From the NCBI RefSeq assembly GCF_040412085.2, contig NZ_CP115920.1:1798001-1862000 (forward strand): a stretch of DNA of 64,000 nt. The letters run 5' to 3'. The notes under the pieces are model-generated. The model had not been told where the DNA came from and searched no databases. It was given only the letters and a program-made list of their open reading frames with translations. Below are positions 1 through 64,000 of this stretch, piece after piece (position 1 is the stretch's first letter; every line of letters begins with the position of its first letter). A program made the translations under genes and the position numbers. The stretch comes from Vibrio sp. CB1-14 (GTDB taxonomy: Bacteria; Pseudomonadota; Gammaproteobacteria; Enterobacterales; Vibrionaceae).

Positions 1-409
1 CTTTCAGATCTTCGATAGTGCGGTAAACAAAGCAGTCTTTGCTTTCGTTGCCTTTGATAGACGGAACAAATGGGAAAGAGCCAGTAGCGAGGATGAGTTT
101 GTCGTATTTGATTTCACGACCAGTGCTGGAGTAAACGATGTGGTTTTCACGGTTGATATTGATAGCGCGCTCGCCAATCAATACGTTAATGCCGTGCTTT
201 TGGTAAAAACCTTCTTTAACGAGAGAGAGCTCGTCAGCAGTGTGGTGCGAAAAATAAGAGGAAAGGTGCACACGGTCGTACGCTACGCGGGGTTCTTCGC
301 AGAAAACAGTCACTTCATAGTTTGCCATATCCGCTTTCTCGACTAGGTCTTCGAGATAGCGATGACCAACCATGCCGTTTCCTACAACCACAAGCTTCAT
401 CTTGCTCAT
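1..409 (-). CDS. nirB: NADH-dependent nitrite reductase, large subunit (N-terminal part, cut by window edge)
   Basis: Cytoplasmic enzyme that reduces nitrite to ammonia with NADH. Only the first 136 codons are inside the window; the 3' end lies beyond position 1. The start ATG is at 407-409. The N-terminus reads MSKMKLVVVGNGMVGHRYLE, a classic FAD-binding GxGxxG fold opening of the NirB family, followed by CEEPRVAYDRVHLSSYF and later LILATGSFPFVPSIKG, both typical of the FAD/NADH oxidoreductase module. The sirohaem and Fe-S parts lie outside. Upstream are an FNR-like and a NarP-like site spaced as in the E. coli nir promoter, suggesting induction by anaerobiosis and nitrate or nitrite. Confidence 0.93.
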   Translation of the reverse strand, partial: MSKMKLVVVGNGMVGHRYLEDLVEKADMANYEVTVFCEEPRVAYDRVHLSSYFSHHTADELSLVKEGFYQKHGINVLIGERAININRENHIVYSSTGREIKYDKLILATGSFPFVPSIKGNESKDCFVYRTIEDLK

Positions 410-473
410 TATTAGTACCTAAGGGTTATTATCGAATCTACGCGCATTGTTAAATGTGAAAGAAAATTAAAAT

Positions 474-487
474 ATGATGTAAATCAA
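474..487 (-). promoter_or_regulatory. FNR-type site upstream of nirB
   Basis: The sequence ATGATGTAAATCAA matches the FNR consensus TTGAT-N4-ATCAA at 9 of 10 positions. Its centre (480.5) lies about 71 bp upstream of the nirB start codon. If FNR acts at -41.5, transcription would begin near 439, with a weak AACAAT -10 element at 446-451 on the minus strand. The site is read from sequence; its function is inferred from the E. coli nir promoter. Confidence 0.6.
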
Positions 488-501
488 TTACAGAATTAAA
501 C

Positions 502-516
502 TATCCTAAAGGGGTA
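502..516 (-). promoter_or_regulatory. NarP/NarL-type heptamer site upstream of nirB
   Basis: AGGGGTA at 510-516 fits the NarL/NarP heptamer (AKRRGTA) exactly and faces an imperfect partner TATCCT at 502-507. The dyad centre is about 28 bp upstream of the FNR-like site, as between the -69.5 and -41.5 sites of the E. coli nir promoter. The second half-site is degenerate, so only one heptamer is firm. Confidence 0.5.
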
Positions 517-799
517 GGTAGGGTGGTTAGATATCGTGCGTTGATATATTTACCGACATGACCTATCGGAAAATACAATGATGGGTTAATGGCGCGTGTC
601 ATTATGGTTATTTTTTAGGAGGTGATTTGTAACTTAGACTTGTTGTGTATCGTTTCATTTGTAGTACAAAATCAAGTTAATTACGAAATTGAAAGTTTAG
701 ACCACTTGAAGTGTTCTAACTATGAATAAATGTTAATAGCAGGGGATGATGGTGATAAGTGGCCTGATATTGATATAATTAACTAATAAACAGCTAAAT

Positions 800-1000
800 A
801 TCTACGCCACACATTAAAGTGCCCGCAATACGATTCATAGTTTTGACATGTTAAGCCTGACCCAGTGTACGTTTCAGACCTTTACCTCTGGTTGCTTAAA
901 TAGTCATACAAATAAATTCACTGAGTAAAATAATTGCCAACATTATTGAGACTTGGAGAGTCATTGGTTTCGACTGAGCGGTGAAAGGAGGAAGCAGGGA
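800..1000 (-). pseudogene. Decayed C-terminal fragment of a LysE-family exporter
   Basis: Read on the minus strand, this stretch translates to LLPPFTAQSKPMTLQ, then LAIILLSEFICMTI, a stop, then GKGLKRTLGQA, a second stop, and HVKTMNRIAGTLMCGV. These match, in the same order, the last third of the intact LysE-family protein encoded just upstream (1102-1722: LLPPFIDQSKSM, LAIILVSEFVCMTI, GKGLKRTLGNA, NVRTMNRIAGTLMCGV). Two in-frame stops and the missing N-terminal two thirds make it a dead relic. The simplest reading is a tandem duplication followed by deletion and decay. The copy does not reach the last residues of the parent gene. Confidence 0.8.
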
Positions 1001-1054
1001 GAGCTTACCAAAGTGAGAAGAGAGCTGGCGGTTGGTGTCGGTTTAACGCAATAA

Positions 1055-1083
1055 ACTAAATGGGCTCCAAAAAAGAGCCCATT
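1055..1083 (-). terminator. Rho-independent terminator of the LysE-family gene
   Basis: Perfect 9-bp stem AATGGGCTC (1059-1067) with GAGCCCATT (1075-1083), followed on the minus strand by TTTAGTTT. It lies 18 bp past the stop codon of the minus-strand LysE-family gene. Confidence 0.75.
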
Positions 1084-1101
1084 CTTTCATCTAAAAACAA
1101 C

Positions 1102-1722
1102 TTAGCCAAAAAACAACCAAACACCAACGCCACACATGAGTGTGCCTGCGATGCGATTCATGGTTCGCACATTGTTGGCGTTACCCAGGGTGCGTTTTAA
1201 ACCTTTGCCTCCGGTTGCATATATTGTCATGCAAACGAATTCGCTGACTAAGATAATCGCAAGCATCATGGAGACCTGGCCAAACATTGACTTGGATTGA
1301 TCGATAAAGGGTGGAAGCAGTGAAATCATGAAAGCCCAGCCTTTAGGGTTGGCGATGGCCGTGACAAAGCCTTGTACAACAAGATCCCAATCGTTGTGAC
1401 GTGACGATTGCTCAACTTCGGATGTGATGGCGAGTTTGCCGCGTGAACGCCACATTTGAATGCCTAGATAGAAGAGGTAAGTCGCACCTACTGCTTTGAA
1501 AATAGTGAACACTTCTGGATATCTCAGCATTACTGCCGCGATACCTAAAATAGCCGCTAAAGCAACAACCGCAACGCCCAAAAGCTCACCAATCATCATC
1601 CACAAGGTGCGACGATAACCGATGCTCATACCCATAGTAAGGGCGAGCGTCATGCACATACCTGGAGTAATAGATACAAAGAAAAAGGTGGGGATGAATA
1701 TTGTCAGTGTAGCCCAGTCCAT
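1102..1722 (-). CDS. LysE-family amino-acid exporter
   Basis: Inner-membrane translocator of the LysE/RhtB superfamily, predicted to export amino acids or related small metabolites; the substrate cannot be read from sequence. The N-terminus MDWATLTIFIPTFFFVSITPG carries the family's xxTPGP-like signature (here SITPGMCM), and hydrophobic segments run through to a C-terminal GVGVWLFFG. At about 206 residues the length is normal. I chose the ATG at 1720-1722; an upstream TTG at 1747-1749 would add nine residues not typical of the family. The gene stands alone, ends in a good terminator, and a dead partial copy lies just downstream. Confidence 0.87.
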   Translation of the reverse strand: MDWATLTIFIPTFFFVSITPGMCMTLALTMGMSIGYRRTLWMMIGELLGVAVVALAAILGIAAVMLRYPEVFTIFKAVGATYLFYLGIQMWRSRGKLAITSEVEQSSRHNDWDLVVQGFVTAIANPKGWAFMISLLPPFIDQSKSMFGQVSMMLAIILVSEFVCMTIYATGGKGLKRTLGNANNVRTMNRIAGTLMCGVGVWLFFG

Positions 1723-2004
1723 AGTGTTACTTTTCAAAATATTGAACAATTCGGCTATTAATATCAGAGAATCCGTGACAGAACTATCACTTTGTTAAAC
1801 AGAATGGAATATTTTTAGCGGCCTCCGGCTTGGAGATAAATAAAGGGTTAGTGCGGCGTAAAGGATAAAATAAGGCTCGGTGGTTAAATAATAGACAGAT
1901 TGCCTGTACGATCAGAATGAAGCCAAATGATAACACTTTGACATACAAGGTGTTTACATTCATTGTTGGTGAGCTACCCAATAACGTACACAGGAATCTA
2001 AGAA

Positions 2005-3087
2005 ATGGACTTCAAAAAAACCATTCGTCGAGTCAGTACTCTTATCGTCGCATCTCTAACCACTCTTGCCGCAACTCATGTTCAAGCAGATGACAAAGTG
2101 TATCGTCTAAAACTTGCAGAAACCTGGGGGCCTAACACGCCCATCTTAGGGGATGCGAGTAAGAATATGGCTAAGCTTGCGAAAGAAATGTCGAACGGAC
2201 GTTTGATCATTCGTATCGATTCGGCCAACAAGCACAAAGCACCACTTGGCGTCTTTGATATGGTGAAATCGGGACAATACGATCTTGGCCATTCCAGCTC
2301 TTACTACTGGAAAGGCAAGGTTCCAAACACGCTGTATTTCTCATCGATGCCATTTGGTATGACAACCATGGAGCAGTATTCGTGGTTTTATCACGGTGGC
2401 GGTTTAGAGTTGATGCAACAGGTGTATTCACCGCATAACCTATTGTCATTTCCGGGCGGTAACTCTGATATCCAGATGGGTGGTTGGTTTAAAAAAGAAA
2501 TCAACACCATCGATGATTTGAAAGGGTTAAAAATGCGTATCCCGGGTTTCGCTGGTGAAGTGTTGGCTCAGGTTGGTGCTAAACCTACGAACATCGCTCC
2601 AGGAGAGCTTTATACATCGTTAGAGCGTGGCACTATTGATGCTCTAGAGTGGGTTGGACCTGCGTTTGATTTACGAATGGGCTTTCAGAAAATTGCGCCA
2701 TATTACTACACCGCATGGCATGAGCCAGGATCCGAGACACAGTTCCTAGTAAACAAAAAAGTCTGGCAAGAGCTACCTGACGATCTAAAAATCATTCTAG
2801 AAACCTCGTTCCGCGTCGCGGCGTTTGATATGTATACTCAAGCGCTCCATGAAAATGCGAATAGCTGGTCTAAGATGAGTTCAGAGTACCCAGACATTAA
2901 AGTTCGTAGCTTCCCACCTGAAGTGATTAATGCTCTAAAACAAGCGAACGGTGAACTGCTTAAGCAACAAGCGGCGAACGATGAACTGGCAAAAGAAATC
3001 TTGGATTCACAAGCGTCATATTTAAATAAAATGCGTGAATGGACGACCATCTCACTGCAAGCTTACTTGAACGAGCAAACAAATTAA
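2005..3087 (+). CDS. TRAP transporter solute-binding protein, DctP family
   Basis: Periplasmic binding protein of a tripartite ATP-independent (TRAP) transporter, likely for a C4-dicarboxylate or other carboxylic acid. Residues 1-28 form a signal peptide ending ATHVQA. The mature part starts VYRLKLAETWGPNTPI and carries the DctP-family hallmark DDLKGLKMRIPGFAGEVL, whose Arg normally clamps the ligand carboxylate, followed by GELYTSLERGTIDALEWVGP. These features resemble TakP/FcbT-like proteins. Length (360 aa) is normal. No dctQ or dctM membrane partners lie next to it, so the transporter it serves must be encoded elsewhere. The gene is monocistronic and ends in a strong bidirectional terminator. 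Confidence 0.9.
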   Translation: MDFKKTIRRVSTLIVASLTTLAATHVQADDKVYRLKLAETWGPNTPILGDASKNMAKLAKEMSNGRLIIRIDSANKHKAPLGVFDMVKSGQYDLGHSSSYYWKGKVPNTLYFSSMPFGMTTMEQYSWFYHGGGLELMQQVYSPHNLLSFPGGNSDIQMGGWFKKEINTIDDLKGLKMRIPGFAGEVLAQVGAKPTNIAPGELYTSLERGTIDALEWVGPAFDLRMGFQKIAPYYYTAWHEPGSETQFLVNKKVWQELPDDLKIILETSFRVAAFDMYTQALHENANSWSKMSSEYPDIKVRSFPPEVINALKQANGELLKQQAANDELAKEILDSQASYLNKMREWTTISLQAYLNEQTN

Positions 3088-3118
3088 GTCTGATTGAAGC
3101 GTATCTAATTACGCATTA

Positions 3119-3155
3119 AAAACGGCCTATTTCACTGGTTGAAATGGGCCGTTTT
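3119..3155. terminator. Bidirectional terminator
   Basis: A 16-bp stem, AAAACGGCCTATTTCA (3119-3134) with TGAAATGGGCCGTTTT (3140-3155), has one G-U wobble and ends in T on one strand and in T from the A run on the other. It separates the convergent dctP-like and DUF3124 genes. Confidence 0.9.
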
Positions 3156-3158
3156 GTA

Positions 3159-3698
3159 TTAGTTCGTGGCTCGACTGGTAAACGAGATGTCTTTTCCGTG
3201 GCCGGAGCCTATCATCACTGCCTCAAATATCGGCTCCGATGCGTCATTCGGATTTGACCAATTAACAATAAAATTGGCACCGACCCCACCGCTCACTTCT
3301 CGTTTTTCTACTAGATACTCAGAGCTTGAAAGTGGTTCGAGTACATAACCTTTGTCTAGGAATTTTCTAACCAGTTTTCCTTCCGTGTCAAAGTAATCAA
3401 TGCTATGGATTTGAATGCTCTGCTTTGGATCTGTGTTTCTCACAACTAACGTGGTCTCTAGCAGTACGGGTTTACCTCCATCGGTGTAGATATGAGAGTA
3501 AGCAGGGACGTAACTACTGCGATCTGCATTGCCACTTGCAGCAATGGTTGTTCGTTCGATTTGCTGTGCTTGATGGCTCAGCTTTTCTTCAATGGTATCG
3601 ACTGATTTGATCAGTGACCCAAGATAAATGGCTAAGCCGATGGCAAGGACAGTAGAGAGAATGGAAACAATTTGGCTGGCTTTACGATTTTCAGTCAT
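3159..3698 (-). CDS. DUF3124 family envelope protein
   Basis: Protein of unknown function with one N-terminal membrane segment (IVSILSTVLAIGLAIYLGSL) and a soluble domain matching my memory of DUF3124: VPAYSHIYTDGG, LVVRNTDPKQSIQIHSIDYFD, and a GGVGANFIVNW...EAVMIG...GKDISFTSRA tail. A short heptad-like stretch follows the membrane anchor (SVDTIEEKLSHQAQQIE). I chose ATG 3698 because GGGAG sits five bases upstream; the TTG at 3713 lacks this. The soluble part is predicted outside the cytoplasm. No functional partner is adjacent. Confidence 0.8.
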   Translation of the reverse strand: MTENRKASQIVSILSTVLAIGLAIYLGSLIKSVDTIEEKLSHQAQQIERTTIAASGNADRSSYVPAYSHIYTDGGKPVLLETTLVVRNTDPKQSIQIHSIDYFDTEGKLVRKFLDKGYVLEPLSSSEYLVEKREVSGGVGANFIVNWSNPNDASEPIFEAVMIGSGHGKDISFTSRATN

Positions 3699-3846
3699 GT
3701 GGTCTCCCAACAAGGCATTGAAGTAATGCTTACAGTGTACTATTTACGTCCGGAAATGGGCTATTTGTTATCAAGATCATAGTGTTAACTTGGCAACTTT
3801 ATTGTTAGTAGATATGTCTTGCCCCTCGAAAAGGCAATTCACTCAT

Positions 3847-3895
3847 TTGGTGCTAGTAATGCACAGACTTGGTGCTAATCAAAGCCATTTGGTGC
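3847..3895 (+). promoter_or_regulatory. Three TTGGTGC direct repeats with a sigma-54-like -24/-12 element
   Basis: TTGGTGC occurs at 3847-3853, 3869-3875 and 3889-3895, spaced 22 and 20 bp. The first copy together with TGCA at 3860-3863 gives GG-N10-GC, the core spacing of a sigma-54 promoter. The chemoreceptor gene starts 114 bp downstream of the last copy. This is suggestive only: several non-core positions differ from the sigma-54 consensus. Confidence 0.3.
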
Positions 3896-4008
3896 GATGA
3901 GGACTGTTTTCATTTTCCCATTCCCTGTAATTGCGAGTGTTTAAACCCTACAGAATACGGGTATATAAATTGCTTTATTATCAATAAACTAGATTCAAGG
4001 GATTGAAC

Positions 4009-6120
4009 ATGAACTTAACAACAACAGAAAAACGCTGGCTACCATGGTTTGGGAGCACGGGGAAAATCGCGATGCGTCTGGCTTGTTTTGCCAATCGCAG
4101 TCGCATTAATGAGCTTGAGCAAACGTTCGAGAGCATTGCTCAAACTCGGGTGAAGCTCTTAGAAACATGGACGCTTAATCAATGGCGGTTCTTAGAAGAT
4201 GCCGCTTTCTATCTCTCCTCGAAGACGCAAGATGAACAAGCTGAGGCGCTCGATTTATTGCTTAAACGCAGCAAAGACTTCACAGAGCTTTTTTTGGTTG
4301 ATAGCACCGGTGTAACGACCTGCTCAAGTTATCGTGAGCATAATGGACAAAAACTTACCGCTCCGAAAGCATTAGAACTGGGTCAAGTGAGGCCATTTTT
4401 ACATGGCCCTTACGTTGACCAGAGAACGCTAACGATAGGGGCGTCATCATCCAAGTTTCATGATGTTGTTACCCTGATGTTCTATCAACCCCTTGATGCG
4501 AGTCAACCCAACTCTCCAGTGCTCTGCGGGCGTGTGCCAAATGATGTACTAGGAGATTTGATACAGCGAGAGGCGGGGCATATCTATAGTGAGTCAGGGG
4601 ATAACTACTTATTTATGGTTGAGTCGAAGTTCGATCTAACCATCACACAAGGTGTTGCACTGTCGCGTTCTAGATTTGAAGATAATACCTTTTCCCATGG
4701 AGAGAACTTAAAGCAAGGGGTTCAAACGGATTGGGGAACGGTGCAAATTCGTCATCACACCGAATTTGAAGTGGTGTTTAATGATCCCGCGACCAATCAA
4801 CTCCACCCGGGTGTGCGCGAAACGATCAAAAATGGCAGCAATGTATATGTTGATTATCCTGGATACTCGGACTATCGCCATATTCCGGTGATTGGTAAGG
4901 GCGTGACATTTCAGTTGCCTGGCTCCATTGATCGATGGGGCATGATGTGTGAGTCGGATTTGGAAGAAGTGCACCGCCATCGGTCGCTGGTGGGGCGCTT
5001 AACTCGTCGCTTTATGGCTTCAGCCATGTTGGTCACACTATTGCCAGTGGCGCTTCAGCACTTTTTGGGTTGGGATCCGTATTCGAGTGCGGGCATATCA
5101 CTGCTAAGTGCTGGTGCATTAACGCTACTGTTTCGATCACGGACAGCGAAACCTTTGTCGCGAAGCCTTGAACAGATGACAGGTGTGATGAAAGTATTGG
5201 CCGAAGGAGATGGAAATCTAAAGCAGCGGCTTGATGCCTCCAAGTTTAAAGCGGACGAGACAGGGGATTTAGGCAGGTGGACAAACAGCTTCATTGATAA
5301 CTTAGAAACAGTTGTATCAGAGTTGGTGTTTGCGAGTCGTGAAGTGAACAATGTCTCTGAATCTATGTTTCGTTGTAGTCAGCGATTGTCCAAGTCCAGT
5401 GAGGATACGTCTGGATCCATCTCTCAGCTTATTGATCTTTCCGAGCAGCAAGTTGAAGAAATCCGTTCTGCTAATGATAATGCGAGAGAAATGCATGTGT
5501 TGATGACGGAGTCTGTTGAACGTGCGCATCAGGAGTATGAAACGGCTCGTAGTAGCGCCGATAACATTAAAGATATTGTTCAATCCTCGTCTACCAGTGT
5601 AAATGACGTGAATAATGAAATGGAAAAGATAAGTGACATCGTCACATTGATAACAGACATTACTGCACAGACCAATTTACTCGCGCTGAATGCGGCCATT
5701 GAAGCGGCGAGGGCAGGTGAGCACGGTAGAGGCTTTTCTGTGGTCGCAGATGAGGTGCGAACGTTGGCAGACAGAACGGCTGCGGCAGCGAAGGATATTG
5801 GTGATTTGATGGAGCAATTAAGGCTTCAGTCTGAAAAGGCGGTGAATACCATGCGAGCGGGAATTGAAAATGTTGAAAGCAATGCGTATTTAGCGGATAC
5901 ATCGAAGCAAAATGAACAGCTACAACAATCTGTGAACTCGTTGTTTGCTGCAATCACTGGACTTGCGGAGATGAGTAACACCAACTCGCAGACGGCGGAG
6001 CATGCTGCTGAGTCGACAAGTTCACTGCAATATCAGTCTAAGCAGTTGGCGCGTCGTACATCACTTATGCAAAACTCCATCTCAAGGCTAGATCAATTGG
6101 TTGGCCGATTTGAAGTGTAG
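4009..6120 (+). CDS. Methyl-accepting chemotaxis protein with central membrane hairpin
   Basis: Chemoreceptor that would signal through CheA/CheW to the flagellar motor. The C-terminal half contains the hairpin-tip region ([20 protein letters not shown], then [19 protein letters not shown]) flanked by long coiled coils. The first 300 residues look like a Cache-type sensor ([18 protein letters not shown]), but there is no N-terminal membrane segment or signal peptide. The only strongly hydrophobic stretches lie near residues 330-375 ([16 protein letters not shown] and [17 protein letters not shown]), followed by a HAMP-like linker. ATG 4009 follows AAGGG at a good distance; a TTG at 4003 is less likely. 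The ligand is unknown. Confidence 0.9.
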
Positions 6121-6130
6121 TTACCACAAC

Positions 6131-6160
6131 AAAGGAGGTGCAAGCCTCCTTTCTGTTTTA
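6131..6160. terminator. Terminator between convergent MCP and diguanylate cyclase genes
   Basis: AAAGGAGG (6131-6138), loop TGCAAG, CCTCCTTT (6145-6152), then TTCTGTTTTA. It lies 10 bp after the chemoreceptor stop. The A-run on the other side lets it also act for the minus-strand gene. Confidence 0.8.
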
Positions 6161-6167
6161 ACGCTCT

Positions 6168-8219
6168 TTAAGCCGCTTTATTAATACCATTAGCTTCTAT
6201 TAGCTCCGCCAACTTAGCCTTGTCTACGATAACACTTCGAAGATCCTGGTTTCTCTTCGCTTCATACATGGCAAAGTCAGTATAGATGAGTAGCTGCTTA
6301 ATACTTAGCTCGCTGCTGTCTGGTAAGAACACGCCTACCGCTGCGTGAAGCTGCAGTGTTTCATCTTGGCCACGAAGTTTAAAATCAAAACTCTCTAATC
6401 GTGGTAGCAATTCCGACAATTTATCTCTATTCAGAGGCGTAATAGCAACAAACTCATCACCACCAATTCGATAGCTCGTCCCTTTGACCGTTTGGCGCAG
6501 TAGCTTGGCGTAGCATCTAAGCACTTGGTCGCCGACAGTATGGCCGTAAGTGTCGTTTATTTGTTTGAACCCATTAAGGTCAATATAAATAAGTCCGTTT
6601 CCTTTGCCCAATGATTGTTTACGAATACGGTTCAAAGCATAGCGATTCTTTAGCTTAGTTAGGGCGTCGTGGTTTGCTCTATGGTTGGTGAGATAGCCAA
6701 ACACGATGGTCACTAAAATAAACAATCCGAGCAGAACATTGATTATATTCAGCCGCTTTTTATCTAGCTCTTTTTTATTGAGCTCTCGCCAGTTTGCTGG
6801 TGGTTGATATTTCTGGTGAATCGCTTCTGTATCGACAAAGTCCAACGTACGGTTGAACAATTTTGCCAGAGTTTCACCACGCTCTGATTTCGGAAAACCA
6901 AAACTAAGCTGAGACTGATAAAAGGGTTTGAAGTAGTGGTCTTCGGTAATTTCTGACAGAACTTGCTCGTAGAGTAGGGTATTGAGTGTGACGCGGTTAG
7001 TGACGGCGTAGTCAATGGTACCGGCAATTAGACCTCGCACCATAGCTTCGGTGTCTTTGAAATAAACCAGTTCTTTATTTGGTAGCAATCGTCTGGTGAT
7101 GGTGGCAAAAACATCATTTTCTACAACACCTACGCGCTCAGCAAAAAGCTCAGAGATATGTCTATAGACTTCTTCTTTAAACCCAACACGTTTTGCAATC
7201 ACTCCATCGATGGAAGCAAAAGGCCGACTGAAAATCATATGTTTTTTACGATGCTTGAGATCGGCAATAGGGGTCATTACGTCGTGTTCGGCAAGCATTA
7301 GTTTTTGCAGTGACGCCGCCCAGGCTTTGTTTGGCTCATATACAAGCTCACATTGTAATGAACCAAGACGACAAACTTCTTTAACTAATTCAACGGCAAC
7401 ACCTTGAACACGGCCATCTTGGGATTGATAGACATAGGGCTTTCTGTGATTTAGATGAACCTCAAGCGGTGCACTCAGGTCTAGGCCTGAAGATTCAATG
7501 TCACTTTTAAGCTGTTTGATTGCTATGTTGGTGATGTAGCTTTCGATATAGCTGCGTATCTGCTTCTGAACAGTATCTTGTGAGATTATTTGACTGAACT
7601 TCGCTAGTAGCGGTGCATTTTCTGGTTTATTCGTAATGATAGAAACTGGCGGTATTGAGACTCTGTCATTAATTAGAGCCGCTTTAAATCCAGCATTCAA
7701 AAACCATTCTAGCTGCAAAAATGTACCAATGAAGCCATCGATATCTCCGCTGCGCATGCTTTCAAACACCACGTCATTGTCGTTAAAGCTTAAGACCCGT
7801 TTTTCGGGGTAGTAGCGTTGAATAATATCGTTAAACGCTGTCCCCATTGTGGTGCCAATCACAGACAGCTCGTCAAAGCTTTGCCCTGATTGGGTAAACA
7901 AATAGGTGGGTTCTATATTGATCGGCGGCGAAAAAATAAATCGCTTGGAGCGAGCTTTAGTAAAAGTGATGTTAGAGATAAAATCGAGTTTGCGATTTTC
8001 AACAGCATTTAGTCGCTCAGTAAAATCTGATACCGCAACATATTTAAAATGAAAGTTTGATTGACTCTCAATGGTCGAAAAAATAAATCTCGCTAAGAAG
8101 TCCCGCTCGTGGGCGGAGACTAGAAAGGTTTTATTTTCCGTGCTGGCGGCATGTGCGCTTGGAAAGGCATTAATGACGACTAGAGCAGTAGAGAAAACAA
8201 TGACAACAAGGTGATGCAT
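6168..8219 (-). CDS. Diguanylate cyclase with two periplasmic solute-binding-type sensor domains
   Basis: Membrane enzyme that makes cyclic-di-GMP from two GTP. From ATG 8219 it has a signal peptide (VVIVFSTALVVINAFPSAHA) and a first SBP_bac_3-like domain (about residues 30-225, with LDFISNITFTKARSKRFIFS). A second SBP_bac_3 domain follows (about 245-465, with GVAVELVKEVCRLGSLQCEL and DVMTPIADLKHRKKHMIFS), then one membrane helix near 485-505 and a GGDEF domain. The active-site motif IGGDEF at 585-590 is intact; the usual inhibitory RxxD just upstream is absent (VKGTSYR). An upstream ATG (8258) and longer frames are possible, but they would bury the signal peptide. Confidence 0.87.
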   Translation of the reverse strand: MHHLVVIVFSTALVVINAFPSAHAASTENKTFLVSAHERDFLARFIFSTIESQSNFHFKYVAVSDFTERLNAVENRKLDFISNITFTKARSKRFIFSPPINIEPTYLFTQSGQSFDELSVIGTTMGTAFNDIIQRYYPEKRVLSFNDNDVVFESMRSGDIDGFIGTFLQLEWFLNAGFKAALINDRVSIPPVSIITNKPENAPLLAKFSQIISQDTVQKQIRSYIESYITNIAIKQLKSDIESSGLDLSAPLEVHLNHRKPYVYQSQDGRVQGVAVELVKEVCRLGSLQCELVYEPNKAWAASLQKLMLAEHDVMTPIADLKHRKKHMIFSRPFASIDGVIAKRVGFKEEVYRHISELFAERVGVVENDVFATITRRLLPNKELVYFKDTEAMVRGLIAGTIDYAVTNRVTLNTLLYEQVLSEITEDHYFKPFYQSQLSFGFPKSERGETLAKLFNRTLDFVDTEAIHQKYQPPANWRELNKKELDKKRLNIINVLLGLFILVTIVFGYLTNHRANHDALTKLKNRYALNRIRKQSLGKGNGLIYIDLNGFKQINDTYGHTVGDQVLRCYAKLLRQTVKGTSYRIGGDEFVAITPLNRDKLSELLPRLESFDFKLRGQDETLQLHAAVGVFLPDSSELSIKQLLIYTDFAMYEAKRNQDLRSVIVDKAKLAELIEANGINKAA

Positions 8220-8389
8220 ACAGCGAACTCTCAACTCCAGTGACTCCTTCCATGGCATTTTTGGGTAGAGGTAAGTCACTATTCTAGCCGCTGTATGCCA
8301 TATTGCAATGTTAACCAACTGAAAACAAAATAGAAGTCTAGAAATGGTATTGAAACGCAATGATATGTCGAGTTGAGTCTAATTTTTTG

Positions 8390-8419
8390 CGGCAAAAAGG
8401 CGACGTGAAACGTCGCCTT
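8390..8419 (-). terminator. Terminator of emrD
   Basis: Perfect 10-bp stem AAGGCGACGT (8397-8406) with ACGTCGCCTT (8410-8419), followed on the minus strand by TTTTTGCCGC. It lies 27 bp past the emrD stop. Confidence 0.85.
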
Positions 8420-8445
8420 GTGAGGTAATTCTGTCAATGATTGTT

Positions 8446-9654
8446 TTAGACCATGACGGCATCATTGCTGTTGTCATGACCTCGATCACGATTAGCAATA
8501 TGAAGTCCCCACATCGCCAACAGTGCCATGATAAGCATAATTACCCCGAGCGGAAGTTGGCTGCTAGCAGGGATAACTGAGGCCCCAAGTGTGGCAAGTC
8601 CAGCTCCAAGGTTCTGCATGCCACCCAATACTGCGCCACCTGTACCCGCATGATTTGAGAATGGCGTTAACGCGCCTGTTGTCGCCGCTGGGAATAAGAC
8701 ACCAGCACCTAGAAAATAGACTGTGGATCCAAATGTCAGTGTCCAAGCGTCGGTTGCGCCTTGTAGACCTGGAAGTAACACCACCACAGAGCCAAGTACA
8801 ATAGCAGCCAAGCCAAACTTGAATGCTGCTTGTGTTCCGTAACGTCTGGCCAGCATGGAGGAGAAACCAGCACCCAGCAAATAGCCTGGGATTGGCATTA
8901 CAAACAGAATGCTAACAGTCAGCGCGGATAGTTTAAGTACACCACCAAACAGTACGCCGGCCGCTGCTTCGAATACAGCAACTCCAGCGAAAGTCGCTAC
9001 AAGACAAATCACGTAACCTTGAAAGCGACGATCGGCCAGCACAAAGCGGTAGTTGTCCATTGCTGAGCTTTTACTTCTAAGTTCTTGAGGTAGCGTTTCC
9101 ATCAGCTTCGATGCCATTACAATCACCACGGCAACGGCAAACAAAGTTAAGAACAGGTAGCTTGAGCGCCAGCCCAGTGTTTCTGTAAACACGCCACCAA
9201 GCACGGGTGCAAGCAGTGGTGAAAAAATCACGCACATACTAATGATGCTGTTTGCGCGGTGCAGTTCTTCCCCGGAGAAACAGTCACGAGAGAGTGTACG
9301 AGACATCGCTCCGCCGCTACCGATGCCAGCGCCTTGAATGAAGCTGCCCAACAAAAATAGCTCGAATGAGTGAGCGAACAGACTAATAACAGCACCGACA
9401 AGGTAGATAGCCAATCCAACTAGAATGATAGGCTTACGACCTAATTTATCTGATACAGGACCATATACGAACTGGGATAAACCGTAAGGGATCAAATAAC
9501 ACGCCATTACAGCTTGTAGCATGGCGGGGTTAACGCGAAACTCTTGCGCCATTTGCCCAATAGATGGGACATACATGGTTTGAGTCATTTGACCTACGGC
9601 GGTCAGAATAGCGATCAAAAAGGTCAGCTTTGCTAATGGAAATTTGGATGACAT
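8446..9654 (-). CDS. emrD: Multidrug efflux MFS transporter EmrD
   Basis: Inner-membrane proton-driven antiporter of the major facilitator superfamily, DHA1 drug-exporter group. The sequence follows E. coli EmrD closely: VGQMTQTMYVPSIGQMA at the first helix, YGPVSDKLGRKPIILVG as the MFS motif A loop, GGAMSRTLSRDCFS, SPLLAPVLGG, and AATTGALTPFSNHAGTGGA in the C-terminal half. About 12 hydrophobic segments and 402 residues are normal for the family. The gene is monocistronic with its own terminator. EmrD handles amphipathic compounds in E. coli; the substrate here is inferred. Confidence 0.9.
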   Translation of the reverse strand: MSSKFPLAKLTFLIAILTAVGQMTQTMYVPSIGQMAQEFRVNPAMLQAVMACYLIPYGLSQFVYGPVSDKLGRKPIILVGLAIYLVGAVISLFAHSFELFLLGSFIQGAGIGSGGAMSRTLSRDCFSGEELHRANSIISMCVIFSPLLAPVLGGVFTETLGWRSSYLFLTLFAVAVVIVMASKLMETLPQELRSKSSAMDNYRFVLADRRFQGYVICLVATFAGVAVFEAAAGVLFGGVLKLSALTVSILFVMPIPGYLLGAGFSSMLARRYGTQAAFKFGLAAIVLGSVVVLLPGLQGATDAWTLTFGSTVYFLGAGVLFPAATTGALTPFSNHAGTGGAVLGGMQNLGAGLATLGASVIPASSQLPLGVIMLIMALLAMWGLHIANRDRGHDNSNDAVMV

Positions 9655-9805
9655 TTCTCAAATATCTCGTGAACAATAGGGAGTGATGAAACCTGCCTAG
9701 GATTTGCCCTGTCAGTGTTAGGGCGCAGATATTAGTGTCAGTTTGGGCTTTCATCAATAACAAAGCGTGATGTTAATCACGATAAATATTTCATCTATTG
9801 ATTAG

Positions 9806-9843
9806 AAAAAATAATGCGAGTGTCCGGGGGCTTGGATACTCGC
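9806..9843 (-). terminator. Terminator of the MscS-family gene
   Basis: Stem GCGAGTGTCC (9816-9825) with GGATACTCGC (9834-9843), one G-T wobble, followed on the minus strand by ATTATTTTTTCT. It lies just past the stop at 9851. Confidence 0.75.
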
Positions 9844-9850
9844 GGGTTGT

Positions 9851-11518
9851 TTATTTTGCTGTGGCTTGAGCAACAGCCAATAAGTCGGCTTCTGATGTTG
9901 CAGCATGCTGATATACGTGAACATCGCGTTGTGGGAATGGAATACTGATGCCGTTACTATCGAGCTGTTTCTTCACGTCTTCAGTAACGTCCCAGTAAAC
10001 GTCCCAGTAGTGTTCTGTTCTCACCCATGGCCTTACAATGAAATCCACAGAACTCTCGTTTAAGGTATGAACATAGATCATCGGCTCTGGTGATTTAAGC
10101 ACTTTTGGGTGCGCCGCAAGAATGTCAGAAAATACCTGTTTTGCCTTGTCTATGTCATCGCCATAACCAATACCAAACGTCATGTCTACACGTCGAGTTT
10201 TCTCAGCCGTAATGTTGTTAATGGTGTCACCCCAAATCTTGTTGTTTGGGATCACCAAGCGCTGGTTATCAACGGTTCTTATTGTGGTAGAAACCAGGCT
10301 CATATGATTCACCGTGCCTGAAATCCCAGCCACTTTAACAAGGTCACCCACATCAAAAGGACGATAGATAAGAATCATCATGCCTGATGCAAAGTTAGAT
10401 AATGTATCTTGTAGAGCAAAACCGATGATCACACCTGCGACACCGAAACCAGTCAGTAGCGGGCCGAGCTCTATCCCTAATTGTGATAATGCGATAAGCA
10501 GACCAAGGGTTGTGACGCCTTTTTGTGCCATCGAGACAAAGAAGTCTTGCATCAGTACACTGAATTTCATGGTTGAGTGACTAACACTCTTGCGTACTGC
10601 TTTACCGACAATTTTTGCGAATGAGCGCGATAACCATAGGATGATACCAAAGACAAAGATCTTCACGATAAGTGACGGAGTGTGTTCCATTGCCCAGTCT
10701 TTGAAAGCGCCCAGCCACTCTGTGAGTAGCCCCATCATCACGCTGACATCAAGAATATCAGTGCTAATATCTCCGGTAATCGTAAACAGCAGTTGCTTGT
10801 AATCGGTTGTGTCAACACCATACTGCTCAAGTAAAGTAATGCTTGATTCTAGGCTTAAGATCAATAGGTTGATTTGACCTGTAATTCGAATCGCATCTTT
10901 TTGCAGGGAGGCTTTTTCTTCTTCCGGAAGATAAGCCAGCCTGTCATTAACATCACTTAACTGACTGTCTAGATACAAAACAGAATTATAGAGAAAATCC
11001 GCACGCTTTTTTAAATCACGCTCCAATGTGTTGCGTGCTTCAGTTGTATCTATCCCTAAGTCAGACGCCCATTTTAGAGTCGTGGACAGATCCGCATAGT
11101 ATTCGTCCATTGTTGTAATGCGTTTTTGCATTGCGAACTGAACTTCGTCTTTAGCTGCATCTATGGCCTTTTTTGACTCTTTCAAGAGTCGCTCTAGGTC
11201 TTGTTCATTTACTGCAAGAAGGTTTTGCATTAACGTTATCTGGCTAGCGACAATTTGTTTGTTAGTTTCCGCATCTTTGCTGTTCACTAAGCGCTCGGAC
11301 AATGATTGTCGAAGGGTATCGTTCTTGCGATCGACGATGCTCTCTTCAAATCGATTCAGCTCAGCGTAGTTACTGAGACGTTCAACGTCGAGAATAAGTG
11401 CTTCAGACTGAGACATTAAAGTCTGGTTGGTTGACGATACGCTATCCGAAGCCAAAGTCGTAATGGGTAGGGCAGTTCCAATTACCAATGCTAAAACAAG
11501 GGTTAGTTTGCTTTTCAT
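9851..11518 (-). CDS. Mechanosensitive channel of the MscS family with long exported N-terminal domain
   Basis: Stretch-activated channel thought to release solutes on hypo-osmotic shock. Residues 1-24 are a signal peptide. Residues 25-260 are a charged, helix-rich domain, predicted periplasmic with coiled-coil character. The MscS core follows: a helix near 280-300 (IVKIFVFGIILWLSRSFA), then the pore-lining helix and beta domain, seen as GFGVAGVIIGFALQDTLSNF and MILIYRPFDVGDLVKVAGIS. The C-terminal part has VIPNNKIWGDTINNITAEKT and ends in SIPFPQRDVHVYQ. A close paralogue lies at 46042-47745. A 56-codon gene sits 31 bp upstream on the same strand and is probably co-transcribed. Confidence 0.88.
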   Translation of the reverse strand: MKSKLTLVLALVIGTALPITTLASDSVSSTNQTLMSQSEALILDVERLSNYAELNRFEESIVDRKNDTLRQSLSERLVNSKDAETNKQIVASQITLMQNLLAVNEQDLERLLKESKKAIDAAKDEVQFAMQKRITTMDEYYADLSTTLKWASDLGIDTTEARNTLERDLKKRADFLYNSVLYLDSQLSDVNDRLAYLPEEEKASLQKDAIRITGQINLLILSLESSITLLEQYGVDTTDYKQLLFTITGDISTDILDVSVMMGLLTEWLGAFKDWAMEHTPSLIVKIFVFGIILWLSRSFAKIVGKAVRKSVSHSTMKFSVLMQDFFVSMAQKGVTTLGLLIALSQLGIELGPLLTGFGVAGVIIGFALQDTLSNFASGMMILIYRPFDVGDLVKVAGISGTVNHMSLVSTTIRTVDNQRLVIPNNKIWGDTINNITAEKTRRVDMTFGIGYGDDIDKAKQVFSDILAAHPKVLKSPEPMIYVHTLNESSVDFIVRPWVRTEHYWDVYWDVTEDVKKQLDSNGISIPFPQRDVHVYQHAATSEADLLAVAQATAK

Positions 11519-11549
11519 TCGCTTTCTCAGAAGTTAATAAGTTTCAGAT

Positions 11550-11717
11550 TTATCGCTGGGCGATCCATAAGTAAGTTTTTCGTGCAATCCAATAACCGGC
11601 TTGGGCTACGGCTTTGATTACTGTAAAGCTAAAGTTGGCGATGGAAGTGATCAGGTCACCCGTGCCCACCATAAGTTTGTATGCGTCGGTATGTTGAAAT
11701 TCTCTATAGGTCATCAT
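11550..11717 (-). CDS. Small conserved-looking hypothetical protein upstream of MscS
   Basis: A 55-residue frame starting MMTYREFQHTDAYKLMVGTG, with one amphipathic to hydrophobic segment (LITSIANFSFTVIKAVAQAG) and an aromatic, basic tail (YWIARKTYLWIAQR). I do not recognise a family. GGAG lies five bases before the ATG at 11715-11717; a second ATG follows immediately. It ends 31 bp before the MscS-family start on the same strand, so one mRNA is likely. The good start signal and position favour a real gene. Confidence 0.55.
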   Translation of the reverse strand: MMTYREFQHTDAYKLMVGTGDLITSIANFSFTVIKAVAQAGYWIARKTYLWIAQR

Positions 11718-11720
11718 GTC

Positions 11721-11741
11721 TGCTCCACGTTGTCTGGAGCA
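11721..11741 (-). promoter_or_regulatory. Hairpin covering the ribosome-binding site of the small gene
   Basis: On the minus strand TGCTCCA pairs perfectly with TGGAGCA across a 7-base loop. The second arm contains the GGAG Shine-Dalgarno of the small gene at 11550-11717. If it forms in the mRNA it would limit ribosome access. Confidence 0.35.
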
Positions 11742-11943
11742 CATAGTAGCGAGATATAAATTGTAAAGTTGCCATTTTGTGCCACAGGCTTTGAAAAGCC
11801 GAAAAGACTATCTGAGCGGGAAATGACGAGCGATAGTTAAGGCAATAAAGCAGGTATTTTATTGCTCAATATCAGAGTAAGAGAATGTTAACGGGAATTG
11901 TCTGATTAAGTACTAAGCTTGGATTTCAGTAGGAAGGTTTAGT
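11742..11943. other. Non-coding region between the small gene and the HPF-like gene
   Basis: About 200 bp without a supportable gene. It should contain the promoter of the small gene and MscS on the minus strand; I see no clear operator. Confidence 0.4.
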
Positions 11944-11973
11944 ACCAAAAAAAGCCGACATTTTGTCGGCTTT
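11944..11973 (-). terminator. Terminator of the HPF-like gene
   Basis: Perfect 10-bp stem AAAGCCGACA (11951-11960) with TGTCGGCTTT (11964-11973), continuing into a run of seven T on the minus strand. Confidence 0.85.
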
Positions 11974-12022
11974 GGAATCTTGGTTAGGCAGAAACCACGT
12001 CAATGATGTCGTGGTAATTTAT

Positions 12023-12319
12023 TTAAGAGTGGATGTCCGATTTAAGCTGACCCTTGCGGGTGCGAAGTCCTGCTTCCAATTTTTTTAACGATGCCGCGAT
12101 AGCGGGGTACATGATGTCGTGGGTGGCTTTGGCTGAGACTCGTACGCCTTCGTAGTTGGTGAATACTTCCACCTCATGTTGGTCATGCTCTTTTCTAATG
12201 ATGATGTCGCTACTAATGAGCTGTGGGAAGTGATCCGCAATTTTTTCGAACTTGCTTTCTATTTCTTCTCTTGAGTCGTCGCCGATCGATACGTGATGGG
12301 TCTGAATGTTTATTTTCAT
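12023..12319 (-). CDS. HPF/RaiA-family ribosome-associated factor
   Basis: Short ribosome-hibernation-type protein (98 aa). It begins MKINIQTHHVSIGDDSREEI, keeps the beta-alpha-beta-beta-beta-alpha layout of the family, and has the typical DIMYPAIAASLKKLEAGLRT helix near the C-terminus. Such proteins bind the 30S decoding region and help store or protect idle ribosomes. The start ATG at 12317-12319 has GAGGTG six bases upstream; frames extending to 12361 lack this. The canonical hpf of gammaproteobacteria sits beside rpoN, which is absent here, so this may be an additional paralogue. It stands alone with its own terminator. Confidence 0.82.
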   Translation of the reverse strand: MKINIQTHHVSIGDDSREEIESKFEKIADHFPQLISSDIIIRKEHDQHEVEVFTNYEGVRVSAKATHDIMYPAIAASLKKLEAGLRTRKGQLKSDIHS

Positions 12320-12413
12320 TAATTGCACCTCTACTTTCACTACGTATTTTAAACCTAGCAAAGGAGAGGGCGTTTGACAAAGTCGTTACCGTTACCACTT
12401 TGAGTGCAAGGGG

Positions 12414-13736
12414 TTACTGAGACAGTGTTTTCTCTAGCTGCTTAACCGAATAACTGTATGTGAACCAAGCACTTATTCCTGCTAGAACGTTGCCAATTAG
12501 CGCACCATAAAAGAGCCCTTGAATTCCCCCAAACTGTGCACCGAGCCACAAACAAGGCAAGAAAAATGCAAACAATCGAAGAGTCGAAATGGTTAGAGCG
12601 GTTTTGGCTTTGCCTAGAGCATTTGAGATAGACACCATAAGCATACATACGCCAAGTGAGCCTAAACTAAATGGCACTAATATCAGGTGATAGTTCAAGA
12701 TCTGAAAGACATAGTCTTCACTGGTCATGAGAGAGGAAAGCTGAGTGGCAAATAGCCAAGTAATGACGGCGACTAACAACTGAAATCCTAAAATGTAGCC
12801 TACGGCGATGTTAACCAGCTTTTTGATGTCCTCGAGATTTTTTGCGCCAAGCAGTTTGCCCACCATAGGCGGCATCGACATGGTTAAGGCAAGCACGGTC
12901 ACAATGGCAAAAAACTCGTAACGTGAGCCAAGAGCCCAAGCTGCAACGGCTGCAGTGCCGAAAGTCGCGAGCAACTTTGTTGCCAGCATAGAGGATAGCG
13001 GTGGTAGTAGTTGGCTGACCATGGCGGGTGCCATGATTTTCCAAATCGAGCGCAAACTCTCGCCGATATCCACATTAGACCAATTAAATGATGCCCAGTT
13101 TTTTGACACTACTTTCGGGGCGACGACTGCAATGCCAATACCAAAGGCAACGATAGTTGCAATGGCAGCACCGTTGATGCCCATGTCAAAAGTAAAAATA
13201 AATAGAGGGTCAAGCGCAAGGTTGATAATGCTGGTAATGACCATCATCATTCCCGGCAACACAGTATTGCCGTTGGCGCGGCAGACACTGTAGTAAAAGT
13301 AAAGTACCGCACCTACCCATGAGCTCAATAGCCAATATGGCCAATAGCTATCAATGACCGGATAAACGCTTTCAGGGGCGCTTAACAGGGCAAGAATTGG
13401 GTGGCGGATAAACCAGATCAGCACGCCGATGATTGCCACGCCAGCACTGCCAAACACCAATATCAACCCACCTAACTGCTTTGCGTATTCATCATTGTTC
13501 CCGCCAAGTGCTCTGGAAATGATGGCTGTCGTTGCAATGCCAAGACCCACCTGTATACCAATGATCACCATTTGCATCGGCAGGGTAAAACCTTGTGCCG
13601 CGAGTGGCAGTACACCTAGCTGGCCAATAAATGCACTGTCTACCAGTTGAAAGCTCATGAGTGATAGGACACCTAGTACCATAGGTAATGTCATATTAAA
13701 CAGTTGTTTAGCTAGCTGTTTTGAATCTTTATCCAC
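12414..13736 (-). CDS. MATE-family efflux transporter
   Basis: Multidrug and toxic compound extrusion protein, a 12-helix inner-membrane antiporter driven by Na+ or H+. Recognisable are the N-terminal FNMTLPMVLGVLSLMSFQLV, the DSAFIGQLGVLPLAAQGFTL segment with the family's conserved Asp/Gly pattern, and ATTAIISRALGGNNDE. The second half repeats the pattern (VSQLLPPLSSMLATKLLATF). Length 440 is normal. The start is GTG at 13734-13736 with only a weak GAGA upstream. It is read in the same direction as the Kef genes but separated from them by a terminator. The substrate is unknown. Confidence 0.88.
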   Translation of the reverse strand: MDKDSKQLAKQLFNMTLPMVLGVLSLMSFQLVDSAFIGQLGVLPLAAQGFTLPMQMVIIGIQVGLGIATTAIISRALGGNNDEYAKQLGGLILVFGSAGVAIIGVLIWFIRHPILALLSAPESVYPVIDSYWPYWLLSSWVGAVLYFYYSVCRANGNTVLPGMMMVITSIINLALDPLFIFTFDMGINGAAIATIVAFGIGIAVVAPKVVSKNWASFNWSNVDIGESLRSIWKIMAPAMVSQLLPPLSSMLATKLLATFGTAAVAAWALGSRYEFFAIVTVLALTMSMPPMVGKLLGAKNLEDIKKLVNIAVGYILGFQLLVAVITWLFATQLSSLMTSEDYVFQILNYHLILVPFSLGSLGVCMLMVSISNALGKAKTALTISTLRLFAFFLPCLWLGAQFGGIQGLFYGALIGNVLAGISAWFTYSYSVKQLEKTLSQ

Positions 13737-13789
13737 GTTGTTCTCTTTGTTTTGTTTCTAATGCTGCTAGTAAAGGGTAGGGCAAATAA

Positions 13790-13820
13790 AACAATAAAGA
13801 CGGGCAGTGTGCCCGTCTTT
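13790..13820 (-). terminator. Terminator of the Kef operon
   Basis: AAAGACGGGCA (13796-13806) with TGCCCGTCTTT (13810-13820), a perfect 11-bp stem followed on the minus strand by ATTGTTTTATTT. Confidence 0.85.
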
Positions 13821-13842
13821 GTATTGAACAGACCTTTAATTA

Positions 13843-15756
13843 CTATTCTTCAAACTTGTCGGCGTAGCCTTTTGGAGGTGGTGTCCAGCCACGCTCACGA
13901 GAGTGTTTGTCGTTGCGATCAATTTGCATCGCGTCCTTAATAAAACCCTCTAGTTCTATAAATAGATCACGGTAGTTATTATCAAAGCGCTCACCCTCAG
14001 CGCCACCTTTCCAACCTTCATAGAGACGGTCTGATTGCTTGTCTTCAATAACTTTGTAAGTGGTCTTTTGTTGTTCCACAAAGAAAGGATGGAAGCCTAA
14101 ACAATTCATCGTTTTAGCACCAAGCTCTAGTGCCGAATGATAGGTTTCTGATTCAATGTAGTCCGCACCAGCTTGTCTGAGCTGGTAGCCATGTCCACGG
14201 TCGAATGCTCTTGCGAGAATTTTCACGTGAGGGTACGTATGTTTAACATACTTTACAAGCTCGATACTGGCTTCTTGATTGTCAATGGCGACGACGAGCA
14301 GTTTTACTTCCTCGATCCCCGCGGTATGAAGAATGTCAGGTTTGGAGGCATCACCAAAGAAGGCTTTGGTACCAATTTGGCGCATGTTATCCACCTGGTC
14401 AGCTCGGACATCTAATGCCACCGTCCTTACATGATTGGCGACCAGCAGTCGGTTAACGATTTGTCCGAAGCGACCCATACCCGCAATTAACACGCTACCA
14501 CGTTCGTCAACGGTGTCTGCTTCTCTATCGTTACTCTCTTTCTCAAAGCGGGGTAAGATGACTTTGTCAAATAAGATAAATAGGCCAGGTGTTAGGAACA
14601 TGGAGAGCGCGACGACCAGCGAAAGCGTTTGTGCAATGTCATTTGGCAATACATGGTTTTGAACCGAGAAGCTCAATAGTACAAAACCAAACTCCCCCGC
14701 CTGCGCCAAACTTAATGTAAATAACCAGCGAGCGCTGTTTTGTATTTTGAATATCATGGCCAGAATGTAGAGCACTGCTGCTTTCAACATCATGACACCG
14801 AGAGTTAAACCAATGATAACAAAGAAGTCGTTAAACAATATTTCGAAGCTGATGCCTGCACCAACAGTGATGAAGAAAAGCCCCAACAATAATCCTTTAA
14901 ATGGGTCGATATTAGACTCAAGCTCGTGCCTGAACTCACTGTTTGCTAGAACAACACCCGCAAGGAACGTACCCAGAGCAGGAGATAGCCCCACTAAGCT
15001 CATTAATGCGGCAATCCCAATCACTAACATTAACGCTGTAGCGGTAAAGATCTCTCTAAGACCTGAAGACGCAACAAAGCGGAATAGCGGCCGACTTAAG
15101 AAGTGCCCACCAACCACAACCACGGCGATAGACGCAGTAATCACTAGGCCATAGACCCAGCCGGGCAAGCCTGCGACCAAACTAATCTGCTCATGATGTT
15201 CTGCGGCTTGATCAACTGCATTTTGGGCTTGCTCAACCAACTCCGGGATAGCTAAAAGTGGAATGAAGGCGAGCATTGGAATGACGGCAATGTCTTGGAA
15301 CAGCAACACAGAAAATGAGCTTTGGCCGCCTTCCGTTTTTGCTAACCCCTTTTCATTAAAGGTTTGCAGCACAATAGCGGTGGAAGAGAGCGCAAAAATA
15401 AGACCAATGGTTAATGAAACACTCCATGTTTGTCCAAGTGCCAATGCAATACCCATGACAGCAGCGGCCGTACCACCCACTTGAATGCCTCCTAGGCCCA
15501 TAAGCTTGTGGCGCATCCCCCATAGCATTTTGGGTTCTAACTCAAGGCCAACTAAAAATAGCATCATCACGACACCAAATTCAGCAAAGTGTTGAATTGT
15601 CGTCGTTTCTTCGCCAACCAGTCCGATAATCGGCCCTATGACAACGCCTGCAATCAAGTAGCCGAGAACAGAGCCAAGGCCAAGTCGTTTAGCAATAGGT
15701 ACGGCAATGACGGCGGCAACCAAATAGACGAATGCTTGTAAAAAATACTCGGTCAT
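13843..15756 (-). CDS. Glutathione-regulated K+/H+ antiporter of KefB/KefC type (CPA2 family)
   Basis: Inner-membrane potassium efflux system that acidifies the cytoplasm and protects against electrophiles. The first 390 residues form the Na+/H+-exchanger-like domain (YLIAGVVIGPIIGLVG, FSVLLFQDIAVIPMLAFIPL). It includes the regulatory loop RHELESNIDPFKGLLLGLFF, equivalent to the HALES/DIEPFKG loop of KefC. Residues from about 415 form an RCK/TrkA-N NAD-binding domain (SVLIAGMGRFGQIVNRLL) where glutathione adducts act in Kef proteins. The start overlaps the stop of the upstream flavodoxin-like gene by four bases, the arrangement seen for kefFC and kefGB in E. coli. I cannot tell KefB from KefC with certainty. 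Confidence 0.9.
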   Translation of the reverse strand: MTEYFLQAFVYLVAAVIAVPIAKRLGLGSVLGYLIAGVVIGPIIGLVGEETTTIQHFAEFGVVMMLFLVGLELEPKMLWGMRHKLMGLGGIQVGGTAAAVMGIALALGQTWSVSLTIGLIFALSSTAIVLQTFNEKGLAKTEGGQSSFSVLLFQDIAVIPMLAFIPLLAIPELVEQAQNAVDQAAEHHEQISLVAGLPGWVYGLVITASIAVVVVGGHFLSRPLFRFVASSGLREIFTATALMLVIGIAALMSLVGLSPALGTFLAGVVLANSEFRHELESNIDPFKGLLLGLFFITVGAGISFEILFNDFFVIIGLTLGVMMLKAAVLYILAMIFKIQNSARWLFTLSLAQAGEFGFVLLSFSVQNHVLPNDIAQTLSLVVALSMFLTPGLFILFDKVILPRFEKESNDREADTVDERGSVLIAGMGRFGQIVNRLLVANHVRTVALDVRADQVDNMRQIGTKAFFGDASKPDILHTAGIEEVKLLVVAIDNQEASIELVKYVKHTYPHVKILARAFDRGHGYQLRQAGADYIESETYHSALELGAKTMNCLGFHPFFVEQQKTTYKVIEDKQSDRLYEGWKGGAEGERFDNNYRDLFIELEGFIKDAMQIDRNDKHSRERGWTPPPKGYADKFEE

Positions 15757-16391
15757 GATGTACCCTCATCAGATTTAGCGGTTTGCTCTTGAGGCCAATA
15801 GTGATTGAGTTTTTCCATTGGCATAGCTTGTTGGATATCGAATTTATCTTCGACGAGTAGGGTGAGTAACTCACGCCAGCGTTCCCGATGCTCTGGTATG
15901 CGTCGCTCTTCTTGTGCCGTACGAGAGCCAAACAGACAAAATGGAGGAAGGTAGATCATGCCCGTCAACGTTGCAGTCTGTTCTAATGGTTGGAGCAACT
16001 CTCTGATTGTGAAATGGTTATAGCCGTCAGTTTGATACGCTTCCGCTCTACCGCCTGCGGAGATAGCACAGAAAAATGTCTTTCCATGCAGGGCAGTACC
16101 GTCTTGACCATAAGCAAATCCATATTCTAGGACTAAGTCTTGCCATTCTTTCAGAATAGAGGGTGTTGAATACCAGTAGAGAGGAAATTGGAAGATGATG
16201 ATGTCATGATCAATGAGTCGTTGTTGCTCTTTATCAATGTTGATGTTGTACGTAGGGTACTCGTAATAGAGATCCACTGCAGTCACGCCCTTGACGGATG
16301 TTGCGTCTCGAAACATGGGAGCGTTGACTTCAGATCGGCGTTGTGAAGGATGAGCGTAAAGCACAAGAACTTTTTTGTTATCTTCGGGCAT
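15753..16391 (-). CDS. Kef ancillary NAD(P)H oxidoreductase (KefF/KefG type)
   Basis: Flavodoxin-like quinone reductase family protein that is needed for full Kef channel activity in E. coli. The N-terminus KKVLVLYAHPSQRRSEVN is the typical phosphate-binding opening, followed by DIIIFQFPLYWYSTPSILKE and GKTFFCAISAGGRAEAYQ, the core flavin site of the family. At 212 residues it is slightly longer than KefG. It overlaps the antiporter start by four bases, so translational coupling is likely. Confidence 0.88.
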   Translation of the reverse strand: MPEDNKKVLVLYAHPSQRRSEVNAPMFRDATSVKGVTAVDLYYEYPTYNINIDKEQQRLIDHDIIIFQFPLYWYSTPSILKEWQDLVLEYGFAYGQDGTALHGKTFFCAISAGGRAEAYQTDGYNHFTIRELLQPLEQTATLTGMIYLPPFCLFGSRTAQEERRIPEHRERWRELLTLLVEDKFDIQQAMPMEKLNHYWPQEQTAKSDEGTS

Positions 16392-16541
16392 AATAGCTTC
16401 CGCTTGACGTTTTCTATGAGTCTTAATATTTAGTACACAACAAGCTATTTTTCAATTGGTTACCATCTAGTGACCACGGTAATACTTTTACCTATCAATG
16501 GCTGGATGTATTCATGACAGTTTAGGTGATAAGGAGTTGTT

Positions 16542-17015
16542 TTGAGCAAAATTACTATCCGACCAGCAACAACCCATGATGCTCGGTGGCTACTGAAACT
16601 TTATCAACAAACAATTCGCACTGTAAATCGCAAAGATTACAATAAGATACAGGTTAATTGCTGGGCTCCGTTAGACATGGAAATAGAGGTGTTTGAGCGC
16701 TATATTGATTTAAAGCAGCCATTTGTCGCTACTGACGGTGAACGTATCGTTGGTTACAGCGATGTACAGCCGGATGGTCTTATTGATCATTTTTATTGTC
16801 ATCATAAATCTCAAGGGCAAGGTGTTGGCCGTGCTTTGATGAATGTCATTCATGAAAAGGCAAATGAGATGGCCTTACCCAAGCTTTACTCTTTTGTAAG
16901 CATCACGGCCAAGCCGTTTTATCTTCATTTTGGGTTTGATATCGTTAGAGAAAATGAAGCAAATGTTCGTGGTGTAGGGTTAAAAAACCTTTTGATGGAA
17001 AAAGAGATTGGATGA
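16542..17015 (+). CDS. GNAT-family N-acetyltransferase
   Basis: Predicted acetyl-CoA-dependent acyltransferase; the substrate is unknown. The acetyl-CoA-binding motif is HHKSQGQGVGRALMNVIHE (Q/RxxGxG/A) at about residues 88-106, preceded by LIDHFYCHH and followed by SITAKPFYLHFGFDIVRENE, the C-terminal motif B. The start is TTG with AAGGAG five bases upstream; no better ATG exists. A remnant of another GNAT gene begins within its stop codon. Confidence 0.86.
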   Translation: MSKITIRPATTHDARWLLKLYQQTIRTVNRKDYNKIQVNCWAPLDMEIEVFERYIDLKQPFVATDGERIVGYSDVQPDGLIDHFYCHHKSQGQGVGRALMNVIHEKANEMALPKLYSFVSITAKPFYLHFGFDIVRENEANVRGVGLKNLLMEKEIG

Positions 17016-17122
17016 TAATGGACTCAATGTTTGAAGTTAAATCACTAACACATGATGAGTTACCGTTAGATCTGCTTCTGATTGCGGATCCAGAAATTGC
17101 CCGCGATTGCCATAGTTTATAA
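17012..17122 (+). pseudogene. Truncated N-terminal fragment of a GNAT-like gene
   Basis: A 36-codon frame overlaps the end of the GNAT gene and reads MFEVKSLTHDELPLDLLLIA followed by DPEIARDC. This resembles the first strand and helix of acetyltransferases whose N-terminus runs LTxxELPxxLLLxADP. It stops at 17120-17122 before any acetyl-CoA motif. I read it as a decayed gene; it could also be translated as a tiny peptide coupled to the GNAT gene. Confidence 0.45.
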
Positions 17123-17143
17123 ATATGAAAGTAGGAGGCTCTG

Positions 17144-17839
17144 ATGGGTGAAATGTACACCAAGCATGCGGACAAATATGCCGAAGCGATTGAAAACAAT
17201 GCATATAATGCACTCTATGAACGCCCATCTACGCTTGCGCTCGTTGGTGATGTGAACAATAAACGGGTGCTTGACTTAGGCTGTGGCCCAGGCGTGTACG
17301 CGGAACACTTCGTCAAGCAAGGCGCAACTGTCACAGCGATTGATCTATCAGAGGAAATGGTAGAGTTGACTCAACGTCGTCTGGGTGACGCTGTCACATG
17401 TTATTCGCAAGATTTAACAGAAGGCTTACCCAAAGAATCCAGCGATCAGTACGACATCGTTGTCTGCCCCCTGATGATTCATTACTTAGAAGATTTGGTA
17501 CCTTTGTTTACAGAAGTTCAGCGTGTTCTGAAAACGGGGGGAACCTTTGTGTTTTCAACTCACCATCCGATCATTGATTTTGAAGATGATGCCTTCAATA
17601 ACTATTTTGATGTAGAACGTATTACTGAGCACTGGGATACCGTCGGTGAGCCAGTGGAGGTTTCGTTTTTTAGACGTTCATTGACTAACTTATTTGATAG
17701 CTTATCTGAAACTGGTTTTATTTTAGATAAGTTTTCTGAAGGTAAACCGGCACCGGAGATGCAAGCGGTGGCACCTGAGACATTTGAGCGACTATCTCGT
17801 CGTCCAAACTTCATCTTCATCCGAGCTCAAGCCAAATAA
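17144..17839 (+). CDS. Class I SAM-dependent methyltransferase
   Basis: Small-molecule or unspecified methyltransferase with a Rossmann fold. Motif I is RVLDLGCGPGVYAEHFVKQG (residues 41-60); the acidic residue ending strand 2 is in VTAIDLSEEM, and motif III region VVCPLMIHYLEDLVPLF is present. The later HHPIIDFE and SFFRRSLTNLFDSLSETG regions fit the UbiE/type-11 group. AGGAGG lies four bases before ATG. Its product cannot be named; it may be co-transcribed with the GNAT gene 130 bp upstream. Confidence 0.87.
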   Translation: MGEMYTKHADKYAEAIENNAYNALYERPSTLALVGDVNNKRVLDLGCGPGVYAEHFVKQGATVTAIDLSEEMVELTQRRLGDAVTCYSQDLTEGLPKESSDQYDIVVCPLMIHYLEDLVPLFTEVQRVLKTGGTFVFSTHHPIIDFEDDAFNNYFDVERITEHWDTVGEPVEVSFFRRSLTNLFDSLSETGFILDKFSEGKPAPEMQAVAPETFERLSRRPNFIFIRAQAK

Positions 17840-17893
17840 TCGCCTCTAGAAAACCGCGATTACTCATCGTTTCCTGCTAGTTTTTCATCAAAA

Positions 17894-17919
17894 GGGCAAA
17901 AAACGTGTTTTTTTTGCCC
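17894..17919 (+). terminator. Poly-A/poly-T hairpin upstream of pheST
   Basis: GGGCAAAAAA (17894-17903) pairs with TTTTTTGCCC in a tract of eight T, loop CGTG. It lies 55 bp after the methyltransferase stop and 112 bp before pheS. It fits a terminator of the upstream gene more than an attenuator, since no Phe-rich leader peptide is visible. Confidence 0.45.
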
Positions 17920-17956
17920 AATAACCCGTTCAATTTACAAATCAATTTGGCATTAG

Positions 17957-19015
<1,059 letters not shown>

Positions 19016-19033
19016 TCCAGAGGGTTCATCACA

Positions 19034-21439
19034 ATGAAATTCAGCGAATCATGGCTTCGTGAGTGGGTAAACCCTTCAGTATCTACTGACGAACTTACGC
19101 ACCAAATTACAATGGCTGGTCTAGAGGTAGACGACGTACTACCTGTGGCTGGTTCTTTCACTGGCGTTAAAGTAGGTAAAGTGGTTGAGTGCGGTCAGCA
19201 CCCAGACGCAGACAAACTACGCGTAACTAAAGTTGATGTTGGCGCCCAAGACGAAAATGGCGAAAAGCAACTGCTAGACATCGTTTGTGGCGCGCCTAAC
19301 TGCCGTGAAGGTTTGAAAGTAGCAGTAGCAACAGTTGGTGCTGTTCTTCCGGGCGATTTCAAAATCAAGAAAGCAAAACTACGCGGTCAACCTTCACACG
19401 GTATGCTGTGCTCATTTACTGAGCTAGGTATCGATGTTGAATCTGACGGCATCATGGAACTGGCTGAAGACGCAGTAATCGGTACTGATTTCCGTGACTT
19501 CCTAGGTCTTGATGACGTGACTGTTGACGTAGACCTAACAGCAAACCGCGCTGACTGTTTCAGCATCCGTGGTCTTGCTCGTGAAGTTGGCGTTCTAAAC
19601 CGTGCTGATGTAACAGCACCAGCGGTTAACCCTGTTGAAGCATCTATTGCTGATGTAGCTTCTATTGAAGTTAAAGCAACGGAAGCGTGTCCACGTTACC
19701 TAGGTCGTATCGTTAAGAACGTGAACGTTCAAGCGGAAACGCCACTATGGATGCAAGAGAAATTGCGTCGTTGTGGAATTCGCTCTATCGACCCTGTTGT
19801 AGACATTACTAACTATGTACTTCTAGAGCAAGGCCAGCCAATGCACGCGTTCGATCTTGCTAAGATTGAAGGTGGCATCGTTGTTCGTATGGCAGAGCAG
19901 GGCGAGAAACTGACTCTTCTAGACGGTACTGAAGCTGAACTAAACGCAGATACACTGGTTGTTGCAGACCACAACAAAGCACTCGCTATCGCGGGTATCT
20001 TTGGTGGTGAAAAGTCTGGTGTAACTACTGAGACCAAAGATGTACTTCTAGAGTGTGCGTTCTTCGCACCTGATCATATCCGTGGTCGTGCTCGTAGCTA
20101 CGGTCTGCACACTGATTCTTCAATGCGCTTCGAGCGTGGTGTGGACTATGCACTGCAAGTAAGCGCAATGGAACGTGCAACGGAGCTTCTGGTTGAAATC
20201 TGTGGCGGTGAAGTAGCACCTGTTGTTGCTGTTGAATCTGACGCTGATCTTCCTAAGCCAAACACTGTTGAACTGCGCCGTACTAAGCTAGATTCACTTC
20301 TTGGTCACCACATCGCTGATGCTGAAGTTGTTGAGATCCTAGAACGCTTAGGTCTAACAGTAACGACGACTGATACTGGCTGGACTGGTGTTGCACCAAC
20401 ATGGCGTTTTGACATCGCAATCGAACAAGACCTGATTGAAGAAGTGGGTCGTATCTACGGTTACGACAACATTCCAAATCAACACCCTGCCGCAACACTT
20501 AAGATGCACAACCACGTTGAAGCGAATCTTCCGCTTAAACGCGTACGTGACCTACTTGTTGATCGTGGCTACCATGAAGCGATTACATACAGCTTCGTTG
20601 AGCCAGAACAGCAAAAGCTTGTTGTGCCAGACGTTGAGCCGCTGATTCTGCCATTCCCAATCTCTGCGGACATGTCAGCAATGCGTCTTGGTCTTATCCA
20701 AGGTCTTCTAAACACGGTTGTTCACAACCAGAAGCGTCAGCAACCACGCGTTCGTTTATTCGAATACGGTTTGCGTTTCATTCCATGCGAGAGCGCTGAA
20801 AATGGCATGCGCCAAGAGCCTATGCTTGCTGGTGTGATTGCGGGTACTCGCAGCGAAGAGCATTGGGATATTGAAACCAATACGGTTGACTTCTTTGACC
20901 TTAAAGGCGACCTAGAAGCAATTCTAGAACTGTCTGCAAACGAGAAAGCATACTCATTTGCTGCGGCGAAACATCCAGCACTTCACCCAGGTCAATCTGC
21001 AGCAATCGTTGTAGATGGCAAAGAGGTTGGTGTCATTGGTACTATTCACCCAGAGCTAGAGCGTAAGTTCGGTCTAAACGGTCGTACTATCGTATTCGAA
21101 GTTGAATGGTCTGCGATCAACACGAAAGTGATTCCAGAAGCGGCAGGGCTTTCTAAGTTCCCTGCAAACCGTCGTGACATCGCCGTTGTTGTTGATGAAG
21201 CGGTAGCTTCTGGTGACATCGTTGCTGCTTGCCTAGAGCAAGGGGGCGAGTTCCTAAAAGACGCGAAGCTATTCGACGTATACGTTGGTAAGGGCGTTGA
21301 AGAAGGCAAGAAGAGCCTAGCAATTGCTCTGACTCTACAGTCTCTAGAGCGCACGCTTGAAGATGCTGATATCGCAGGTGCGGTAGATGCAATTGTTGCT
21401 CATATTTCTGAGAAATTTGGTGCATCACTGCGTGACTAA
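19034..21439 (+). CDS. pheT: Phenylalanyl-tRNA synthetase beta subunit
   Basis: Partner of PheS, providing tRNA binding and editing. Domains in order are the N-terminal tRNA-binding OB fold ([20 protein letters not shown], about residues 40-150), the B3/B4 editing region ([20 protein letters not shown]), and the B5 domain with [19 protein letters not shown] catalytic-like module and the C-terminal anticodon-binding domain follow ([14 protein letters not shown]). At 801 residues it is a few residues longer than the E. coli protein. The operon ends in a strong terminator 32 bp after the stop. Confidence 0.98.
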
Positions 21440-21470
21440 TCGCGATTAGCGTATCAACGTGAATTACCTG

Positions 21471-21506
21471 AAAAAGCGAGTTGCTGAAAAGTAACTCGCT
21501 TTTTTT
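21471..21506 (+). terminator. Terminator of pheST
   Basis: AAAAAGCGAGTT (21471-21482) pairs with AACTCGCTTTTT followed by more T residues, a textbook Rho-independent terminator. Confidence 0.92.
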
Positions 21507-21859
21507 ATACCTCGATATAATGGGGAAGAAAAACCCAGTTTCATATCGAATGTATATTGCAACTCTCTGTTTTTACACAATAAATTACAACTCATCTGCA
21601 TCAAGGTCACTATTTTCAATTTTGTTTATAATTTTATTAAAACCTGCTTTTGTTTTGATTTTTAGAATAATACTCTACTCGATCGTTTTTGGGTAATCTA
21701 TATCTCTAAATTATGCTAAAAACACGATAACTTGCTAAAACTTAAAGCAAAATCCTGACATAGTTCTGAAATAAAAAAGTTGGCGAAAATCAGAAGGTTG
21801 GCTTACACTTTTCAAAGTTGGCCTGTTATGTTGTTGATTGGTCGAACGAAATCTTAAGC
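21507..21859. other. AT-rich non-coding region before ihfA
   Basis: About 350 bp of AT-rich DNA. Open frames across it have no ribosome-binding site and low-complexity translations, so I call no gene. It should hold the ihfA promoter. Confidence 0.5.
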
Positions 21860-21876
21860 GTTATCACTGTGATAAC
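21860..21876. promoter_or_regulatory. Perfect palindrome upstream of ihfA
   Basis: GTTATCACTGTGATAAC is a perfect 17-bp dyad centred 39 bp upstream of the ihfA start. The symmetry suggests an operator for a dimeric repressor or a small 5' hairpin; I cannot assign the regulator. Confidence 0.45.
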
Positions 21877-21906
21877 AAGGTATGAATTAGCTTTGAGGGG
21901 AGTTTT

Positions 21907-22200
21907 ATGGCGCTCACAAAAGCCGATCTGGCTGAGAACCTATTTGAGAAACTCGGATTCAGTAAAAGGGATGCCAAGGAAACGGTAGAAGTGTTTTTCG
22001 AAGAAATTAGAAAATCACTTGAAAGTGGCGAACAGGTAAAACTGTCGGGTTTTGGTAATTTTGACTTGCGTGACAAAAATGAACGCCCGGGTCGAAACCC
22101 CAAAACTGGTGAAGACATTCCCATTTCCGCTCGACGCGTAGTGACATTCCGTCCGGGTCAGAAACTGAAGGCTCGAGTCGAAAATATCAAAGTGGATTAA
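21907..22200 (+). CDS. ihfA: Integration host factor alpha subunit
   Basis: DNA-bending nucleoid protein that forms a heterodimer with IhfB. The 97-residue sequence [20 protein letters not shown], then [14 protein letters not shown] and [18 protein letters not shown], matches IhfA throughout. It includes the conserved proline in the DNA-intercalating arm ([11 protein letters not shown]). GAGGGGAG lies about eight bases before the ATG. It follows pheT as in other gammaproteobacteria but here has its own upstream region and terminator. Confidence 0.98.
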
Positions 22201-22216
22201 TGTCCTACTGTTAAAC

Positions 22217-22250
22217 AAAAAGACCACCTAGTGTGGTCTTTTTGTGTTTT
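22217..22250 (+). terminator. Terminator of ihfA
   Basis: AAAAAGACCAC (22217-22227) pairs with GTGGTCTTTTT (22233-22243), then GTGTTTT. It lies 17 bp after the stop. Confidence 0.9.
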
Positions 22251-22305
22251 AGGGGCTAGGTGTTAGAGGGTATCGAATGCTAAGCCATTGCCCTTATAGA
22301 GCGAC

Positions 22306-23082
22306 CTAGGCCGCTCGAATGTTGGTGGTAATGTAAGGTTGCCAAGCGTTTTGATACAGCTCCATTGACTGACGTCGCAGACTGGCAATTTGTGCTGTCT
22401 CAAACTCGTTAAGAGCACGGTTTTCAGCGGCTGCTCTGCGCTCAATTCCCTGAACAATTTCATACAAATCGTGTTCAGGTCCACTCTTAACATCTGCGAT
22501 GTCTTTAAGGTGCAGTTGTACTTCAGCGATAATTCCGGTCTTAGGTAATTTAACCAAGATGTTTAGGTCACGATATCCAGACGCTGCTGGGCTTTTAAAG
22601 CGGTTTTTAACCCTTACTACCTGAGCTTCACGGCTAAGCGCTTCATAAGCGCCTACAAGGCTCTCTACGTCCTTGGCGACGATAGTGCCTCGAGCTAGGT
22701 CTGTGATCTGATTAACCTGACCGTTGAGCTCGGTGTCAATCTTCACTTTCGCTCGCTCAGCAGATTTTACGCCTGCAAAGTACGCATCGGTGTCAGTCAG
22801 TAGGGTGGTGGTTTTACAAAGCGCTTCTAGCTCATGTTGAGCCTGGTGGGCTTTGCTGTACAAGATGTCAAAATCGTTATGGGGTTGGAAGGCAGCGCCT
22901 TGAACAGCATCAATACCGTACAAGCCACTAAGACTGTGTTTGAATACAGATGGACAAACTTCGTTTTGCTCTTGCTTTCCTTTTGTTGGGGTGGAATCGG
23001 ATTGATTAAGCGTGGCCGCAAATGCAGGTGCGCGGCTGAGTACCAATAGCATTAGTGCTGCAGTACGAAGAAACGTGCTCAT
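22306..23082 (-). CDS. relV: Small (p)ppGpp synthetase RelV
   Basis: RelA/SpoT-type nucleotide pyrophosphokinase domain in a 258-residue protein. K106, D128, R131, L149 and E187 align, with a shift of one, with the residues I recall as essential in V. cholerae RelV (K107, D129, R132, L150, E188). The core reads TDLARGTIVAKDVESL, SGYRDLNILVKLP and IIAEVQLHLKD, matching the RelA/SpoT synthetase motifs. The location just downstream of ihfA and before tpm also fits. The N-terminus MSTFLRTAALMLLVLSRAPA looks like an export signal, which is odd for an enzyme needing cytoplasmic ATP and GTP. No hydrolase or TGS/ACT domains are present. Confidence 0.88.
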   Translation of the reverse strand: MSTFLRTAALMLLVLSRAPAFAATLNQSDSTPTKGKQEQNEVCPSVFKHSLSGLYGIDAVQGAAFQPHNDFDILYSKAHQAQHELEALCKTTTLLTDTDAYFAGVKSAERAKVKIDTELNGQVNQITDLARGTIVAKDVESLVGAYEALSREAQVVRVKNRFKSPAASGYRDLNILVKLPKTGIIAEVQLHLKDIADVKSGPEHDLYEIVQGIERRAAAENRALNEFETAQIASLRRQSMELYQNAWQPYITTNIRAA

Positions 23083-23313
23083 TCTCTCTCCTAGTTACGT
23101 TATAAAAACGGGTACAAAAAAGGCGTTAACGCGCAGGAGTGTTGCTAACAATGATATGGGGTTCCTTATGGAAAACCCAACAAAAACTGTGTAACAGAGT
23201 TTGTAAACTGTGATACCTATCGCGTAATAAAATCTACGTGAATAGGTGTGACATTTTGTCTGCACTCTGTAAACTCTACGTTAACCATTATCCACAGCGA
23301 ATATGAACGATAA

Positions 23314-23967
23314 ATGAACGATTTTGAACTTTGGCACGATAAGTGGGCTGCAAACAAAATAGGTTTTCACTTGGAAGATGTGAACCCGTTGCTTATTAAG
23401 TATTGGGAGCGAATATCTCCAAGCCGTGACGAGAAGGTCTTTGTGCCCCTTTGTGGTAAGTCAGAAGATCTAGTTTGGTTGGCGCAGCGTCACGATGACG
23501 TACAAGGCGTCGAGCTTAGTCAAATCGCGGTGCGTTCATTTTTCTCAGAGCATTTTTACACGCCAATGGTCACTCCAATCAATGGTCAGTTTGAGTTGTA
23601 TCAATTTGATGAGCTGAACATTTATGTCGGTGACTATTTTACCGCGCCAATTCAGCCCGTAGAGTTGATTTACGATCGCGCGGCGATGATTGCCATGCCT
23701 AAAGAGGTGAGAGAGCTCTACGTTGAAAAGCTAAAACAAACGCTGAAACCGGGCGGCCGTATTCTTCTTATCACGTTGGATTACGTTCAAAGTGAGATGA
23801 CTGGACCACCATACAGCGTTCCGAGCACAGAAGTGATAAAGTATTTTGGAGAGGACTTTGATGTAACCCTGTTAGAGCGTGATGATGCAGACAGCAATCA
23901 CCGCCGAATTCAGCAAGGGTTAACTCGTTTTGCAGAAGAAGCTTGGCTTATTAGCCATAAAGGTTAA
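23314..23967 (+). CDS. tpm: Thiopurine S-methyltransferase
   Basis: SAM-dependent enzyme that methylates thiopurines and, in some bacteria, selenium and tellurium oxyanions. The whole 217-residue sequence follows the family: FWHxxW-like opening ([20 protein letters not shown]), [17 protein letters not shown] as motif [19 protein letters not shown], and [19 protein letters not shown]. The ATG at 23314 is preferred because the ATG at 23303 runs into a stop after four codons. It is monocistronic and convergent with ppsA. Confidence 0.93.
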
Positions 23968-24006
23968 TAAAAGTGGACACGGGATGTCATTCCAATAAAT
24001 GAATAT

Positions 24007-24041
24007 AAAAATGCCAGAGCGAGCGCTCTGGCATTTTCTTT
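24007..24041. terminator. Bidirectional terminator between tpm and ppsA
   Basis: AAAATGCCAGAGC (24008-24020) pairs perfectly with GCTCTGGCATTTT (24025-24037), with A and T runs on either side, between two convergent genes. Confidence 0.9.
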
Positions 24042-24064
24042 ACCACAGTGGTGATATTCAGTCG

Positions 24065-26434
24065 TTACTTAGCGACGTTACCAAGCTTCAGCCATGTATC
24101 GATCACTGTGTCTGGGTTAAGTGATACAGAGCTAATGCCTTGCTCCATCAGCCATTCTGCTAGATCATCGTGATCCGATGGTCCTTGACCACATATACCA
24201 ACGTATTTGCCGGCTTTGGTTGCAGCGTCTATCGCCATTTTCAGCATCGCTTTCACAGCAGGGTTACGCTCATCAAATAGGTGAGCTACGTCGCCAGAGT
24301 CACGGTCAAGACCAAGCGTTAGCTGAGTCATGTCGTTTGAGCCAATCGAGAATCCATCGAAGTACTTCAAGAACTCTTCGGCAAGAACGGCGTTTGATGG
24401 CAGTTCACACATCATGATGACCTTAAGGCCTTGCTCACCACGACGAAGGTCGAACTTAGCAAGTAGGTCGATAACTTGTGCCGCTTCGCTTGGCGTACGA
24501 ACAAACGGGATCATAATTTCAACGTTTTTCAGACCCATTTCATCACGAACGCGCTTAATCGCTTGCGTTTCAAGTTCAAAACAGTCTTCAAACACCGGTG
24601 AGATGTAACGAGACGCACCACGGAAACCAAGCATTGGGTTTTCCTCGTGTGGTTCAAACTCTTTACCGCCCACTAGGTTACTGTACTCGTTTGATTTAAA
24701 GTCCGACATACGAACAATTACACGCTTAGGCCAGAATGCTGCAGCGATGGTTGAAATACCTTCAGTAAGCTTGCTCACATAGAAGTCGATTGGATCTTTA
24801 TAGCCACGAATACGCTGAGTGATTTCGGCTTGCAGCTCCGGAGACTGCTGGTCAAAGTTCAGTAGCGCTTTCGGGTGAATACCAATCATCTTGTTAATGA
24901 TGAACTCAAGACGTGCAAGACCCACACCTTCGTTAGGAATTTGAGCAAAGTCGAACGCACGATCTGGGTTACCCACGTTCATCATCACTTTCGTTGGTAA
25001 CAGTGGCAGTTCATCGACAGCAGAGCGGCGGATCTCAAAGTCTAACTCACCTTGATACACATAGCCCGTTTCACCTTCAGAACACGACACAGTAACAACA
25101 GCGCCATCTTCCAAGCTGTCGGTTGCGTTACCACAGCCTACAATAGCTGGAATACCAAGTTCACGAGCGATGATCGCTGCGTGACAAGTACGGCCGCCAC
25201 GATTGGTAACAATCGCCGCCGCTTTCTTCATTACTGGTTCCCAATCTGGGTCAGTCATATCAGTAACCAGTACGTCACCTTCTTGAACAAGCGACATTTG
25301 ATCCAATGAATCAACAAGACGCACTTTACCTGTACCAATGCGCTGACCGATAGCACGGCCTTCAACCAACACATCTGCTTTGTTGTTTAGTTGGAAACGT
25401 TCAATGACGTTTTGCTCGCTTTGAGAGCACACGGTTTCAGGACGAGCCTGAACGATATATAGCTTGCCGTCGATGCCATCTTTTGCCCACTCAATGTCCA
25501 TTGGACGTTGATAGTGCTTCTCGATGATCATCGCCTGTTTGGCAAGCTCTTTGATCTCTTCGTCATTTAGAGAGAACTGGTTACGCTCCTCATCAGACGT
25601 ATCGATGATATCTACCTGTTTGCCAATCTCTTGGTTGTCAGAGTAAACCATCTTGATGAGCTTAGAACCAAACGTCTTCTTGACGATAGGCGTTTGACCT
25701 TGCTCTAGTAGTGGCTTGTGAACATAGAACTCGTCTGGGTTCACAGCACCTTGCACTACCATCTCACCTAGACCCCAAGCCGAAGTGATAAATACCACTT
25801 GGTCGAAGCCAGATTCCGTGTCCAGAGTAAACATAACGCCCGACGACGCTTTGTCCGATCGAACCATACGTTGAATGCCCGCAGATAGCGAGATACCGCG
25901 ATGGTTAAACCCTTGGTGCACACGATAGGAAATCGCTCTGTCATTGAACAGAGACGCGTAGACATGCTTAGTGGCTTCTAGAACCGCATCGATGCCTTTT
26001 ACGTTCAAAAAGGTTTCTTGTTGACCCGCAAAGGAGGCATCAGGAAGATCTTCAGCAGTTGCGGAGGAGCGCACTGCGACAGAAAGCTCTTCATTGTCTT
26101 CAATGAGTTCTTGATAGTTAGTTCGAATGTCCTGCTCTAAATCAGCAGGGAAGGGGGCTTGTAATACCCATTGACGGATGGTTGCGCCTGTCTTACGCAG
26201 TGCGTCAACATCATCAACATCAAGTTCGTCTAATAGCCCGTGAATGCGCTCATCCAATCCTTCGAAATCGAGGAATTGGTTGAAGGCATGGGATGTTGTC
26301 GCAAAGCCATTTGGCACTGAAACACCCGCGTTAGCAAGATTAGATACCATCTCGCCAAGCGAAGCATTTTTGCCGCCGACCTTATCGACATCGTCCATTG
26401 ACAGACCATTGAACCAAAGGGTGTTGTTTTGCAT
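24065..26434 (-). CDS. ppsA: Phosphoenolpyruvate synthase
   Basis: Converts pyruvate and ATP to phosphoenolpyruvate, AMP and phosphate in gluconeogenesis. The N-terminal ATP-binding domain reads [20 protein letters not shown] and [20 protein letters not shown]. The central domain carries the phosphohistidine site [20 protein letters not shown], and the C-terminal PEP-binding barrel has [17 protein letters not shown] and [10 protein letters not shown]. From ATG 26434, with GGAG six bases upstream, it is 789 residues, the usual size. It diverges from its regulator gene ppsR, so a shared promoter region of about 170 bp is likely. Confidence 0.97.
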
Positions 26435-26606
26435 GTCTTTCTCCAGAAACATTGCAGCTGTAGGATATAGCAAACGATTACGTATTCAGTGAAAAAATAT
26501 TTAACTATTTTTACAAACTGTGGGGGAACGTGATTGAATGCTAGGGTTTGTTATCGATATTATGTAAAGCATCCTACTTAAATTAATTTGAAAAATTAAA
26601 TAGAAA

Positions 26607-27440
26607 ATGAATATTTTAGGTCAAAGTCGTGACGTATTCTACGTTTCTGACGGTACAGCGATTACTTGTGAGACATTGGGGCACGTGGTGCTCGGTCAAT
26701 TTCCATTCAAAGCCAAAGAAAAGACATTTCCCTTTGTAGAGAGCGCTCATAAGCTCGATGAACTCATTAGGGAAATTAATCAATCCTATGAACGTAATGG
26801 AGCGAAACCTTTGGTGTTTTTCTCCATTGTGGTGCCTGAAATTCGTGCAGGATTACTGGAGTCACAAGCGTTTTGTTACGATGTGTTAGAAAGTTTAGTG
26901 GCTCAGGTTAAAACGGATTTACAATTGGAACCTAAGCCAAAACTTCAGCGCTCACACAGTGTTGGCAAAGATTCTGCGAAGTACTTTGATCGTATCGCGG
27001 CGGTTGAATATACCCTTGCGCATGATGATGGCGTCTCGCTTAAAAACCTTGAGGAAGCCGACCTAATTTTACTCGGCGTGTCTCGCAGTGGTAAAACACC
27101 AACCAGCCTATATCTCGCTATGCAGTTTGGTTTGCGAGTCGTGAACTATCCATTTATCGATGACGACATTAAACGCTTGCGTCTAATGCCTGAGTTTGAA
27201 ATCCACCGTCATAAGTTGTTTGGCCTGACTATCAACCCTGAGCGCCTAACTGAGATTCGTGAAAACCGTTTAGCAGGCAGTGAATACGCTAGTACTGAAC
27301 AGTGCTTGCAGGAACTTGCGAGTGTAGAAGCGCTGTTTAGGCGCGAAGCAATCCCTTATATCAATACGACGTCACTGTCGGTGGAGGAGATCTCAACACG
27401 GGTATTAGAGCGAGCGGGATTGAAGCGCCGGGTGTTCTAG
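26607..27440 (+). CDS. ppsR: PEP synthase regulatory protein (kinase and pyrophosphorylase)
   Basis: Bifunctional enzyme of the DUF299 family that inactivates PpsA by ADP-dependent threonine phosphorylation and reactivates it by phosphate-dependent removal. The N-terminus contains [20 protein letters not shown], and the family P-loop is [20 protein letters not shown] at about residues 151-171. Length 277 fits. It is divergent from ppsA, its target, as in many proteobacteria. Confidence 0.95.
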
Positions 27441-27489
27441 GAATAGAGGACCCATTTCCAACCCCAAAAGTTACCGATGACAAGACTTC

Positions 27490-27518
27490 AAACAGCGCTC
27501 TGACTCACAGCGCTGTTT
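27490..27518 (+). terminator. Hairpin after ppsR, weak terminator
   Basis: AAACAGCGCT pairs perfectly with AGCGCTGTTT across a 9-base loop, but no T-run follows. It lies 49 bp past the ppsR stop. The 12-base palindrome GCGGCTAGCCGC comes directly after. Confidence 0.4.
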
Positions 27519-27574
27519 GCGGCTAGCCGCTACAATAGTGCTTAACCTCATTCGAATAAGAACCCAGCCCTACT

Positions 27575-28195
27575 ATGTTGATTTTCGTGTTGCTAAGCAT
27601 CACTGTCTTTTTTGTTGTCGCTTATGCGAGTTTGAACAAAGTATCTGAACTTAAAAAAAGAGTTGGATACTCCACGGCGTTGAGTGCGAGCATTGTTGGC
27701 ATATCATTATTGCTATGGAGCCAGTTTCGCACACCGTTACCAGAGCCAGCCCCTCTCAGTAATGTACAAGACCATCAAAGCGTCATGCTTGATCTTCAAA
27801 ATTCACTAGCAGAATCTCCAAACGATGCCGAGTCTTGGTTTAAGCTAGGTCAGCTGTATATGCAGAGTCTGGAGTTTGATTCCGCCGCAACGTGTTTCAA
27901 TTACTCGATTCGCCTCTCTAGCATGCCTTATGCTGGGCAGTATGCCGCTTTGGCTACGGCGCTTTACTATCAATCCTCACAAACGATAACGCCTGACATT
28001 CAGCGTTACCTAGACAAAGCGCTAGAGCTCGACAGTGACAATGACACGGCATTGCAACTTATCGCTTCGGACTACTTCTTAAATGCAGAATACGATGAGG
28101 CGATTCGCGTTTGGACTCAAATCTTAGATTCGAATAGAGTGGGGATAGATAGAGCGGCGATTATTGAAAAAATTAACCAAGCTAAAGGCATGTGA
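27575..28195 (+). CDS. TPR protein of CcmI/NrfG type
   Basis: Membrane-anchored tetratricopeptide protein. Two hydrophobic segments at residues 1-20 and 33-48 are followed by TPR repeats (LAESPNDAESWFKLGQLYMQ, then DSAATCFNYSIRLSSMP, and a C-terminal NAEYDEAIRVWTQIL). The layout matches the CcmI/NrfG group that hands apocytochromes to the haem lyase. No gene of that type follows nrfEF in this window, so this could be the missing NrfG-like partner, but it sits 9 kb away beside ppsR and may serve another purpose. The start is the first ATG; its Shine-Dalgarno is weak. Confidence 0.6.
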   Translation: MLIFVLLSITVFFVVAYASLNKVSELKKRVGYSTALSASIVGISLLLWSQFRTPLPEPAPLSNVQDHQSVMLDLQNSLAESPNDAESWFKLGQLYMQSLEFDSAATCFNYSIRLSSMPYAGQYAALATALYYQSSQTITPDIQRYLDKALELDSDNDTALQLIASDYFLNAEYDEAIRVWTQILDSNRVGIDRAAIIEKINQAKGM

Positions 28196-28222
28196 TAGTT
28201 CATCACTTAAGGCCATAAACGA

Positions 28223-28247
28223 CAGCCGCTAAAGGCGCTAGCGGCTA
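28223..28247. terminator. Hairpin between convergent genes
   Basis: AGCCGCTA (28224-28231) pairs with TAGCGGCT (28239-28246) between the TPR gene and the convergent KAS III-like gene. It has no long T-run on either side, so termination is probable but unproven. Confidence 0.5.
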
Positions 28248-28265
28248 ATAAAGTTGGTTTCGTTT

Positions 28266-29324
28266 TTAAGCGTGCGTATATACAAACCCACCATACATGT
28301 ACTTGGTTGCTTCGGCGCCGAGAATTACCACCTTGCTTCCTTTTGATAGCGCTCCGCTATTAACGAGTTTAGAAAAACTGCACCAAATAGCAGCAGAACC
28401 TAGGTTTCCCCAGTGTTTGGCGTCGTTAATGATCTTGGCTGGATCAATGTCTAGTGCTTCGGCCAGCATGGTGTCGATGTGGCCGCTTGCTTGATGGGGA
28501 ATGATGTAGTCAAAGTCGTTGAGCTCATAGCCACGGCTTCTCAAAGTTAGAATACTGGCTTGAAATAACGCTTCGCCGCTTTTTCTGACGTTGCTGGCAT
28601 CATGGTGAAAACGTGCTTTACCGTCTTGGGTATATACTGACATTGAGCCGCCATCTAGCGATAACCCCGGTGACTGTTCAACCCCAATTTGACCTGTAAA
28701 ACAGTCTGAAATCTTACCTACTCCCGGTACGTCTTCTGGAGCGATGATGACCCCGCCGGCACCATCACCCATTTGCATGTAATTGACCAACTGTGATTGG
28801 TCGAGAAACTCTGGGTGATAATCAAAGTACACGGACCCTGTTTCACTGCCGACAATCATTACAGGCTTGTTTAGCATCGCCATTCGTGGGATGGCGATTT
28901 GTAAGCCGCTTGAAAACCCAGTACAGGCTTGTCTTAACTCCATGAAAGGACCGTGATAGCGAAGCTTCTCTGCTACCCAAGCGATGCTAGGGGGGAGTTG
29001 AGTGTCCGGTGTCGTGGTGTGGCCAATTAAGTAGTCGACGGCGTCTAAACTAGTGTTCGATTGTTCAAGCAGTTGTGTCGCCACACTAACCACAAGATCA
29101 GAGTTACTTGGCGTCGGTGCGCTGGTATGGGAATAGATGCTGCGCGAGAAATGGCGTCCCTCAATACCTATAAATGGTGCGATTCGAGACGCGATTTTTG
29201 CGTAGCGTTTTCCTGCTAATCTTTCCAACGCATCTAACAGTTGTGCGTTGTTCAGATGTTGTTCTGGGAATAAATGGTGTGCGGCGAGCAGTGATACGCT
29301 ACCGGGCAGAAACGTTGCACTCAT
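28266..29324 (-). CDS. Beta-ketoacyl-ACP synthase III-like protein
   Basis: Thiolase-fold condensing enzyme. The catalytic triad is visible: Cys134 in RQACTGFSSGLQ, His277 in PHQASGHID and Asn307 in HWGNLGSAA. It differs from housekeeping FabH and lies far from a fab cluster, so it probably makes a special beta-keto product or signal. ATG 29324 is preferred: it begins one base after the stop of the upstream ferritin-like gene and has GGGAG upstream. The two genes are surely co-transcribed, suggesting the diiron protein acts on the same acyl chain. Confidence 0.85.
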   Translation of the reverse strand: MSATFLPGSVSLLAAHHLFPEQHLNNAQLLDALERLAGKRYAKIASRIAPFIGIEGRHFSRSIYSHTSAPTPSNSDLVVSVATQLLEQSNTSLDAVDYLIGHTTTPDTQLPPSIAWVAEKLRYHGPFMELRQACTGFSSGLQIAIPRMAMLNKPVMIVGSETGSVYFDYHPEFLDQSQLVNYMQMGDGAGGVIIAPEDVPGVGKISDCFTGQIGVEQSPGLSLDGGSMSVYTQDGKARFHHDASNVRKSGEALFQASILTLRSRGYELNDFDYIIPHQASGHIDTMLAEALDIDPAKIINDAKHWGNLGSAAIWCSFSKLVNSGALSKGSKVVILGAEATKYMYGGFVYTHA

Positions 29325-29325
29325 A

Positions 29326-30006
29326 TTAGCTCTCCCTGGCTTCAAAGATGTGCTCAAGCGTAATACCAAGCGTTTCAAACGCTTCTCGTTCAGTATTGAG
29401 TAATTTAAACAGCTTTTGTGAAATCAGTGTGTTGAGTGCTTGCCATCTTGCACGGTCGTATCCTAGAGCGAGAGCATGCTTTTTTGCGGCAGTAACATGA
29501 CGTGCTTCGTCTTGTTTGATGGAGCGGCATAACAAAACAAACGGATGATGCGGGTCAAGTCGACCTTTCTCCAGGTTCAGCATGATTTTACAAACCAAAG
29601 CGTCAAGACATGCGATTTGAGCAAAATGCTCTTCGAAAGTGTTTCTGGAACCCAGTGAAGCAAAAAAGCGCTGACTGCGGCGTTTTATCGCAACGACATC
29701 AGAAGGTTGCTCTAGCTGAGATTGCACAAACTCAAGTGCATCTTCATGGTATTGCTCATCAGCGACAATGCGTTCAAAGTCACTTTGGGCTGACGAGAGT
29801 GTTTGTGGAAGTTCACGTTGTGACTCGTTGTAGAACACCCATTGCGAGCTTTGTTCTCCACACACCAATAAAGGGAGTAGTCTAGATAGCGCAATTTTCT
29901 GTGGCTGTGTAAATTCGAATATCGTATTTCGATATTCGTGAAGCCAGTATTTAACCGGACTTTCACTGACACCTTCAAAAGGAACAGCGGGAAAACATGG
30001 TTTCAT
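29326..30006 (-). CDS. Ferritin-like (predicted diiron) protein paired with the KAS III gene
   Basis: I do not recognise a named family, but the helical protein has two ExxH metal-site motifs, ADEQYHEDAL (E84, H87) and KQDEARHVTAAKKH (E167, H170), plus EEHFAQ near 125-130. This is the pattern of ferritin-like diiron proteins, including oxygenases. ATG 30006 has GAGAG five bases upstream. It is the first gene of a two-gene operon with the beta-ketoacyl synthase. I infer oxidation or desaturation of a bound acyl group; this is not shown by the sequence. Confidence 0.65.
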   Translation of the reverse strand: MKPCFPAVPFEGVSESPVKYWLHEYRNTIFEFTQPQKIALSRLLPLLVCGEQSSQWVFYNESQRELPQTLSSAQSDFERIVADEQYHEDALEFVQSQLEQPSDVVAIKRRSQRFFASLGSRNTFEEHFAQIACLDALVCKIMLNLEKGRLDPHHPFVLLCRSIKQDEARHVTAAKKHALALGYDRARWQALNTLISQKLFKLLNTEREAFETLGITLEHIFEARES

Positions 30007-30190
30007 GGGCACTCTCAAAATCCTTTTACAACACACACCATACCAAGACCGAGGTAAAGCCGAATTCCTTTCTTTTACGTAAAGTTTTTTACGAAATTCA
30101 TATTCTTCTTATCTAAATCTTAGTTTATATCCTGATGAATTTACTTCTATGCTGAAAGTGTCAAATTGCATTACTTATCGGAGATGAGAC

Positions 30191-30964
30191 ATGACAGACG
30201 TTCCAAATGGATTGGTAGAAGGACGAGTTTTGGCAAAGAAGCAGTGGACTCAGAACTTGTTCAGTCTTGAAGTAACCGCTCCAATTGAGGAGTACGTGGC
30301 TGGGCAATTTACTAAACTCGGTTTGCTCAATGCTAACGGGGAGTGGGTACGCCGAGCCTATTCGATGGTCAATCATCCCAATCATGATTATGGTCATCAA
30401 CATTTGGAGTTTTTGATTATTGCAGATAGTGATGGTCAGTTATCACCGAAGCTTAATCAGCTTGTTTCAGGAGACACTATTTATGTAGGTAAACAACCTT
30501 CCGGCTTTATGACACTCGAAGAGGTACCGGAGCACGCGCGTGACTTGTGGATGTTGTCGACGGGCACTGCCGTTGGCCCATTTCTATCGATGTTAGATGA
30601 TGACAGTTTGGTAGATCGGTTTGATAAGATTGTATTGGTTCATGCAGTGAGACGAGCGGAAGAGCTTGTTTATGCTAAGACCGTTCAAGATGCACAGGCT
30701 CGGATGGGAAAGCAGTTTGAGTTTGTCTCGGTAGTTTCCAGAGAAAATCACCAAACCAGCTTGTCTGGGCGCATTCCTCAATTGTTGCTGGAAGGTAGGT
30801 TACAAAAGCATGTGGAGATGGAACTTAATGCACCTCATAGCTTTGTCTTTATGTGTGGTAACCCTGCCATGGTAAAAGACACAAGCTCTGCGCTAACAGA
30901 GCTTGGTTTAACAAAACATTTGCGAAGAAAACCAGGGCATTTTTCAAGTGAAAACTATTGGTGA
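30191..30964 (+). CDS. fpr: Ferredoxin/flavodoxin-NADP+ reductase
   Basis: FAD enzyme that exchanges electrons between NADPH and ferredoxin or flavodoxin. The FAD motif is RRAYSMVNHP (RxYS); the NADP site shows LSTGTAVGPFLSML and VHAVRRAEELVYA. It has the FMCGNPAMVKDTSSAL motif and ends in a C-terminal aromatic ENYW, as usual for bacterial Fpr. Length 257 fits. CGGAGATGAGAC precedes the ATG. It is divergent from the ferritin-like/KAS III pair, which might use its electrons, though that is inference. Confidence 0.93.
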   Translation: MTDVPNGLVEGRVLAKKQWTQNLFSLEVTAPIEEYVAGQFTKLGLLNANGEWVRRAYSMVNHPNHDYGHQHLEFLIIADSDGQLSPKLNQLVSGDTIYVGKQPSGFMTLEEVPEHARDLWMLSTGTAVGPFLSMLDDDSLVDRFDKIVLVHAVRRAEELVYAKTVQDAQARMGKQFEFVSVVSRENHQTSLSGRIPQLLLEGRLQKHVEMELNAPHSFVFMCGNPAMVKDTSSALTELGLTKHLRRKPGHFSSENYW

Positions 30965-30984
30965 TAATTAATTGTTGGTGACAA

Positions 30985-31416
30985 CTAGTAGGTATAACCA
31001 AGGCCAAAGTAGGCCGCTTCTAAGCCGGTGTTGTAACCGATATCTGCGGTGAAGCCTGTAACGCCAGTTTTAAACAGCAAGCCTACATTACCGTTGAATC
31101 GCAAATCCGATTCATAGGTTCTAAATGGCGCGTCTGTAATTTTTTCTTCACTTCGATTCGCTAAGCCTATACCAGCATAACCAACAAAGTTATCGCTGAG
31201 CGATTTAACCAATCCAACATTAAGGCCAAAATCATCATTATTCGGCCCAGTCCCTCCAGCCAAGTTAGCGTAGAAACCATAACTAAGATTTCTATCGTAA
31301 TACAGGCCCACACCAAAGCCACCTTCGCTGGTGGTACCGACCGAAACACTATTGTAGGTACCGGCGAATGAGAAAGTAGAGGCTAAACATAGACCAAGCA
31401 GAAGACGTTTTTTCAT
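30985..31416 (-). CDS. Small exported beta-barrel-like protein of unknown function
   Basis: 143 residues with a clear signal peptide (MKKRLLLGLCLASTFSFAG). The mature part alternates polar and hydrophobic residues with many Gly and aromatic positions (GGFGVGLYYDRNLSYGFYAN) and ends in the aromatic-terminated strand AYFGLGYTY. That C-terminus is typical of small outer-membrane barrels. No family is recognised. ATG 31416 follows AAGGG; the longer frame to 31461 would hide the signal peptide. Confidence 0.7.
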   Translation of the reverse strand: MKKRLLLGLCLASTFSFAGTYNSVSVGTTSEGGFGVGLYYDRNLSYGFYANLAGGTGPNNDDFGLNVGLVKSLSDNFVGYAGIGLANRSEEKITDAPFRTYESDLRFNGNVGLLFKTGVTGFTADIGYNTGLEAAYFGLGYTY

Positions 31417-31489
31417 GAGATCCCTTTTGTGTATGTGTGCCGTTTGTGTTTTTGGAAACACAATGTAGTTTCAGCTACTTACGATTCTA

Positions 31490-31520
31490 GCAAAAAGCCC
31501 CAACCGATGGGTTGGGGCTT
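31490..31520 (-). terminator. Terminator of nrfA
   Basis: AAGCCCCAACC (31495-31505) pairs with GGTTGGGGCTT (31510-31520), a perfect 11-bp stem. On the minus strand it continues into TTTTTG. Confidence 0.88.
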
Positions 31521-31562
31521 ACGTTAATCTCGAATGGATCACACATTCAATAGTGAGTAAAC

Positions 31563-32978
31563 CTAGTAGTTCGCCTCACGCTCAGCCGCTTCTTTATCCC
31601 ATTCTGGCACTACTGTTTCTAAGAAGTGCTTTTTCTCTGCGTTCATCTTATCCATATCCATCCCTAACGCCGCTTGCGCTTTCTCTTTAGTGGAAATGTC
31701 TGGGATCTCGACAGGGTCGGTGATGCCTTTTTTCGCGAGTAAGCGAATCAGTTTTGCACGAGCGTCAGCCGCTTTGTCGACTGATGTACCTAGAATTTCT
31801 AGCGCCATTTCCGGTGCATGCATGTGCACGCCGTGAGATGCGATTGCGTAGTCCCAACGCCACTGCGCATGACGAATATCCGTTAGGATTGGCTTCATTT
31901 CTTCCTCGGTTGCACCTGCATCCCATGCAGCTCCAGCTTCAAAGTGAGCGGCTACGATTTGCTTTTCTGCTGTGAGTTTCATGTTCAGTACTTGTGCTTT
32001 GCGAGTCGATACGATGCCTTGTAGCTGATCTTTGCTCTGAGTATGGCAGTTTGCACAGGTGTCTTCGAAGCGGTCAAACGGGTTACCAACTTTATGATCA
32101 GTATAAACAGTACCATCTTCTTTGGTTACTTTCGGCATATGGCAGTCGACACAAACAACGCCGTTTTTGCCATGGATGCCGTCACGCCAAGTTTCATAGC
32201 CCGGGTGCTGAGCTTTTAGCATAGGCGCTTTAGAGACGGCGTGTTGCCAGTCTTTAAAGTTGAGCGCGTCGTAGTACTGTTCCATCTCTCCAACGGTGGT
32301 GCCCATATCCCAAGGGAATTTCACGGCTTTCGTTGGCCCTGTGAAGTAATACTCAACGTGGCACTGAGCACAAACCGAAGCTTGTTTATCTAAACGCGAT
32401 TGCTCATCAAATTTTTTACCAATTGCTTCAAAGGCGCGTTCAACGTAAGGGCGGGTCAGCGCGAGTTCAGGTTCGCCGTTCTTGAATTTTTCACTGCGGG
32501 TGTCGTGGCAATCTGCACAGCCGATAGGGTTTGAAATTTCAGCGCCTAAACGTGCCCATTTTCCTTCAAAGTATCCGTCTTCGCCGCGCTCATCGATAAC
32601 ACGCGCAACATCCGGGCTTTTACAGCTCCAACAGGCCATTGGCATTGGGCCTGATTTAGGGTCGGTTGGGCCACCCGTTCTAAGTGTTTGACGTACATCA
32701 TCAAGTGCATAGAAGTGTCCACGAGCTTTGTTGTAATCTTTGGCAAAGCCGTAGCCTGCCCATAAGATCACCATGTTAGGATCGTGGGCAAGGGCGTCTT
32801 CGATTTCGACACTCTCGCTCGTTTGTTTCCAAGAATGGTATTGGTCAGGATGGTCTTGTTCGTAGGCCTGATTTCTTGGATCCATTAACTCTTTTTCAGA
32901 GGCAGCAAAAGCGGGCACACTTGCGGTGCCTAATATTGCTAATGCAGCAACGGAACTTATAATCCAGTGCTTGTTCAC
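31563..32978 (-). CDS. nrfA: Periplasmic cytochrome c nitrite reductase (ammonia-forming), catalytic subunit
   Basis: Pentahaem enzyme that reduces nitrite to ammonia with six electrons. It has a signal peptide ending PAFAA, the special active-site haem motif CWSCK (residues 116-120), and four ordinary CxxCH motifs in order: CADCH, CAQCH, CVDCH and CANCH. The Lys-ligated haem requires the NrfEFG-type lyase. I chose GTG 32978 because GGAG lies eight bases upstream; the frame is open to 33023 but lacks start signals. Length 471 fits. It is divergent from nrfBCD, unlike the single E. coli operon, and shares a roughly 500-bp regulatory region with it. Confidence 0.96.
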
Positions 32979-33114
32979 GATGGTATCTCCATATTCTAAT
33001 TTTTGAAATGCGTTGTGGGGCAAATTTCCTAAACAAGATTTGGAGATGTCTAATGATAGACGTATTCATATTAACTCATAGATAGAAATATTTTATTACA
33101 GCTCGACCTATTTA

Positions 33115-33128
33115 CTGTTTTAGATCAA
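33115..33128 (-). promoter_or_regulatory. FNR-like site upstream of nrfA
   Basis: On the minus strand TTGATCTAAAACAG has one perfect FNR half-site (TTGAT) and a partner matching 3 of 5. Its centre lies about 39-42 bp upstream of a plausible start site below the TAAAAT -10 element, the usual activating position. Confidence 0.45.
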
Positions 33129-33163
33129 TTTAACTAGGTGATGAAGCTCACATCTATATCCAT

Positions 33164-33181
33164 CTAACCCTAAAGGGTTAG
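33164..33181. promoter_or_regulatory. NarP/NarL-type 7-2-7 dyad in the nrf regulatory region
   Basis: CTAACCCTAAAGGGTTAG contains TAACCCT-AA-AGGGTTA, two mirror heptamers separated by two bases. Each differs from the TACYYMT consensus by one base. This 7-2-7 arrangement is specific to NarL/NarP-type response regulators. It sits about 51 bp upstream of the FNR-like site when read toward nrfA. Confidence 0.6.
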
Positions 33182-33255
33182 TGTTTTTTGGTTCGGGGAT
33201 GAATTTCATATCCATTAAAAACAATGGGTTATGTAAAAATTCACACAGCAATAAT

Positions 33256-33271
33256 AGTGATATTGCTCACT
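33256..33271. promoter_or_regulatory. CRP-like site in the nrf regulatory region
   Basis: AGTGATATTGCTCACT has the CRP core GTGA-N6-TCAC intact, with flanking A and T in place of the consensus T and A. It lies between the NarP dyad and nrfB, 212 bp before the nrfB start. Confidence 0.4.
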
Positions 33272-33482
33272 AATTAAACGTTGGCTGTTAGGGGAATACA
33301 GATAGTCGTACTATTATATATTCGTGAAGCGTTGTGGCTCATCCTAAATAAGAATTGATTTCATTTCTGAGTAATTTCGGACTTATTTTAAATAGTTCGC
33401 TGATTGAAAGGAAAAGTCATTGGTTATTAATCCGATAAGTGAATGTTTAGGTTCGCAATATTGGGTTTAAGGAAAGGATAAA

Positions 33483-34076
33483 ATGGGCAATGTTAAATTG
33501 ACCATGGTGATAATGCTTCAGGCTCTCCTAGCATTTACTCTCTGTGGTTATTCACTCAATGCCTTTGCCGACGATGCAGCCCTCGTGCAAGAAGGGGACT
33601 CTACACGGCATAAGGTGGAGTTGATACGTGATAAGGATTACAAATGTATCCAATGTCACAAAGACTCGAAACAAACTCTGGCAGGCTCTCATGGAGAGAA
33701 TGTTATCGAGATCAGAGGTACGGCGCCAAGCTGTACAGACTGTCATAGTAATATCGGCCCAGACCATCGTGATGGCGCGTCGACGGTGATTAAATATCAT
33801 GCTGCACAGTCTCAACCTGGCACAGATAAAACCTGGTTAGATCCAGAAGCCATTCTCAAAGCAAACAGTCGATGTACGGATTGTCATCAACCGCAATATC
33901 TACAAAAAGATAGTTGGACGCATGACGTTCACGCAAAGAATCTAACCTGTACCAATTGTCATTCAGTTCATGCTGAGAAAGCCAAAGTGCTCTCTTACGA
34001 CCACAAAGCAAAAATTAAGATGTGTGTCGATTGCCATAAAGACTTCAACGAAAAACGTGAAGAGGAGGGCAAGTAA
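33483..34076 (+). CDS. nrfB: Pentahaem cytochrome NrfB, electron donor to NrfA
   Basis: Periplasmic c-type cytochrome that passes electrons from the NrfCD quinol dehydrogenase to NrfA. It has a signal peptide ending SLNAFAD and five CxxCH motifs (CIQCH, CTDCH, CTDCH, CTNCH, CVDCH). Length 197 is close to E. coli NrfB. AAGGAAAGGATAAA precedes the ATG. It leads the nrfBCD run; nrfC starts one base after its stop codon. Confidence 0.94.
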   Translation: MGNVKLTMVIMLQALLAFTLCGYSLNAFADDAALVQEGDSTRHKVELIRDKDYKCIQCHKDSKQTLAGSHGENVIEIRGTAPSCTDCHSNIGPDHRDGASTVIKYHAAQSQPGTDKTWLDPEAILKANSRCTDCHQPQYLQKDSWTHDVHAKNLTCTNCHSVHAEKAKVLSYDHKAKIKMCVDCHKDFNEKREEEGK

Positions 34077-34077
34077 T

Positions 34078-34767
34078 ATGAGTTGTTCAAGACGAAATTT
34101 CCTTGCCGGCACGGGCGCAGTGATATTCACCACGGGTGTGGCAACAACTTCAGTCATCACTGCACGTAGTTCAGTGGCAAGTGAAGAAACTGAGAAAGCA
34201 GTGCGTTATGGCATGCTTCATGACGAAAATGCTTGTATTGGCTGTACTGCTTGTACCGATGCCTGTCGTGAGGTCAATAAAGTGCCTGAAGGGGTATCCA
34301 GACTGGAAATCCACCGCTCAGAGCCTATCGGCGAGTACCCTGATGTGGAGTACCGATTCACTCGTGAGTCCTGCCAGCATTGTGAGAACCCTCCTTGTGT
34401 TTATGTGTGTCCAACGGGCGCTGCATACAAAGATGAGAAGACAGGCATTATCGACGTACACAAAGAGAAGTGCGTGGGTTGTGGTTACTGTTTAGCAGCT
34501 TGCCCTTATCAAGTGCGCTTTTTCCACCCTGAGGATCACTCTGCAGACAAATGTAATTTCTGCCGTGATACTAATTTGGCGCAGGGCAAACTGCCGGCAT
34601 GTGTAGAGAGCTGTCCAACCAAGGCATTGGTGTTCGGTGATTTGAATGATCCCAATAGCGATATCAACAAAATGCTGAGCATTAAAGTGATTTATCGCGA
34701 TAAGGAGCATCTAGGCACGAAACCTAAGTTGTTCAAAGCCGCATTCCATAAGGGAGGTGTAGTATGA
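34078..34767 (+). CDS. nrfC: Iron-sulfur subunit of the Nrf quinol dehydrogenase
   Basis: Periplasmic 4x[4Fe-4S] ferredoxin-type protein. It has a Tat signal (SRRNFLAGTGAV) and cysteine clusters CIGCTACTDAC, CQHCENPPCVYVC, CVGCGYCLAAC and CNFC...C. The frame is open upstream, but ATG 34078 sits right after nrfB with GAGGAGGGCAAG as ribosome-binding site. Length 229 fits NrfC. It overlaps nrfD by four bases. Confidence 0.95.
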   Translation: MSCSRRNFLAGTGAVIFTTGVATTSVITARSSVASEETEKAVRYGMLHDENACIGCTACTDACREVNKVPEGVSRLEIHRSEPIGEYPDVEYRFTRESCQHCENPPCVYVCPTGAAYKDEKTGIIDVHKEKCVGCGYCLAACPYQVRFFHPEDHSADKCNFCRDTNLAQGKLPACVESCPTKALVFGDLNDPNSDINKMLSIKVIYRDKEHLGTKPKLFKAAFHKGGVV

Positions 34768-35720
34768 GTACGTGGGAAACAGCCTTTCATTTCGACTCCC
34801 TTGTTTGGGACTGGATCATTGCGATCTATCTTTTCTTGGCAGGCATGTCTGCAGGCTCCGCTCTAATTGCCATTTACCTCAAGCGTAAGGTTATCGAAGG
34901 CGACCCCGCGCAAAACGGCATTATGAAGGCGATGGCTTGGCTCGCGCCTTTTGGCATCATTGTTGGTTTGCTTATTTTGGTATTCCACCTGACCAAACCG
35001 TTAGAGTTCTGGAAAATCATGATTTACTACAACCCATCCTCGGTGATGTCGATGGGTGTCATCTTATTCCAAGTTTATATGGCGGTGTTGTTTGTCTGGA
35101 TTGGTATGATCTTCAGAAAGCCAATCATGGATGTGTTGGGAAGCAAATTCGATTTTGTTGAAACCATTTTGCTCAAGCTTGAGAAAATTGAAAACGGACT
35201 AGAGCTGTTTTTGGGTTTTCTGGCTATCGTATTGGCGGCGTATACGGGCTTCTTACTGTCCGCACTAAAAACGTACCCGATGCTAAATAACCCAGTACTG
35301 CCAATCTTGTTCTTGTTCTCGAGCTTGTCTTCGGGTGCTGCAGCGAGTTTGCTGTTCGGCATTCTAGTGTTCAAAGAAGATTCACATAGCCCAAGCGTGA
35401 AGTGGGTGCACAGCTTTGAGCGTCCAGTGGTGTTGTTTGAGCTGTTTGTGATAGTGACCTTCTTTACTGGCCTTATCTTCAGCGGTGGTCAAAACGAAGT
35501 CGCTGCATGGAGTGCCATCGGCGGTGGTTTTTGGTCTAGCTGGTTCTGGTATGGCGTGATTGGTATCGGGATGTTGTTGCCATTGGCGCTAAACTACTTT
35601 AGCCCAGGAGAAGTGAAGTTGAATCACGGATTTATTCTTGTGGTCACTACTTTGAGTTTGATTGGGGTGTTGATGCTGCGTACGTTTGTTTTGTATGCGG
35701 GGCAGATGACGGTGGTTTAG
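34764..35720 (+). CDS. nrfD: Membrane subunit of the Nrf quinol dehydrogenase
   Basis: Inner-membrane quinol-oxidising subunit of the NrfD/PsrC family, with about eight to nine hydrophobic helices and 318 residues. Typical are FHFDSLVWDWIIAIYLFLAG near the N-terminus, GFLLSALKTYPMLNNPVLPI in the middle and a hydrophobic end. It overlaps nrfC by four bases. Immediately after it starts the 124-bp hairpin array rather than nrfE. Confidence 0.94.
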   Translation: MSTWETAFHFDSLVWDWIIAIYLFLAGMSAGSALIAIYLKRKVIEGDPAQNGIMKAMAWLAPFGIIVGLLILVFHLTKPLEFWKIMIYYNPSSVMSMGVILFQVYMAVLFVWIGMIFRKPIMDVLGSKFDFVETILLKLEKIENGLELFLGFLAIVLAAYTGFLLSALKTYPMLNNPVLPILFLFSSLSSGAAASLLFGILVFKEDSHSPSVKWVHSFERPVVLFELFVIVTFFTGLIFSGGQNEVAAWSAIGGGFWSSWFWYGVIGIGMLLPLALNYFSPGEVKLNHGFILVVTTLSLIGVLMLRTFVLYAGQMTVV

Positions 35721-35750
35721 GGGGGGATGTTTAATGCGGACTCCTAACCC

Positions 35751-36800
35751 CCGTCATTCCTGCGCAGGCAGGAATCTTCTGGAGGCTTGGTGCACGCTTT
35801 GAGTAGACCCCTGCCTACGCAGGGGTGACGGCTTCTTTAATAGGAATGAGTAGAGAGCACAAGACTCTCAACAACCGTCATTCCTGTGCAGACAGGAATC
35901 TTCTGGAGGCATGGTGCACGCTTTGAGTAGACCCCTGCCTACGCAGGGGTGACGGCTTCTTTAATAGGAATGAGTAGAGAGCACAAGACTCTCAACAACC
36001 GTCATTCCTGTGCAGACAGGAATCTACTGGAGGCTTGGTGCATGCTTTAAGTAGACCCCTGCCTACGCAGGGGTGACGGGTTCTTTAATACGAATGAGTA
36101 GAGAGCACATGACTCTCAACAACCGTCATTCCTGTGCAGACAGGAATCTTCTGAGGGCTTGGTGCACGCTTTGAGTAGCCCCCTGCCTACGCAGGGGTGA
36201 CGGCTTCTTTAATAGGAATGAGTAGAGAGCACAAGACTCTCAACAACCGTCATTCCTGTGCAGACAGGAATTTTCTGGAGGCTTGGTGCACGCTTTGAGT
36301 AGACCCCTGCCTACGCAGGGGTGACGACTTCTTTAATGGGAATGAGTGGAGAGTACAAGACTTTCAACAACCGTCATTCCTGTGCAGACAGGAATCTACT
36401 GGAGGCTTGGTGCACGCTTGAGTAGCCCCCTGCCTACGCAGGGGTGACGGCTTCTTTAATAGGAATGAGTAGAGAGCACAAGACTCTCAACAACCGTCAC
36501 TCCTGTGCAGACAGGAATCTACCGGAGGCTTGGTGCACGCTTTGAGTAGCCCCCTGCCTACGCAGGGGTGACGGCTTCTTTAGTAGGAATGAGTAGAAAG
36601 TACAAGACTCTCAACAACCGTCATTCCTGTGCAGACAGGAATCTACCGGAGGCTTGGTGCATGCTTTAAGTAGACCCCTGCCTACGCAGGGGTGACGGCT
36701 TCTTTAGTAGGAATGAGTAGAGAGTACAAGACTCTCAACAACCGTCATTCCTGTGCAGACAGGAATCTACTGGAGGCTTGGTGCACGCTTTTAATAGGAA
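35751..36800. repeat. Tandem array of 124-bp double-hairpin units inside the nrf gene run
   Basis: Units begin with CCGTCA at 35751, 35875, 35999, 36123, 36247, 36371, 36494, 36618 and 36742. Seven of the eight intervals are 124 bp and one is 123 bp. Each unit holds a first hairpin (ATTCCTG...CAGGAAT), a spacer with GGAGGCTTGGTGCACGC, a second hairpin (CCCCTGCctacGCAGGGG) and TGACGG, which pairs with the CCGTCA at the unit start. A spacer with GAGAG...CTCTC follows. The ninth unit has lost the second hairpin. The arms resemble the REP-like GTCATTCC...GGAATC elements common in proteobacteria. Copies differ by few substitutions, so expansion looks recent. Confidence 0.95.
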
Positions 36801-36812
36801 CCAAATCATTAC

Positions 36813-38792
36813 ATGATCGGCTACATAGGATTATTTACATTAATCACAGTTGCAGTGACGAGCTCATGCGCAGTTTTGCATGGCCTGATTTGTTACGCTA
36901 AGCCTCAGCGTTTCGCTGCGAGTGAAATTAGCCTAAGCCGATTCTTCAGCACAATATCTTTCTTGTTCTCGTTAAGCTCTATTCTAGTATTGGCTTACGC
37001 ATTCGCAGTTGACGATTTCTCTATTCGTTACGTTTCAGACAACTCCAATCAACAACTCCATTTAGGTTACAAACTCGCCGCCACATGGGGTGGACACCAA
37101 GGCTCGATGCTATTTTGGGTGGTGACATTGTCACTTTGGGGTGCGATTATTGCTTGGTCAAAGCCGAAAAACCGTTCAACGAGCTATTCAACGAGTCATG
37201 CAAGCTTGGTCATGCAGTCTATAGTCGCTATCTTCGCTTGGTTTACACTGCTCGCATCGAACCCGTTCGAGTTAAACACGGTCATGCCATTACAAGGTCG
37301 TGATTTGAATCCCATGTTGCAAGATATTGGGCTTATTATCCATCCACCACTACTGTATGTCGGTTATGTTGGATTTGCGTCAGTACTCGCGATGGCTTTG
37401 GGGGCACTACTGTCAAAGCACGTTGATCTAGACTGGATCCCACGTGCACGCATCTTCACTCTGGTAGCATGGCTGTTTTTGACAGCAGGCATCGCTTTAG
37501 GTTCTTGGTGGGCATACTACGAGTTAGGCTGGGGAGGGTGGTGGTTTTGGGATCCGGTTGAAAATGCCTCTTTGCTTCCATGGCTCACCTCTACTGCGTT
37601 ATTGCATACCATGATGGTTGCTCGCAGCAAACAGCTTGTTTTTTGGACTTACTCTCTTGCGTTTATCACTTTCTGTTTGAGTATTCTTGGCACCTTCATT
37701 GTACGCTCTGGGGTGCTGACATCGGTGCATGCGTTTGCCGTCGATCCGACCAAAGGCTTTAGCCTGCTGGCGATTCTAACCTTAGTGTTTGTTCTCGCCT
37801 TTGTCGCTTTAATTGCCAGGGTCGATTCTATCAAGTCGCTCAGTATTACAAACTTGGCGACTAAGCCATTTCTAGTTCTGATTTCAGCTAATTTGTTTGT
37901 ATTGGCTACCGCTGTGGTTGTGTTTGGTACCTTTTACCCGATGGTTTACGAACTTGCAGGACTTGGGAATATTTCGGTTGGTGCTCCGTACTTTAACTTG
38001 TTGTTTGGTCCCATCGCGATAGTGAGCTTATTTGTCATGGGAGCTGTACCGTTTCTTAGCTGGTCGCGTACCAGCCAGAAGTTGAGAATTGGACTGCCCG
38101 TTATGTTGTTGGTTGTTTCACTGATGTTGGCTTTTGTTATCGTGATCTATTGCACCATGCACTATGAGCCAGTCGGCGCGCAGTGGTCGAACTGGGCGCT
38201 CTTTACAGTTTGGGCAAGCCTTTGGGTTCTAATGTCACATATTGCTACAGTCCTCGCCAAAACTAAGCAGACATCGCTGTCGGCATGTATTGCGCACGTT
38301 GGTATTGCGATCGCGGCGTTTGGTTGTGTGATGAATGCTGAGTATTCTTATGAAATCACCAAAAGGCTTGGCCCTGGCAGCCAAGCAGAGTTTGGGGATT
38401 ACCAAGTTACCTACGTTGATACCCATTTATACGTAGGTCGAAACTTTACCGCCGAGCAAGCCGTTATTGAGATCACCGTTCAAGACAACGACCCACATAC
38501 TAGAACCGCCACGCCCGAAAAACGTCACTATTCGGTGCGAGTTATGACCATGACAGAGCCTTCCATGACACCACTGTGGCACGGTGATATTTATATCTCT
38601 TTGGGTGATAAAGTCGATACAACGGATTACGCCGTGCGTATTCAATTCAAAGCGTTTGTTCGTTGGATTTGGTTCGGTGCACTATTGGTGTGTATCTCTG
38701 CATGTACCGTATTGCTGAGATCGTCCAATAATGTGGCAGCTTCAAAAAATGCGTCACTGATATCGTCATTGAGGGAGACTGCGAATGATTGA
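36813..38792 (+). CDS. nrfE: Haem lyase subunit NrfE (CcmF family)
   Basis: Polytopic inner-membrane protein that, with NrfF and NrfG, attaches haem to the CWSCK site of NrfA. The WWD haem-handling motif GWGGWWFWDPVENASLLPW lies near residues 238-256, and ATWGGHQGSMLFWV near residues 89-102. Length 659 and about 15 hydrophobic segments match CcmF/NrfE. The start ATG has no good Shine-Dalgarno; the nearest is AGGAA 13 bases upstream, derived from the repeat array. It overlaps nrfF by eight bases. Confidence 0.93.
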   Translation: MIGYIGLFTLITVAVTSSCAVLHGLICYAKPQRFAASEISLSRFFSTISFLFSLSSILVLAYAFAVDDFSIRYVSDNSNQQLHLGYKLAATWGGHQGSMLFWVVTLSLWGAIIAWSKPKNRSTSYSTSHASLVMQSIVAIFAWFTLLASNPFELNTVMPLQGRDLNPMLQDIGLIIHPPLLYVGYVGFASVLAMALGALLSKHVDLDWIPRARIFTLVAWLFLTAGIALGSWWAYYELGWGGWWFWDPVENASLLPWLTSTALLHTMMVARSKQLVFWTYSLAFITFCLSILGTFIVRSGVLTSVHAFAVDPTKGFSLLAILTLVFVLAFVALIARVDSIKSLSITNLATKPFLVLISANLFVLATAVVVFGTFYPMVYELAGLGNISVGAPYFNLLFGPIAIVSLFVMGAVPFLSWSRTSQKLRIGLPVMLLVVSLMLAFVIVIYCTMHYEPVGAQWSNWALFTVWASLWVLMSHIATVLAKTKQTSLSACIAHVGIAIAAFGCVMNAEYSYEITKRLGPGSQAEFGDYQVTYVDTHLYVGRNFTAEQAVIEITVQDNDPHTRTATPEKRHYSVRVMTMTEPSMTPLWHGDIYISLGDKVDTTDYAVRIQFKAFVRWIWFGALLVCISACTVLLRSSNNVAASKNASLISSLRETAND

Positions 38793-39213
38793 TAAATTGC
38801 GTTTGGCTTTCTCTCCAATCAAGCTGTTGTTTGCACTCTTGCTATGCTCAAGTCATGCATTCGCGACACAAGCCCACTCTGTTGACCTGTTTGAGTTTGA
38901 TACTCCCAAACAGCAGAAGCAAGCTATCGATCTCGCTAAAACCCTTCGTTGTCCCATGTGCCAAAACCAAAACCTGATCGAGTCTAACTCTCCAGTCGCA
39001 AAGGATATCCGATTACGAGTGTTTGAACTGGTCAAATCAGGGAAAAGCAATCAGCAAGTGAAAGACTATATGGTCGATCGTTATGGTGAGCACGTCCTTT
39101 ATCAACCCGCATTAACTGGTAAAAACATTCTCCTTTGGGGAATGCCCATAGTCTTCGCCTTATCACTCGGTGGTTTGATGGTTGTGACTATCCGTCGAAA
39201 TTCCCGCAACTAG
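38785..39213 (+). CDS. nrfF: Haem lyase thiol subunit NrfF (CcmH family)
   Basis: Small periplasmic thiol-disulfide protein anchored by a C-terminal helix, which reduces apocytochrome cysteines for haem attachment. It has a signal peptide, then the family motif LRCPMCQNQNLIESNSPVAK, with the redox pair in RCPMCQ. VKDYMVDRYGEHVLYQP and a final membrane segment (MPIVFALSLGGLMVVTI) follow. Length 142 fits. It overlaps nrfE. No nrfG or thioredoxin-like gene follows. Confidence 0.93.
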   Translation: MIDKLRLAFSPIKLLFALLLCSSHAFATQAHSVDLFEFDTPKQQKQAIDLAKTLRCPMCQNQNLIESNSPVAKDIRLRVFELVKSGKSNQQVKDYMVDRYGEHVLYQPALTGKNILLWGMPIVFALSLGGLMVVTIRRNSRN

Positions 39214-39300
39214 TTTGTAGCGATGTAAATAGACTATTGATATCAAAGCCTAAATTGTTTATCTCTATAACTAGTTCAAGGATGAAGGAGATAAGCTGCT

Positions 39301-39720
39301 ATGCCGTATTCAGTTTCTACTGATAAACAACACCTCGATATCACACTCATACACCGCTATCTCTCAAACAGCTATTGGGCGAAGGGCGTTCCTTTATCTG
39401 TGGTTGAAAAATCGATTGAACACTCTTTGTGTTTCGGCGCCTATGACAGTGGCGGTAACCAAGTGGGCTTTGCACGCATTATTACTGACCGTGCGACGTT
39501 TGCCTATCTGAGTGATGTCTTTGTCATCGACGAAAAACAAGGTGAAGGCATTGCCAAGCTCATATTAAGCACCATAGAAAAGCACCCTGATCTGCAAGGC
39601 TTGAGACGAACCATGCTGGGTACTGTCGACGCGCATTCGCTCTACCAGCAATTTGGGTTTGAATCGATTCAACAGCCGGAGTTCTTGATGCAGAAAAAGG
39701 GAATTGAAGCCTATGTCTAA
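39301..39720 (+). CDS. GNAT-family N-acetyltransferase
   Basis: 139-residue acetyltransferase with the acetyl-CoA motif VIDEKQGEGIAKLILSTIEK and the closing LYQQFGFESI. The opening ITLIHRYLSNSYWAKGVPLS is typical of a short GNAT group often annotated from Vibrio and other bacteria. AAGGAG lies 11 bases before the ATG. It starts a run of five tightly packed small genes and overlaps the next by eight bases. Confidence 0.87.
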   Translation: MPYSVSTDKQHLDITLIHRYLSNSYWAKGVPLSVVEKSIEHSLCFGAYDSGGNQVGFARIITDRATFAYLSDVFVIDEKQGEGIAKLILSTIEKHPDLQGLRRTMLGTVDAHSLYQQFGFESIQQPEFLMQKKGIEAYV

Positions 39721-40207
39721 CTTTAAAGGCCTTAGCAGCGAAGAAAGGCGCTATTCACTTTTGACAGATGCGCCTCAGCATAAGTCCACAGTCATCGATT
39801 GGTATTTTGATGCTTGGGGCAAGCGCGATCCTAACAACACTCTAGAAAGCTATTCCGAAAAGCTCGAGAACTTTTTGCAAGATGGCTCTATCCCGGCACA
39901 TGTTGTTATTTGTGATGGCGATCGGCTAGTTGCCACCGCGCATATTCGAAAGCATGAAATCCCGAGTTACGTGGATTATGAGATGTGGCTTGGCGGTGTT
40001 TATGTTGACTCCGATTATAGAGGTCAAGGCGTCGCCAAAATAGTAGTTAATAGCGTGATTGAAGAAGCAAAGTCCCGTGGCATTAAGGCGCTTTATTTGC
40101 AAACGGAAGATCTATCTGGTGGGTTGTATGCGGAACACGGATGGAGAAAGCTTCATCAAATTAATAATAAAGGCTGTGAGGTGATAGTCATGGTCAAGGA
40201 ACTATAA
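39713..40207 (+). CDS. GNAT-family N-acetyltransferase
   Basis: 164-residue acetyltransferase. The CoA site is YVDSDYRGQGVAKIVVNSVI and the later motif is YLQTEDLSGGLYAEHGWRKL. ATG 39713 lies inside the end of the preceding gene with AAAGGGAA upstream; a TTG at 39704 is possible. Only one base separates its stop from the ASCH gene. The substrate is unknown. Confidence 0.87.
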   Translation: MSNFKGLSSEERRYSLLTDAPQHKSTVIDWYFDAWGKRDPNNTLESYSEKLENFLQDGSIPAHVVICDGDRLVATAHIRKHEIPSYVDYEMWLGGVYVDSDYRGQGVAKIVVNSVIEEAKSRGIKALYLQTEDLSGGLYAEHGWRKLHQINNKGCEVIVMVKEL

Positions 40208-40208
40208 T

Positions 40209-40676
40209 ATGACACCTATCCAACGAGAGTTTTTCCAACGGTTTCTTAATACGTTGTCGGCGCCTGAAAGCATCGATATCGACAACATCATTGCTGAGCA
40301 TTATTGCGCCGATGAATACAATGCCAACGAGTGCGCCAGACTGATTAACGAAGGTATCAAGACCGCATCATGCGGATTAAAAGCGGGTTGGGATATCGAA
40401 GATGAACCCTTGCCTCAAGTTGGCAGTTATTCGCTTGTCCTAGATTGGCAGCAAAACCCGGTATGCGTGATTCAATTAACGTCTGTCGAAGTATGTCCAT
40501 TCAATCAAGTGAGTGACGAGTTCGCCTATGCAGAGGGCGAGGGCGATCGCACATACGCATGGTGGAAAGAAGCACATATTAAGTTTTTCGAATGGTACGC
40601 CAATGAGATTGGTGTGGTATTTTCGCCCGAAAGTGAATTAGTACTAGAGCGTTTTAAAAAGGTGTATCCAAGCTAA
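40209..40676 (+). CDS. ASCH domain protein
   Basis: 155-residue protein of the ASCH (PUA-like) fold, thought to bind RNA or modified nucleosides. Typical are LINEGIKTASCGLKAGWDIE, LPQVGSYSLVLDWQQNPVCV, IQLTSVEVCPFNQVSDEFAY and the EGEGDRTYAWWKEAHIKFF segment near the end. Some members are amidohydrolases on N4-acetylcytidine, which makes its place among acetyltransferases suggestive. It is directly adjacent to the flanking GNAT genes with 0-1 bp gaps. Confidence 0.88.
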   Translation: MTPIQREFFQRFLNTLSAPESIDIDNIIAEHYCADEYNANECARLINEGIKTASCGLKAGWDIEDEPLPQVGSYSLVLDWQQNPVCVIQLTSVEVCPFNQVSDEFAYAEGEGDRTYAWWKEAHIKFFEWYANEIGVVFSPESELVLERFKKVYPS

Positions 40677-41192
40677 ATGAAAAGTATCGCAATCCAAACA
40701 GAGCGTCTCTCAATGGCGCAGATCACTCACGTCGATTTTGACTTGTTTAAGCGCTTACAGACCGAGCATGAGGTTATTGAGCTTTGCTTTGATAAACCTA
40801 GCGATGAAGACATTCAAATGCGATTTGATGAACGCCTACCCACATGGTGTAAAGGTTCAGAAGAGTGGCTCTGTTTGGTTGTTTCACTCAAGCATACTGG
40901 TGAAGCCGTTGGTGTGACGGGCTTCAAAGTCTCAAATGGCTATGCGGAAGTTGGCTATTTGTTGCTTCCAGAATTCCATGGCTGTGGAATTGGCACTGAG
41001 TCGTTAGAAGGTTTAGTCAAATGGGCGGAGCGCGATCTCGATCTCAACAGGTTTTCCGCGATTGTGACAAAAGGAAACATAGGCTCAGAGCGTGTGTTAG
41101 AAAAATGCGGTTTTGTGCTGACCAAGGTAGAGAAAGACGCCTACCAAATAGGTGGTCAAACATTTGATGACCATATTTTTCATCGTGGATAA
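40677..41192 (+). CDS. GNAT-family N-acetyltransferase (RimJ/RimL-like)
   Basis: 171-residue acetyltransferase of the type-3 (RimJ/RimL) group: opening IQTERLSMAQITHVDFDLFK, CoA motif LLLPEFHGCGIGTESLEGLV and the typical VTKGNIGSERVLEKCGFVLT. The ATG directly follows the ASCH stop codon, so translation is coupled. The RimJ/RimL type suggests a peptide or amino-acid-like acceptor, but the substrate is unknown. Confidence 0.88.
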   Translation: MKSIAIQTERLSMAQITHVDFDLFKRLQTEHEVIELCFDKPSDEDIQMRFDERLPTWCKGSEEWLCLVVSLKHTGEAVGVTGFKVSNGYAEVGYLLLPEFHGCGIGTESLEGLVKWAERDLDLNRFSAIVTKGNIGSERVLEKCGFVLTKVEKDAYQIGGQTFDDHIFHRG

Positions 41193-41210
41193 TGTCACGA
41201 GGAGTGCCCT

Positions 41211-41696
41211 TTGATTCGTAATGTCACCGTAGCGGATGCGGAAGCTATCGCAACGATATACAACCACTATATAGTCCATTCAACTTGCACATTTGAAGAA
41301 GAGATCGTGTCAGCGAAGCAAATAGCTGAGCGTATTGAGACGCTGATTGACTCGAAGATGCCTTGGCTTGTGTATGAGCATCAAGGGCAAGTGGTCGGTT
41401 ATTGTTATGCTAAGCAATGGAACGCGAGAAGCGCTTATCGGTTTACGGCCGAGTCCTCTGTTTACCTCTCGCCTGAGTGTCCGTTAAAAGGGGTGGGCAG
41501 TAGACTCTACGAGCAATTGTTTAGCCGATTACGTGACGATGGAATTAGGAACGTCATGAGTGTCATTACACTGCCGAATGATCAGAGCACCAGATTCCAT
41601 CATAAAATGGGCATGGAGCAAGTAGGGCATTTCAAACAAATTGGCTACAAGTTTGACCGCTGGCTCGATGTTGGATATTGGCAGAAAACACTCTAA
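41211..41696 (+). CDS. Phosphinothricin-acetyltransferase-like GNAT protein
   Basis: 161-residue protein of the PAT/YncA group: RNVTVADAEAIATIYNHYIV, STCTFEEEIVSAKQIAERIE, VVGYCYAKQWNARSAYRFTA, a CoA site in CPLKGVGSRLYEQLF, and the closing FHHKMGMEQVGHFKQIGYKF. Such enzymes acetylate phosphinothricin, methionine sulfoximine or related amino acids. The start is TTG with GAGGAG six bases upstream. It is the last of the five-gene run. Confidence 0.87.
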   Translation: MIRNVTVADAEAIATIYNHYIVHSTCTFEEEIVSAKQIAERIETLIDSKMPWLVYEHQGQVVGYCYAKQWNARSAYRFTAESSVYLSPECPLKGVGSRLYEQLFSRLRDDGIRNVMSVITLPNDQSTRFHHKMGMEQVGHFKQIGYKFDRWLDVGYWQKTL

Positions 41697-41721
41697 GCCA
41701 GAGGAGTATCTGTGGCTACTG

Positions 41722-42420
41722 CTAACCAAAATCTAACGTCAGTAATAGTCTGTTCTCCCCAGAAGCAACGGAGGGCGAGCGATGAACCAGACCGCCACCT
41801 TCGTTGCCGATCCATTTTTCTCCTTTGAGTAATGCGACATCTCCACAAGTCAGACGTTGAATATCCGTTTCACTTTGATGCAGCCCAGATTCTGAATCTG
41901 GAAGACCATTGCTGCCATGTCCGAGTTTAGAGCGATCTACGACATCGTGCTCTAACCAGTCAGTGGCGACACCGCTGTAGGTGGTTACCAAGCGGCAAGG
42001 CACTTTGTCAGTATGGAAGCGCGGGCACATGGCGCTTTCTAGTGTGGCGAGCCGAAGCCCTGCGTAATCAAGCTCAAACAGGCAGCAAAACATATCGACC
42101 AGTTCAGCGATATTTTGGAGCAGCGCTTTTGGAGCCAAGCCATCGGTGGCGTATTCCAATGCTGCAAAAGCGTCACTTGGTGATACTGAAACAGATTTTT
42201 GAAACTTAGGGTTATTAGCAAGAAACTCATTGGTTAAATGTTGTAAATCGGCGTCGAGTTCACGTTTCCAGATAGCGATATTCACTGATTCTTTATAGAT
42301 ATCGGTTAACACGGTTGGGTGGTCGCCAGAAGCACTTAATCGCACTGTGGTTTGTTGGGTAGTGGGAGTTTGTATACTGCCTGTCGGCGAAGTGAGTGGG
42401 GCAATTGAGTCGCGTAACAT
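41722..42420 (-). CDS. DUF1826 protein under a Zur box
   Basis: 232-residue protein of unknown function matching DUF1826: VLTDIYKESVNIAIWKRELD, LFELDYAGLRLATLESAMCP, RFHTDKVPCRLVTTYSGVAT, a GDVALLKGEKWIGNEGGGLV segment and VHRSPSV near the end. The conserved His and Asp residues (FHTDKVPCRL, VHRSP) resemble a metal-binding double-stranded beta-helix. A near-perfect Zur-type palindrome lies 35 bp upstream, so expression under zinc shortage is likely. CAGGAG precedes the ATG. Confidence 0.82.
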   Translation of the reverse strand: MLRDSIAPLTSPTGSIQTPTTQQTTVRLSASGDHPTVLTDIYKESVNIAIWKRELDADLQHLTNEFLANNPKFQKSVSVSPSDAFAALEYATDGLAPKALLQNIAELVDMFCCLFELDYAGLRLATLESAMCPRFHTDKVPCRLVTTYSGVATDWLEHDVVDRSKLGHGSNGLPDSESGLHQSETDIQRLTCGDVALLKGEKWIGNEGGGLVHRSPSVASGENRLLLTLDFG

Positions 42421-42453
42421 GAAATTTCGCTCCTGGATTGTTTGAATTTATTG

Positions 42454-42469
42454 TTATGTTATAACATAA
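42454..42469. promoter_or_regulatory. Zur box upstream of the DUF1826 gene
   Basis: TTATGTTATAACATAA is a perfect 16-bp palindrome with the Zur core ATGTTATA/TATAACAT of gammaproteobacteria. It lies just upstream of the minus-strand DUF1826 start; the patatin-hydrolase gene on the other side begins about 195 bp away. Confidence 0.75.
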
Positions 42470-42664
42470 TTTCGAGTATTTAAAACGGTCGATTTTTCTC
42501 TATCCACTGCGTATTAGCCACCTATGACTGCGATCGATTCATTGTTTCGAGTTCATTAACGCGCCTTAAATTTTCTTGAATTTATTTCCCCGTAGCCCCC
42601 ATATTATCCTTAGACTTATGGGGAAATCGGGGAAGCTCGATAGAATCAAGAAAGTGGAAACGAA

Positions 42665-44569
42665 ATGGGCAAGCGATACATTATAAGCAATAAGCATCAT
42701 GACAATTTCATGCTAGCACAGCGTCACGTCGACAAGATTGCGTTGGTGACTGAAGGTGGTGGACAGCGCGGAATATTCACCGCAGGAGTGCTGGATGCTT
42801 TCTTGCGAGCGGAGTTTAATCCTTTCGACCTACTTATTGGAACGTCAGCAGGGTCGTTGAATCTCGCCTCTTATATTTGCGGTCACCAAGGTCATGCTTA
42901 CAAGATGATCGCAGAAGCCACTCGCCACCCAGAGTTCTTCACCTTAGCGAAGTATCTGCTGAGCGGTGAAGGACTCGATCTGGACTACCTCGTCGATAGT
43001 GCCGAATCAACAATACCTCTTAACTGGGATATAGGTGCGGACTTTCTTAGAACCAAACAAGTCGTTGCAGTTGCGACTCATGGAACCGAACTCACTAGCG
43101 CTTGTTTTGATGTCACTCGGGAGAACTGGAAGCATGTGTTAAGCGCTTCTTGCGCGATCCCTGCGCTTCACAAACGCCCCATTGTCTTTGACGACACTCG
43201 CTGGTTTGATGGCGGTATCGCTGCGCCCATTCCGGTGGAAGAAGCCTACCGACGAGGCTATAAGCATATTGTCGTTGTCAGAACCATGCCGATAGACTTT
43301 GAAGATCATCACCCCATGGTCGAAGCGTTTTTGAAACGAGCACCATCGAAAACGCTTACTGAGTTGTCGGCAATGCTGATTAAGCATGAAGAGAGCTATC
43401 GCCAGACTCAACGTTTTCTTGCTTCTCCACCGGACGATGTAGAAATCTATGAGATTTCCCCTGATAGAGCTCTGCAGTCCTCTGTCATTGGTAGCACCAA
43501 AAAGCAATTGGATTCTGATTATATGCATGGCGTGCGCCTTGGCCGTCTCTTTGTTGAAAGCGTGGGAAGAAAGCTTGATATCCCTTACAAACCTTATCAG
43601 CGCTATAAGATACAGACCTCAGAGTTTGCATCACAGGCGCAAAACAGCGAACGGATAGAAACAACATGGGCATCCCGCACGACAGGGCAATTTGAGGGTG
43701 AGGTTGGTGTCAATATAGAGTGGATTAACGTCAACCCCAATCGTCACCAAAGAGCGATTGTGTTGGTACAAGGGAGAAATGAAACGTTCTGGAAGTATCA
43801 AGAGTTAATTCACGAGCTTAGCCAGTACTTCAGTGTGTACACATACGATCATCGCGGTCAGGGTGAGTCTGAGCGCTTGGTTGAGGAATCAGAGCTTGGT
43901 CATATTGATGATTTTCGCCGCTACGTAGAAGACTTAGCGACCTTCATTGAAACGGTTGTTCATAAGCAAGGCGGTCATGATGACATTGAAATGTTGGCTC
44001 ATTCGATGGGCGGTGCTGTCGCGACTCAATACTTAGCTACAAAACCAAATAAGGTAAAGTCATGTGTGCTAACAAGCCCTATGTTTGGTTTAAAGTTACC
44101 CAAAGTTGTTGGTGGACTTCATTCTGCAACCATTAAAGTCATCAGCCAGCTACAAAAAACACCTCACTACGCACCCACACAAACAGCGTTTGTGACTAAG
44201 TCGTTTGAAAACAATGACCATACGACGAGTAAAGTCCGTTTTCAGGCGTACAGCAACTTGTTAACCAGTAATCCACACTTGCGGCTAGGCGGAGTCAGCC
44301 CAAAATGGATCACTGAAGCGATGGCAGCCGGAAAGCAATGTTTGCACTACGCCAAATCGATCACCACACCGATACTCATCATCCAACCAGAAGCGGACAA
44401 CGTAGTATCCAATCCTGCTCAGGACTTGTTTAACGAGCGCTGTCTAACTTCTCGAATATTGAGTGTCCCTCATGCTCGGCATGATATTTTGATAGAAGCT
44501 GACCGTTATCGAGATTGGACTCTAAAACACATCTTTAATTTCTATGACCACAGATACAAAAACGTTTAA
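42665..44569 (+). CDS. Fusion of a YjjU-like patatin phospholipase with a PldB-like alpha/beta hydrolase
   Basis: 634 residues with two lipid-hydrolase modules. Residues 20-300 are a patatin domain: oxyanion GGGQRG (31-36), nucleophile GTSAG (Ser61) and DGG (Asp182), with the YjjU-type tail EESYRQTQRFLASPPDDVEI. Residues 350-634 are an alpha/beta hydrolase of the lysophospholipase L2/monoglyceride lipase kind: YTYDHRGQGESERL, nucleophile AHSMGGAVA (Ser447) and a catalytic His near VPHARHDILIE. Both active sites look intact, so it could strip two acyl chains in sequence. There is no signal peptide; the protein is probably cytoplasmic or membrane-associated. The frame is continuous, with GGAAACGAA before the ATG. 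Confidence 0.88.
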   Translation: MGKRYIISNKHHDNFMLAQRHVDKIALVTEGGGQRGIFTAGVLDAFLRAEFNPFDLLIGTSAGSLNLASYICGHQGHAYKMIAEATRHPEFFTLAKYLLSGEGLDLDYLVDSAESTIPLNWDIGADFLRTKQVVAVATHGTELTSACFDVTRENWKHVLSASCAIPALHKRPIVFDDTRWFDGGIAAPIPVEEAYRRGYKHIVVVRTMPIDFEDHHPMVEAFLKRAPSKTLTELSAMLIKHEESYRQTQRFLASPPDDVEIYEISPDRALQSSVIGSTKKQLDSDYMHGVRLGRLFVESVGRKLDIPYKPYQRYKIQTSEFASQAQNSERIETTWASRTTGQFEGEVGVNIEWINVNPNRHQRAIVLVQGRNETFWKYQELIHELSQYFSVYTYDHRGQGESERLVEESELGHIDDFRRYVEDLATFIETVVHKQGGHDDIEMLAHSMGGAVATQYLATKPNKVKSCVLTSPMFGLKLPKVVGGLHSATIKVISQLQKTPHYAPTQTAFVTKSFENNDHTTSKVRFQAYSNLLTSNPHLRLGGVSPKWITEAMAAGKQCLHYAKSITTPILIIQPEADNVVSNPAQDLFNERCLTSRILSVPHARHDILIEADRYRDWTLKHIFNFYDHRYKNV

Positions 44570-44576
44570 ACTCTGA

Positions 44577-44675
44577 GGGGTTACGCTAGCATCACGCAAG
44601 CATGTCATCGCCAATCAACTGCTAGGTAAAGAGAAGTGGTATGTAAATTACACCGTTGAAGTCGTTGAGGTATAA
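44577..44675 (+). pseudogene. Possible C-terminal gene remnant
   Basis: A start-less frame reading ASRKHVIANQLLGKEKWYVN followed by YTVEVVEV ends at 44673-44675. The composition looks like the last strands of a folded protein, but I cannot name a family. It occupies the gap between the fusion hydrolase and the next GNAT gene and may be chance. Confidence 0.2.
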
Positions 44676-44688
44676 AGGAGTTACTCAA

Positions 44689-45126
44689 ATGAACGTGTCG
44701 TATCGTGAAATGCAGGTCGCGGACTATGATGCTGTGATGGCATTGTGGAATGAAACAGAGCATATGTTAATCCGTGAAGCGGATAGCCGAGAAAATGTGA
44801 CGGCTTATCTCGACAAGAACCCAAACATGAGTTTTGTTGCGACGGTTCATAGCAAAGTTGTTGGGGCAGTCCTTGCTGGAACAGATGGTCGTCGGGGCTA
44901 TCTTCAACATCTCGCAGTTGATGAAGGGTATCGAGGTCAACGGATTGGAAAAACGTTGGTTGAAAAAGTAACCGACGCCTTCGCTCATATTGGCATCAGT
45001 AAAACCCATCTATTCGTGAACACTGAAAATGAACAAGCTCAGATGTTTTATAAGTCCATGGGGTGGGAGGTGCGTCAGGAAGTGAAGATGTATTCGTTTA
45101 ACTCATCAGCCAATCTGGATATTTAA
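44689..45126 (+). CDS. GNAT-family N-acetyltransferase
   Basis: 145-residue acetyltransferase with LQHLAVDEGYRGQRIGKTLV as CoA motif and NTENEQAQMFYKSMGWEVRQ as the second motif, close to YpeA-like enzymes. ATG 44689 has AAAGGAG nine bases upstream. The substrate is unknown. Confidence 0.86.
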   Translation: MNVSYREMQVADYDAVMALWNETEHMLIREADSRENVTAYLDKNPNMSFVATVHSKVVGAVLAGTDGRRGYLQHLAVDEGYRGQRIGKTLVEKVTDAFAHIGISKTHLFVNTENEQAQMFYKSMGWEVRQEVKMYSFNSSANLDI

Positions 45127-45380
45127 CGTGATATCAGTCCTTTGAGTTTTCTCGTAGAGTACTTAATTAGGCACCGATTCTTGTAGGGGTTTGGAGACTA
45201 CACATAAACGGGCTGTGTCTATAGGAGTTAATGCACTCTTTTGCTGAATGTGATCGGCCAAACTCATTCCTCCTATTGATAAACATATTTGAAAGTGACA
45301 ATCCTCTTACTAGCATACGCGAGCGGGATCTAGTAAAGCGGTGTTTCCGTAATTCATTCTAATGATCAAGGAGAGGAAGA

Positions 45381-45536
45381 GTGAAGTCACTACTTATCGC
45401 TGTAGGTCTGATGTTGGCAACATTTTCCAGCTTAGCGGAAAATGGTGGAGCACCTGGCACAATTTGTCAGTTGGAGTCTGGGCAAGTAATAACCACAAAC
45501 CTTACTACGTGTTCTAAGAACACCAAGAAGCTTTAA
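45381..45536 (+). CDS. Tiny secreted two-cysteine protein
   Basis: A 51-residue frame with GTG start and AAGGAGAGG just upstream. It has a clear signal peptide (KSLLIAVGLMLATFSSLAEN) and a short mature part containing two cysteines 15 residues apart (Cys29 and Cys44), which could form one disulfide. The end is basic (SKNTKKL). A terminator follows within 15 bp. No family is recognised; the gene signals are good although the frame is short. Confidence 0.6.
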   Translation: MKSLLIAVGLMLATFSSLAENGGAPGTICQLESGQVITTNLTTCSKNTKKL

Positions 45537-45548
45537 CCAACATATAAA

Positions 45549-45576
45549 AGGTAACCAACGCCAGCGTTGGTTACCT
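45549..45576. terminator. Bidirectional terminator
   Basis: AGGTAACCAACG (45549-45560) pairs perfectly with CGTTGGTTACCT (45565-45576), loop CCAG. On the minus strand it continues into TTTTAT, serving the GlsB-like gene; it also follows the tiny secreted protein gene. Confidence 0.85.
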
Positions 45577-45606
45577 CGTTAGTATTTGATATCCGTTTTT
45601 GTCGGT

Positions 45607-45858
45607 TTAGTTTTTAAGGAAGCGGTTGTATACGAACAGTAGGATGAACGCACCGAGCGTCGCTGTAATTATACTGCCGATGTTTACTCCACTTGCACCG
45701 CCAAATCCCAAAAAACCACCGATAAACCCGCCTACAAACGCGCCAGCAATTCCGAGGAGCATTGTTTTTATCCAACCACCACCGTCATTCCCTGGCATCA
45801 GCCATTTCGCTAAAGCACCTGCAATAAGCCCGAGAATAATCCACGAGAAAATGCCCAT
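45607..45858 (-). CDS. GlsB/YeaQ/YmgE family stress-response membrane protein
   Basis: 83-residue inner-membrane protein with three hydrophobic segments and the family signature MGIFSWIILGLIAGALAKWL, MPGNDGGGWIKTMLLGIAGA and GGFIGGFLGFGG. The role is general stress response; the mechanism is unknown. ATG 45858 has a perfect AAGGAGG six bases upstream; the longer frame to 45960 is not needed. Confidence 0.9.
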   Translation of the reverse strand: MGIFSWIILGLIAGALAKWLMPGNDGGGWIKTMLLGIAGAFVGGFIGGFLGFGGASGVNIGSIITATLGAFILLFVYNRFLKN

Positions 45859-46041
45859 GTGTACCTCCTTTGAAGTGAGAATTTTCTTAAGCATAGACGA
45901 TCGGTAGATTTTCAACGGTTGGCTATTGGTTGCAGACGGTGATCTTATAGACAATCTCAATTTAGAGATGGTGGGCAGTAAGCGATAGTGTTCTATTATT
46001 AGGGAACGAATAAAAAACTTAGCACCATCAAGGAGTTTTGA

Positions 46042-47745
46042 ATGTGTGTTTCCTTTTCCTCGGTTATTTCTGCCTCGTCTTTACAGAGCAGATGGTCAGC
46101 CATTTTTCTATCGCTATTTTTGCTTTGTTTTAGTGGAGCTCTCTTTGCAGAGAGTGAATCGGCGCAAACAACATCTCCCGCGGCAACGAGAGCGGAAGCC
46201 GCTCTAACACGTGTCAACGGCGAAATTCGTGATTTATCTGAGCAATTAAAAGTCACAACTGGCGATCAAAAAGATGCCATTCAGTTTCGTTTGTTTAACA
46301 AGAACAATGAGTTGCGTGAAGTAATAGGCAATGCCATTGATGCAGGATCACTTCCCAAAGAGATGTTGATTGAGCAAGTGAGAGTCCAACAGCAATATAC
46401 TATTGGGGCAAAAGAGTACCTTGAGAAGAAAATCGACGCCGTCTCTGAGGAGTTTAACGGAGCGAAAGAGGAGAATAAGCTTTCAATTTTGAATTCCTAC
46501 AGTGAGCTTCAAGACTATTTGAATTCAAGCTACGATGCTAGCTGGCAAAATTTGGAGTGGCTCGACAAACTGGATGTGCGAGACGAAGAGGCGGAAGCAG
46601 AGTTTAAGCTTCTAATTGGCAATAAATTACGCCTAACCTCGGCGTCAATTGAATATTTTGGTCAACAAGCCACAGCGATCAGCGCGCAAATTGCTTCCGC
46701 ACCAGAAGCGGATAAAGCGGGTTTACAAACCAGCCAGCTCATTTTAAAGCAACGTTTGAACATTGAGACTAAAAGCCTACGAAATCTTATTGTACTTGGA
46801 GATGCAGTCGGGATAGACACATCAGAATATAAGCGCCAAGTCTTTTCGATAACGGGGAACATTACCCAAGACATTCTCGATGGAAAAGTGATGCTGTCAC
46901 TCATTAGCCATTGGTGGAGTCAGGCGGTAGATTGGCTTGCTGACAATGCGCCGCAACAGTTATTCCAAGTGTTGATTTTCCTATTAATCCTGTTTGTAAC
47001 TCGCGCTATCGTTAAACTAGTGAGGAAAGTGGTTTCTAAAGCGGTGATCAATAAAAACCTCAAACTGTCCCACCTAATGCAGAACTTCTTTGTATCGATG
47101 TCAGGCAATATTGTCTGGGTGATCGGTATTATGGTTGGCTTGTCTCAGATTGGCTTAAACCTTGCGCCTATCCTAACCGGTTTCGGTATTGCGGGTGTAA
47201 TCATCGGTTTCGCATTGCAAGATACACTGTCAAACTTTGCCGCTGGGATGATGCTACTTATTTATCGTCCGTTTGATGTTGGTGACTTTGTATTTGCAGG
47301 AGGTGTAGACGGCAAAGTAAGCCACATGAGTCTGGTGAATACCACGATTCGAACGTTTGATAACCAAATTATCATAGTGCCGAATAGCAAGATTTGGGGC
47401 GATGTGATAAAGAACGTGACCCATGAGCGCACACGACGAGTCGATATGGTTTTTGGTATCGGTTATGGGGATGACTTGCTAAAAGCAGAAGCGGTTCTGA
47501 CTGAGATTGTTCAGGCTCATCCTGCGACACTTAAATCACCGGAACCAATGATTAAGGTGCACACGCTGAATACTTCATCTGTCGATTTTATTGTCCGACC
47601 TTGGGTAAAAACAGACGATTATTGGGATGTGTATTGGGACATTACTAAGGAAGTGAAGCTTCGTTTTGATAAAGAAGGTATTTCGATCCCATTCCCACAA
47701 CAAGATGTGCATTTGCATATGATTAAAGACAAGCTAACGGATTGA
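46042..47745 (+). CDS. Mechanosensitive channel of the MscS family, second paralogue
   Basis: 567 residues with the same design as the protein at 9851-11518: signal sequence ending GALFAES, a long charged helical domain (about 40-290), a membrane segment (QLFQVLIFLLILFVTRAIV), then the MscS core. The core reads PILTGFGIAGVIIGFALQDT, LLIYRPFDVGDFVFAGGVDG and VPNSKIWGDVIKNVTHERTR. The two paralogues match almost word for word in the core and C-terminus (SPEPMI.VHTLN.SSVDFIVR) and much less in the N-terminal domain, so sensing or partner contacts may differ. CAAGGAG precedes the ATG. Confidence 0.89.
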   Translation: MCVSFSSVISASSLQSRWSAIFLSLFLLCFSGALFAESESAQTTSPAATRAEAALTRVNGEIRDLSEQLKVTTGDQKDAIQFRLFNKNNELREVIGNAIDAGSLPKEMLIEQVRVQQQYTIGAKEYLEKKIDAVSEEFNGAKEENKLSILNSYSELQDYLNSSYDASWQNLEWLDKLDVRDEEAEAEFKLLIGNKLRLTSASIEYFGQQATAISAQIASAPEADKAGLQTSQLILKQRLNIETKSLRNLIVLGDAVGIDTSEYKRQVFSITGNITQDILDGKVMLSLISHWWSQAVDWLADNAPQQLFQVLIFLLILFVTRAIVKLVRKVVSKAVINKNLKLSHLMQNFFVSMSGNIVWVIGIMVGLSQIGLNLAPILTGFGIAGVIIGFALQDTLSNFAAGMMLLIYRPFDVGDFVFAGGVDGKVSHMSLVNTTIRTFDNQIIIVPNSKIWGDVIKNVTHERTRRVDMVFGIGYGDDLLKAEAVLTEIVQAHPATLKSPEPMIKVHTLNTSSVDFIVRPWVKTDDYWDVYWDITKEVKLRFDKEGISIPFPQQDVHLHMIKDKLTD

Positions 47746-47805
47746 TAAGCTGAGTTTAGTATTTTCACTCACACAGTGAATTGCGATTGTATTCACAAAA
47801 CTTCT

Positions 47806-47867
47806 AGCCCAAGAGAGCTGCTAAAGTGCGACCATAACGGTTGGATGTTTAGCTCGTCTCTTGGGCT
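47806..47867 (+). other. Long hairpin, possible terminator or structured RNA
   Basis: AGCCCAAGAGA (47806-47816) pairs perfectly with TCTCTTGGGCT (47857-47867), extended by GCTAAA/TTTAGC, around a loop of about 30 bases containing ACCATAACGGTTGG. TTTATTCATT follows. It lies 60 bp after the MscS gene and may end its transcript. Confidence 0.4.
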
Positions 47868-47923
47868 TTATTCATTCTTAATGTATTGAATGAATTAAAT
47901 TTTCAATAGAAAGGAATCATATT

Positions 47924-48211
47924 ATGTTAGGTAAACATCAGGAACCCTATAGCGCTTTTTATCGCTCCACTCACGACAACAAACATCTCGATACTAGAAC
48001 GGAGCTTTTGGTTGGGCTATCCGCCGCAATGGGCATGAACTGTTTGCCTTGTACTCGTTACTATTTACATGAGGCAAAGAAAGCAGGGATTACCAAAGGT
48101 GAGATTTCGGATGTAACAGCGAAAGTGATGGCCGTCGCTGCTGGTCAGAAGAAATTGCAAATGCAAGAAGTACTGACGAAGTACAACATTTCACTAGATG
48201 ACTATGATTAA
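47924..48211 (+). CDS. Carboxymuconolactone decarboxylase / AhpD-like protein
   Basis: 95-residue protein of the CMD family with the AhpD-type redox centre NCLPCTRYYLHEAKKAGIT (CxxC...H, Cys42 and Cys45). Helices on either side are typical (TRTELLVGLSAAMGM, TKGEISDVTAKVMAVAAGQK). This points to peroxidase or thiol-redox activity rather than decarboxylation. Its partner reductase is not adjacent. AAAGGA precedes the ATG. Confidence 0.83.
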   Translation: MLGKHQEPYSAFYRSTHDNKHLDTRTELLVGLSAAMGMNCLPCTRYYLHEAKKAGITKGEISDVTAKVMAVAAGQKKLQMQEVLTKYNISLDDYD

Positions 48212-48262
48212 AGTTCTCAACCGATTGTCGGTTGGGCTTCTGATGCACAAATGGAGTTGATG

Positions 48263-48889
48263 ATGTTCCCTATAGAAGTCTTTATTGCGTATACCACCGC
48301 ATGTGTGTTGCTGGTGTTATCTCCTGGTCCAGACAACTTGCTTGCTATAGGCAGGGGACTCAGTCAAGGCAAGCTTGCGGCTTTGGTGTCTGGCCTTGCT
48401 TCTGGTTGTGGGATCTTGTTTCATGTGATGTCGGCAACATTTGGGCTGACCTTACTTATTTAAACGTCGGAGTTGGTCTTTTACGCTGTGAAACTGATTG
48501 GCGCAACGTACCTGATTTGGTTAGGAATAAAGGTGCTTAGATTGCGAAGTTTATTTACTCTAGAACCGGCCAAGCCAACACCGTTAAAATCCATTTTCTC
48601 GACTGGTTTTCTATCGGCAGCACTCAATCCAAAGCCAGGCTTATTTGTACTCGCGTTTGTGCCTCAGTTTGTAAATCCATTGCTGGGTTCAGTGACATGG
48701 CAAATGGTCGTTTATGGCTGCTGGTTCGCATTACTTACCTCGGTCGGCTTTGCTTTGATGGGTGTATTTGCATCCCGTTTGGTAACTTGGCTCAAGAATA
48801 AACCTAAGGTGGTGTCTGGGCTTAATGTCGGCGCTGGCCTTACTTTTCTTGGTTCAGGGTTCGCCATAGCACTGATGCGTCAGAGGTAA
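48263..48889 (+). pseudogene. LysE-family exporter interrupted by one in-frame stop
   Basis: The N-terminal part MFPIEVFIAYTTACVLLVLS and PGPDNLLAIGRGLSQGKLAA is a normal LysE/RhtB opening. After GLTLLI a TAA (48461-48463) interrupts, and the same frame continues TSELVFYAVKLIGATYLIWL to a normal C-terminus (FVPQFVNPLLGSVTWQMV onward). Relatives usually have a codon such as Gln at this place, and CAA to TAA is a single change. No frameshift is needed. ATG 48263 has TGGAG six bases upstream. The gene is probably inactive unless the stop is suppressed or is a sequencing error. Confidence 0.82.
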
Positions 48890-48972
48890 TGCTAGGTGGT
48901 ACTGGTTCCATTTCTTGGTTACTATCTAATGAATTCATTACGTTAAAGTTAATTCATTAATAGGGACTTGGT

Positions 48973-49269
48973 ATGATACGTCACATATTACTCATCCAAT
49001 TCAAATCCACGGCGACGGAAGCTGACGTTGAGGCACTTATGTCATTATTTGAGGCAATACCATCAAAAGTTGACGGAGTAGAAGCGGTGGAGTGGGGCAT
49101 CAACGATAGCCTTGAAGGAAAAAATAAACAGTATACTCACTCTGTGTTGATGACGTTTCGCGATGAGCAAGGCCGTCAAAACTACTTACCGCACCCAGAG
49201 CATGACGCGCTCAAAGCCGTGTTTCGACCACTACTCGAAGACATTATTGTCTTTGACTACTCTCTTTAA
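48973..49269 (+). CDS. Dabb-family (stress-responsive A/B barrel) protein
   Basis: 98-residue dimeric alpha/beta barrel protein. Hallmarks: MIRHILLIQFKSTATEADVE at the start, VEAVEWGINDSLEGKNKQYT, HSVLMTFRDEQGRQNYLPHP and EHDALKAVF. Members range from stress proteins to small enzymes; this one has no assigned role. It lies seven bases before arfB. Confidence 0.87.
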   Translation: MIRHILLIQFKSTATEADVEALMSLFEAIPSKVDGVEAVEWGINDSLEGKNKQYTHSVLMTFRDEQGRQNYLPHPEHDALKAVFRPLLEDIIVFDYSL

Positions 49270-49275
49270 ACTATC

Positions 49276-49686
49276 ATGTTACATATTTCAAATACCGTTA
49301 CGATTGCCGATTGGGAGATTGAGCTCACAGCCATTCGCTCTATGGGCGCTGGTGGTCAAAAGGTTAATAAAACCAGCTCTGCGATACACCTGCGCTTCGA
49401 CATTAAACGTTCTACATTGCCTGACTTTTACAAAGAAAGACTCCTGTCGTTAACCGATTCGAGGATTACAAAAGAAGGCGTCATCATCATAAAGGCTCAA
49501 CAATTTAGAACACAGGAGCAGAATCGTGAAGATGCTCTCGAGCGGCTCAAGAAAATAATACTTTCTGCGACAGTCGTTCAAAAAGCGCGGAGAGCGACTA
49601 AGCCGACAAGAGCATCCCAAAAGCGACGTGTTGATAGCAAAAAGCGTAAGAGCCAAACAAAATCGCTTCGAGGAAGAGTACAGTAA
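49276..49686 (+). CDS. arfB: Alternative ribosome-rescue factor ArfB
   Basis: Peptidyl-tRNA hydrolase that releases ribosomes stalled on non-stop mRNA. The catalytic GGQ motif is at residues 26-28 in RSMGAGGQKVNKTSSAIHLR. A long basic C-terminal tail (KARRATKPTRASQKRRVDSK and onward) would enter the empty mRNA channel, as in E. coli YaeJ. Length 136 fits. It is directly downstream of the Dabb gene. Confidence 0.93.
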   Translation: MLHISNTVTIADWEIELTAIRSMGAGGQKVNKTSSAIHLRFDIKRSTLPDFYKERLLSLTDSRITKEGVIIIKAQQFRTQEQNREDALERLKKIILSATVVQKARRATKPTRASQKRRVDSKKRKSQTKSLRGRVQ

Positions 49687-49885
49687 ATTCAATGTTGTAA
49701 CCCTCCTTATCCCTGCCTAGGTGTATTTAAGACTTACAATACTTTCAACGATTGTATGCTGGTCTAGTTTTGAGATCTAAACCTCACAAAGCATAGCAAA
49801 GGCTGTTAATTTTCAACGAGATATGGATTTCATGATACGGGGTCGTATATTGTTAGCTTGAAGCTAGTAACCGAAGGAAAGATAG

Positions 49886-50341
49886 TTGGATATTGTTAAG
49901 GACGATTTGCAAAGCCACCAAATTAAAGCTCTACTTCAAGAGCACTTAGATGATATGTATGCCACGTCACCGGCGGAAAGTGTTCACGCTCTTGATATAG
50001 AGGCTCTACGCCAATCTAACGTAGAATTTTGGACGGCGTGGAACGAGCAAGAGTTGTTAGGGTGTATTGCGTTGAAAGCTTTGGACAGTGAGCACGCGGA
50101 AATTAAGTCGATGCGCACTGCTCATAATGCGAGAGGCAAAGGGGTGGCGAAAACACTGCTCAATCATCTTGTGAGTCAGGCATCTGCGCGGGGTTTTTCT
50201 CGTTTAAGCTTAGAAACGGGCACAGAGGACTACTTTACAGCGGCTCGCACACTTTACTCCGGCCATGGTTTTGTTGAATGCGACCCTTTTGCTGATTACG
50301 TGCTCGATCCCAATAGTGTGTTCATGACCAAACAGCTTTAG
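49886..50341 (+). CDS. GNAT-family N-acetyltransferase
   Basis: 151-residue acetyltransferase. CoA motif MRTAHNARGKGVAKTLLNHL, second motif LETGTEDYFTAARTLYSGHG, and the end FADYVLDPNSVFMTKQL are typical of a short amino-acid acetyltransferase group. The start is TTG with GAAGGAAAG upstream. A membrane protein gene follows eight bases later. Confidence 0.87.
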   Translation: MDIVKDDLQSHQIKALLQEHLDDMYATSPAESVHALDIEALRQSNVEFWTAWNEQELLGCIALKALDSEHAEIKSMRTAHNARGKGVAKTLLNHLVSQASARGFSRLSLETGTEDYFTAARTLYSGHGFVECDPFADYVLDPNSVFMTKQL

Positions 50342-50349
50342 GAGAAACG

Positions 50350-50700
50350 ATGCTCAACCTAATTTGTCTTATAGTCGTTGCTAATATCGTTGCTGCGTTA
50401 GCTGTCTTTGGGCTAGGTTTGTTTATCCCGTTTTTTAAAGTCACCAACTTGATGGATGGGGCGTTTTTTAATGCCGCTTCAATATGGTGTGTCACCGCTC
50501 TCGTTTGGGATGGTGGAAAGGTCAGTCGTACTTACGATGTAGACATAGTAACGCATAAAATGAAGGGCATGGTCACTGGGCATGACTTGCAAGGCGAAAA
50601 GCACCAGCACTATCGTCAAAATTACAGCTTTGGTTTATCGCTGTTTATTGCAGGTGGGATGCCAATGTTGATGGCGATTGCACTGTCGATTTTTTCTTAG
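50350..50700 (+). CDS. Small membrane protein of unknown function
   Basis: 116 residues with hydrophobic segments at about 1-30 and 93-114 and a weaker one near 40-55 (NAASIWCVTALVWDGG). The soluble middle is polar (VTGHDLQGEKHQHYRQNYSF). AGGAG lies five bases before the ATG. It is likely co-transcribed with the GNAT gene. No family is recognised. Confidence 0.65.
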   Translation: MLNLICLIVVANIVAALAVFGLGLFIPFFKVTNLMDGAFFNAASIWCVTALVWDGGKVSRTYDVDIVTHKMKGMVTGHDLQGEKHQHYRQNYSFGLSLFIAGGMPMLMAIALSIFS

Positions 50701-50722
50701 TTCAATTTGTTTACAGGAAAAG

Positions 50723-50750
50723 AACCAGTGATGCCTGCACATCACTGGTT
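50723..50750. terminator. Bidirectional terminator
   Basis: AACCAGTGATG (50723-50733) pairs with CATCACTGGTT (50740-50750). On the minus strand it continues CTTTTCCTG. It separates the membrane protein gene from the convergent cupin operon. Confidence 0.78.
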
Positions 50751-50763
50751 AACCATGTTTATC

Positions 50764-52026
50764 TTAATCAATCTCACTTCCATGGCGCTCACGCCATTCT
50801 TGCCACATACGCGCTTTAAACTCTAAGAAACCCATATCGCTGTTAGGCGCAAACTGCTCGATGGTGCGTTTTTCTGGGTTAAGGTAATCAAAATACTCGT
50901 AATGCTGAGTATTATCACGATTGTACTGGTAGCATTGAATAGTAATGCAAGCTTTACCATCGCTCGCTTTGTTTTTAAGTTGGTGAATTTGGTTTAGACC
51001 CGGTGATAGCCAAGTGACTTCGCCTTGTTTAAACACTTGAGTGGCAAACGGTGTCGGATCGTCGTGAAATTTAGACAGCATCGCAAATAATTTCACTGTT
51101 ATTTCACCAGACAGCACCCTGATAATGGCATTAGCATCACCGTGGTTGTGGATAGGAGAGTAATGCTCGCTTGGCCATATCTCCATAACGAAAGGGATAC
51201 CCGGTGATTCTCCGAGGTTTACCCCCATTGTGATTCGCAAATAGGTTTCTTCCGGTGCATCGGAGCCAAACTCGTTTGCCTTGGCTTTTAGCGTTTGATA
51301 ACACCATCCATTGACGTCATTGATACTCTCGTTAATAGCCTGCTCAAACTGCGGGAAGGCTTGTGTATTGAGGGTAAATTGCTTACCTGAGATGTTGGCG
51401 TACAGCTGCTGACAGGCTGGGGTTAAGTTCTCTGCAACGGTTTTGTGCTGGAAGGCGATGTCATCCATACTGATATCGTCTGTTTTGGCGACAAACAGCG
51501 GAGGCTCGATGGTTACGGGGTCAATGAGAACCTTATCGGTAAGGCGGTTATCTGAAGCCAGAATATCGACGTCTTTCACTTCTTTAAGCCAGCTTTCAGC
51601 TTCGCTATCAATATCATTGGCACGAAGATATTGTTCATCTTGTTTAAGCCCGTATTCCAACAAGACGGTATTACCGCGTATCTCACCTTTACCATAGCGA
51701 ACGACGGCGTTGTTACCATCGATACTGAGCCAATATTGACATTGCGGATCGCGATCGATGCCATGATGATTCGCAGCCAGTATTACCCAATCTCCAGAAC
51801 CATCTAACCCTTGTATCGTTGTCGAAATACTGGTTACAGAGAGCTTCATTGCTCGCTTTCCTTCACCAAAGCAAAATTCTAAGAAGTTGAGTTCACAATC
51901 AGTACTCGCCGCTACGGCGACAACACCTTGCCCTCTGACAATGAGTTCCTTTTCTAGCTTTTTGGTGTGGCTAAAATCGGTACTACTGGCTAAGGATGGG
52001 TTATTGGTTTTTGTCTTGTCAGTCAT
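50764..52026 (-). CDS. Cysteine-dioxygenase-like cupin with a novel N-terminal domain
   Basis: 420 residues, probably cytoplasmic. Residues 230-420 form a cysteine-dioxygenase-type cupin: MEIWPSEHYSPIHNHGDANA, IIRVLSGEITVKLF and WLSPGLNQIHQL supply a three-His iron site (H293, H295, H348). The first 130 residues contain a separate beta-rich region with repeated GDWVILAANHHG and QYWLSIDGNNAVVRYGKGEI segments, reminiscent of farnesoic-acid methyltransferase-type sugar-binding domains; this is uncertain. The start ATG 52026 has AAGGAA before it and overlaps the preceding gene's stop by eight bases. It is the last gene of a four-gene operon. Confidence 0.72.
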   Translation of the reverse strand: MTDKTKTNNPSLASSTDFSHTKKLEKELIVRGQGVVAVAASTDCELNFLEFCFGEGKRAMKLSVTSISTTIQGLDGSGDWVILAANHHGIDRDPQCQYWLSIDGNNAVVRYGKGEIRGNTVLLEYGLKQDEQYLRANDIDSEAESWLKEVKDVDILASDNRLTDKVLIDPVTIEPPLFVAKTDDISMDDIAFQHKTVAENLTPACQQLYANISGKQFTLNTQAFPQFEQAINESINDVNGWCYQTLKAKANEFGSDAPEETYLRITMGVNLGESPGIPFVMEIWPSEHYSPIHNHGDANAIIRVLSGEITVKLFAMLSKFHDDPTPFATQVFKQGEVTWLSPGLNQIHQLKNKASDGKACITIQCYQYNRDNTQHYEYFDYLNPEKRTIEQFAPNSDMGFLEFKARMWQEWRERHGSEID

Positions 52027-53458
52027 TGTCATTTCCTTTTGAATTAGTGTCGTCATAGGCTCGAGTAGCGAGGATCCAGCTAAAATCAGCTCCAGCTCTT
52101 TGTGCACCTTGGTGGCAGTTCATACAGCTATCGTATTGGTGATACGTCTCCATAGTAATGTTGGCCAATTGGCACTCAGGAAATGGCATGCCGCCCGCTT
52201 GAACGGGTGTACCGTCTTCACATCCAAAGTCTCCATCGGTGGGTGTTTTGGCAGAAATAGAGGGTAATTGAGGCCATTGTGAACCAATTAGTTGATAATG
52301 CTCCCAAACGGTGCCTTTTAGCAGGTTGCGGTATCGAGTATTCATATCAGTGGTCGAATAGCCAAGCTTGTTAGGGTCTTCGCGCAAAGGAGTATCAGGA
52401 ATTTGGCTAAGGCGAACCACATTGATGGGTGTCGTATTAGAAAAGTCTCCAGGTTCTGGTACTCGGCTTGCTCCGGGGTGTTGCGCGGGATTGGCTCTTA
52501 AAACTGAGGCTTCACGCTGATACAAGGTAGGGTCGTAGTAGGATGGCGTCATCTCTGCGGGTGTGGACGGGTCTTCGCCTAGGTTATCGACTTGTTCGAA
52601 GGTCGCCCAGACCCATTGTGGGAAGTTGGGCGTCTTCTGGGCGATATGAAAACCAACAAGACCAACCTTGGTCGTAGTACAATCACAGCGCATCATCGCA
52701 TTTTTATCGTCATCACAGGTACCTGGTACGGATACGACAGCGTTATCAAGCGTAAAGAAACGAGAATGGAACTTCGGGTTTACTTTGCTGAGATCGCGCC
52801 ATGCGGCTTTGACCTCTATAACACCCTCTTTATCCTTTCCGTTACCTGATGGCATGATGATGGCCTCGTTAGGCCACTCGCTACGATTGTAATAGCCGTT
52901 TTCTCGAATAAAGTCGTATTCAACTTTGTTTACTCTTACTTCGTAGCGGGTAAATAGACCAGTTTGATCGACCAAAGGCCCTCCAAAGGCTTGGTCTAAC
53001 TCATCTGCAACCGTACTGAATTTGGAACCGCTAACCAAAACCGGTTGTCCTTCGTAATCTCCACTTTTGCAAATAGCCGTACCATTGCGAGCTGTCCACG
53101 CTACGGGCTTATCACCATTTTGTGGAAATAGGTTAAATGCGGATTTCCACCCAAGCCATACGGGAAGCTTCCCATCAGAGTAATGACCAAAAACGGCCGT
53201 ATTGTTGGGTTCAAATGGTTCACCATGGGAGTTGGCTTTCGATGGCCACATTAACGCAATAAAGTTTTGCCAGTTGAAGTAGTCGAAGAATGGTCTCTTG
53301 ACGACACCAGAAGCGGCAAAAGGTTGCGAGGGCACTTCGGCAAGCAAGTGCCCAGAGAGTTTGGGTTCAAGATGGTGGTATAGCTCGTCCTGACTCTCTG
53401 CAAGTGCTTGACTTGCACACAATGTAAAGAGAGTTAATGCAATAAGGTTCGCTTTCAT
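52019..53458 (-). CDS. Exported mono-haem (CxxCH) protein B of the nucleoside-hydrolase operon
   Basis: 479 residues with a signal peptide ending SQALAES. The body contains WQNFIALMWPSKANSHGEPF, VIEVKAAWRDLSKVNPKF and LVGFHIAQKTPNFPQWVWAT. One haem-attachment motif, CMNCH, lies at about 445-449 close to the C-terminus. Six additional cysteines may form disulfides. Similar secreted proteins with a single terminal SCMxCH exist in other proteobacteria without assigned function, to my knowledge. It overlaps both neighbours by 1-8 bases. It is probably periplasmic. Confidence 0.7.
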   Translation of the reverse strand: MKANLIALTLFTLCASQALAESQDELYHHLEPKLSGHLLAEVPSQPFAASGVVKRPFFDYFNWQNFIALMWPSKANSHGEPFEPNNTAVFGHYSDGKLPVWLGWKSAFNLFPQNGDKPVAWTARNGTAICKSGDYEGQPVLVSGSKFSTVADELDQAFGGPLVDQTGLFTRYEVRVNKVEYDFIRENGYYNRSEWPNEAIIMPSGNGKDKEGVIEVKAAWRDLSKVNPKFHSRFFTLDNAVVSVPGTCDDDKNAMMRCDCTTTKVGLVGFHIAQKTPNFPQWVWATFEQVDNLGEDPSTPAEMTPSYYDPTLYQREASVLRANPAQHPGASRVPEPGDFSNTTPINVVRLSQIPDTPLREDPNKLGYSTTDMNTRYRNLLKGTVWEHYQLIGSQWPQLPSISAKTPTDGDFGCEDGTPVQAGGMPFPECQLANITMETYHQYDSCMNCHQGAQRAGADFSWILATRAYDDTNSKGNDND

Positions 53459-54810
53459 TACTTGTCCTCACACTCTCTTGGCATGTTAGCAGCGAACATC
53501 GCATGCTGTTGAACGGCGATTTGCATTTGCAAAGACGTATCTAGATTAAGTAGGTTTGGATAGTTTCCACCGCTATAAGCTTGCGGGAACTGTGTCGTTT
53601 GGAAGTAGTTAACGTTCTCTTGGCTGTATTGGTTACATAGACCGTCAAAACCAAAAATAGGGGGAATAGTGACACCCATTTGAGGGTTGGTATCATCTAC
53701 ATTGGCAAATGCGCCAGCATGACATGATAAGCAAGAGCTGAGTTTGTTATCTACGGGGCCTGCTAAGCGGTCTTCGCAACCAAAGTGCTCATACTTCTCA
53801 ATGGATTTGTTGAGGACGCTTTGACGCGCAGTAATGGATTCAGATTTTGGTACGGCTGGGAATGTCCAAGGATCCATACCCCATTGGAGCCCAACTGGTT
53901 GAAGATTATCCCAAACCGTCGTTCCGCCGTTGTTGATGTATGCGTATGTGCCGTAGACCCATCGGGTAGGCGAGCGGCTATCGACAACCGCGACATCAAC
54001 CTGAACGAGGTGAACATCTTGAATTGTGCGGCTGCACTTATCATAATTGTCACTTGTTTCTTTATGACGGTTAGCCTGCCATTTAGGAGAGCCTTTGAGG
54101 TACTCCACATCAGTAGGCGTAACACTAGAAAACAGGAATTTGACGACCACAGTGCCTTCTTTGAACGGCATACCTTTAGTCGAGGTGATTCCGTTAACTG
54201 TCTCTAAGATAGGCTGGCCATTTTTATCAAAACTTTGGCCAATTGTGTACGCACCGATATCGTTGTACATACCCACAGCCCACGTTTCAAAGCCACGTCC
54301 TTCGCCATCGCTAGGGCCACCTACACCATAAAAGTCGCTTAAATGAGCGGTACGCTCATTAGTGAGTCCATGAACAAATTCACGTCCGGTTTCTTTTGCA
54401 TAAGCCATCCATGGTATGTGAAACCATCGTGTTTGACCGTCTACGTCGACGATCAATCCTTGGTCATTGTTGAGGTCGCGGGTTTGACCTTGTTTGATGT
54501 AGTCGAGGATGCTGGTTATATAATCCTTGTATTTGGGTTCTTTAGACCAGTCTGGAATACTAGAGTCGCTAAAGTCGACACCTTTCGACTCAGAGAAAAG
54601 GTCGATGTTTAGCCAAGGGCACGTGACATCTGTGCAGGCTGCTGGCATTTCAGTGGGGTATTGATCGCTAAGCTTGAAAGTAGGCCCCTGCCAATTTGTG
54701 GGTGGTTTGTTTACAGCATTATTCCATGCTGGGGATTCTGCAAACGCTATGAAAGATGTGGTCGCTAGCCACAGAGTGAGTAATAGGCGATTTATGTTTA
54801 TCTGTATCAT
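53458..54810 (-). CDS. Exported mono-haem (CxxCH) protein A of the nucleoside-hydrolase operon
   Basis: 450 residues from ATG 54810 (AGGA six bases upstream); an ATG at 54846 overlapping the hydrolase stop is an alternative but would lengthen the signal peptide oddly. Signal peptide MIQININRLLLTLWLATTSF. Key segments: RWFHIPWMAYAKETGREFVH followed by GLTNERTAHLSDFYG; VQVDVAVVDSRSPTRWVYGT; and one haem site CLSCH at about 360-364 in SSCLSCHAGAFANV. It shares a layout with protein B (an R/N-P-T/Q-W-V-Y/W-T strand followed by a terminal SCxxCH), suggesting distant homology. It is probably periplasmic. Function unknown. Confidence 0.7.
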   Translation of the reverse strand: MIQININRLLLTLWLATTSFIAFAESPAWNNAVNKPPTNWQGPTFKLSDQYPTEMPAACTDVTCPWLNIDLFSESKGVDFSDSSIPDWSKEPKYKDYITSILDYIKQGQTRDLNNDQGLIVDVDGQTRWFHIPWMAYAKETGREFVHGLTNERTAHLSDFYGVGGPSDGEGRGFETWAVGMYNDIGAYTIGQSFDKNGQPILETVNGITSTKGMPFKEGTVVVKFLFSSVTPTDVEYLKGSPKWQANRHKETSDNYDKCSRTIQDVHLVQVDVAVVDSRSPTRWVYGTYAYINNGGTTVWDNLQPVGLQWGMDPWTFPAVPKSESITARQSVLNKSIEKYEHFGCEDRLAGPVDNKLSSCLSCHAGAFANVDDTNPQMGVTIPPIFGFDGLCNQYSQENVNYFQTTQFPQAYSGGNYPNLLNLDTSLQMQIAVQQHAMFAANMPRECEDK

Positions 54811-54842
54811 AATGCTTCCTAGTGTTCTGACGTAAATGTGGT

Positions 54843-55859
54843 TCATTTTGTGACGGTGTCACTATTTATAGTATTTAGATAATTGCAATAGGTAGCGTCA
54901 GCATCGGCCGAAAGGGCAATGTTTACTGACGAACCATTGTTGTGATCGACCAAAATCTGTCCCGAAGTATCGTTTTCTTCATTTAAGGTTTGCTCGACTC
55001 GAATTCGAAAAGATTGAGTTTGAATCAATTGAGGATTAGTGATGACTGAAGCGGCGAGGGGATCCCAAAAGTCGAGGTACTTGCCAATGCCTTTTTTAAT
55101 AGACTGGCTGTTGAGTACCTGAGTGAGAAAGCGTGCACTGTTGTTTTCTATTTGATTCAGCTCATCGACAAAAGTTTGAGTAATTGGAACTTGCTGGGTT
55201 GCATTGAGTGCGACGAGCGTAAGATTCAAATCACTTTCAATGATTGTCTGAGCGCCTAAGGGGTCGACAAAAATGTTCCATTCAGCCACTTTGTTGGAAT
55301 AGCAAGGTGGCTCTGACAAGGTTGGTTGAATGTTCCCTTCAGCACCAGGCTCGACGAACTCACTCGTTAGGTTGCCTCCCATCATTATGATTTGAGAGAT
55401 TTTGTCTTTTAACGCTTTGGACAAACTAGGCTTGTCTTTTGCGTATTCAAGAAATCGCCCCCATGTGGTTCCACCACCGATACATAGTAGCGAAACGGGT
55501 TCTGAGGCACTTAAGATGTATTCTTCTAAAAAAGGAATCGCATCTATGTAATCACGATGCATGTTTTGATGTGGAAACGGAGTGTCGTAGTGGTTATCGG
55601 CAGCCTCTCGTTCTTCTCCGGGAAAGGTGTTGCTGTATCGCATGGGGGCATTAAACCCTTTGACGACTGGTATATGTAAGTCTGCCGCTTTTCCAGTTAG
55701 CGAGAGCATGTTGCTAACGTTGTGTAGCCCATGACTGAGGTGTGCATCACCTGTACCAGTGACGGAAATCCCAACCACATTGACTTCGGGGTGTAGCAGT
55801 AGATACAGCATTGCCATGTAGTCATCGAAGTCGACGTCGGTGTCGATTAGAACATTCAC
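54843..55859 (-). CDS. Nucleoside hydrolase (IunH/RihB superfamily)
   Basis: 338 residues with the family's calcium-binding aspartate cluster at the N-terminus (VLIDTDVDFDDYMAMLYLLL), LLCIGGGTTWGRFLEYA and QIIMMGGNLTS (the usual MGG), AEWNIFVDPLGAQTIIESDL, and FWDPLAAS with the late calcium Asp. In well-studied members the residue before that Asp is a catalytic His; here it is Trp. The enzyme would cleave ribosides, but that substitution makes the substrate or reaction uncertain. No signal peptide. The start GTG 55859 has AAGGAG six bases upstream. First gene of the operon; its stop overlaps the next possible start (ATGA). Confidence 0.82.
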   Translation of the reverse strand: MNVLIDTDVDFDDYMAMLYLLLHPEVNVVGISVTGTGDAHLSHGLHNVSNMLSLTGKAADLHIPVVKGFNAPMRYSNTFPGEEREAADNHYDTPFPHQNMHRDYIDAIPFLEEYILSASEPVSLLCIGGGTTWGRFLEYAKDKPSLSKALKDKISQIIMMGGNLTSEFVEPGAEGNIQPTLSEPPCYSNKVAEWNIFVDPLGAQTIIESDLNLTLVALNATQQVPITQTFVDELNQIENNSARFLTQVLNSQSIKKGIGKYLDFWDPLAASVITNPQLIQTQSFRIRVEQTLNEENDTSGQILVDHNNGSSVNIALSADADATYCNYLNTINSDTVTK

Positions 55860-55872
55860 AGTGATCTCCTTA

Positions 55873-55890
55873 TATGTGCTTGTGCACATA
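55873..55890. promoter_or_regulatory. Inverted repeat in front of the nucleoside-hydrolase operon
   Basis: TATGTGC-TTGT-GCACATA, a perfect 7-bp inverted repeat, lies 13 bp upstream of the GTG start. It could be an operator or a 5' hairpin; no regulator gene is adjacent. Confidence 0.4.
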
Positions 55891-55960
55891 GAGGCTAGGA
55901 CAAGATTTGTTAATGTCTCGTTAAAATTCTAAACTTGATAAAAAGCAACAGGATTGGAAT

Positions 55961-56152
55961 ATGGAAGCGATCAGAGAATGGCGGGTGAACTGCCCTTATT
56001 GCGGGGAGGCGTTTGAGACCTCTATTGATTGCACGTTGGACAATCAGGAGTATATTGAAGACTGCTATGTCTGCTGTCGCCCAATTTTGTTTGAAGTTAC
56101 CCTAGAAAGTGAAGACGTGTTTGTGACTGTACGGCATGAGAACGAGGTTTAG
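55961..56152 (+). CDS. CPXCG-motif cysteine-rich zinc-ribbon protein
   Basis: 63 residues with VNCPYCGEAFETSIDC followed by EDCYVCCRPILFEV, that is CPYC and CYVCC pairs forming a predicted zinc ribbon. This is the small CPXCG family, common in marine gammaproteobacteria and of unknown role. A gene this short with such conserved cysteines is very likely real. Confidence 0.85.
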   Translation: MEAIREWRVNCPYCGEAFETSIDCTLDNQEYIEDCYVCCRPILFEVTLESEDVFVTVRHENEV

Positions 56153-56217
56153 ATTGAAATTCAACTAATTACGCGCTAAAACATCAGATTGTTATATGGA
56201 TGTAACTCGGAGTTGGT

Positions 56218-56823
56218 TTGGATATTGGGGTCTTTTTTACCGGTTTTTCGTTAGGTTTATCGTTAATTCTCGCGATCGGAGCACAAAACGCATTTGTCTT
56301 AAAGCAAGGGTTAAAACGCCATTATGTATTTGCAGTTTGCGCGGTCTGTGCGGTTTCTGATGCTTTGCTGATTACCGCCGGTGTGAGTGGCTTTGGAGCA
56401 GTGATTGAAGCCTATCCTTCTGTCGAAACGGTTGCTCGATATGCAGGCGCGGCATTTCTCTTTATCTACAGCTTTCAGAGTTTTCGCTCTGCAATTTCAA
56501 GCAACCATCAGCTAGATCCTGAAGGGGATAGCAACGCCAGTCTGATGAAAACAGTGCTTATTTGTTTAGCATTAACATGGCTCAACCCTCATGTTTACCT
56601 AGACACCGTCGTTCTTCTAGGTTCTATCTCAACGCAATATGCCCCTCAGCAATTCTCGTTCGGCCTTGGTGCGGTAACGGCCTCATTCGTCTTTTTCTTT
56701 TCGCTAGGATATGGCGCCAGGCTCCTCACTCCAATTTTTCATAAGCCTATTTCATGGAAGATTTTGGAGGGGCTAGTGGGCTTTATCATGCTCGCGATTG
56801 CATTGTCTTTGATTTCAGGTTAG
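56218..56823 (+). CDS. LysE/ArgO-type amino-acid exporter
   Basis: 201-residue inner-membrane exporter. The opening GLSLILAIGAQNAFVLKQGL is that of LysE/ArgO (exporters of basic amino acids), and the conserved LALTWLNPHVYLDTVVLLGS matches ArgO nearly exactly. The start is TTG with CGGAG five bases upstream; the previous gene ends 65 bp before. It overlaps the SDR gene region closely and may be co-transcribed with it. Confidence 0.9.
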   Translation: MDIGVFFTGFSLGLSLILAIGAQNAFVLKQGLKRHYVFAVCAVCAVSDALLITAGVSGFGAVIEAYPSVETVARYAGAAFLFIYSFQSFRSAISSNHQLDPEGDSNASLMKTVLICLALTWLNPHVYLDTVVLLGSISTQYAPQQFSFGLGAVTASFVFFFSLGYGARLLTPIFHKPISWKILEGLVGFIMLAIALSLISG

Positions 56824-56829
56824 GTGGAA

Positions 56830-57558
56830 ATGAGTAAATTAATTGTGGTTACCGGTGGAAGCAGAGGCATTGGCGCTGCTACATCCAAACTGTTAGCGGC
56901 TAAAGGCTATAGAGTGGTCGTTAACTTCTTATCAAACGCCAAGCGAGCAGAGCAGGTGGTTAGTGATATACGACGAGATGGTGGAGAAGCGTGTAGTTAT
57001 CAGGTGAATATTGCCAGTGAGGATTCAGTTGTTTCCATGTTTGACTCCATCTATGCAGAGCATGGCGAGATTTATGGGTTAGTGAATAATGCAGGGATCT
57101 TAAGTACGCAGTGCACCCTTGAGCAGATTACCGCGGAGCGTATTACTCAAATCTTAGCGACTAATGTGACTGGAACACTACTATGCGCCCGTGAAGCAAT
57201 TAAATACATGAATGGGGGAAGCATAGTGAATGTTTCTTCTCGCGCATCGGTTACCGGGTCACCATTTGAGTACCTGGATTATGCCGCCAGTAAAGGAGCG
57301 GTGGATACTCTTACTAGAGGGTTAGCGTCCGAACTAGCCGGTAGAAATATTCGTGTAAACGGGGTGCGCCCGGGACTGATTAATACGGAAATGCATGCCG
57401 ATGGCGGAGAGCCAGAAAGAGTTAAACGATTAGAGTCGCAGATCCCACTCGGCCGGGGAGGTGAAGCGGAGGAAGTTGCCAATGCAATTTCATGGCTGAT
57501 ATCAGAAGAGGCTTCTTTTGTGACGGGCACATTCGTGGATGTATCTGGCGGAAAGTAA
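56830..57558 (+). CDS. Short-chain dehydrogenase/reductase
   Basis: NAD(P)-dependent oxidoreductase with the Rossmann motif VVTGGSRGIGAATSKLLAAK, NNAG in YGLVNNAGILSTQC, catalytic Ser/Tyr/Lys in SIVNVSSRASV and YLDYAASKGAVDTL, and the C-terminal IRVNGVRPGLINTEM and VTGTFVDVSGGK. 242 residues, close to FabG or glucose-dehydrogenase-like enzymes. ATG 56830 follows AGGTGG; a GTG two codons earlier is possible. The substrate is unknown. Confidence 0.9.
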   Translation: MSKLIVVTGGSRGIGAATSKLLAAKGYRVVVNFLSNAKRAEQVVSDIRRDGGEACSYQVNIASEDSVVSMFDSIYAEHGEIYGLVNNAGILSTQCTLEQITAERITQILATNVTGTLLCAREAIKYMNGGSIVNVSSRASVTGSPFEYLDYAASKGAVDTLTRGLASELAGRNIRVNGVRPGLINTEMHADGGEPERVKRLESQIPLGRGGEAEEVANAISWLISEEASFVTGTFVDVSGGK

Positions 57559-57570
57559 GGAAACAAATGT

Positions 57571-57948
57571 ATGAAACAACAAGCGCTCAGTTGTCATTGT
57601 GGAAATGTGCAGCTTTCTTTTGACCATTGGCCTGAATCGGTCACCTGCTGTAATTGCTCAATTTGTCGACGCTATGCCGCGCTTTGGGGTTATTTTCAAC
57701 CAAAAGACGTGATGGTTGAAATAGCGAAAGAGACAGTAGCTTATCGCTGGGGGGATGGCTGTATCGATTTTCATCACTGCGCTGTGTGTGGTTGCGTTAC
57801 TCATTATGAGTCTGCTGATAGCTCATCGACCCCGAGAACGGCCATCAACTTTAGAATGGCGGATGGCCTTAAATCTACCCAGGTTAAATATTTCGATGGA
57901 GCTGAGTCTTGGTGTTTTCTTGATGAAAGTGAGGTGCGCAAGGTATGA
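57571..57948 (+). CDS. GFA-family (CENP-V-like) zinc protein
   Basis: 125 residues of the glutathione-dependent formaldehyde-activating family: zinc-binding cysteines in SCHCGNVQL, TCCNCSICRRYAALWGYF and HHCAVCGCVTHYE. Despite the family name most members lack a proven reaction. It overlaps the next gene by four bases and follows the SDR gene by 12. Confidence 0.88.
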   Translation: MKQQALSCHCGNVQLSFDHWPESVTCCNCSICRRYAALWGYFQPKDVMVEIAKETVAYRWGDGCIDFHHCAVCGCVTHYESADSSSTPRTAINFRMADGLKSTQVKYFDGAESWCFLDESEVRKV

Positions 57949-59000
57949 ATCAAGAGAGGTTGAGTTTTCAAGATATCACGCTTCGGGTCGCTACAGAGCA
58001 AGACTTTGAACCGCTCTATCAACTTATGACAGAGGATGAAGCTTGGACGAAGCTTAATGGTCCTTACTTTGGTTATCAGCGTCCAACGCGTGAGCAGTTT
58101 AGCGAGGGTTACTTCTCCAAACTCATGTTGGGTAATGAAGCGCTTGTTATTGAGTATCATCAAAGAGTCGTCGGAACGGTAAGTTGTTACTGGGAAGACC
58201 AAAAAACCCGTTGGCTTGAAGTTGGAGTACTGGTTTATGACTCCCGACTTTGGGGCTGTGGCATTGGCATGAAAGCGCTGATCCCATGGGTGAGTTATCT
58301 GTTCAATACTCTAGATATAGAGCGAGTAGGGCTGACTACATGGAGCGGCAATCCGCGAATGATGAAGTGTGCGCTAAAACTTGGTATGACCCAGGAAGCG
58401 CGCCTGCGCAAGGTTCGTTACTATCAAGGGCACTATTACGACAGCGTTAAGTATGGCGTGCTGCGAGAGGAGTGGCGTGAACTAGAAAAGCTTTGGCGTC
58501 AACGTGATCATATTTACTTGTTTGATTGGGGCGATACACTCATGGTCGATGACCCCAGCCAAAGTGGCAAGATGTGCGATTGGCAAAAAATTCAGCAGGT
58601 GGAGGGGGCGAAAGCGCTATTAAGTGGGCTCGCAAAATACTGCCCCATTTATGTCGCAACCAATGCCAAAGATTCTGCAGAAGAGGATGTAAAAAGAGCC
58701 TTTGAAAGAGCGCAGCTTGCTGAATACTTATCTGGGTACTTCTGTTTCAGCAACCTTGGTGTCGGCAAAGATGATGAGGATTTTTACCCACGCATTGCCT
58801 TTAAGCTCAATACAGATACCAGTCAACTCGTAATGACTGGAGATCAACTTGAACGAGATATACTGCCAGCAAGGCGTGCGGGATTGAGAACGAACTGGCT
58901 TAATGTGAGTTCTATTTCACATAATGAAAACGGCTTTGTTCGATTAGAAGATATTCTCTATCGGGAGCAAAGCCGCATGTCTTTGGTTGACCTCGACTAA
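57945..59000 (+). CDS. Fusion of a RimJ/RimL-type GNAT domain with a HAD hydrolase
   Basis: 351 residues in one frame. The N-terminal 175 residues are an acetyltransferase (CoA motif VYDSRLWGCGIGMKALIPWV, then TTWSGNPRMMKCALKLGMTQ). Residues 188-351 are a HAD-like phosphatase: motif I YLFDWGDTLM with nucleophile Asp194, motif II YVATN, and motif IV MTGDQLERDILPARRAGLRT. The usual second Asp (position +2 of motif I) is Gly, as in some HAD members, which may lower phosphatase activity. The start overlaps the GFA stop. The fusion implies one substrate handled by both sites or a regulatory link. Confidence 0.87.
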   Translation: MNQERLSFQDITLRVATEQDFEPLYQLMTEDEAWTKLNGPYFGYQRPTREQFSEGYFSKLMLGNEALVIEYHQRVVGTVSCYWEDQKTRWLEVGVLVYDSRLWGCGIGMKALIPWVSYLFNTLDIERVGLTTWSGNPRMMKCALKLGMTQEARLRKVRYYQGHYYDSVKYGVLREEWRELEKLWRQRDHIYLFDWGDTLMVDDPSQSGKMCDWQKIQQVEGAKALLSGLAKYCPIYVATNAKDSAEEDVKRAFERAQLAEYLSGYFCFSNLGVGKDDEDFYPRIAFKLNTDTSQLVMTGDQLERDILPARRAGLRTNWLNVSSISHNENGFVRLEDILYREQSRMSLVDLD

Positions 59001-59010
59001 AAGGTGGCTA

Positions 59011-59877
59011 TTACGATGATTGGATGGTGGTGATAAGCTTCTCTGCTTGATCCAAATATTCACCACCAAACAAATTGCAGTGATTGAGCAAATGATACAA
59101 GTTGTAGATGTGCTTGCGGTACTCGTACATAGGCTCGATCGCCAAAATACTTTCGTATCCGTCGTAGAACTCCTGCCTAAACCCGCCGAAAAGCTCTGTC
59201 ATTGCTAAATCACATTCTCTATCACCCCAATAGCTCGCTGGGTCATAGCATATTGGTCCAAACGCGGTATTAGCCGCATTGCCATACCAAAGGTCACCGT
59301 GTAGTAAAGACGGTTTGGGATTGTGCCCGGAAAGCTGTTCGTTTACCAGTTCAACAAATTCATCGATATCTGTGAATGTGATTTGTTTTTCTTTTAGAAG
59401 CTGAAGTTGCCAGCCAATTCGCTGCTCAGAGAAGAATCGTGACCACTTTTTGTGCCACTGATTAGGTTGCAGTGTGGTGCCAATATAGTTGTCTTGATCG
59501 AACCCAAACTCCTTTTGCTCGCCCCACTTGTGTAGTTTGGCAAGTTCCTCTCCAAGCTGGTAACTAGCAGGGCCAGTATCTAAGGGTTTTACAGGTATGT
59601 AATTGAGTACGATAAAGGCACACTCTTTGGTTTTACCAATGTGAACCAGTTCAGGTACATGAACCGTGTTGGTTTCTCTTAGGGCAGTGAGATTGTCGGC
59701 TTCGATTTCAAATTTCGCGATAAAGTCTTTGTCATTGATTTTGACGAAGTAACGCTGATCACCATCGCTGATCATGTAACACTGATTAATGTCCCCGCCG
59801 CTCATTTTAATGCGCTCGGAGATATTGAACTCAAACATTAGAGTTTCTGAAAGCTGATCTGAAATTGCTTGCCACAT
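59011..59877 (-). CDS. Fructosamine-kinase family protein
   Basis: 288 residues of the fructosamine-3-kinase/YniA family, which phosphorylates sugars attached to proteins. N-lobe: SGGDINQCYMISDGDQRYFV and KINDKD. C-lobe: PSLLHGDLWYGNAA (catalytic HGDLW), then ICYDPASYWGDRECDLAM (metal-binding DP). ATG 59877 has GGGAG upstream; the longer frame to 59919 is unneeded. It is convergent with the GNAT-HAD gene. Confidence 0.9.
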   Translation of the reverse strand: MWQAISDQLSETLMFEFNISERIKMSGGDINQCYMISDGDQRYFVKINDKDFIAKFEIEADNLTALRETNTVHVPELVHIGKTKECAFIVLNYIPVKPLDTGPASYQLGEELAKLHKWGEQKEFGFDQDNYIGTTLQPNQWHKKWSRFFSEQRIGWQLQLLKEKQITFTDIDEFVELVNEQLSGHNPKPSLLHGDLWYGNAANTAFGPICYDPASYWGDRECDLAMTELFGGFRQEFYDGYESILAIEPMYEYRKHIYNLYHLLNHCNLFGGEYLDQAEKLITTIQSS

Positions 59878-60056
59878 AAACGTCTCCCACCTGCCAACAC
59901 TATGGCTAGTGTAGAACAATATTGCTTACATAACATACTGTCAGCGCACAGAATCATTGACGTGACACCCGAATTTTCCTTTGTGTTCTTACAAACGTGA
60001 CTTAGGTTTGCTATGGTGAAGATCTTGTCATTATTGTCATTGCTAGGAGAGCAGTC

Positions 60057-60401
60057 GTGGTTGTAGATACTGACGGCTATCAAGCACTTATTGAACACCT
60101 TGCGCTCAATCTAAGTGTGTTTACCTCAGAGTTGGGGGATACAGGAGAAGAGACCATTGAGGACGTATCAACGGATATGGTTGCCTCAAATATTATGGCG
60201 GTCTTCGAACAAAACCCAGAGCTTCATGCCAGTGTACGCTTTAAACTTCTTAAGGAAGTGGATTTAGTTATCCAGGATCTGGAAGAAGTGTTAGCGGGCG
60301 TTTGGAACAAAAAGGCGACCAATGAACAAGTCGCTTTTCTTGAGGAATATATCGCACTAGTAAAAAATCTATTTGACACTGCGGTGGCAAAATACGATTA
60401 A
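60057..60401 (+). CDS. DUF3802 family protein
   Basis: 114-residue acidic, helical protein typical of Vibrionaceae and relatives (YQALIEHLALNLSVFTSELG, IMAVFEQNPELHASVRFKLL, KEVDLVIQDLEEVLAGVWNK). The function is unknown. The start is GTG with AGGAG seven bases upstream. It ends in a hairpin shared with the convergent gene. Confidence 0.85.
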   Translation: MVVDTDGYQALIEHLALNLSVFTSELGDTGEETIEDVSTDMVASNIMAVFEQNPELHASVRFKLLKEVDLVIQDLEEVLAGVWNKKATNEQVAFLEEYIALVKNLFDTAVAKYD

Positions 60402-60407
60402 TCTAGG

Positions 60408-60441
60408 CGTTTCTCTCTGTATCGAATTACAGAGAGAAACG
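60408..60441. terminator. Terminator hairpin between convergent genes
   Basis: CGTTTCTCTCTGTA (60408-60421) pairs perfectly with TACAGAGAGAAACG (60428-60441), a 14-bp stem directly abutting the stop codon of the minus-strand NlpC/P60 gene. Confidence 0.75.
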
Positions 60442-60912
60442 TTATTGAACACTTCTAAAGTGCCAAAACGTCGATGCCCAGTATGGGTTATCTAAGCGAG
60501 AAAGCACTACCCCTTTTGATGTCGAAGCATGCATAAACGTATTGCCACCTAAATATATTCCTACGTGACGGGTTTTTCTACCAGTTTTAAAAAAGACTAA
60601 ATCTCCACTTTGCGCACTCTTGTAGGCGATTTTTTCACCTACTTTGACTTGCTGCGCTGTAGTCCGTGGTAATGAGAGAGAATAGGCGTCTTGATAGACC
60701 GCTTGAACAAATGCTGAGCAGTCAACGCCGGAATAATTGGTGCCGCCCAAACGATATGGAACACCTTGCCATTTTTTATATTCAGCGAGGAAGGGCGCAT
60801 TATCTGGGGTATTGTAGTGTTGCCTTGTATGTTCCGCTCGCTCTGGCTGATTAGAGCACGCCGATACGAAAACTACCATACCGTATAAAATCAATGATTT
60901 AACAAATTTCAT
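60442..60912 (-). CDS. NlpC/P60 lipoprotein endopeptidase (Spr/NlpC type)
   Basis: 156-residue outer-membrane or periplasmic lipoprotein that would cut peptidoglycan stem peptides. Lipobox VVFVSAC at 13-19. Catalytic Cys in NYSGVDCSAFVQAVY, His in RKTRHVGIYLGG and a third polar residue in FMHASTSKG. TTAQQVKVGEKI precedes the GDLVFFKTG strand. Length fits the family. Confidence 0.91.
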   Translation of the reverse strand: MKFVKSLILYGMVVFVSACSNQPERAEHTRQHYNTPDNAPFLAEYKKWQGVPYRLGGTNYSGVDCSAFVQAVYQDAYSLSLPRTTAQQVKVGEKIAYKSAQSGDLVFFKTGRKTRHVGIYLGGNTFMHASTSKGVVLSRLDNPYWASTFWHFRSVQ

Positions 60913-61031
60913 CTGTCACACTGCTTACATCTAAACGTAATAAAAATGTCACTAAGGATTACTAATATCCTGATAATTCTATACCAAGTTATTAAATAGT
61001 ACGAACCTATTACTTATTTGGTTACCGTTTA

Positions 61032-63101
61032 ATGGATCAACTCGACGGATTGTTTATGAAAACCCCAGACAAGGGAAAACGTGCCATCTCTTTGATTCAC
61101 TCTTTGAGTGCTATCTTCTTAACAATTATTCTAATTTTTGTCGGCGCGAGTGTACTGAGCACCAATGGCCTTAATCAAGTTAAGCAACAGTTTGACAATT
61201 TATCAGAAAAAGCCCTTCCACTGTCTCTTAATAATGCCGCATTGACGCAAGATGTACTGGAACAAGTAAAACTGCTTAACTATGGTACACAGCTTGAGTC
61301 GACAGAAGAGTTAGAGCAGATCCGCCAACGCATCACGCAGCTTGTCGAGCAAAGTAATCAAAAGGTTGAAAACCTATACGCCATTGCCTCGGAGTTGGGC
61401 AATGCCGTTACACAGGAGCAACGAGAGCTCCTTGGGCAGAAAATTGTTGAACTTCAAAGAAGCACTCAAGCGATTCTGGCATACCAATCGCAAATACTGG
61501 CCATGAGTGCAGATATCGATAAAGAAGTGGCCGGCTTTCGATATGCCATCAGTACGCTTGGTCAAGAAATGAATCGCATCAGCTTGCTGTTTACACAAAA
61601 CAATCCGTCTTCGGCCGATGCCGCTACACGAGTGGTGACGGCTGCTAGTTCTCTAGAGAGCGCATTCTTGATGCTGATGATGCAGACCGATCTGAAAAAG
61701 GCTAATGGCGAATATCGGCAGATGCGCAATCGCTATGCAAGCATCAATTTAGCCTACGATCAGTTTGAAGAGTGGCATCCAGAAATCAGCGAGTTTCCAA
61801 GTTTTACTGCGCCCTATGACATGGTGAAAGCAGGGTTTAAGCAAAGCGGTGTGGTTCGTCAGATCATTGAACGGTTGGAGATTGCGACTATACAGCGTGA
61901 AGAACTCGCCAAAGCCGCTGTGCTGGCAAATGAGACCACGCAGATCTTGTCAGCCATTTCGACAACAGCGGAAGGGCTCATTGATGAGAGCCAATCCGTG
62001 GTAAACAGCACCATTCAAACCAATATTTACACTCTAATCATTACCACAGCCGTGTTAGTGATGGTTGTTTTTGGATTGTTCTTTGGACTGCGCCGCTGGG
62101 TTAATCGCGCACTTAAGAGTATTACTAGGCAGCTAAAACGTTTGGTTGAGCACGACTTAACGGGCGTCGTAGAGCTTTCAGGTCCCTCGGAAATGCGTGA
62201 TATTGCCAGAAAGTTGAATCAGGTTATTGAGTCGACCCATGACTCAATCGAAGTGGTTACCCGTAACTGTGAAACCTTGTACCAAACCGCAGAAATCAGT
62301 CATGGCGCAGCAGAATCGACGCGAAGCAGTTTGCTAGCGCAAAACGAATCTCTCGATAGCATGGTTGCTACAGTGACTCAGTTGGAAGCGTCAATCAAAG
62401 AAATCGCGACCGTGACGACGTCCTCATTTTCTGATTCGCAGCAGGCAGAAGAGTTTGCTTCTCTGGGGCTAAAAGCGGTCGAGGAGAATCAGCAACGTTT
62501 GCATACCCTTGAAACGACACTCGGCAACAATGAAACCTCGATGAATGAGTTGGATGGTAAAGTAAAGCAAATCCAAGAAATGGTCGATATGATCAGTGGT
62601 ATTGCAGACAACACCAACTTGTTAGCGCTCAACGCTGCCATTGAAGCGGCGCGAGCGGGTGAAATGGGACGCGGCTTTGCCGTTGTTGCGGATGAAGTAC
62701 GCAAGCTCGCGAGCGATACCTCAGAGCAAACCACCAATATTCGCCAAATGATGGCTGAGCTGATGGACGCCGCCCAAGATTCGAGACAATCTGTTATCGA
62801 GTCTCGAGCTGAAATGAATCACGCCCTAGATTCTAGTGAGCGAGTCAAAACGTCGTTCTCAGATATTGCGCTGTCTGTGAATCATATTCGAGAACGAGCG
62901 GAGCAAGTATCTGTGGCAACCGAAGAGCAAGAGCGAGCGACAGCAGAAGTAGGGCGCGCCATTGTTCATGTCACCGACCAAGGTGAGCATTCAAATATGC
63001 AGCTTGAGTCTATGGTTGAAAGTGCTGAGCAGGTGGCTGATATCGCAGGCCACCAGCAAGCAATGCTTCACAAGTACGAGCTCAATCGTCTATCCGTTTG
63101 A
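61032..63101 (+). CDS. Methyl-accepting chemotaxis protein with large periplasmic helical sensor
   Basis: 689-residue chemoreceptor of standard topology: membrane helix 1 near residues 22-44 ([20 protein letters not shown]), a long helical periplasmic region to about 330, helix 2 ([20 protein letters not shown]), a HAMP domain ([19 protein letters not shown]) and the signalling hairpin tip ([37 protein letters not shown]). The two start codons (61032 and 61056) both lack a strong Shine-Dalgarno. The ligand is unknown. The closest terminator is not evident. Confidence 0.92.
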
Positions 63102-63134
63102 ACGAACAGCAGTTTAAACGAATAGCGGTTTAAC

Positions 63135-63935
63135 CTAATTAGACTCGCGATCGTTCCTAAAAGGCTGGGTAAGTAACTTATCCAGCCTCTGCTCGTTTTT
63201 AGCCGCAAATTCTGGAATGCCTATCTCCACCTTATCGTGTCCAAGCTCTGGCTGAGCGCGATAGGTGCCAAACCAGCGATCCCATACCGACAAAAAGAAA
63301 CCAAAGTTGGAGTGTGTCTCCTTGGGTATTACCGAGTGATGAACGCGATGAAAATCCGGAGTCACCACGATTTTTCTTAGAGCTTTGTCTACGGGTGCAG
63401 GCAGCTTGGCATTGCTGTGATTAAACATCGCGCTCGCATTAAGAACAATCTCAAACACCAATACTGCAACAGGTGGGATCCCAAGCGCCATCACTACGCC
63501 AATTTTGATCCACATCGATAGCACAATTTCAATGGGGTGGAAGCGAGCACCGGTGGTGACGTCTATATCTCTATCCGCGTGATGCATGCGGTGTAATCGC
63601 CAAAGTATGGGCAGTCGATGGAACACGACATGCTGAAAGTAGATAACGCCATCAAGCAAGATGACGCTGATTGGTACTACCAGCCATAAGGGCAAGGCAA
63701 GGTGGTTGAAAAGCCCCACTTGAAGTTGAGCCGCGCGCAAAGATGCTTCAATCGCTAAAAGGGGCATGGCAACCGCTAAGGTTAAAGAGTTAAACCCTAC
63801 GAGCGCGAGATTGTTACTCCAACGTAATAAACGGCTGCGCGTTCGCGCCTTTCTTGGGACTGCCCACTCCCAGACAGCGCAGAGCACTAATACAGAAAGA
63901 AAGATCGCTAGGCGAATAGTGTCACTGTTTTCCAT
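63135..63935 (-). CDS. Sterol desaturase / fatty-acid hydroxylase family protein
   Basis: 266-residue integral-membrane diiron enzyme family. Histidine boxes HVVFH, LHRMHHADRD and FHRVHHSVIPKETHSN supply the eight-His iron centre, between four hydrophobic segments. Bacterial members hydroxylate or desaturate lipids; the substrate here is unknown. The frame is open to 63998, but ATG 63935 is the first plausible start; the TTG at 63998 is too near the window edge to be judged. Confidence 0.85.
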   Translation of the reverse strand: MENSDTIRLAIFLSVLVLCAVWEWAVPRKARTRSRLLRWSNNLALVGFNSLTLAVAMPLLAIEASLRAAQLQVGLFNHLALPLWLVVPISVILLDGVIYFQHVVFHRLPILWRLHRMHHADRDIDVTTGARFHPIEIVLSMWIKIGVVMALGIPPVAVLVFEIVLNASAMFNHSNAKLPAPVDKALRKIVVTPDFHRVHHSVIPKETHSNFGFFLSVWDRWFGTYRAQPELGHDKVEIGIPEFAAKNEQRLDKLLTQPFRNDRESN

Positions 63936-64000
63936 TGCTATTGAGTTTCCTTTTACTAACGCACGTTGGCAGAGTAGAATCCCGCCACCTTTTGTCAAAG

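Follow-up and report, generated by a model that had tools for sequence, protein, structure and literature searches.

A BIME-like tandem array of apparent CGTC-type REP palindromes between nrfD and nrfE of Vibrio sp. CB1-14

According to Di Nocera et al. 2013 (PMC3733652), REPs typically occupy intergenic positions where the neighbouring genes converge or share a strand. In the CGTC-1 families described there the CGTC tag stands on the outside of an 8-bp stem with a 4-nt loop, and the palindromes form head-to-head heterodimers with a conserved spacer for which no linked transposase was found. The CCA tail of CGTC REPs is, in the same account, common and not invariant. BIME-2 and the BIMEs of Stenotrophomonas (Nunvar et al. 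2010, PMC2817692) are mosaics of inverted, alternating REPs at regular spacing, whose basic modules follow one another head to tail. Protective structures at the 3' side of a gene may in turn stabilise the upstream segment of an operon, malE-malF being the example given by Dar and Sorek 2018 (PMC5927463), who cite Newbury 1987 for the case. The word Vibrio does not occur in the main texts of the REP papers covered, including PMC3733652 and PMC2817692, nor does the word nrf in the main text of Dar and Sorek. A literature search over titles and the starts of abstracts returned nothing on an nrf array in Vibrio or on a hairpin between nrfD and nrfE; the names NrfD and NrfE in PMC5399841 denote unrelated Neisseria sRNAs, and a RAYT is described within a Vibrio gene cluster in PMC12625758, where the text on the cluster mentions no REP array. 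Among the literature covered, we have thus seen no Vibrio report of an array such as the one described here.

The array and the nrf genes around it

The window, meaning the whole stretch of DNA that was analysed, comprises 64,000 nt of Vibrio sp. CB1-14 (GCF_040412085.2, NZ_CP115920.1, positions 1,798,001-1,862,000 of the forward strand). The features that concern us are the following, in window coordinates.

31563..33023, minus strand: nrfA, nitrite reductase (NCBIfam), divergent from nrfB
33483..34767, plus strand: nrfB and nrfC (NCBIfam, both over the cut-off), the upstream genes of the same run
34764..35720, plus strand: nrfD, quinol dehydrogenase membrane subunit (TIGR03148, 484 bits, over the cut-off)
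35751..36791, plus strand: tandem array, seven full units of 124 bp and one of 123 bp, then a truncated ninth
35752..35830, plus strand: core of unit 1, 79 bp, 96% identical to a 79-nt consensus
35831..35875, plus strand: linker between cores 1 and 2, 45 nt, one of seven such linkers between the eight cores
36742..36791, plus strand: ninth unit, truncated, retaining only the left palindrome and some of the spacer
36813..38792, plus strand: nrfE, haem lyase of the CcmF/NrfE family (TIGR00353, 577 bits, over the cut-off)
38785..39213, plus strand: nrfF (TIGR03147, 147.5 bits against a cut-off of 159.2), overlapping the end of nrfE

The initial annotation of this DNA had placed between nrfD and nrfE eight units, 124 bp long except for one of 123 bp, followed by a truncated ninth, and TRF, a split of the sequence at CCGTCA and the NCBIfam matches confirm this arrangement. 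The matches also bear out its siting of the array inside a same-strand nrfBCD-EF run, with nrfB, nrfC and nrfD before it and nrfE and nrfF after it; nrfE scores 678 bits against TIGR03145 as well, under the cut-off of 927 of that model. Since nrfA is divergent from nrfB, it would belong to a separate transcript. The proposed span of 35751..36800 proved right at its start and slightly too long at its end, as the repeat stops at about 36791. The array begins 30 nt after the end of nrfD and finishes 21 nt before the start of nrfE, within a gap of 1,092 nt that is presumably untranslated.

For 35751-36791 TRF gives a period of 124, 8.4 copies, 94% matches and a score of 1844, which is far above chance; a second row for the same array has a period of 371, 2.8 copies and a score of 1868. 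The units start at 35751, 35875, 35999, 36123, 36247, 36371 (the 123-bp unit), 36494 and 36618, and are pairwise 90-98% identical, with no decay of identity with distance. Tandem repeats are prone to mis-assembly, but the units differ from each other at 2-10% of their positions, which argues against duplication during assembly; moreover, the genome was assembled in three contigs and comparable arrays are present in the assemblies of relatives, so that an artefact is very improbable. Elsewhere in the window there is a short 16-bp tandem repeat of 2.4 copies (63096-63133).

One unit consists of a 79-bp core and a 45-nt linker. The core runs from a CGTC-tagged palindrome (24 nt with its tag) through a 31-nt spacer to an inverted palindrome ending in GACG, and each palindrome has an 8-bp stem and a 4-nt loop. 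Because the left palindrome, of an ATTCC type, and the right one, of an ACCCC type, differ in their stems, the core is a heterodimer with its tags outside. When folded as one long hairpin, the whole core has a predicted minimum free energy of -36 to -48 kcal/mol, whereas two separate hairpins give -22 to -28. The two hairpins per unit that had been noted earlier are present, but the accompanying figure of 17 stem-loops counts possible small hairpins only; as one long hairpin folds better than two small ones, the RNA more likely forms eight long hairpins and one small one. No terminator-like or promoter-like site was found within 35751-36791, where no stem is followed by a run of T as in an intrinsic terminator, and a comparison of the array with Rfam gave a match at chance level only.

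A dispersed repeat family of the CGTC type

The form of the unit 1 core is also found dispersed in the genome. Its palindrome pattern, with up to two mismatches, occurs at 113 places (none for a reversed control), and the 79-bp core is present both singly and in arrays, so that the unit belongs to other loci as well as to nrf. The other arrays of this genome contain 4.3 units of 127 bp, 4.6 of 135 bp, 2.7 of 141 bp and 2.8 of 112 bp (L004-L007), that of L005 lying between genes for chorismate synthase and an EF-Tu/EF-G-type GTPase. In V. mediterranei we found arrays of 9.7 x 215, 10.9 x 170, 12.4 x 120, 6.3 x 119 and 3.0 x 110 bp. The suggestion that a long array within an operon is a rarity finds no support, and neither does a restriction to this operon, since arrays lie at unrelated loci and some of those in V. 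mediterranei are longer. The nrf array is the longest of its own genome among the arrays compared and is not the longest of its kind. The 79-nt core was matched (E <=0.001) in 20 of 227 genomes of the genus Vibrio, some over one palindrome only, and the numbers of matches per genome are lower bounds because few candidates per genome were scored.

Several of these loci are worth recording for themselves. The 9.7 units of 215 bp in V. mediterranei (L188:2390-4483) lie in a gap of 2.3 kb that separates a cpoB-like gene and nadA, both on the same strand. The period of the 12.4 units of 120 bp (L190:2100-3584) is divisible by three; an open frame of some 393 codons, likely a spurious ORF, extends through them. 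In CB1-14, an element at L027:1501-1611 lies between genes for RNase PH and a phosphoribosyltransferase, probably rph-pyrE, which in E. coli is a known attenuator site.

Taken together, the sequence features assign the array to an already described kind of repeat, a BIME-like mosaic of CGTC-type REPs, since its core is made of two inverted palindromes with CGTC tags outside. Among 82 distinct hairpins from loci of this genome, with every palindrome entered in both orientations, CGTC stands at 69 of 164 feet and TGTC at 8. With the CGTC-1 REPs of PMC3733652 the array shares the outer tag, the 8-bp stem, the 4-nt loop, the head-to-head heterodimer with a conserved spacer and the apparent lack of a linked transposase. 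The siting is likewise similar: of 26 distinct loci, 12 are flanked by convergent genes, 13 by same-strand genes and 1 by divergent genes (plain ORF caller; 27 rows, of which L009 repeats L005). The differences concern the tail, the stem and the clustering. The far foot of the 82 hairpins is mostly GTAG (CTAC, in 46), GAAG (CTTC, in 15) or CAAG (CTTG, in 6), in place of the CCA tail that is usual in PMC3733652. The second stem pair is T-A in 51/78 and C-G in 25/78 hairpins, in a search that imposed a 4-nt loop, seven further stem positions and a 3' T, and so agrees only in part with the AT that the CGTC-1 family of PMC3733652 has in the first two positions. Clusters are common here, while that account finds them rarely in CGTC families, Neisseriae and Wolbachia being the exceptions. 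With CGTC at one foot and often GTAG, GAAG or CAAG at the other, many of the hairpins bear marks of both REP super-families, although a GTAG foot is by itself no proof that GTAG is used, because the spacer is inherited.

The likeness to BIME-2 and the Stenotrophomonas BIMEs (PMC2817692) lies in the alternating orientation and regular spacing of the REPs, in the tandem, head-to-tail modules, in linkers that differ between arrays and in matched stem changes. In the 78 context-distinct hairpins from loci of the own genome, each of stem pairs 2, 3 and 8 is of the Watson-Crick type 76 times, whereas independence of the two sides would predict 43, 40 and 48; the search admitted only pyrimidine-purine at these pairs. 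Unlike the linkers in PMC2817692, between which that paper describes no homology, those of different arrays are partly alike here, and a 30-31-nt linker form recurs across different arrays. The idea that linkers are purely local DNA was only partly supported: the own flank fits best in 10/15 arrays, some flanks, including that of the window, hold a partial unit, and linkers resemble each other across arrays.

A further difference from the BIMEs of PMC2817692 is that the array does not consist of GTAG REPs belonging to a resident RAYT; no RAYT gene was found flanked by its palindromes. The genome has a single gene for a RAYT-like Y1 transposase, of 279 aa (C1:2726479-2727315; L033:1426-2265), and no array palindrome lies beside it, so that the arrangement of a REPIN, a RAYT gene flanked by the same REP, was not found; as with CGTC-tagged REPs, none of the RAYT-like genes looked at is physically linked to the repeat. 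About 740 bp upstream of the gene, with an ORF between, is a different palindrome pair (L033:628-685), one arm of which starts with GTAG. None of 11 RAYT homologues has CGTCAnnCC beside it, the one match (L206:3601) being about 1.3 kb downstream. RAYT and REP do occur together in 8 genomes against 2.1 expected (REP in 20 and RAYT in 24 of 227; hypergeometric P 2.6e-4). Some of these carriers are close kin, several of them among the closest relatives by nrfD; some of the REP matches extend over a single palindrome; and of 10 REP-carrying genomes tested, 6 lack any Y1_Tnp match. For these reasons, and with no array palindrome adjoining the gene, we do not claim RAYT as the mover despite the co-occurrence. 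Two IS200-like transposase gene copies with equal Pfam scores lie 15 kb apart on the smallest contig, C3 (L031, L032). At three sites compared with relatives (L023, L025, L029) we saw turned-over intergenic DNA and no clean target-site duplication of the kind that marks single copies of a MITE. The element of L019 is also carried by one V. maritimus genome, but neither another genome of that species nor V. variabilis has it.

Binding of gyrase, IHF or DNA polymerase I is a characteristic of BIMEs. The architecture of the array also raises the possibility of an element acting at the level of DNA, a docking array for gyrase or IHF that manages supercoiling like the BIMEs of E. coli. Nunvar et al. 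(PMC2817692) describe strong gyrase binding for BIME-2 and atypical BIMEs, and an interaction of IHF with the inter-REP sequence of BIME-1. In our scan, none of the 109 IHF-like matches in the window (up to one mismatch; 83 expected by chance) lies inside 35751-36791, which leaves the IHF binding suggested at the outset without a candidate site in the array; one match lies 8 nt after the array and before nrfE (36799-36811, one mismatch). The pattern was written from the generally known IHF consensus. We found no support for binding of gyrase or IHF by the array, and a DNA-level role is improbable.

The nrfD-nrfE junction in relatives

The nrfD loci compared were those of the best 80 of 113 relatives, in named genomes. 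An array at nrf is present in none of these 80, and the longest gap among them is 246 nt. V. maritimus and V. variabilis, which are 90-93% identical to CB1-14 upstream of the gap and 88% downstream of it, have a gap of 122-139 nt of different sequence with strongly folding hairpins. When the CB1-14 genome is searched with the V. maritimus gap, the end of nrfD alone is matched. The idea that the native hairpin is itself a dispersed REP finds no support for V. maritimus, where it is single copy, and the case is weak for the V. mediterranei form, with one exact match and three with one mismatch.

Where a gap exists, folding of the junction is common. The start of nrfE is clear in 73/80 loci, and 22 of these 73 have gaps of <40 nt, which could not accommodate such hairpins and were left unfolded. 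Against single-base shuffles, 40 of the remaining 51 gaps have a folding z below -2, and 43 contain a stem whose z exceeds 2. In an overlapping but different set, gaps of 40-250 nt called with a plain ORF caller at the same 80 loci, the median z of the 46 nrfD-nrfE gaps is -4.1. The corresponding medians are -0.84 for the other same-strand gaps (n = 83), -3.7 for convergent gaps (n = 44) and -0.15 for divergent gaps (n = 18). With related gap sequences collapsed into clusters (Vibrionaceae and kin, 40-250 nt), 19/23 nrfD-nrfE clusters fall below z -2, compared with 9/39 for other same-strand gaps (Fisher P 6e-6) and 16/21 for convergent ones. As the nrfD-nrfE gaps fold as well as convergent gaps do, the junction, where it has a gap, folds like the end of a transcription unit although it is inside the run. 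The strong hairpins that recur there (L034-L113) are unrelated in sequence across Vibrionaceae and kin.

A hairpin is not required for nrf function, judging from the short gaps and from E. coli K-12, whose 79-nt nrfD-nrfE gap folds no better than shuffles (z +0.38). In ten sequences of the V. splendidus group the helices pair in 98.6% of cells, with covariation not above shuffles. In the V. mediterranei group (V. mediterranei, V. variabilis, V. barjaei, V. thalassae and two V. maritimus genomes) there are 9 cells with changes on both sides, a number reached by 0/500 shuffles, and a score measure also beats all 500; 4 pairs changed on both sides (reached by 90/500), and the count of pair types is reached by 480/500. 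These six sequences fall in two clades, so that the covariation represents few events. The array thus occupies a place at which hairpins are usual, and the one that close relatives have there is missing.

These comparisons bear on a neutral or selfish reading, in which the repeat expanded by chance, nrfEF is expressed by read-through or from its own promoter, and nothing is visible to selection. The nrf array is confined to this genome against the 80 other loci, this genome and V. mediterranei carry arrays at unrelated loci too, and the element shows no orientation bias relative to transcription (6 versus 6 same-strand loci including the nrf array, 2 unscored, by hand count), so that selection for one RNA form is not evident. 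However, many relatives have hairpins at the junction, and a 1,092-nt gap with eight stable hairpins would be unlikely to leave transcription or decay untouched. Because arrays lie at many other loci the neutral reading remains strong, and we regard it as a real possibility, if not a probable one.

Possible consequences for nrf expression

The explanation that we favour, and consider fairly probable, is that a REP dimer inserted at the junction, replaced the native hairpin and expanded, and that the resulting array protects nrfBCD mRNA and lowers nrfEF. A dimer of two inverted palindromes would have arrived in the nrfD-nrfE gap and taken the place of the hairpin region seen there in close relatives, and head-to-tail expansion of the dimer together with its linker, perhaps by recombination, slippage or a transposase, would then have produced the 8.4 units. 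Every transcribed unit would fold into a long hairpin; these hairpins may block 3'-5' exonucleases, allowing nrfBCD mRNA to outlast nrfEF mRNA, and the long gap may further reduce expression of nrfEF downstream. We infer the order of insertion and expansion, as well as every effect on the RNA. NrfEF serve to assemble the enzyme, and smaller amounts of them would suffice. Differential expression of nrfBCD and nrfEF is plausible, given that clusters of nrfD-nrfE gaps fold better than shuffles, and the recurrent structure agrees with the initial suggestion of a part in the nrfBCD:nrfEF ratio. The array resembles the protective hairpin of malE-malF (PMC5927463) in placing a stable RNA structure directly 3' of an upstream operon gene, although it offers eight long predicted hairpins where malE-malF has a single protective element.

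Alternatively, most nrfBCD transcripts could end within the array, with nrfEF served by a separate promoter. Such a block would be Rho-dependent, as there is no intrinsic site, and the array contains neither a terminator-like nor a promoter-like sequence that would assist it. Stable RNA structure would also tend to hinder the loading of Rho. The long, presumably untranslated gap speaks for termination, as does the T-rich foot at the best stem in 24/46 gaps of relatives, which was scored by a crude rule with no background. REPs are said by Nunvar et al. (PMC2817692) to facilitate Rho-dependent termination. On balance we think a block of this kind unlikely.

A bolder extension of the protection model is that in Vibrionaceae the RNA of the nrfD-nrfE junction keeps a structure while its sequence is free to vary, so that unrelated hairpins have evolved or been acquired there, the REP array replacing the native one, with the copy number acting as a dial for the nrfBCD:nrfEF ratio. 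We put this forward tentatively and rather doubt it; for a selected role of array length we found no support.

The array extends CGTC-type REPs and BIME-like arrays to Vibrio, and the presence of CGTC and often GTAG feet bears on the relation of the two REP super-families, a matter left open in the text of PMC3733652. We regard as the most useful outcome the recognition of a hairpin-prone junction that is now occupied by an array, and it is in this occupation that the interest of the array lies. One operon junction offers a comparison between a native hairpin, a REP array and almost no gap, and it would be a place to measure the old claim that intercistronic hairpins set the stoichiometry of operons. 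If it is true that the junction stays structured, the array would be a natural replacement experiment.
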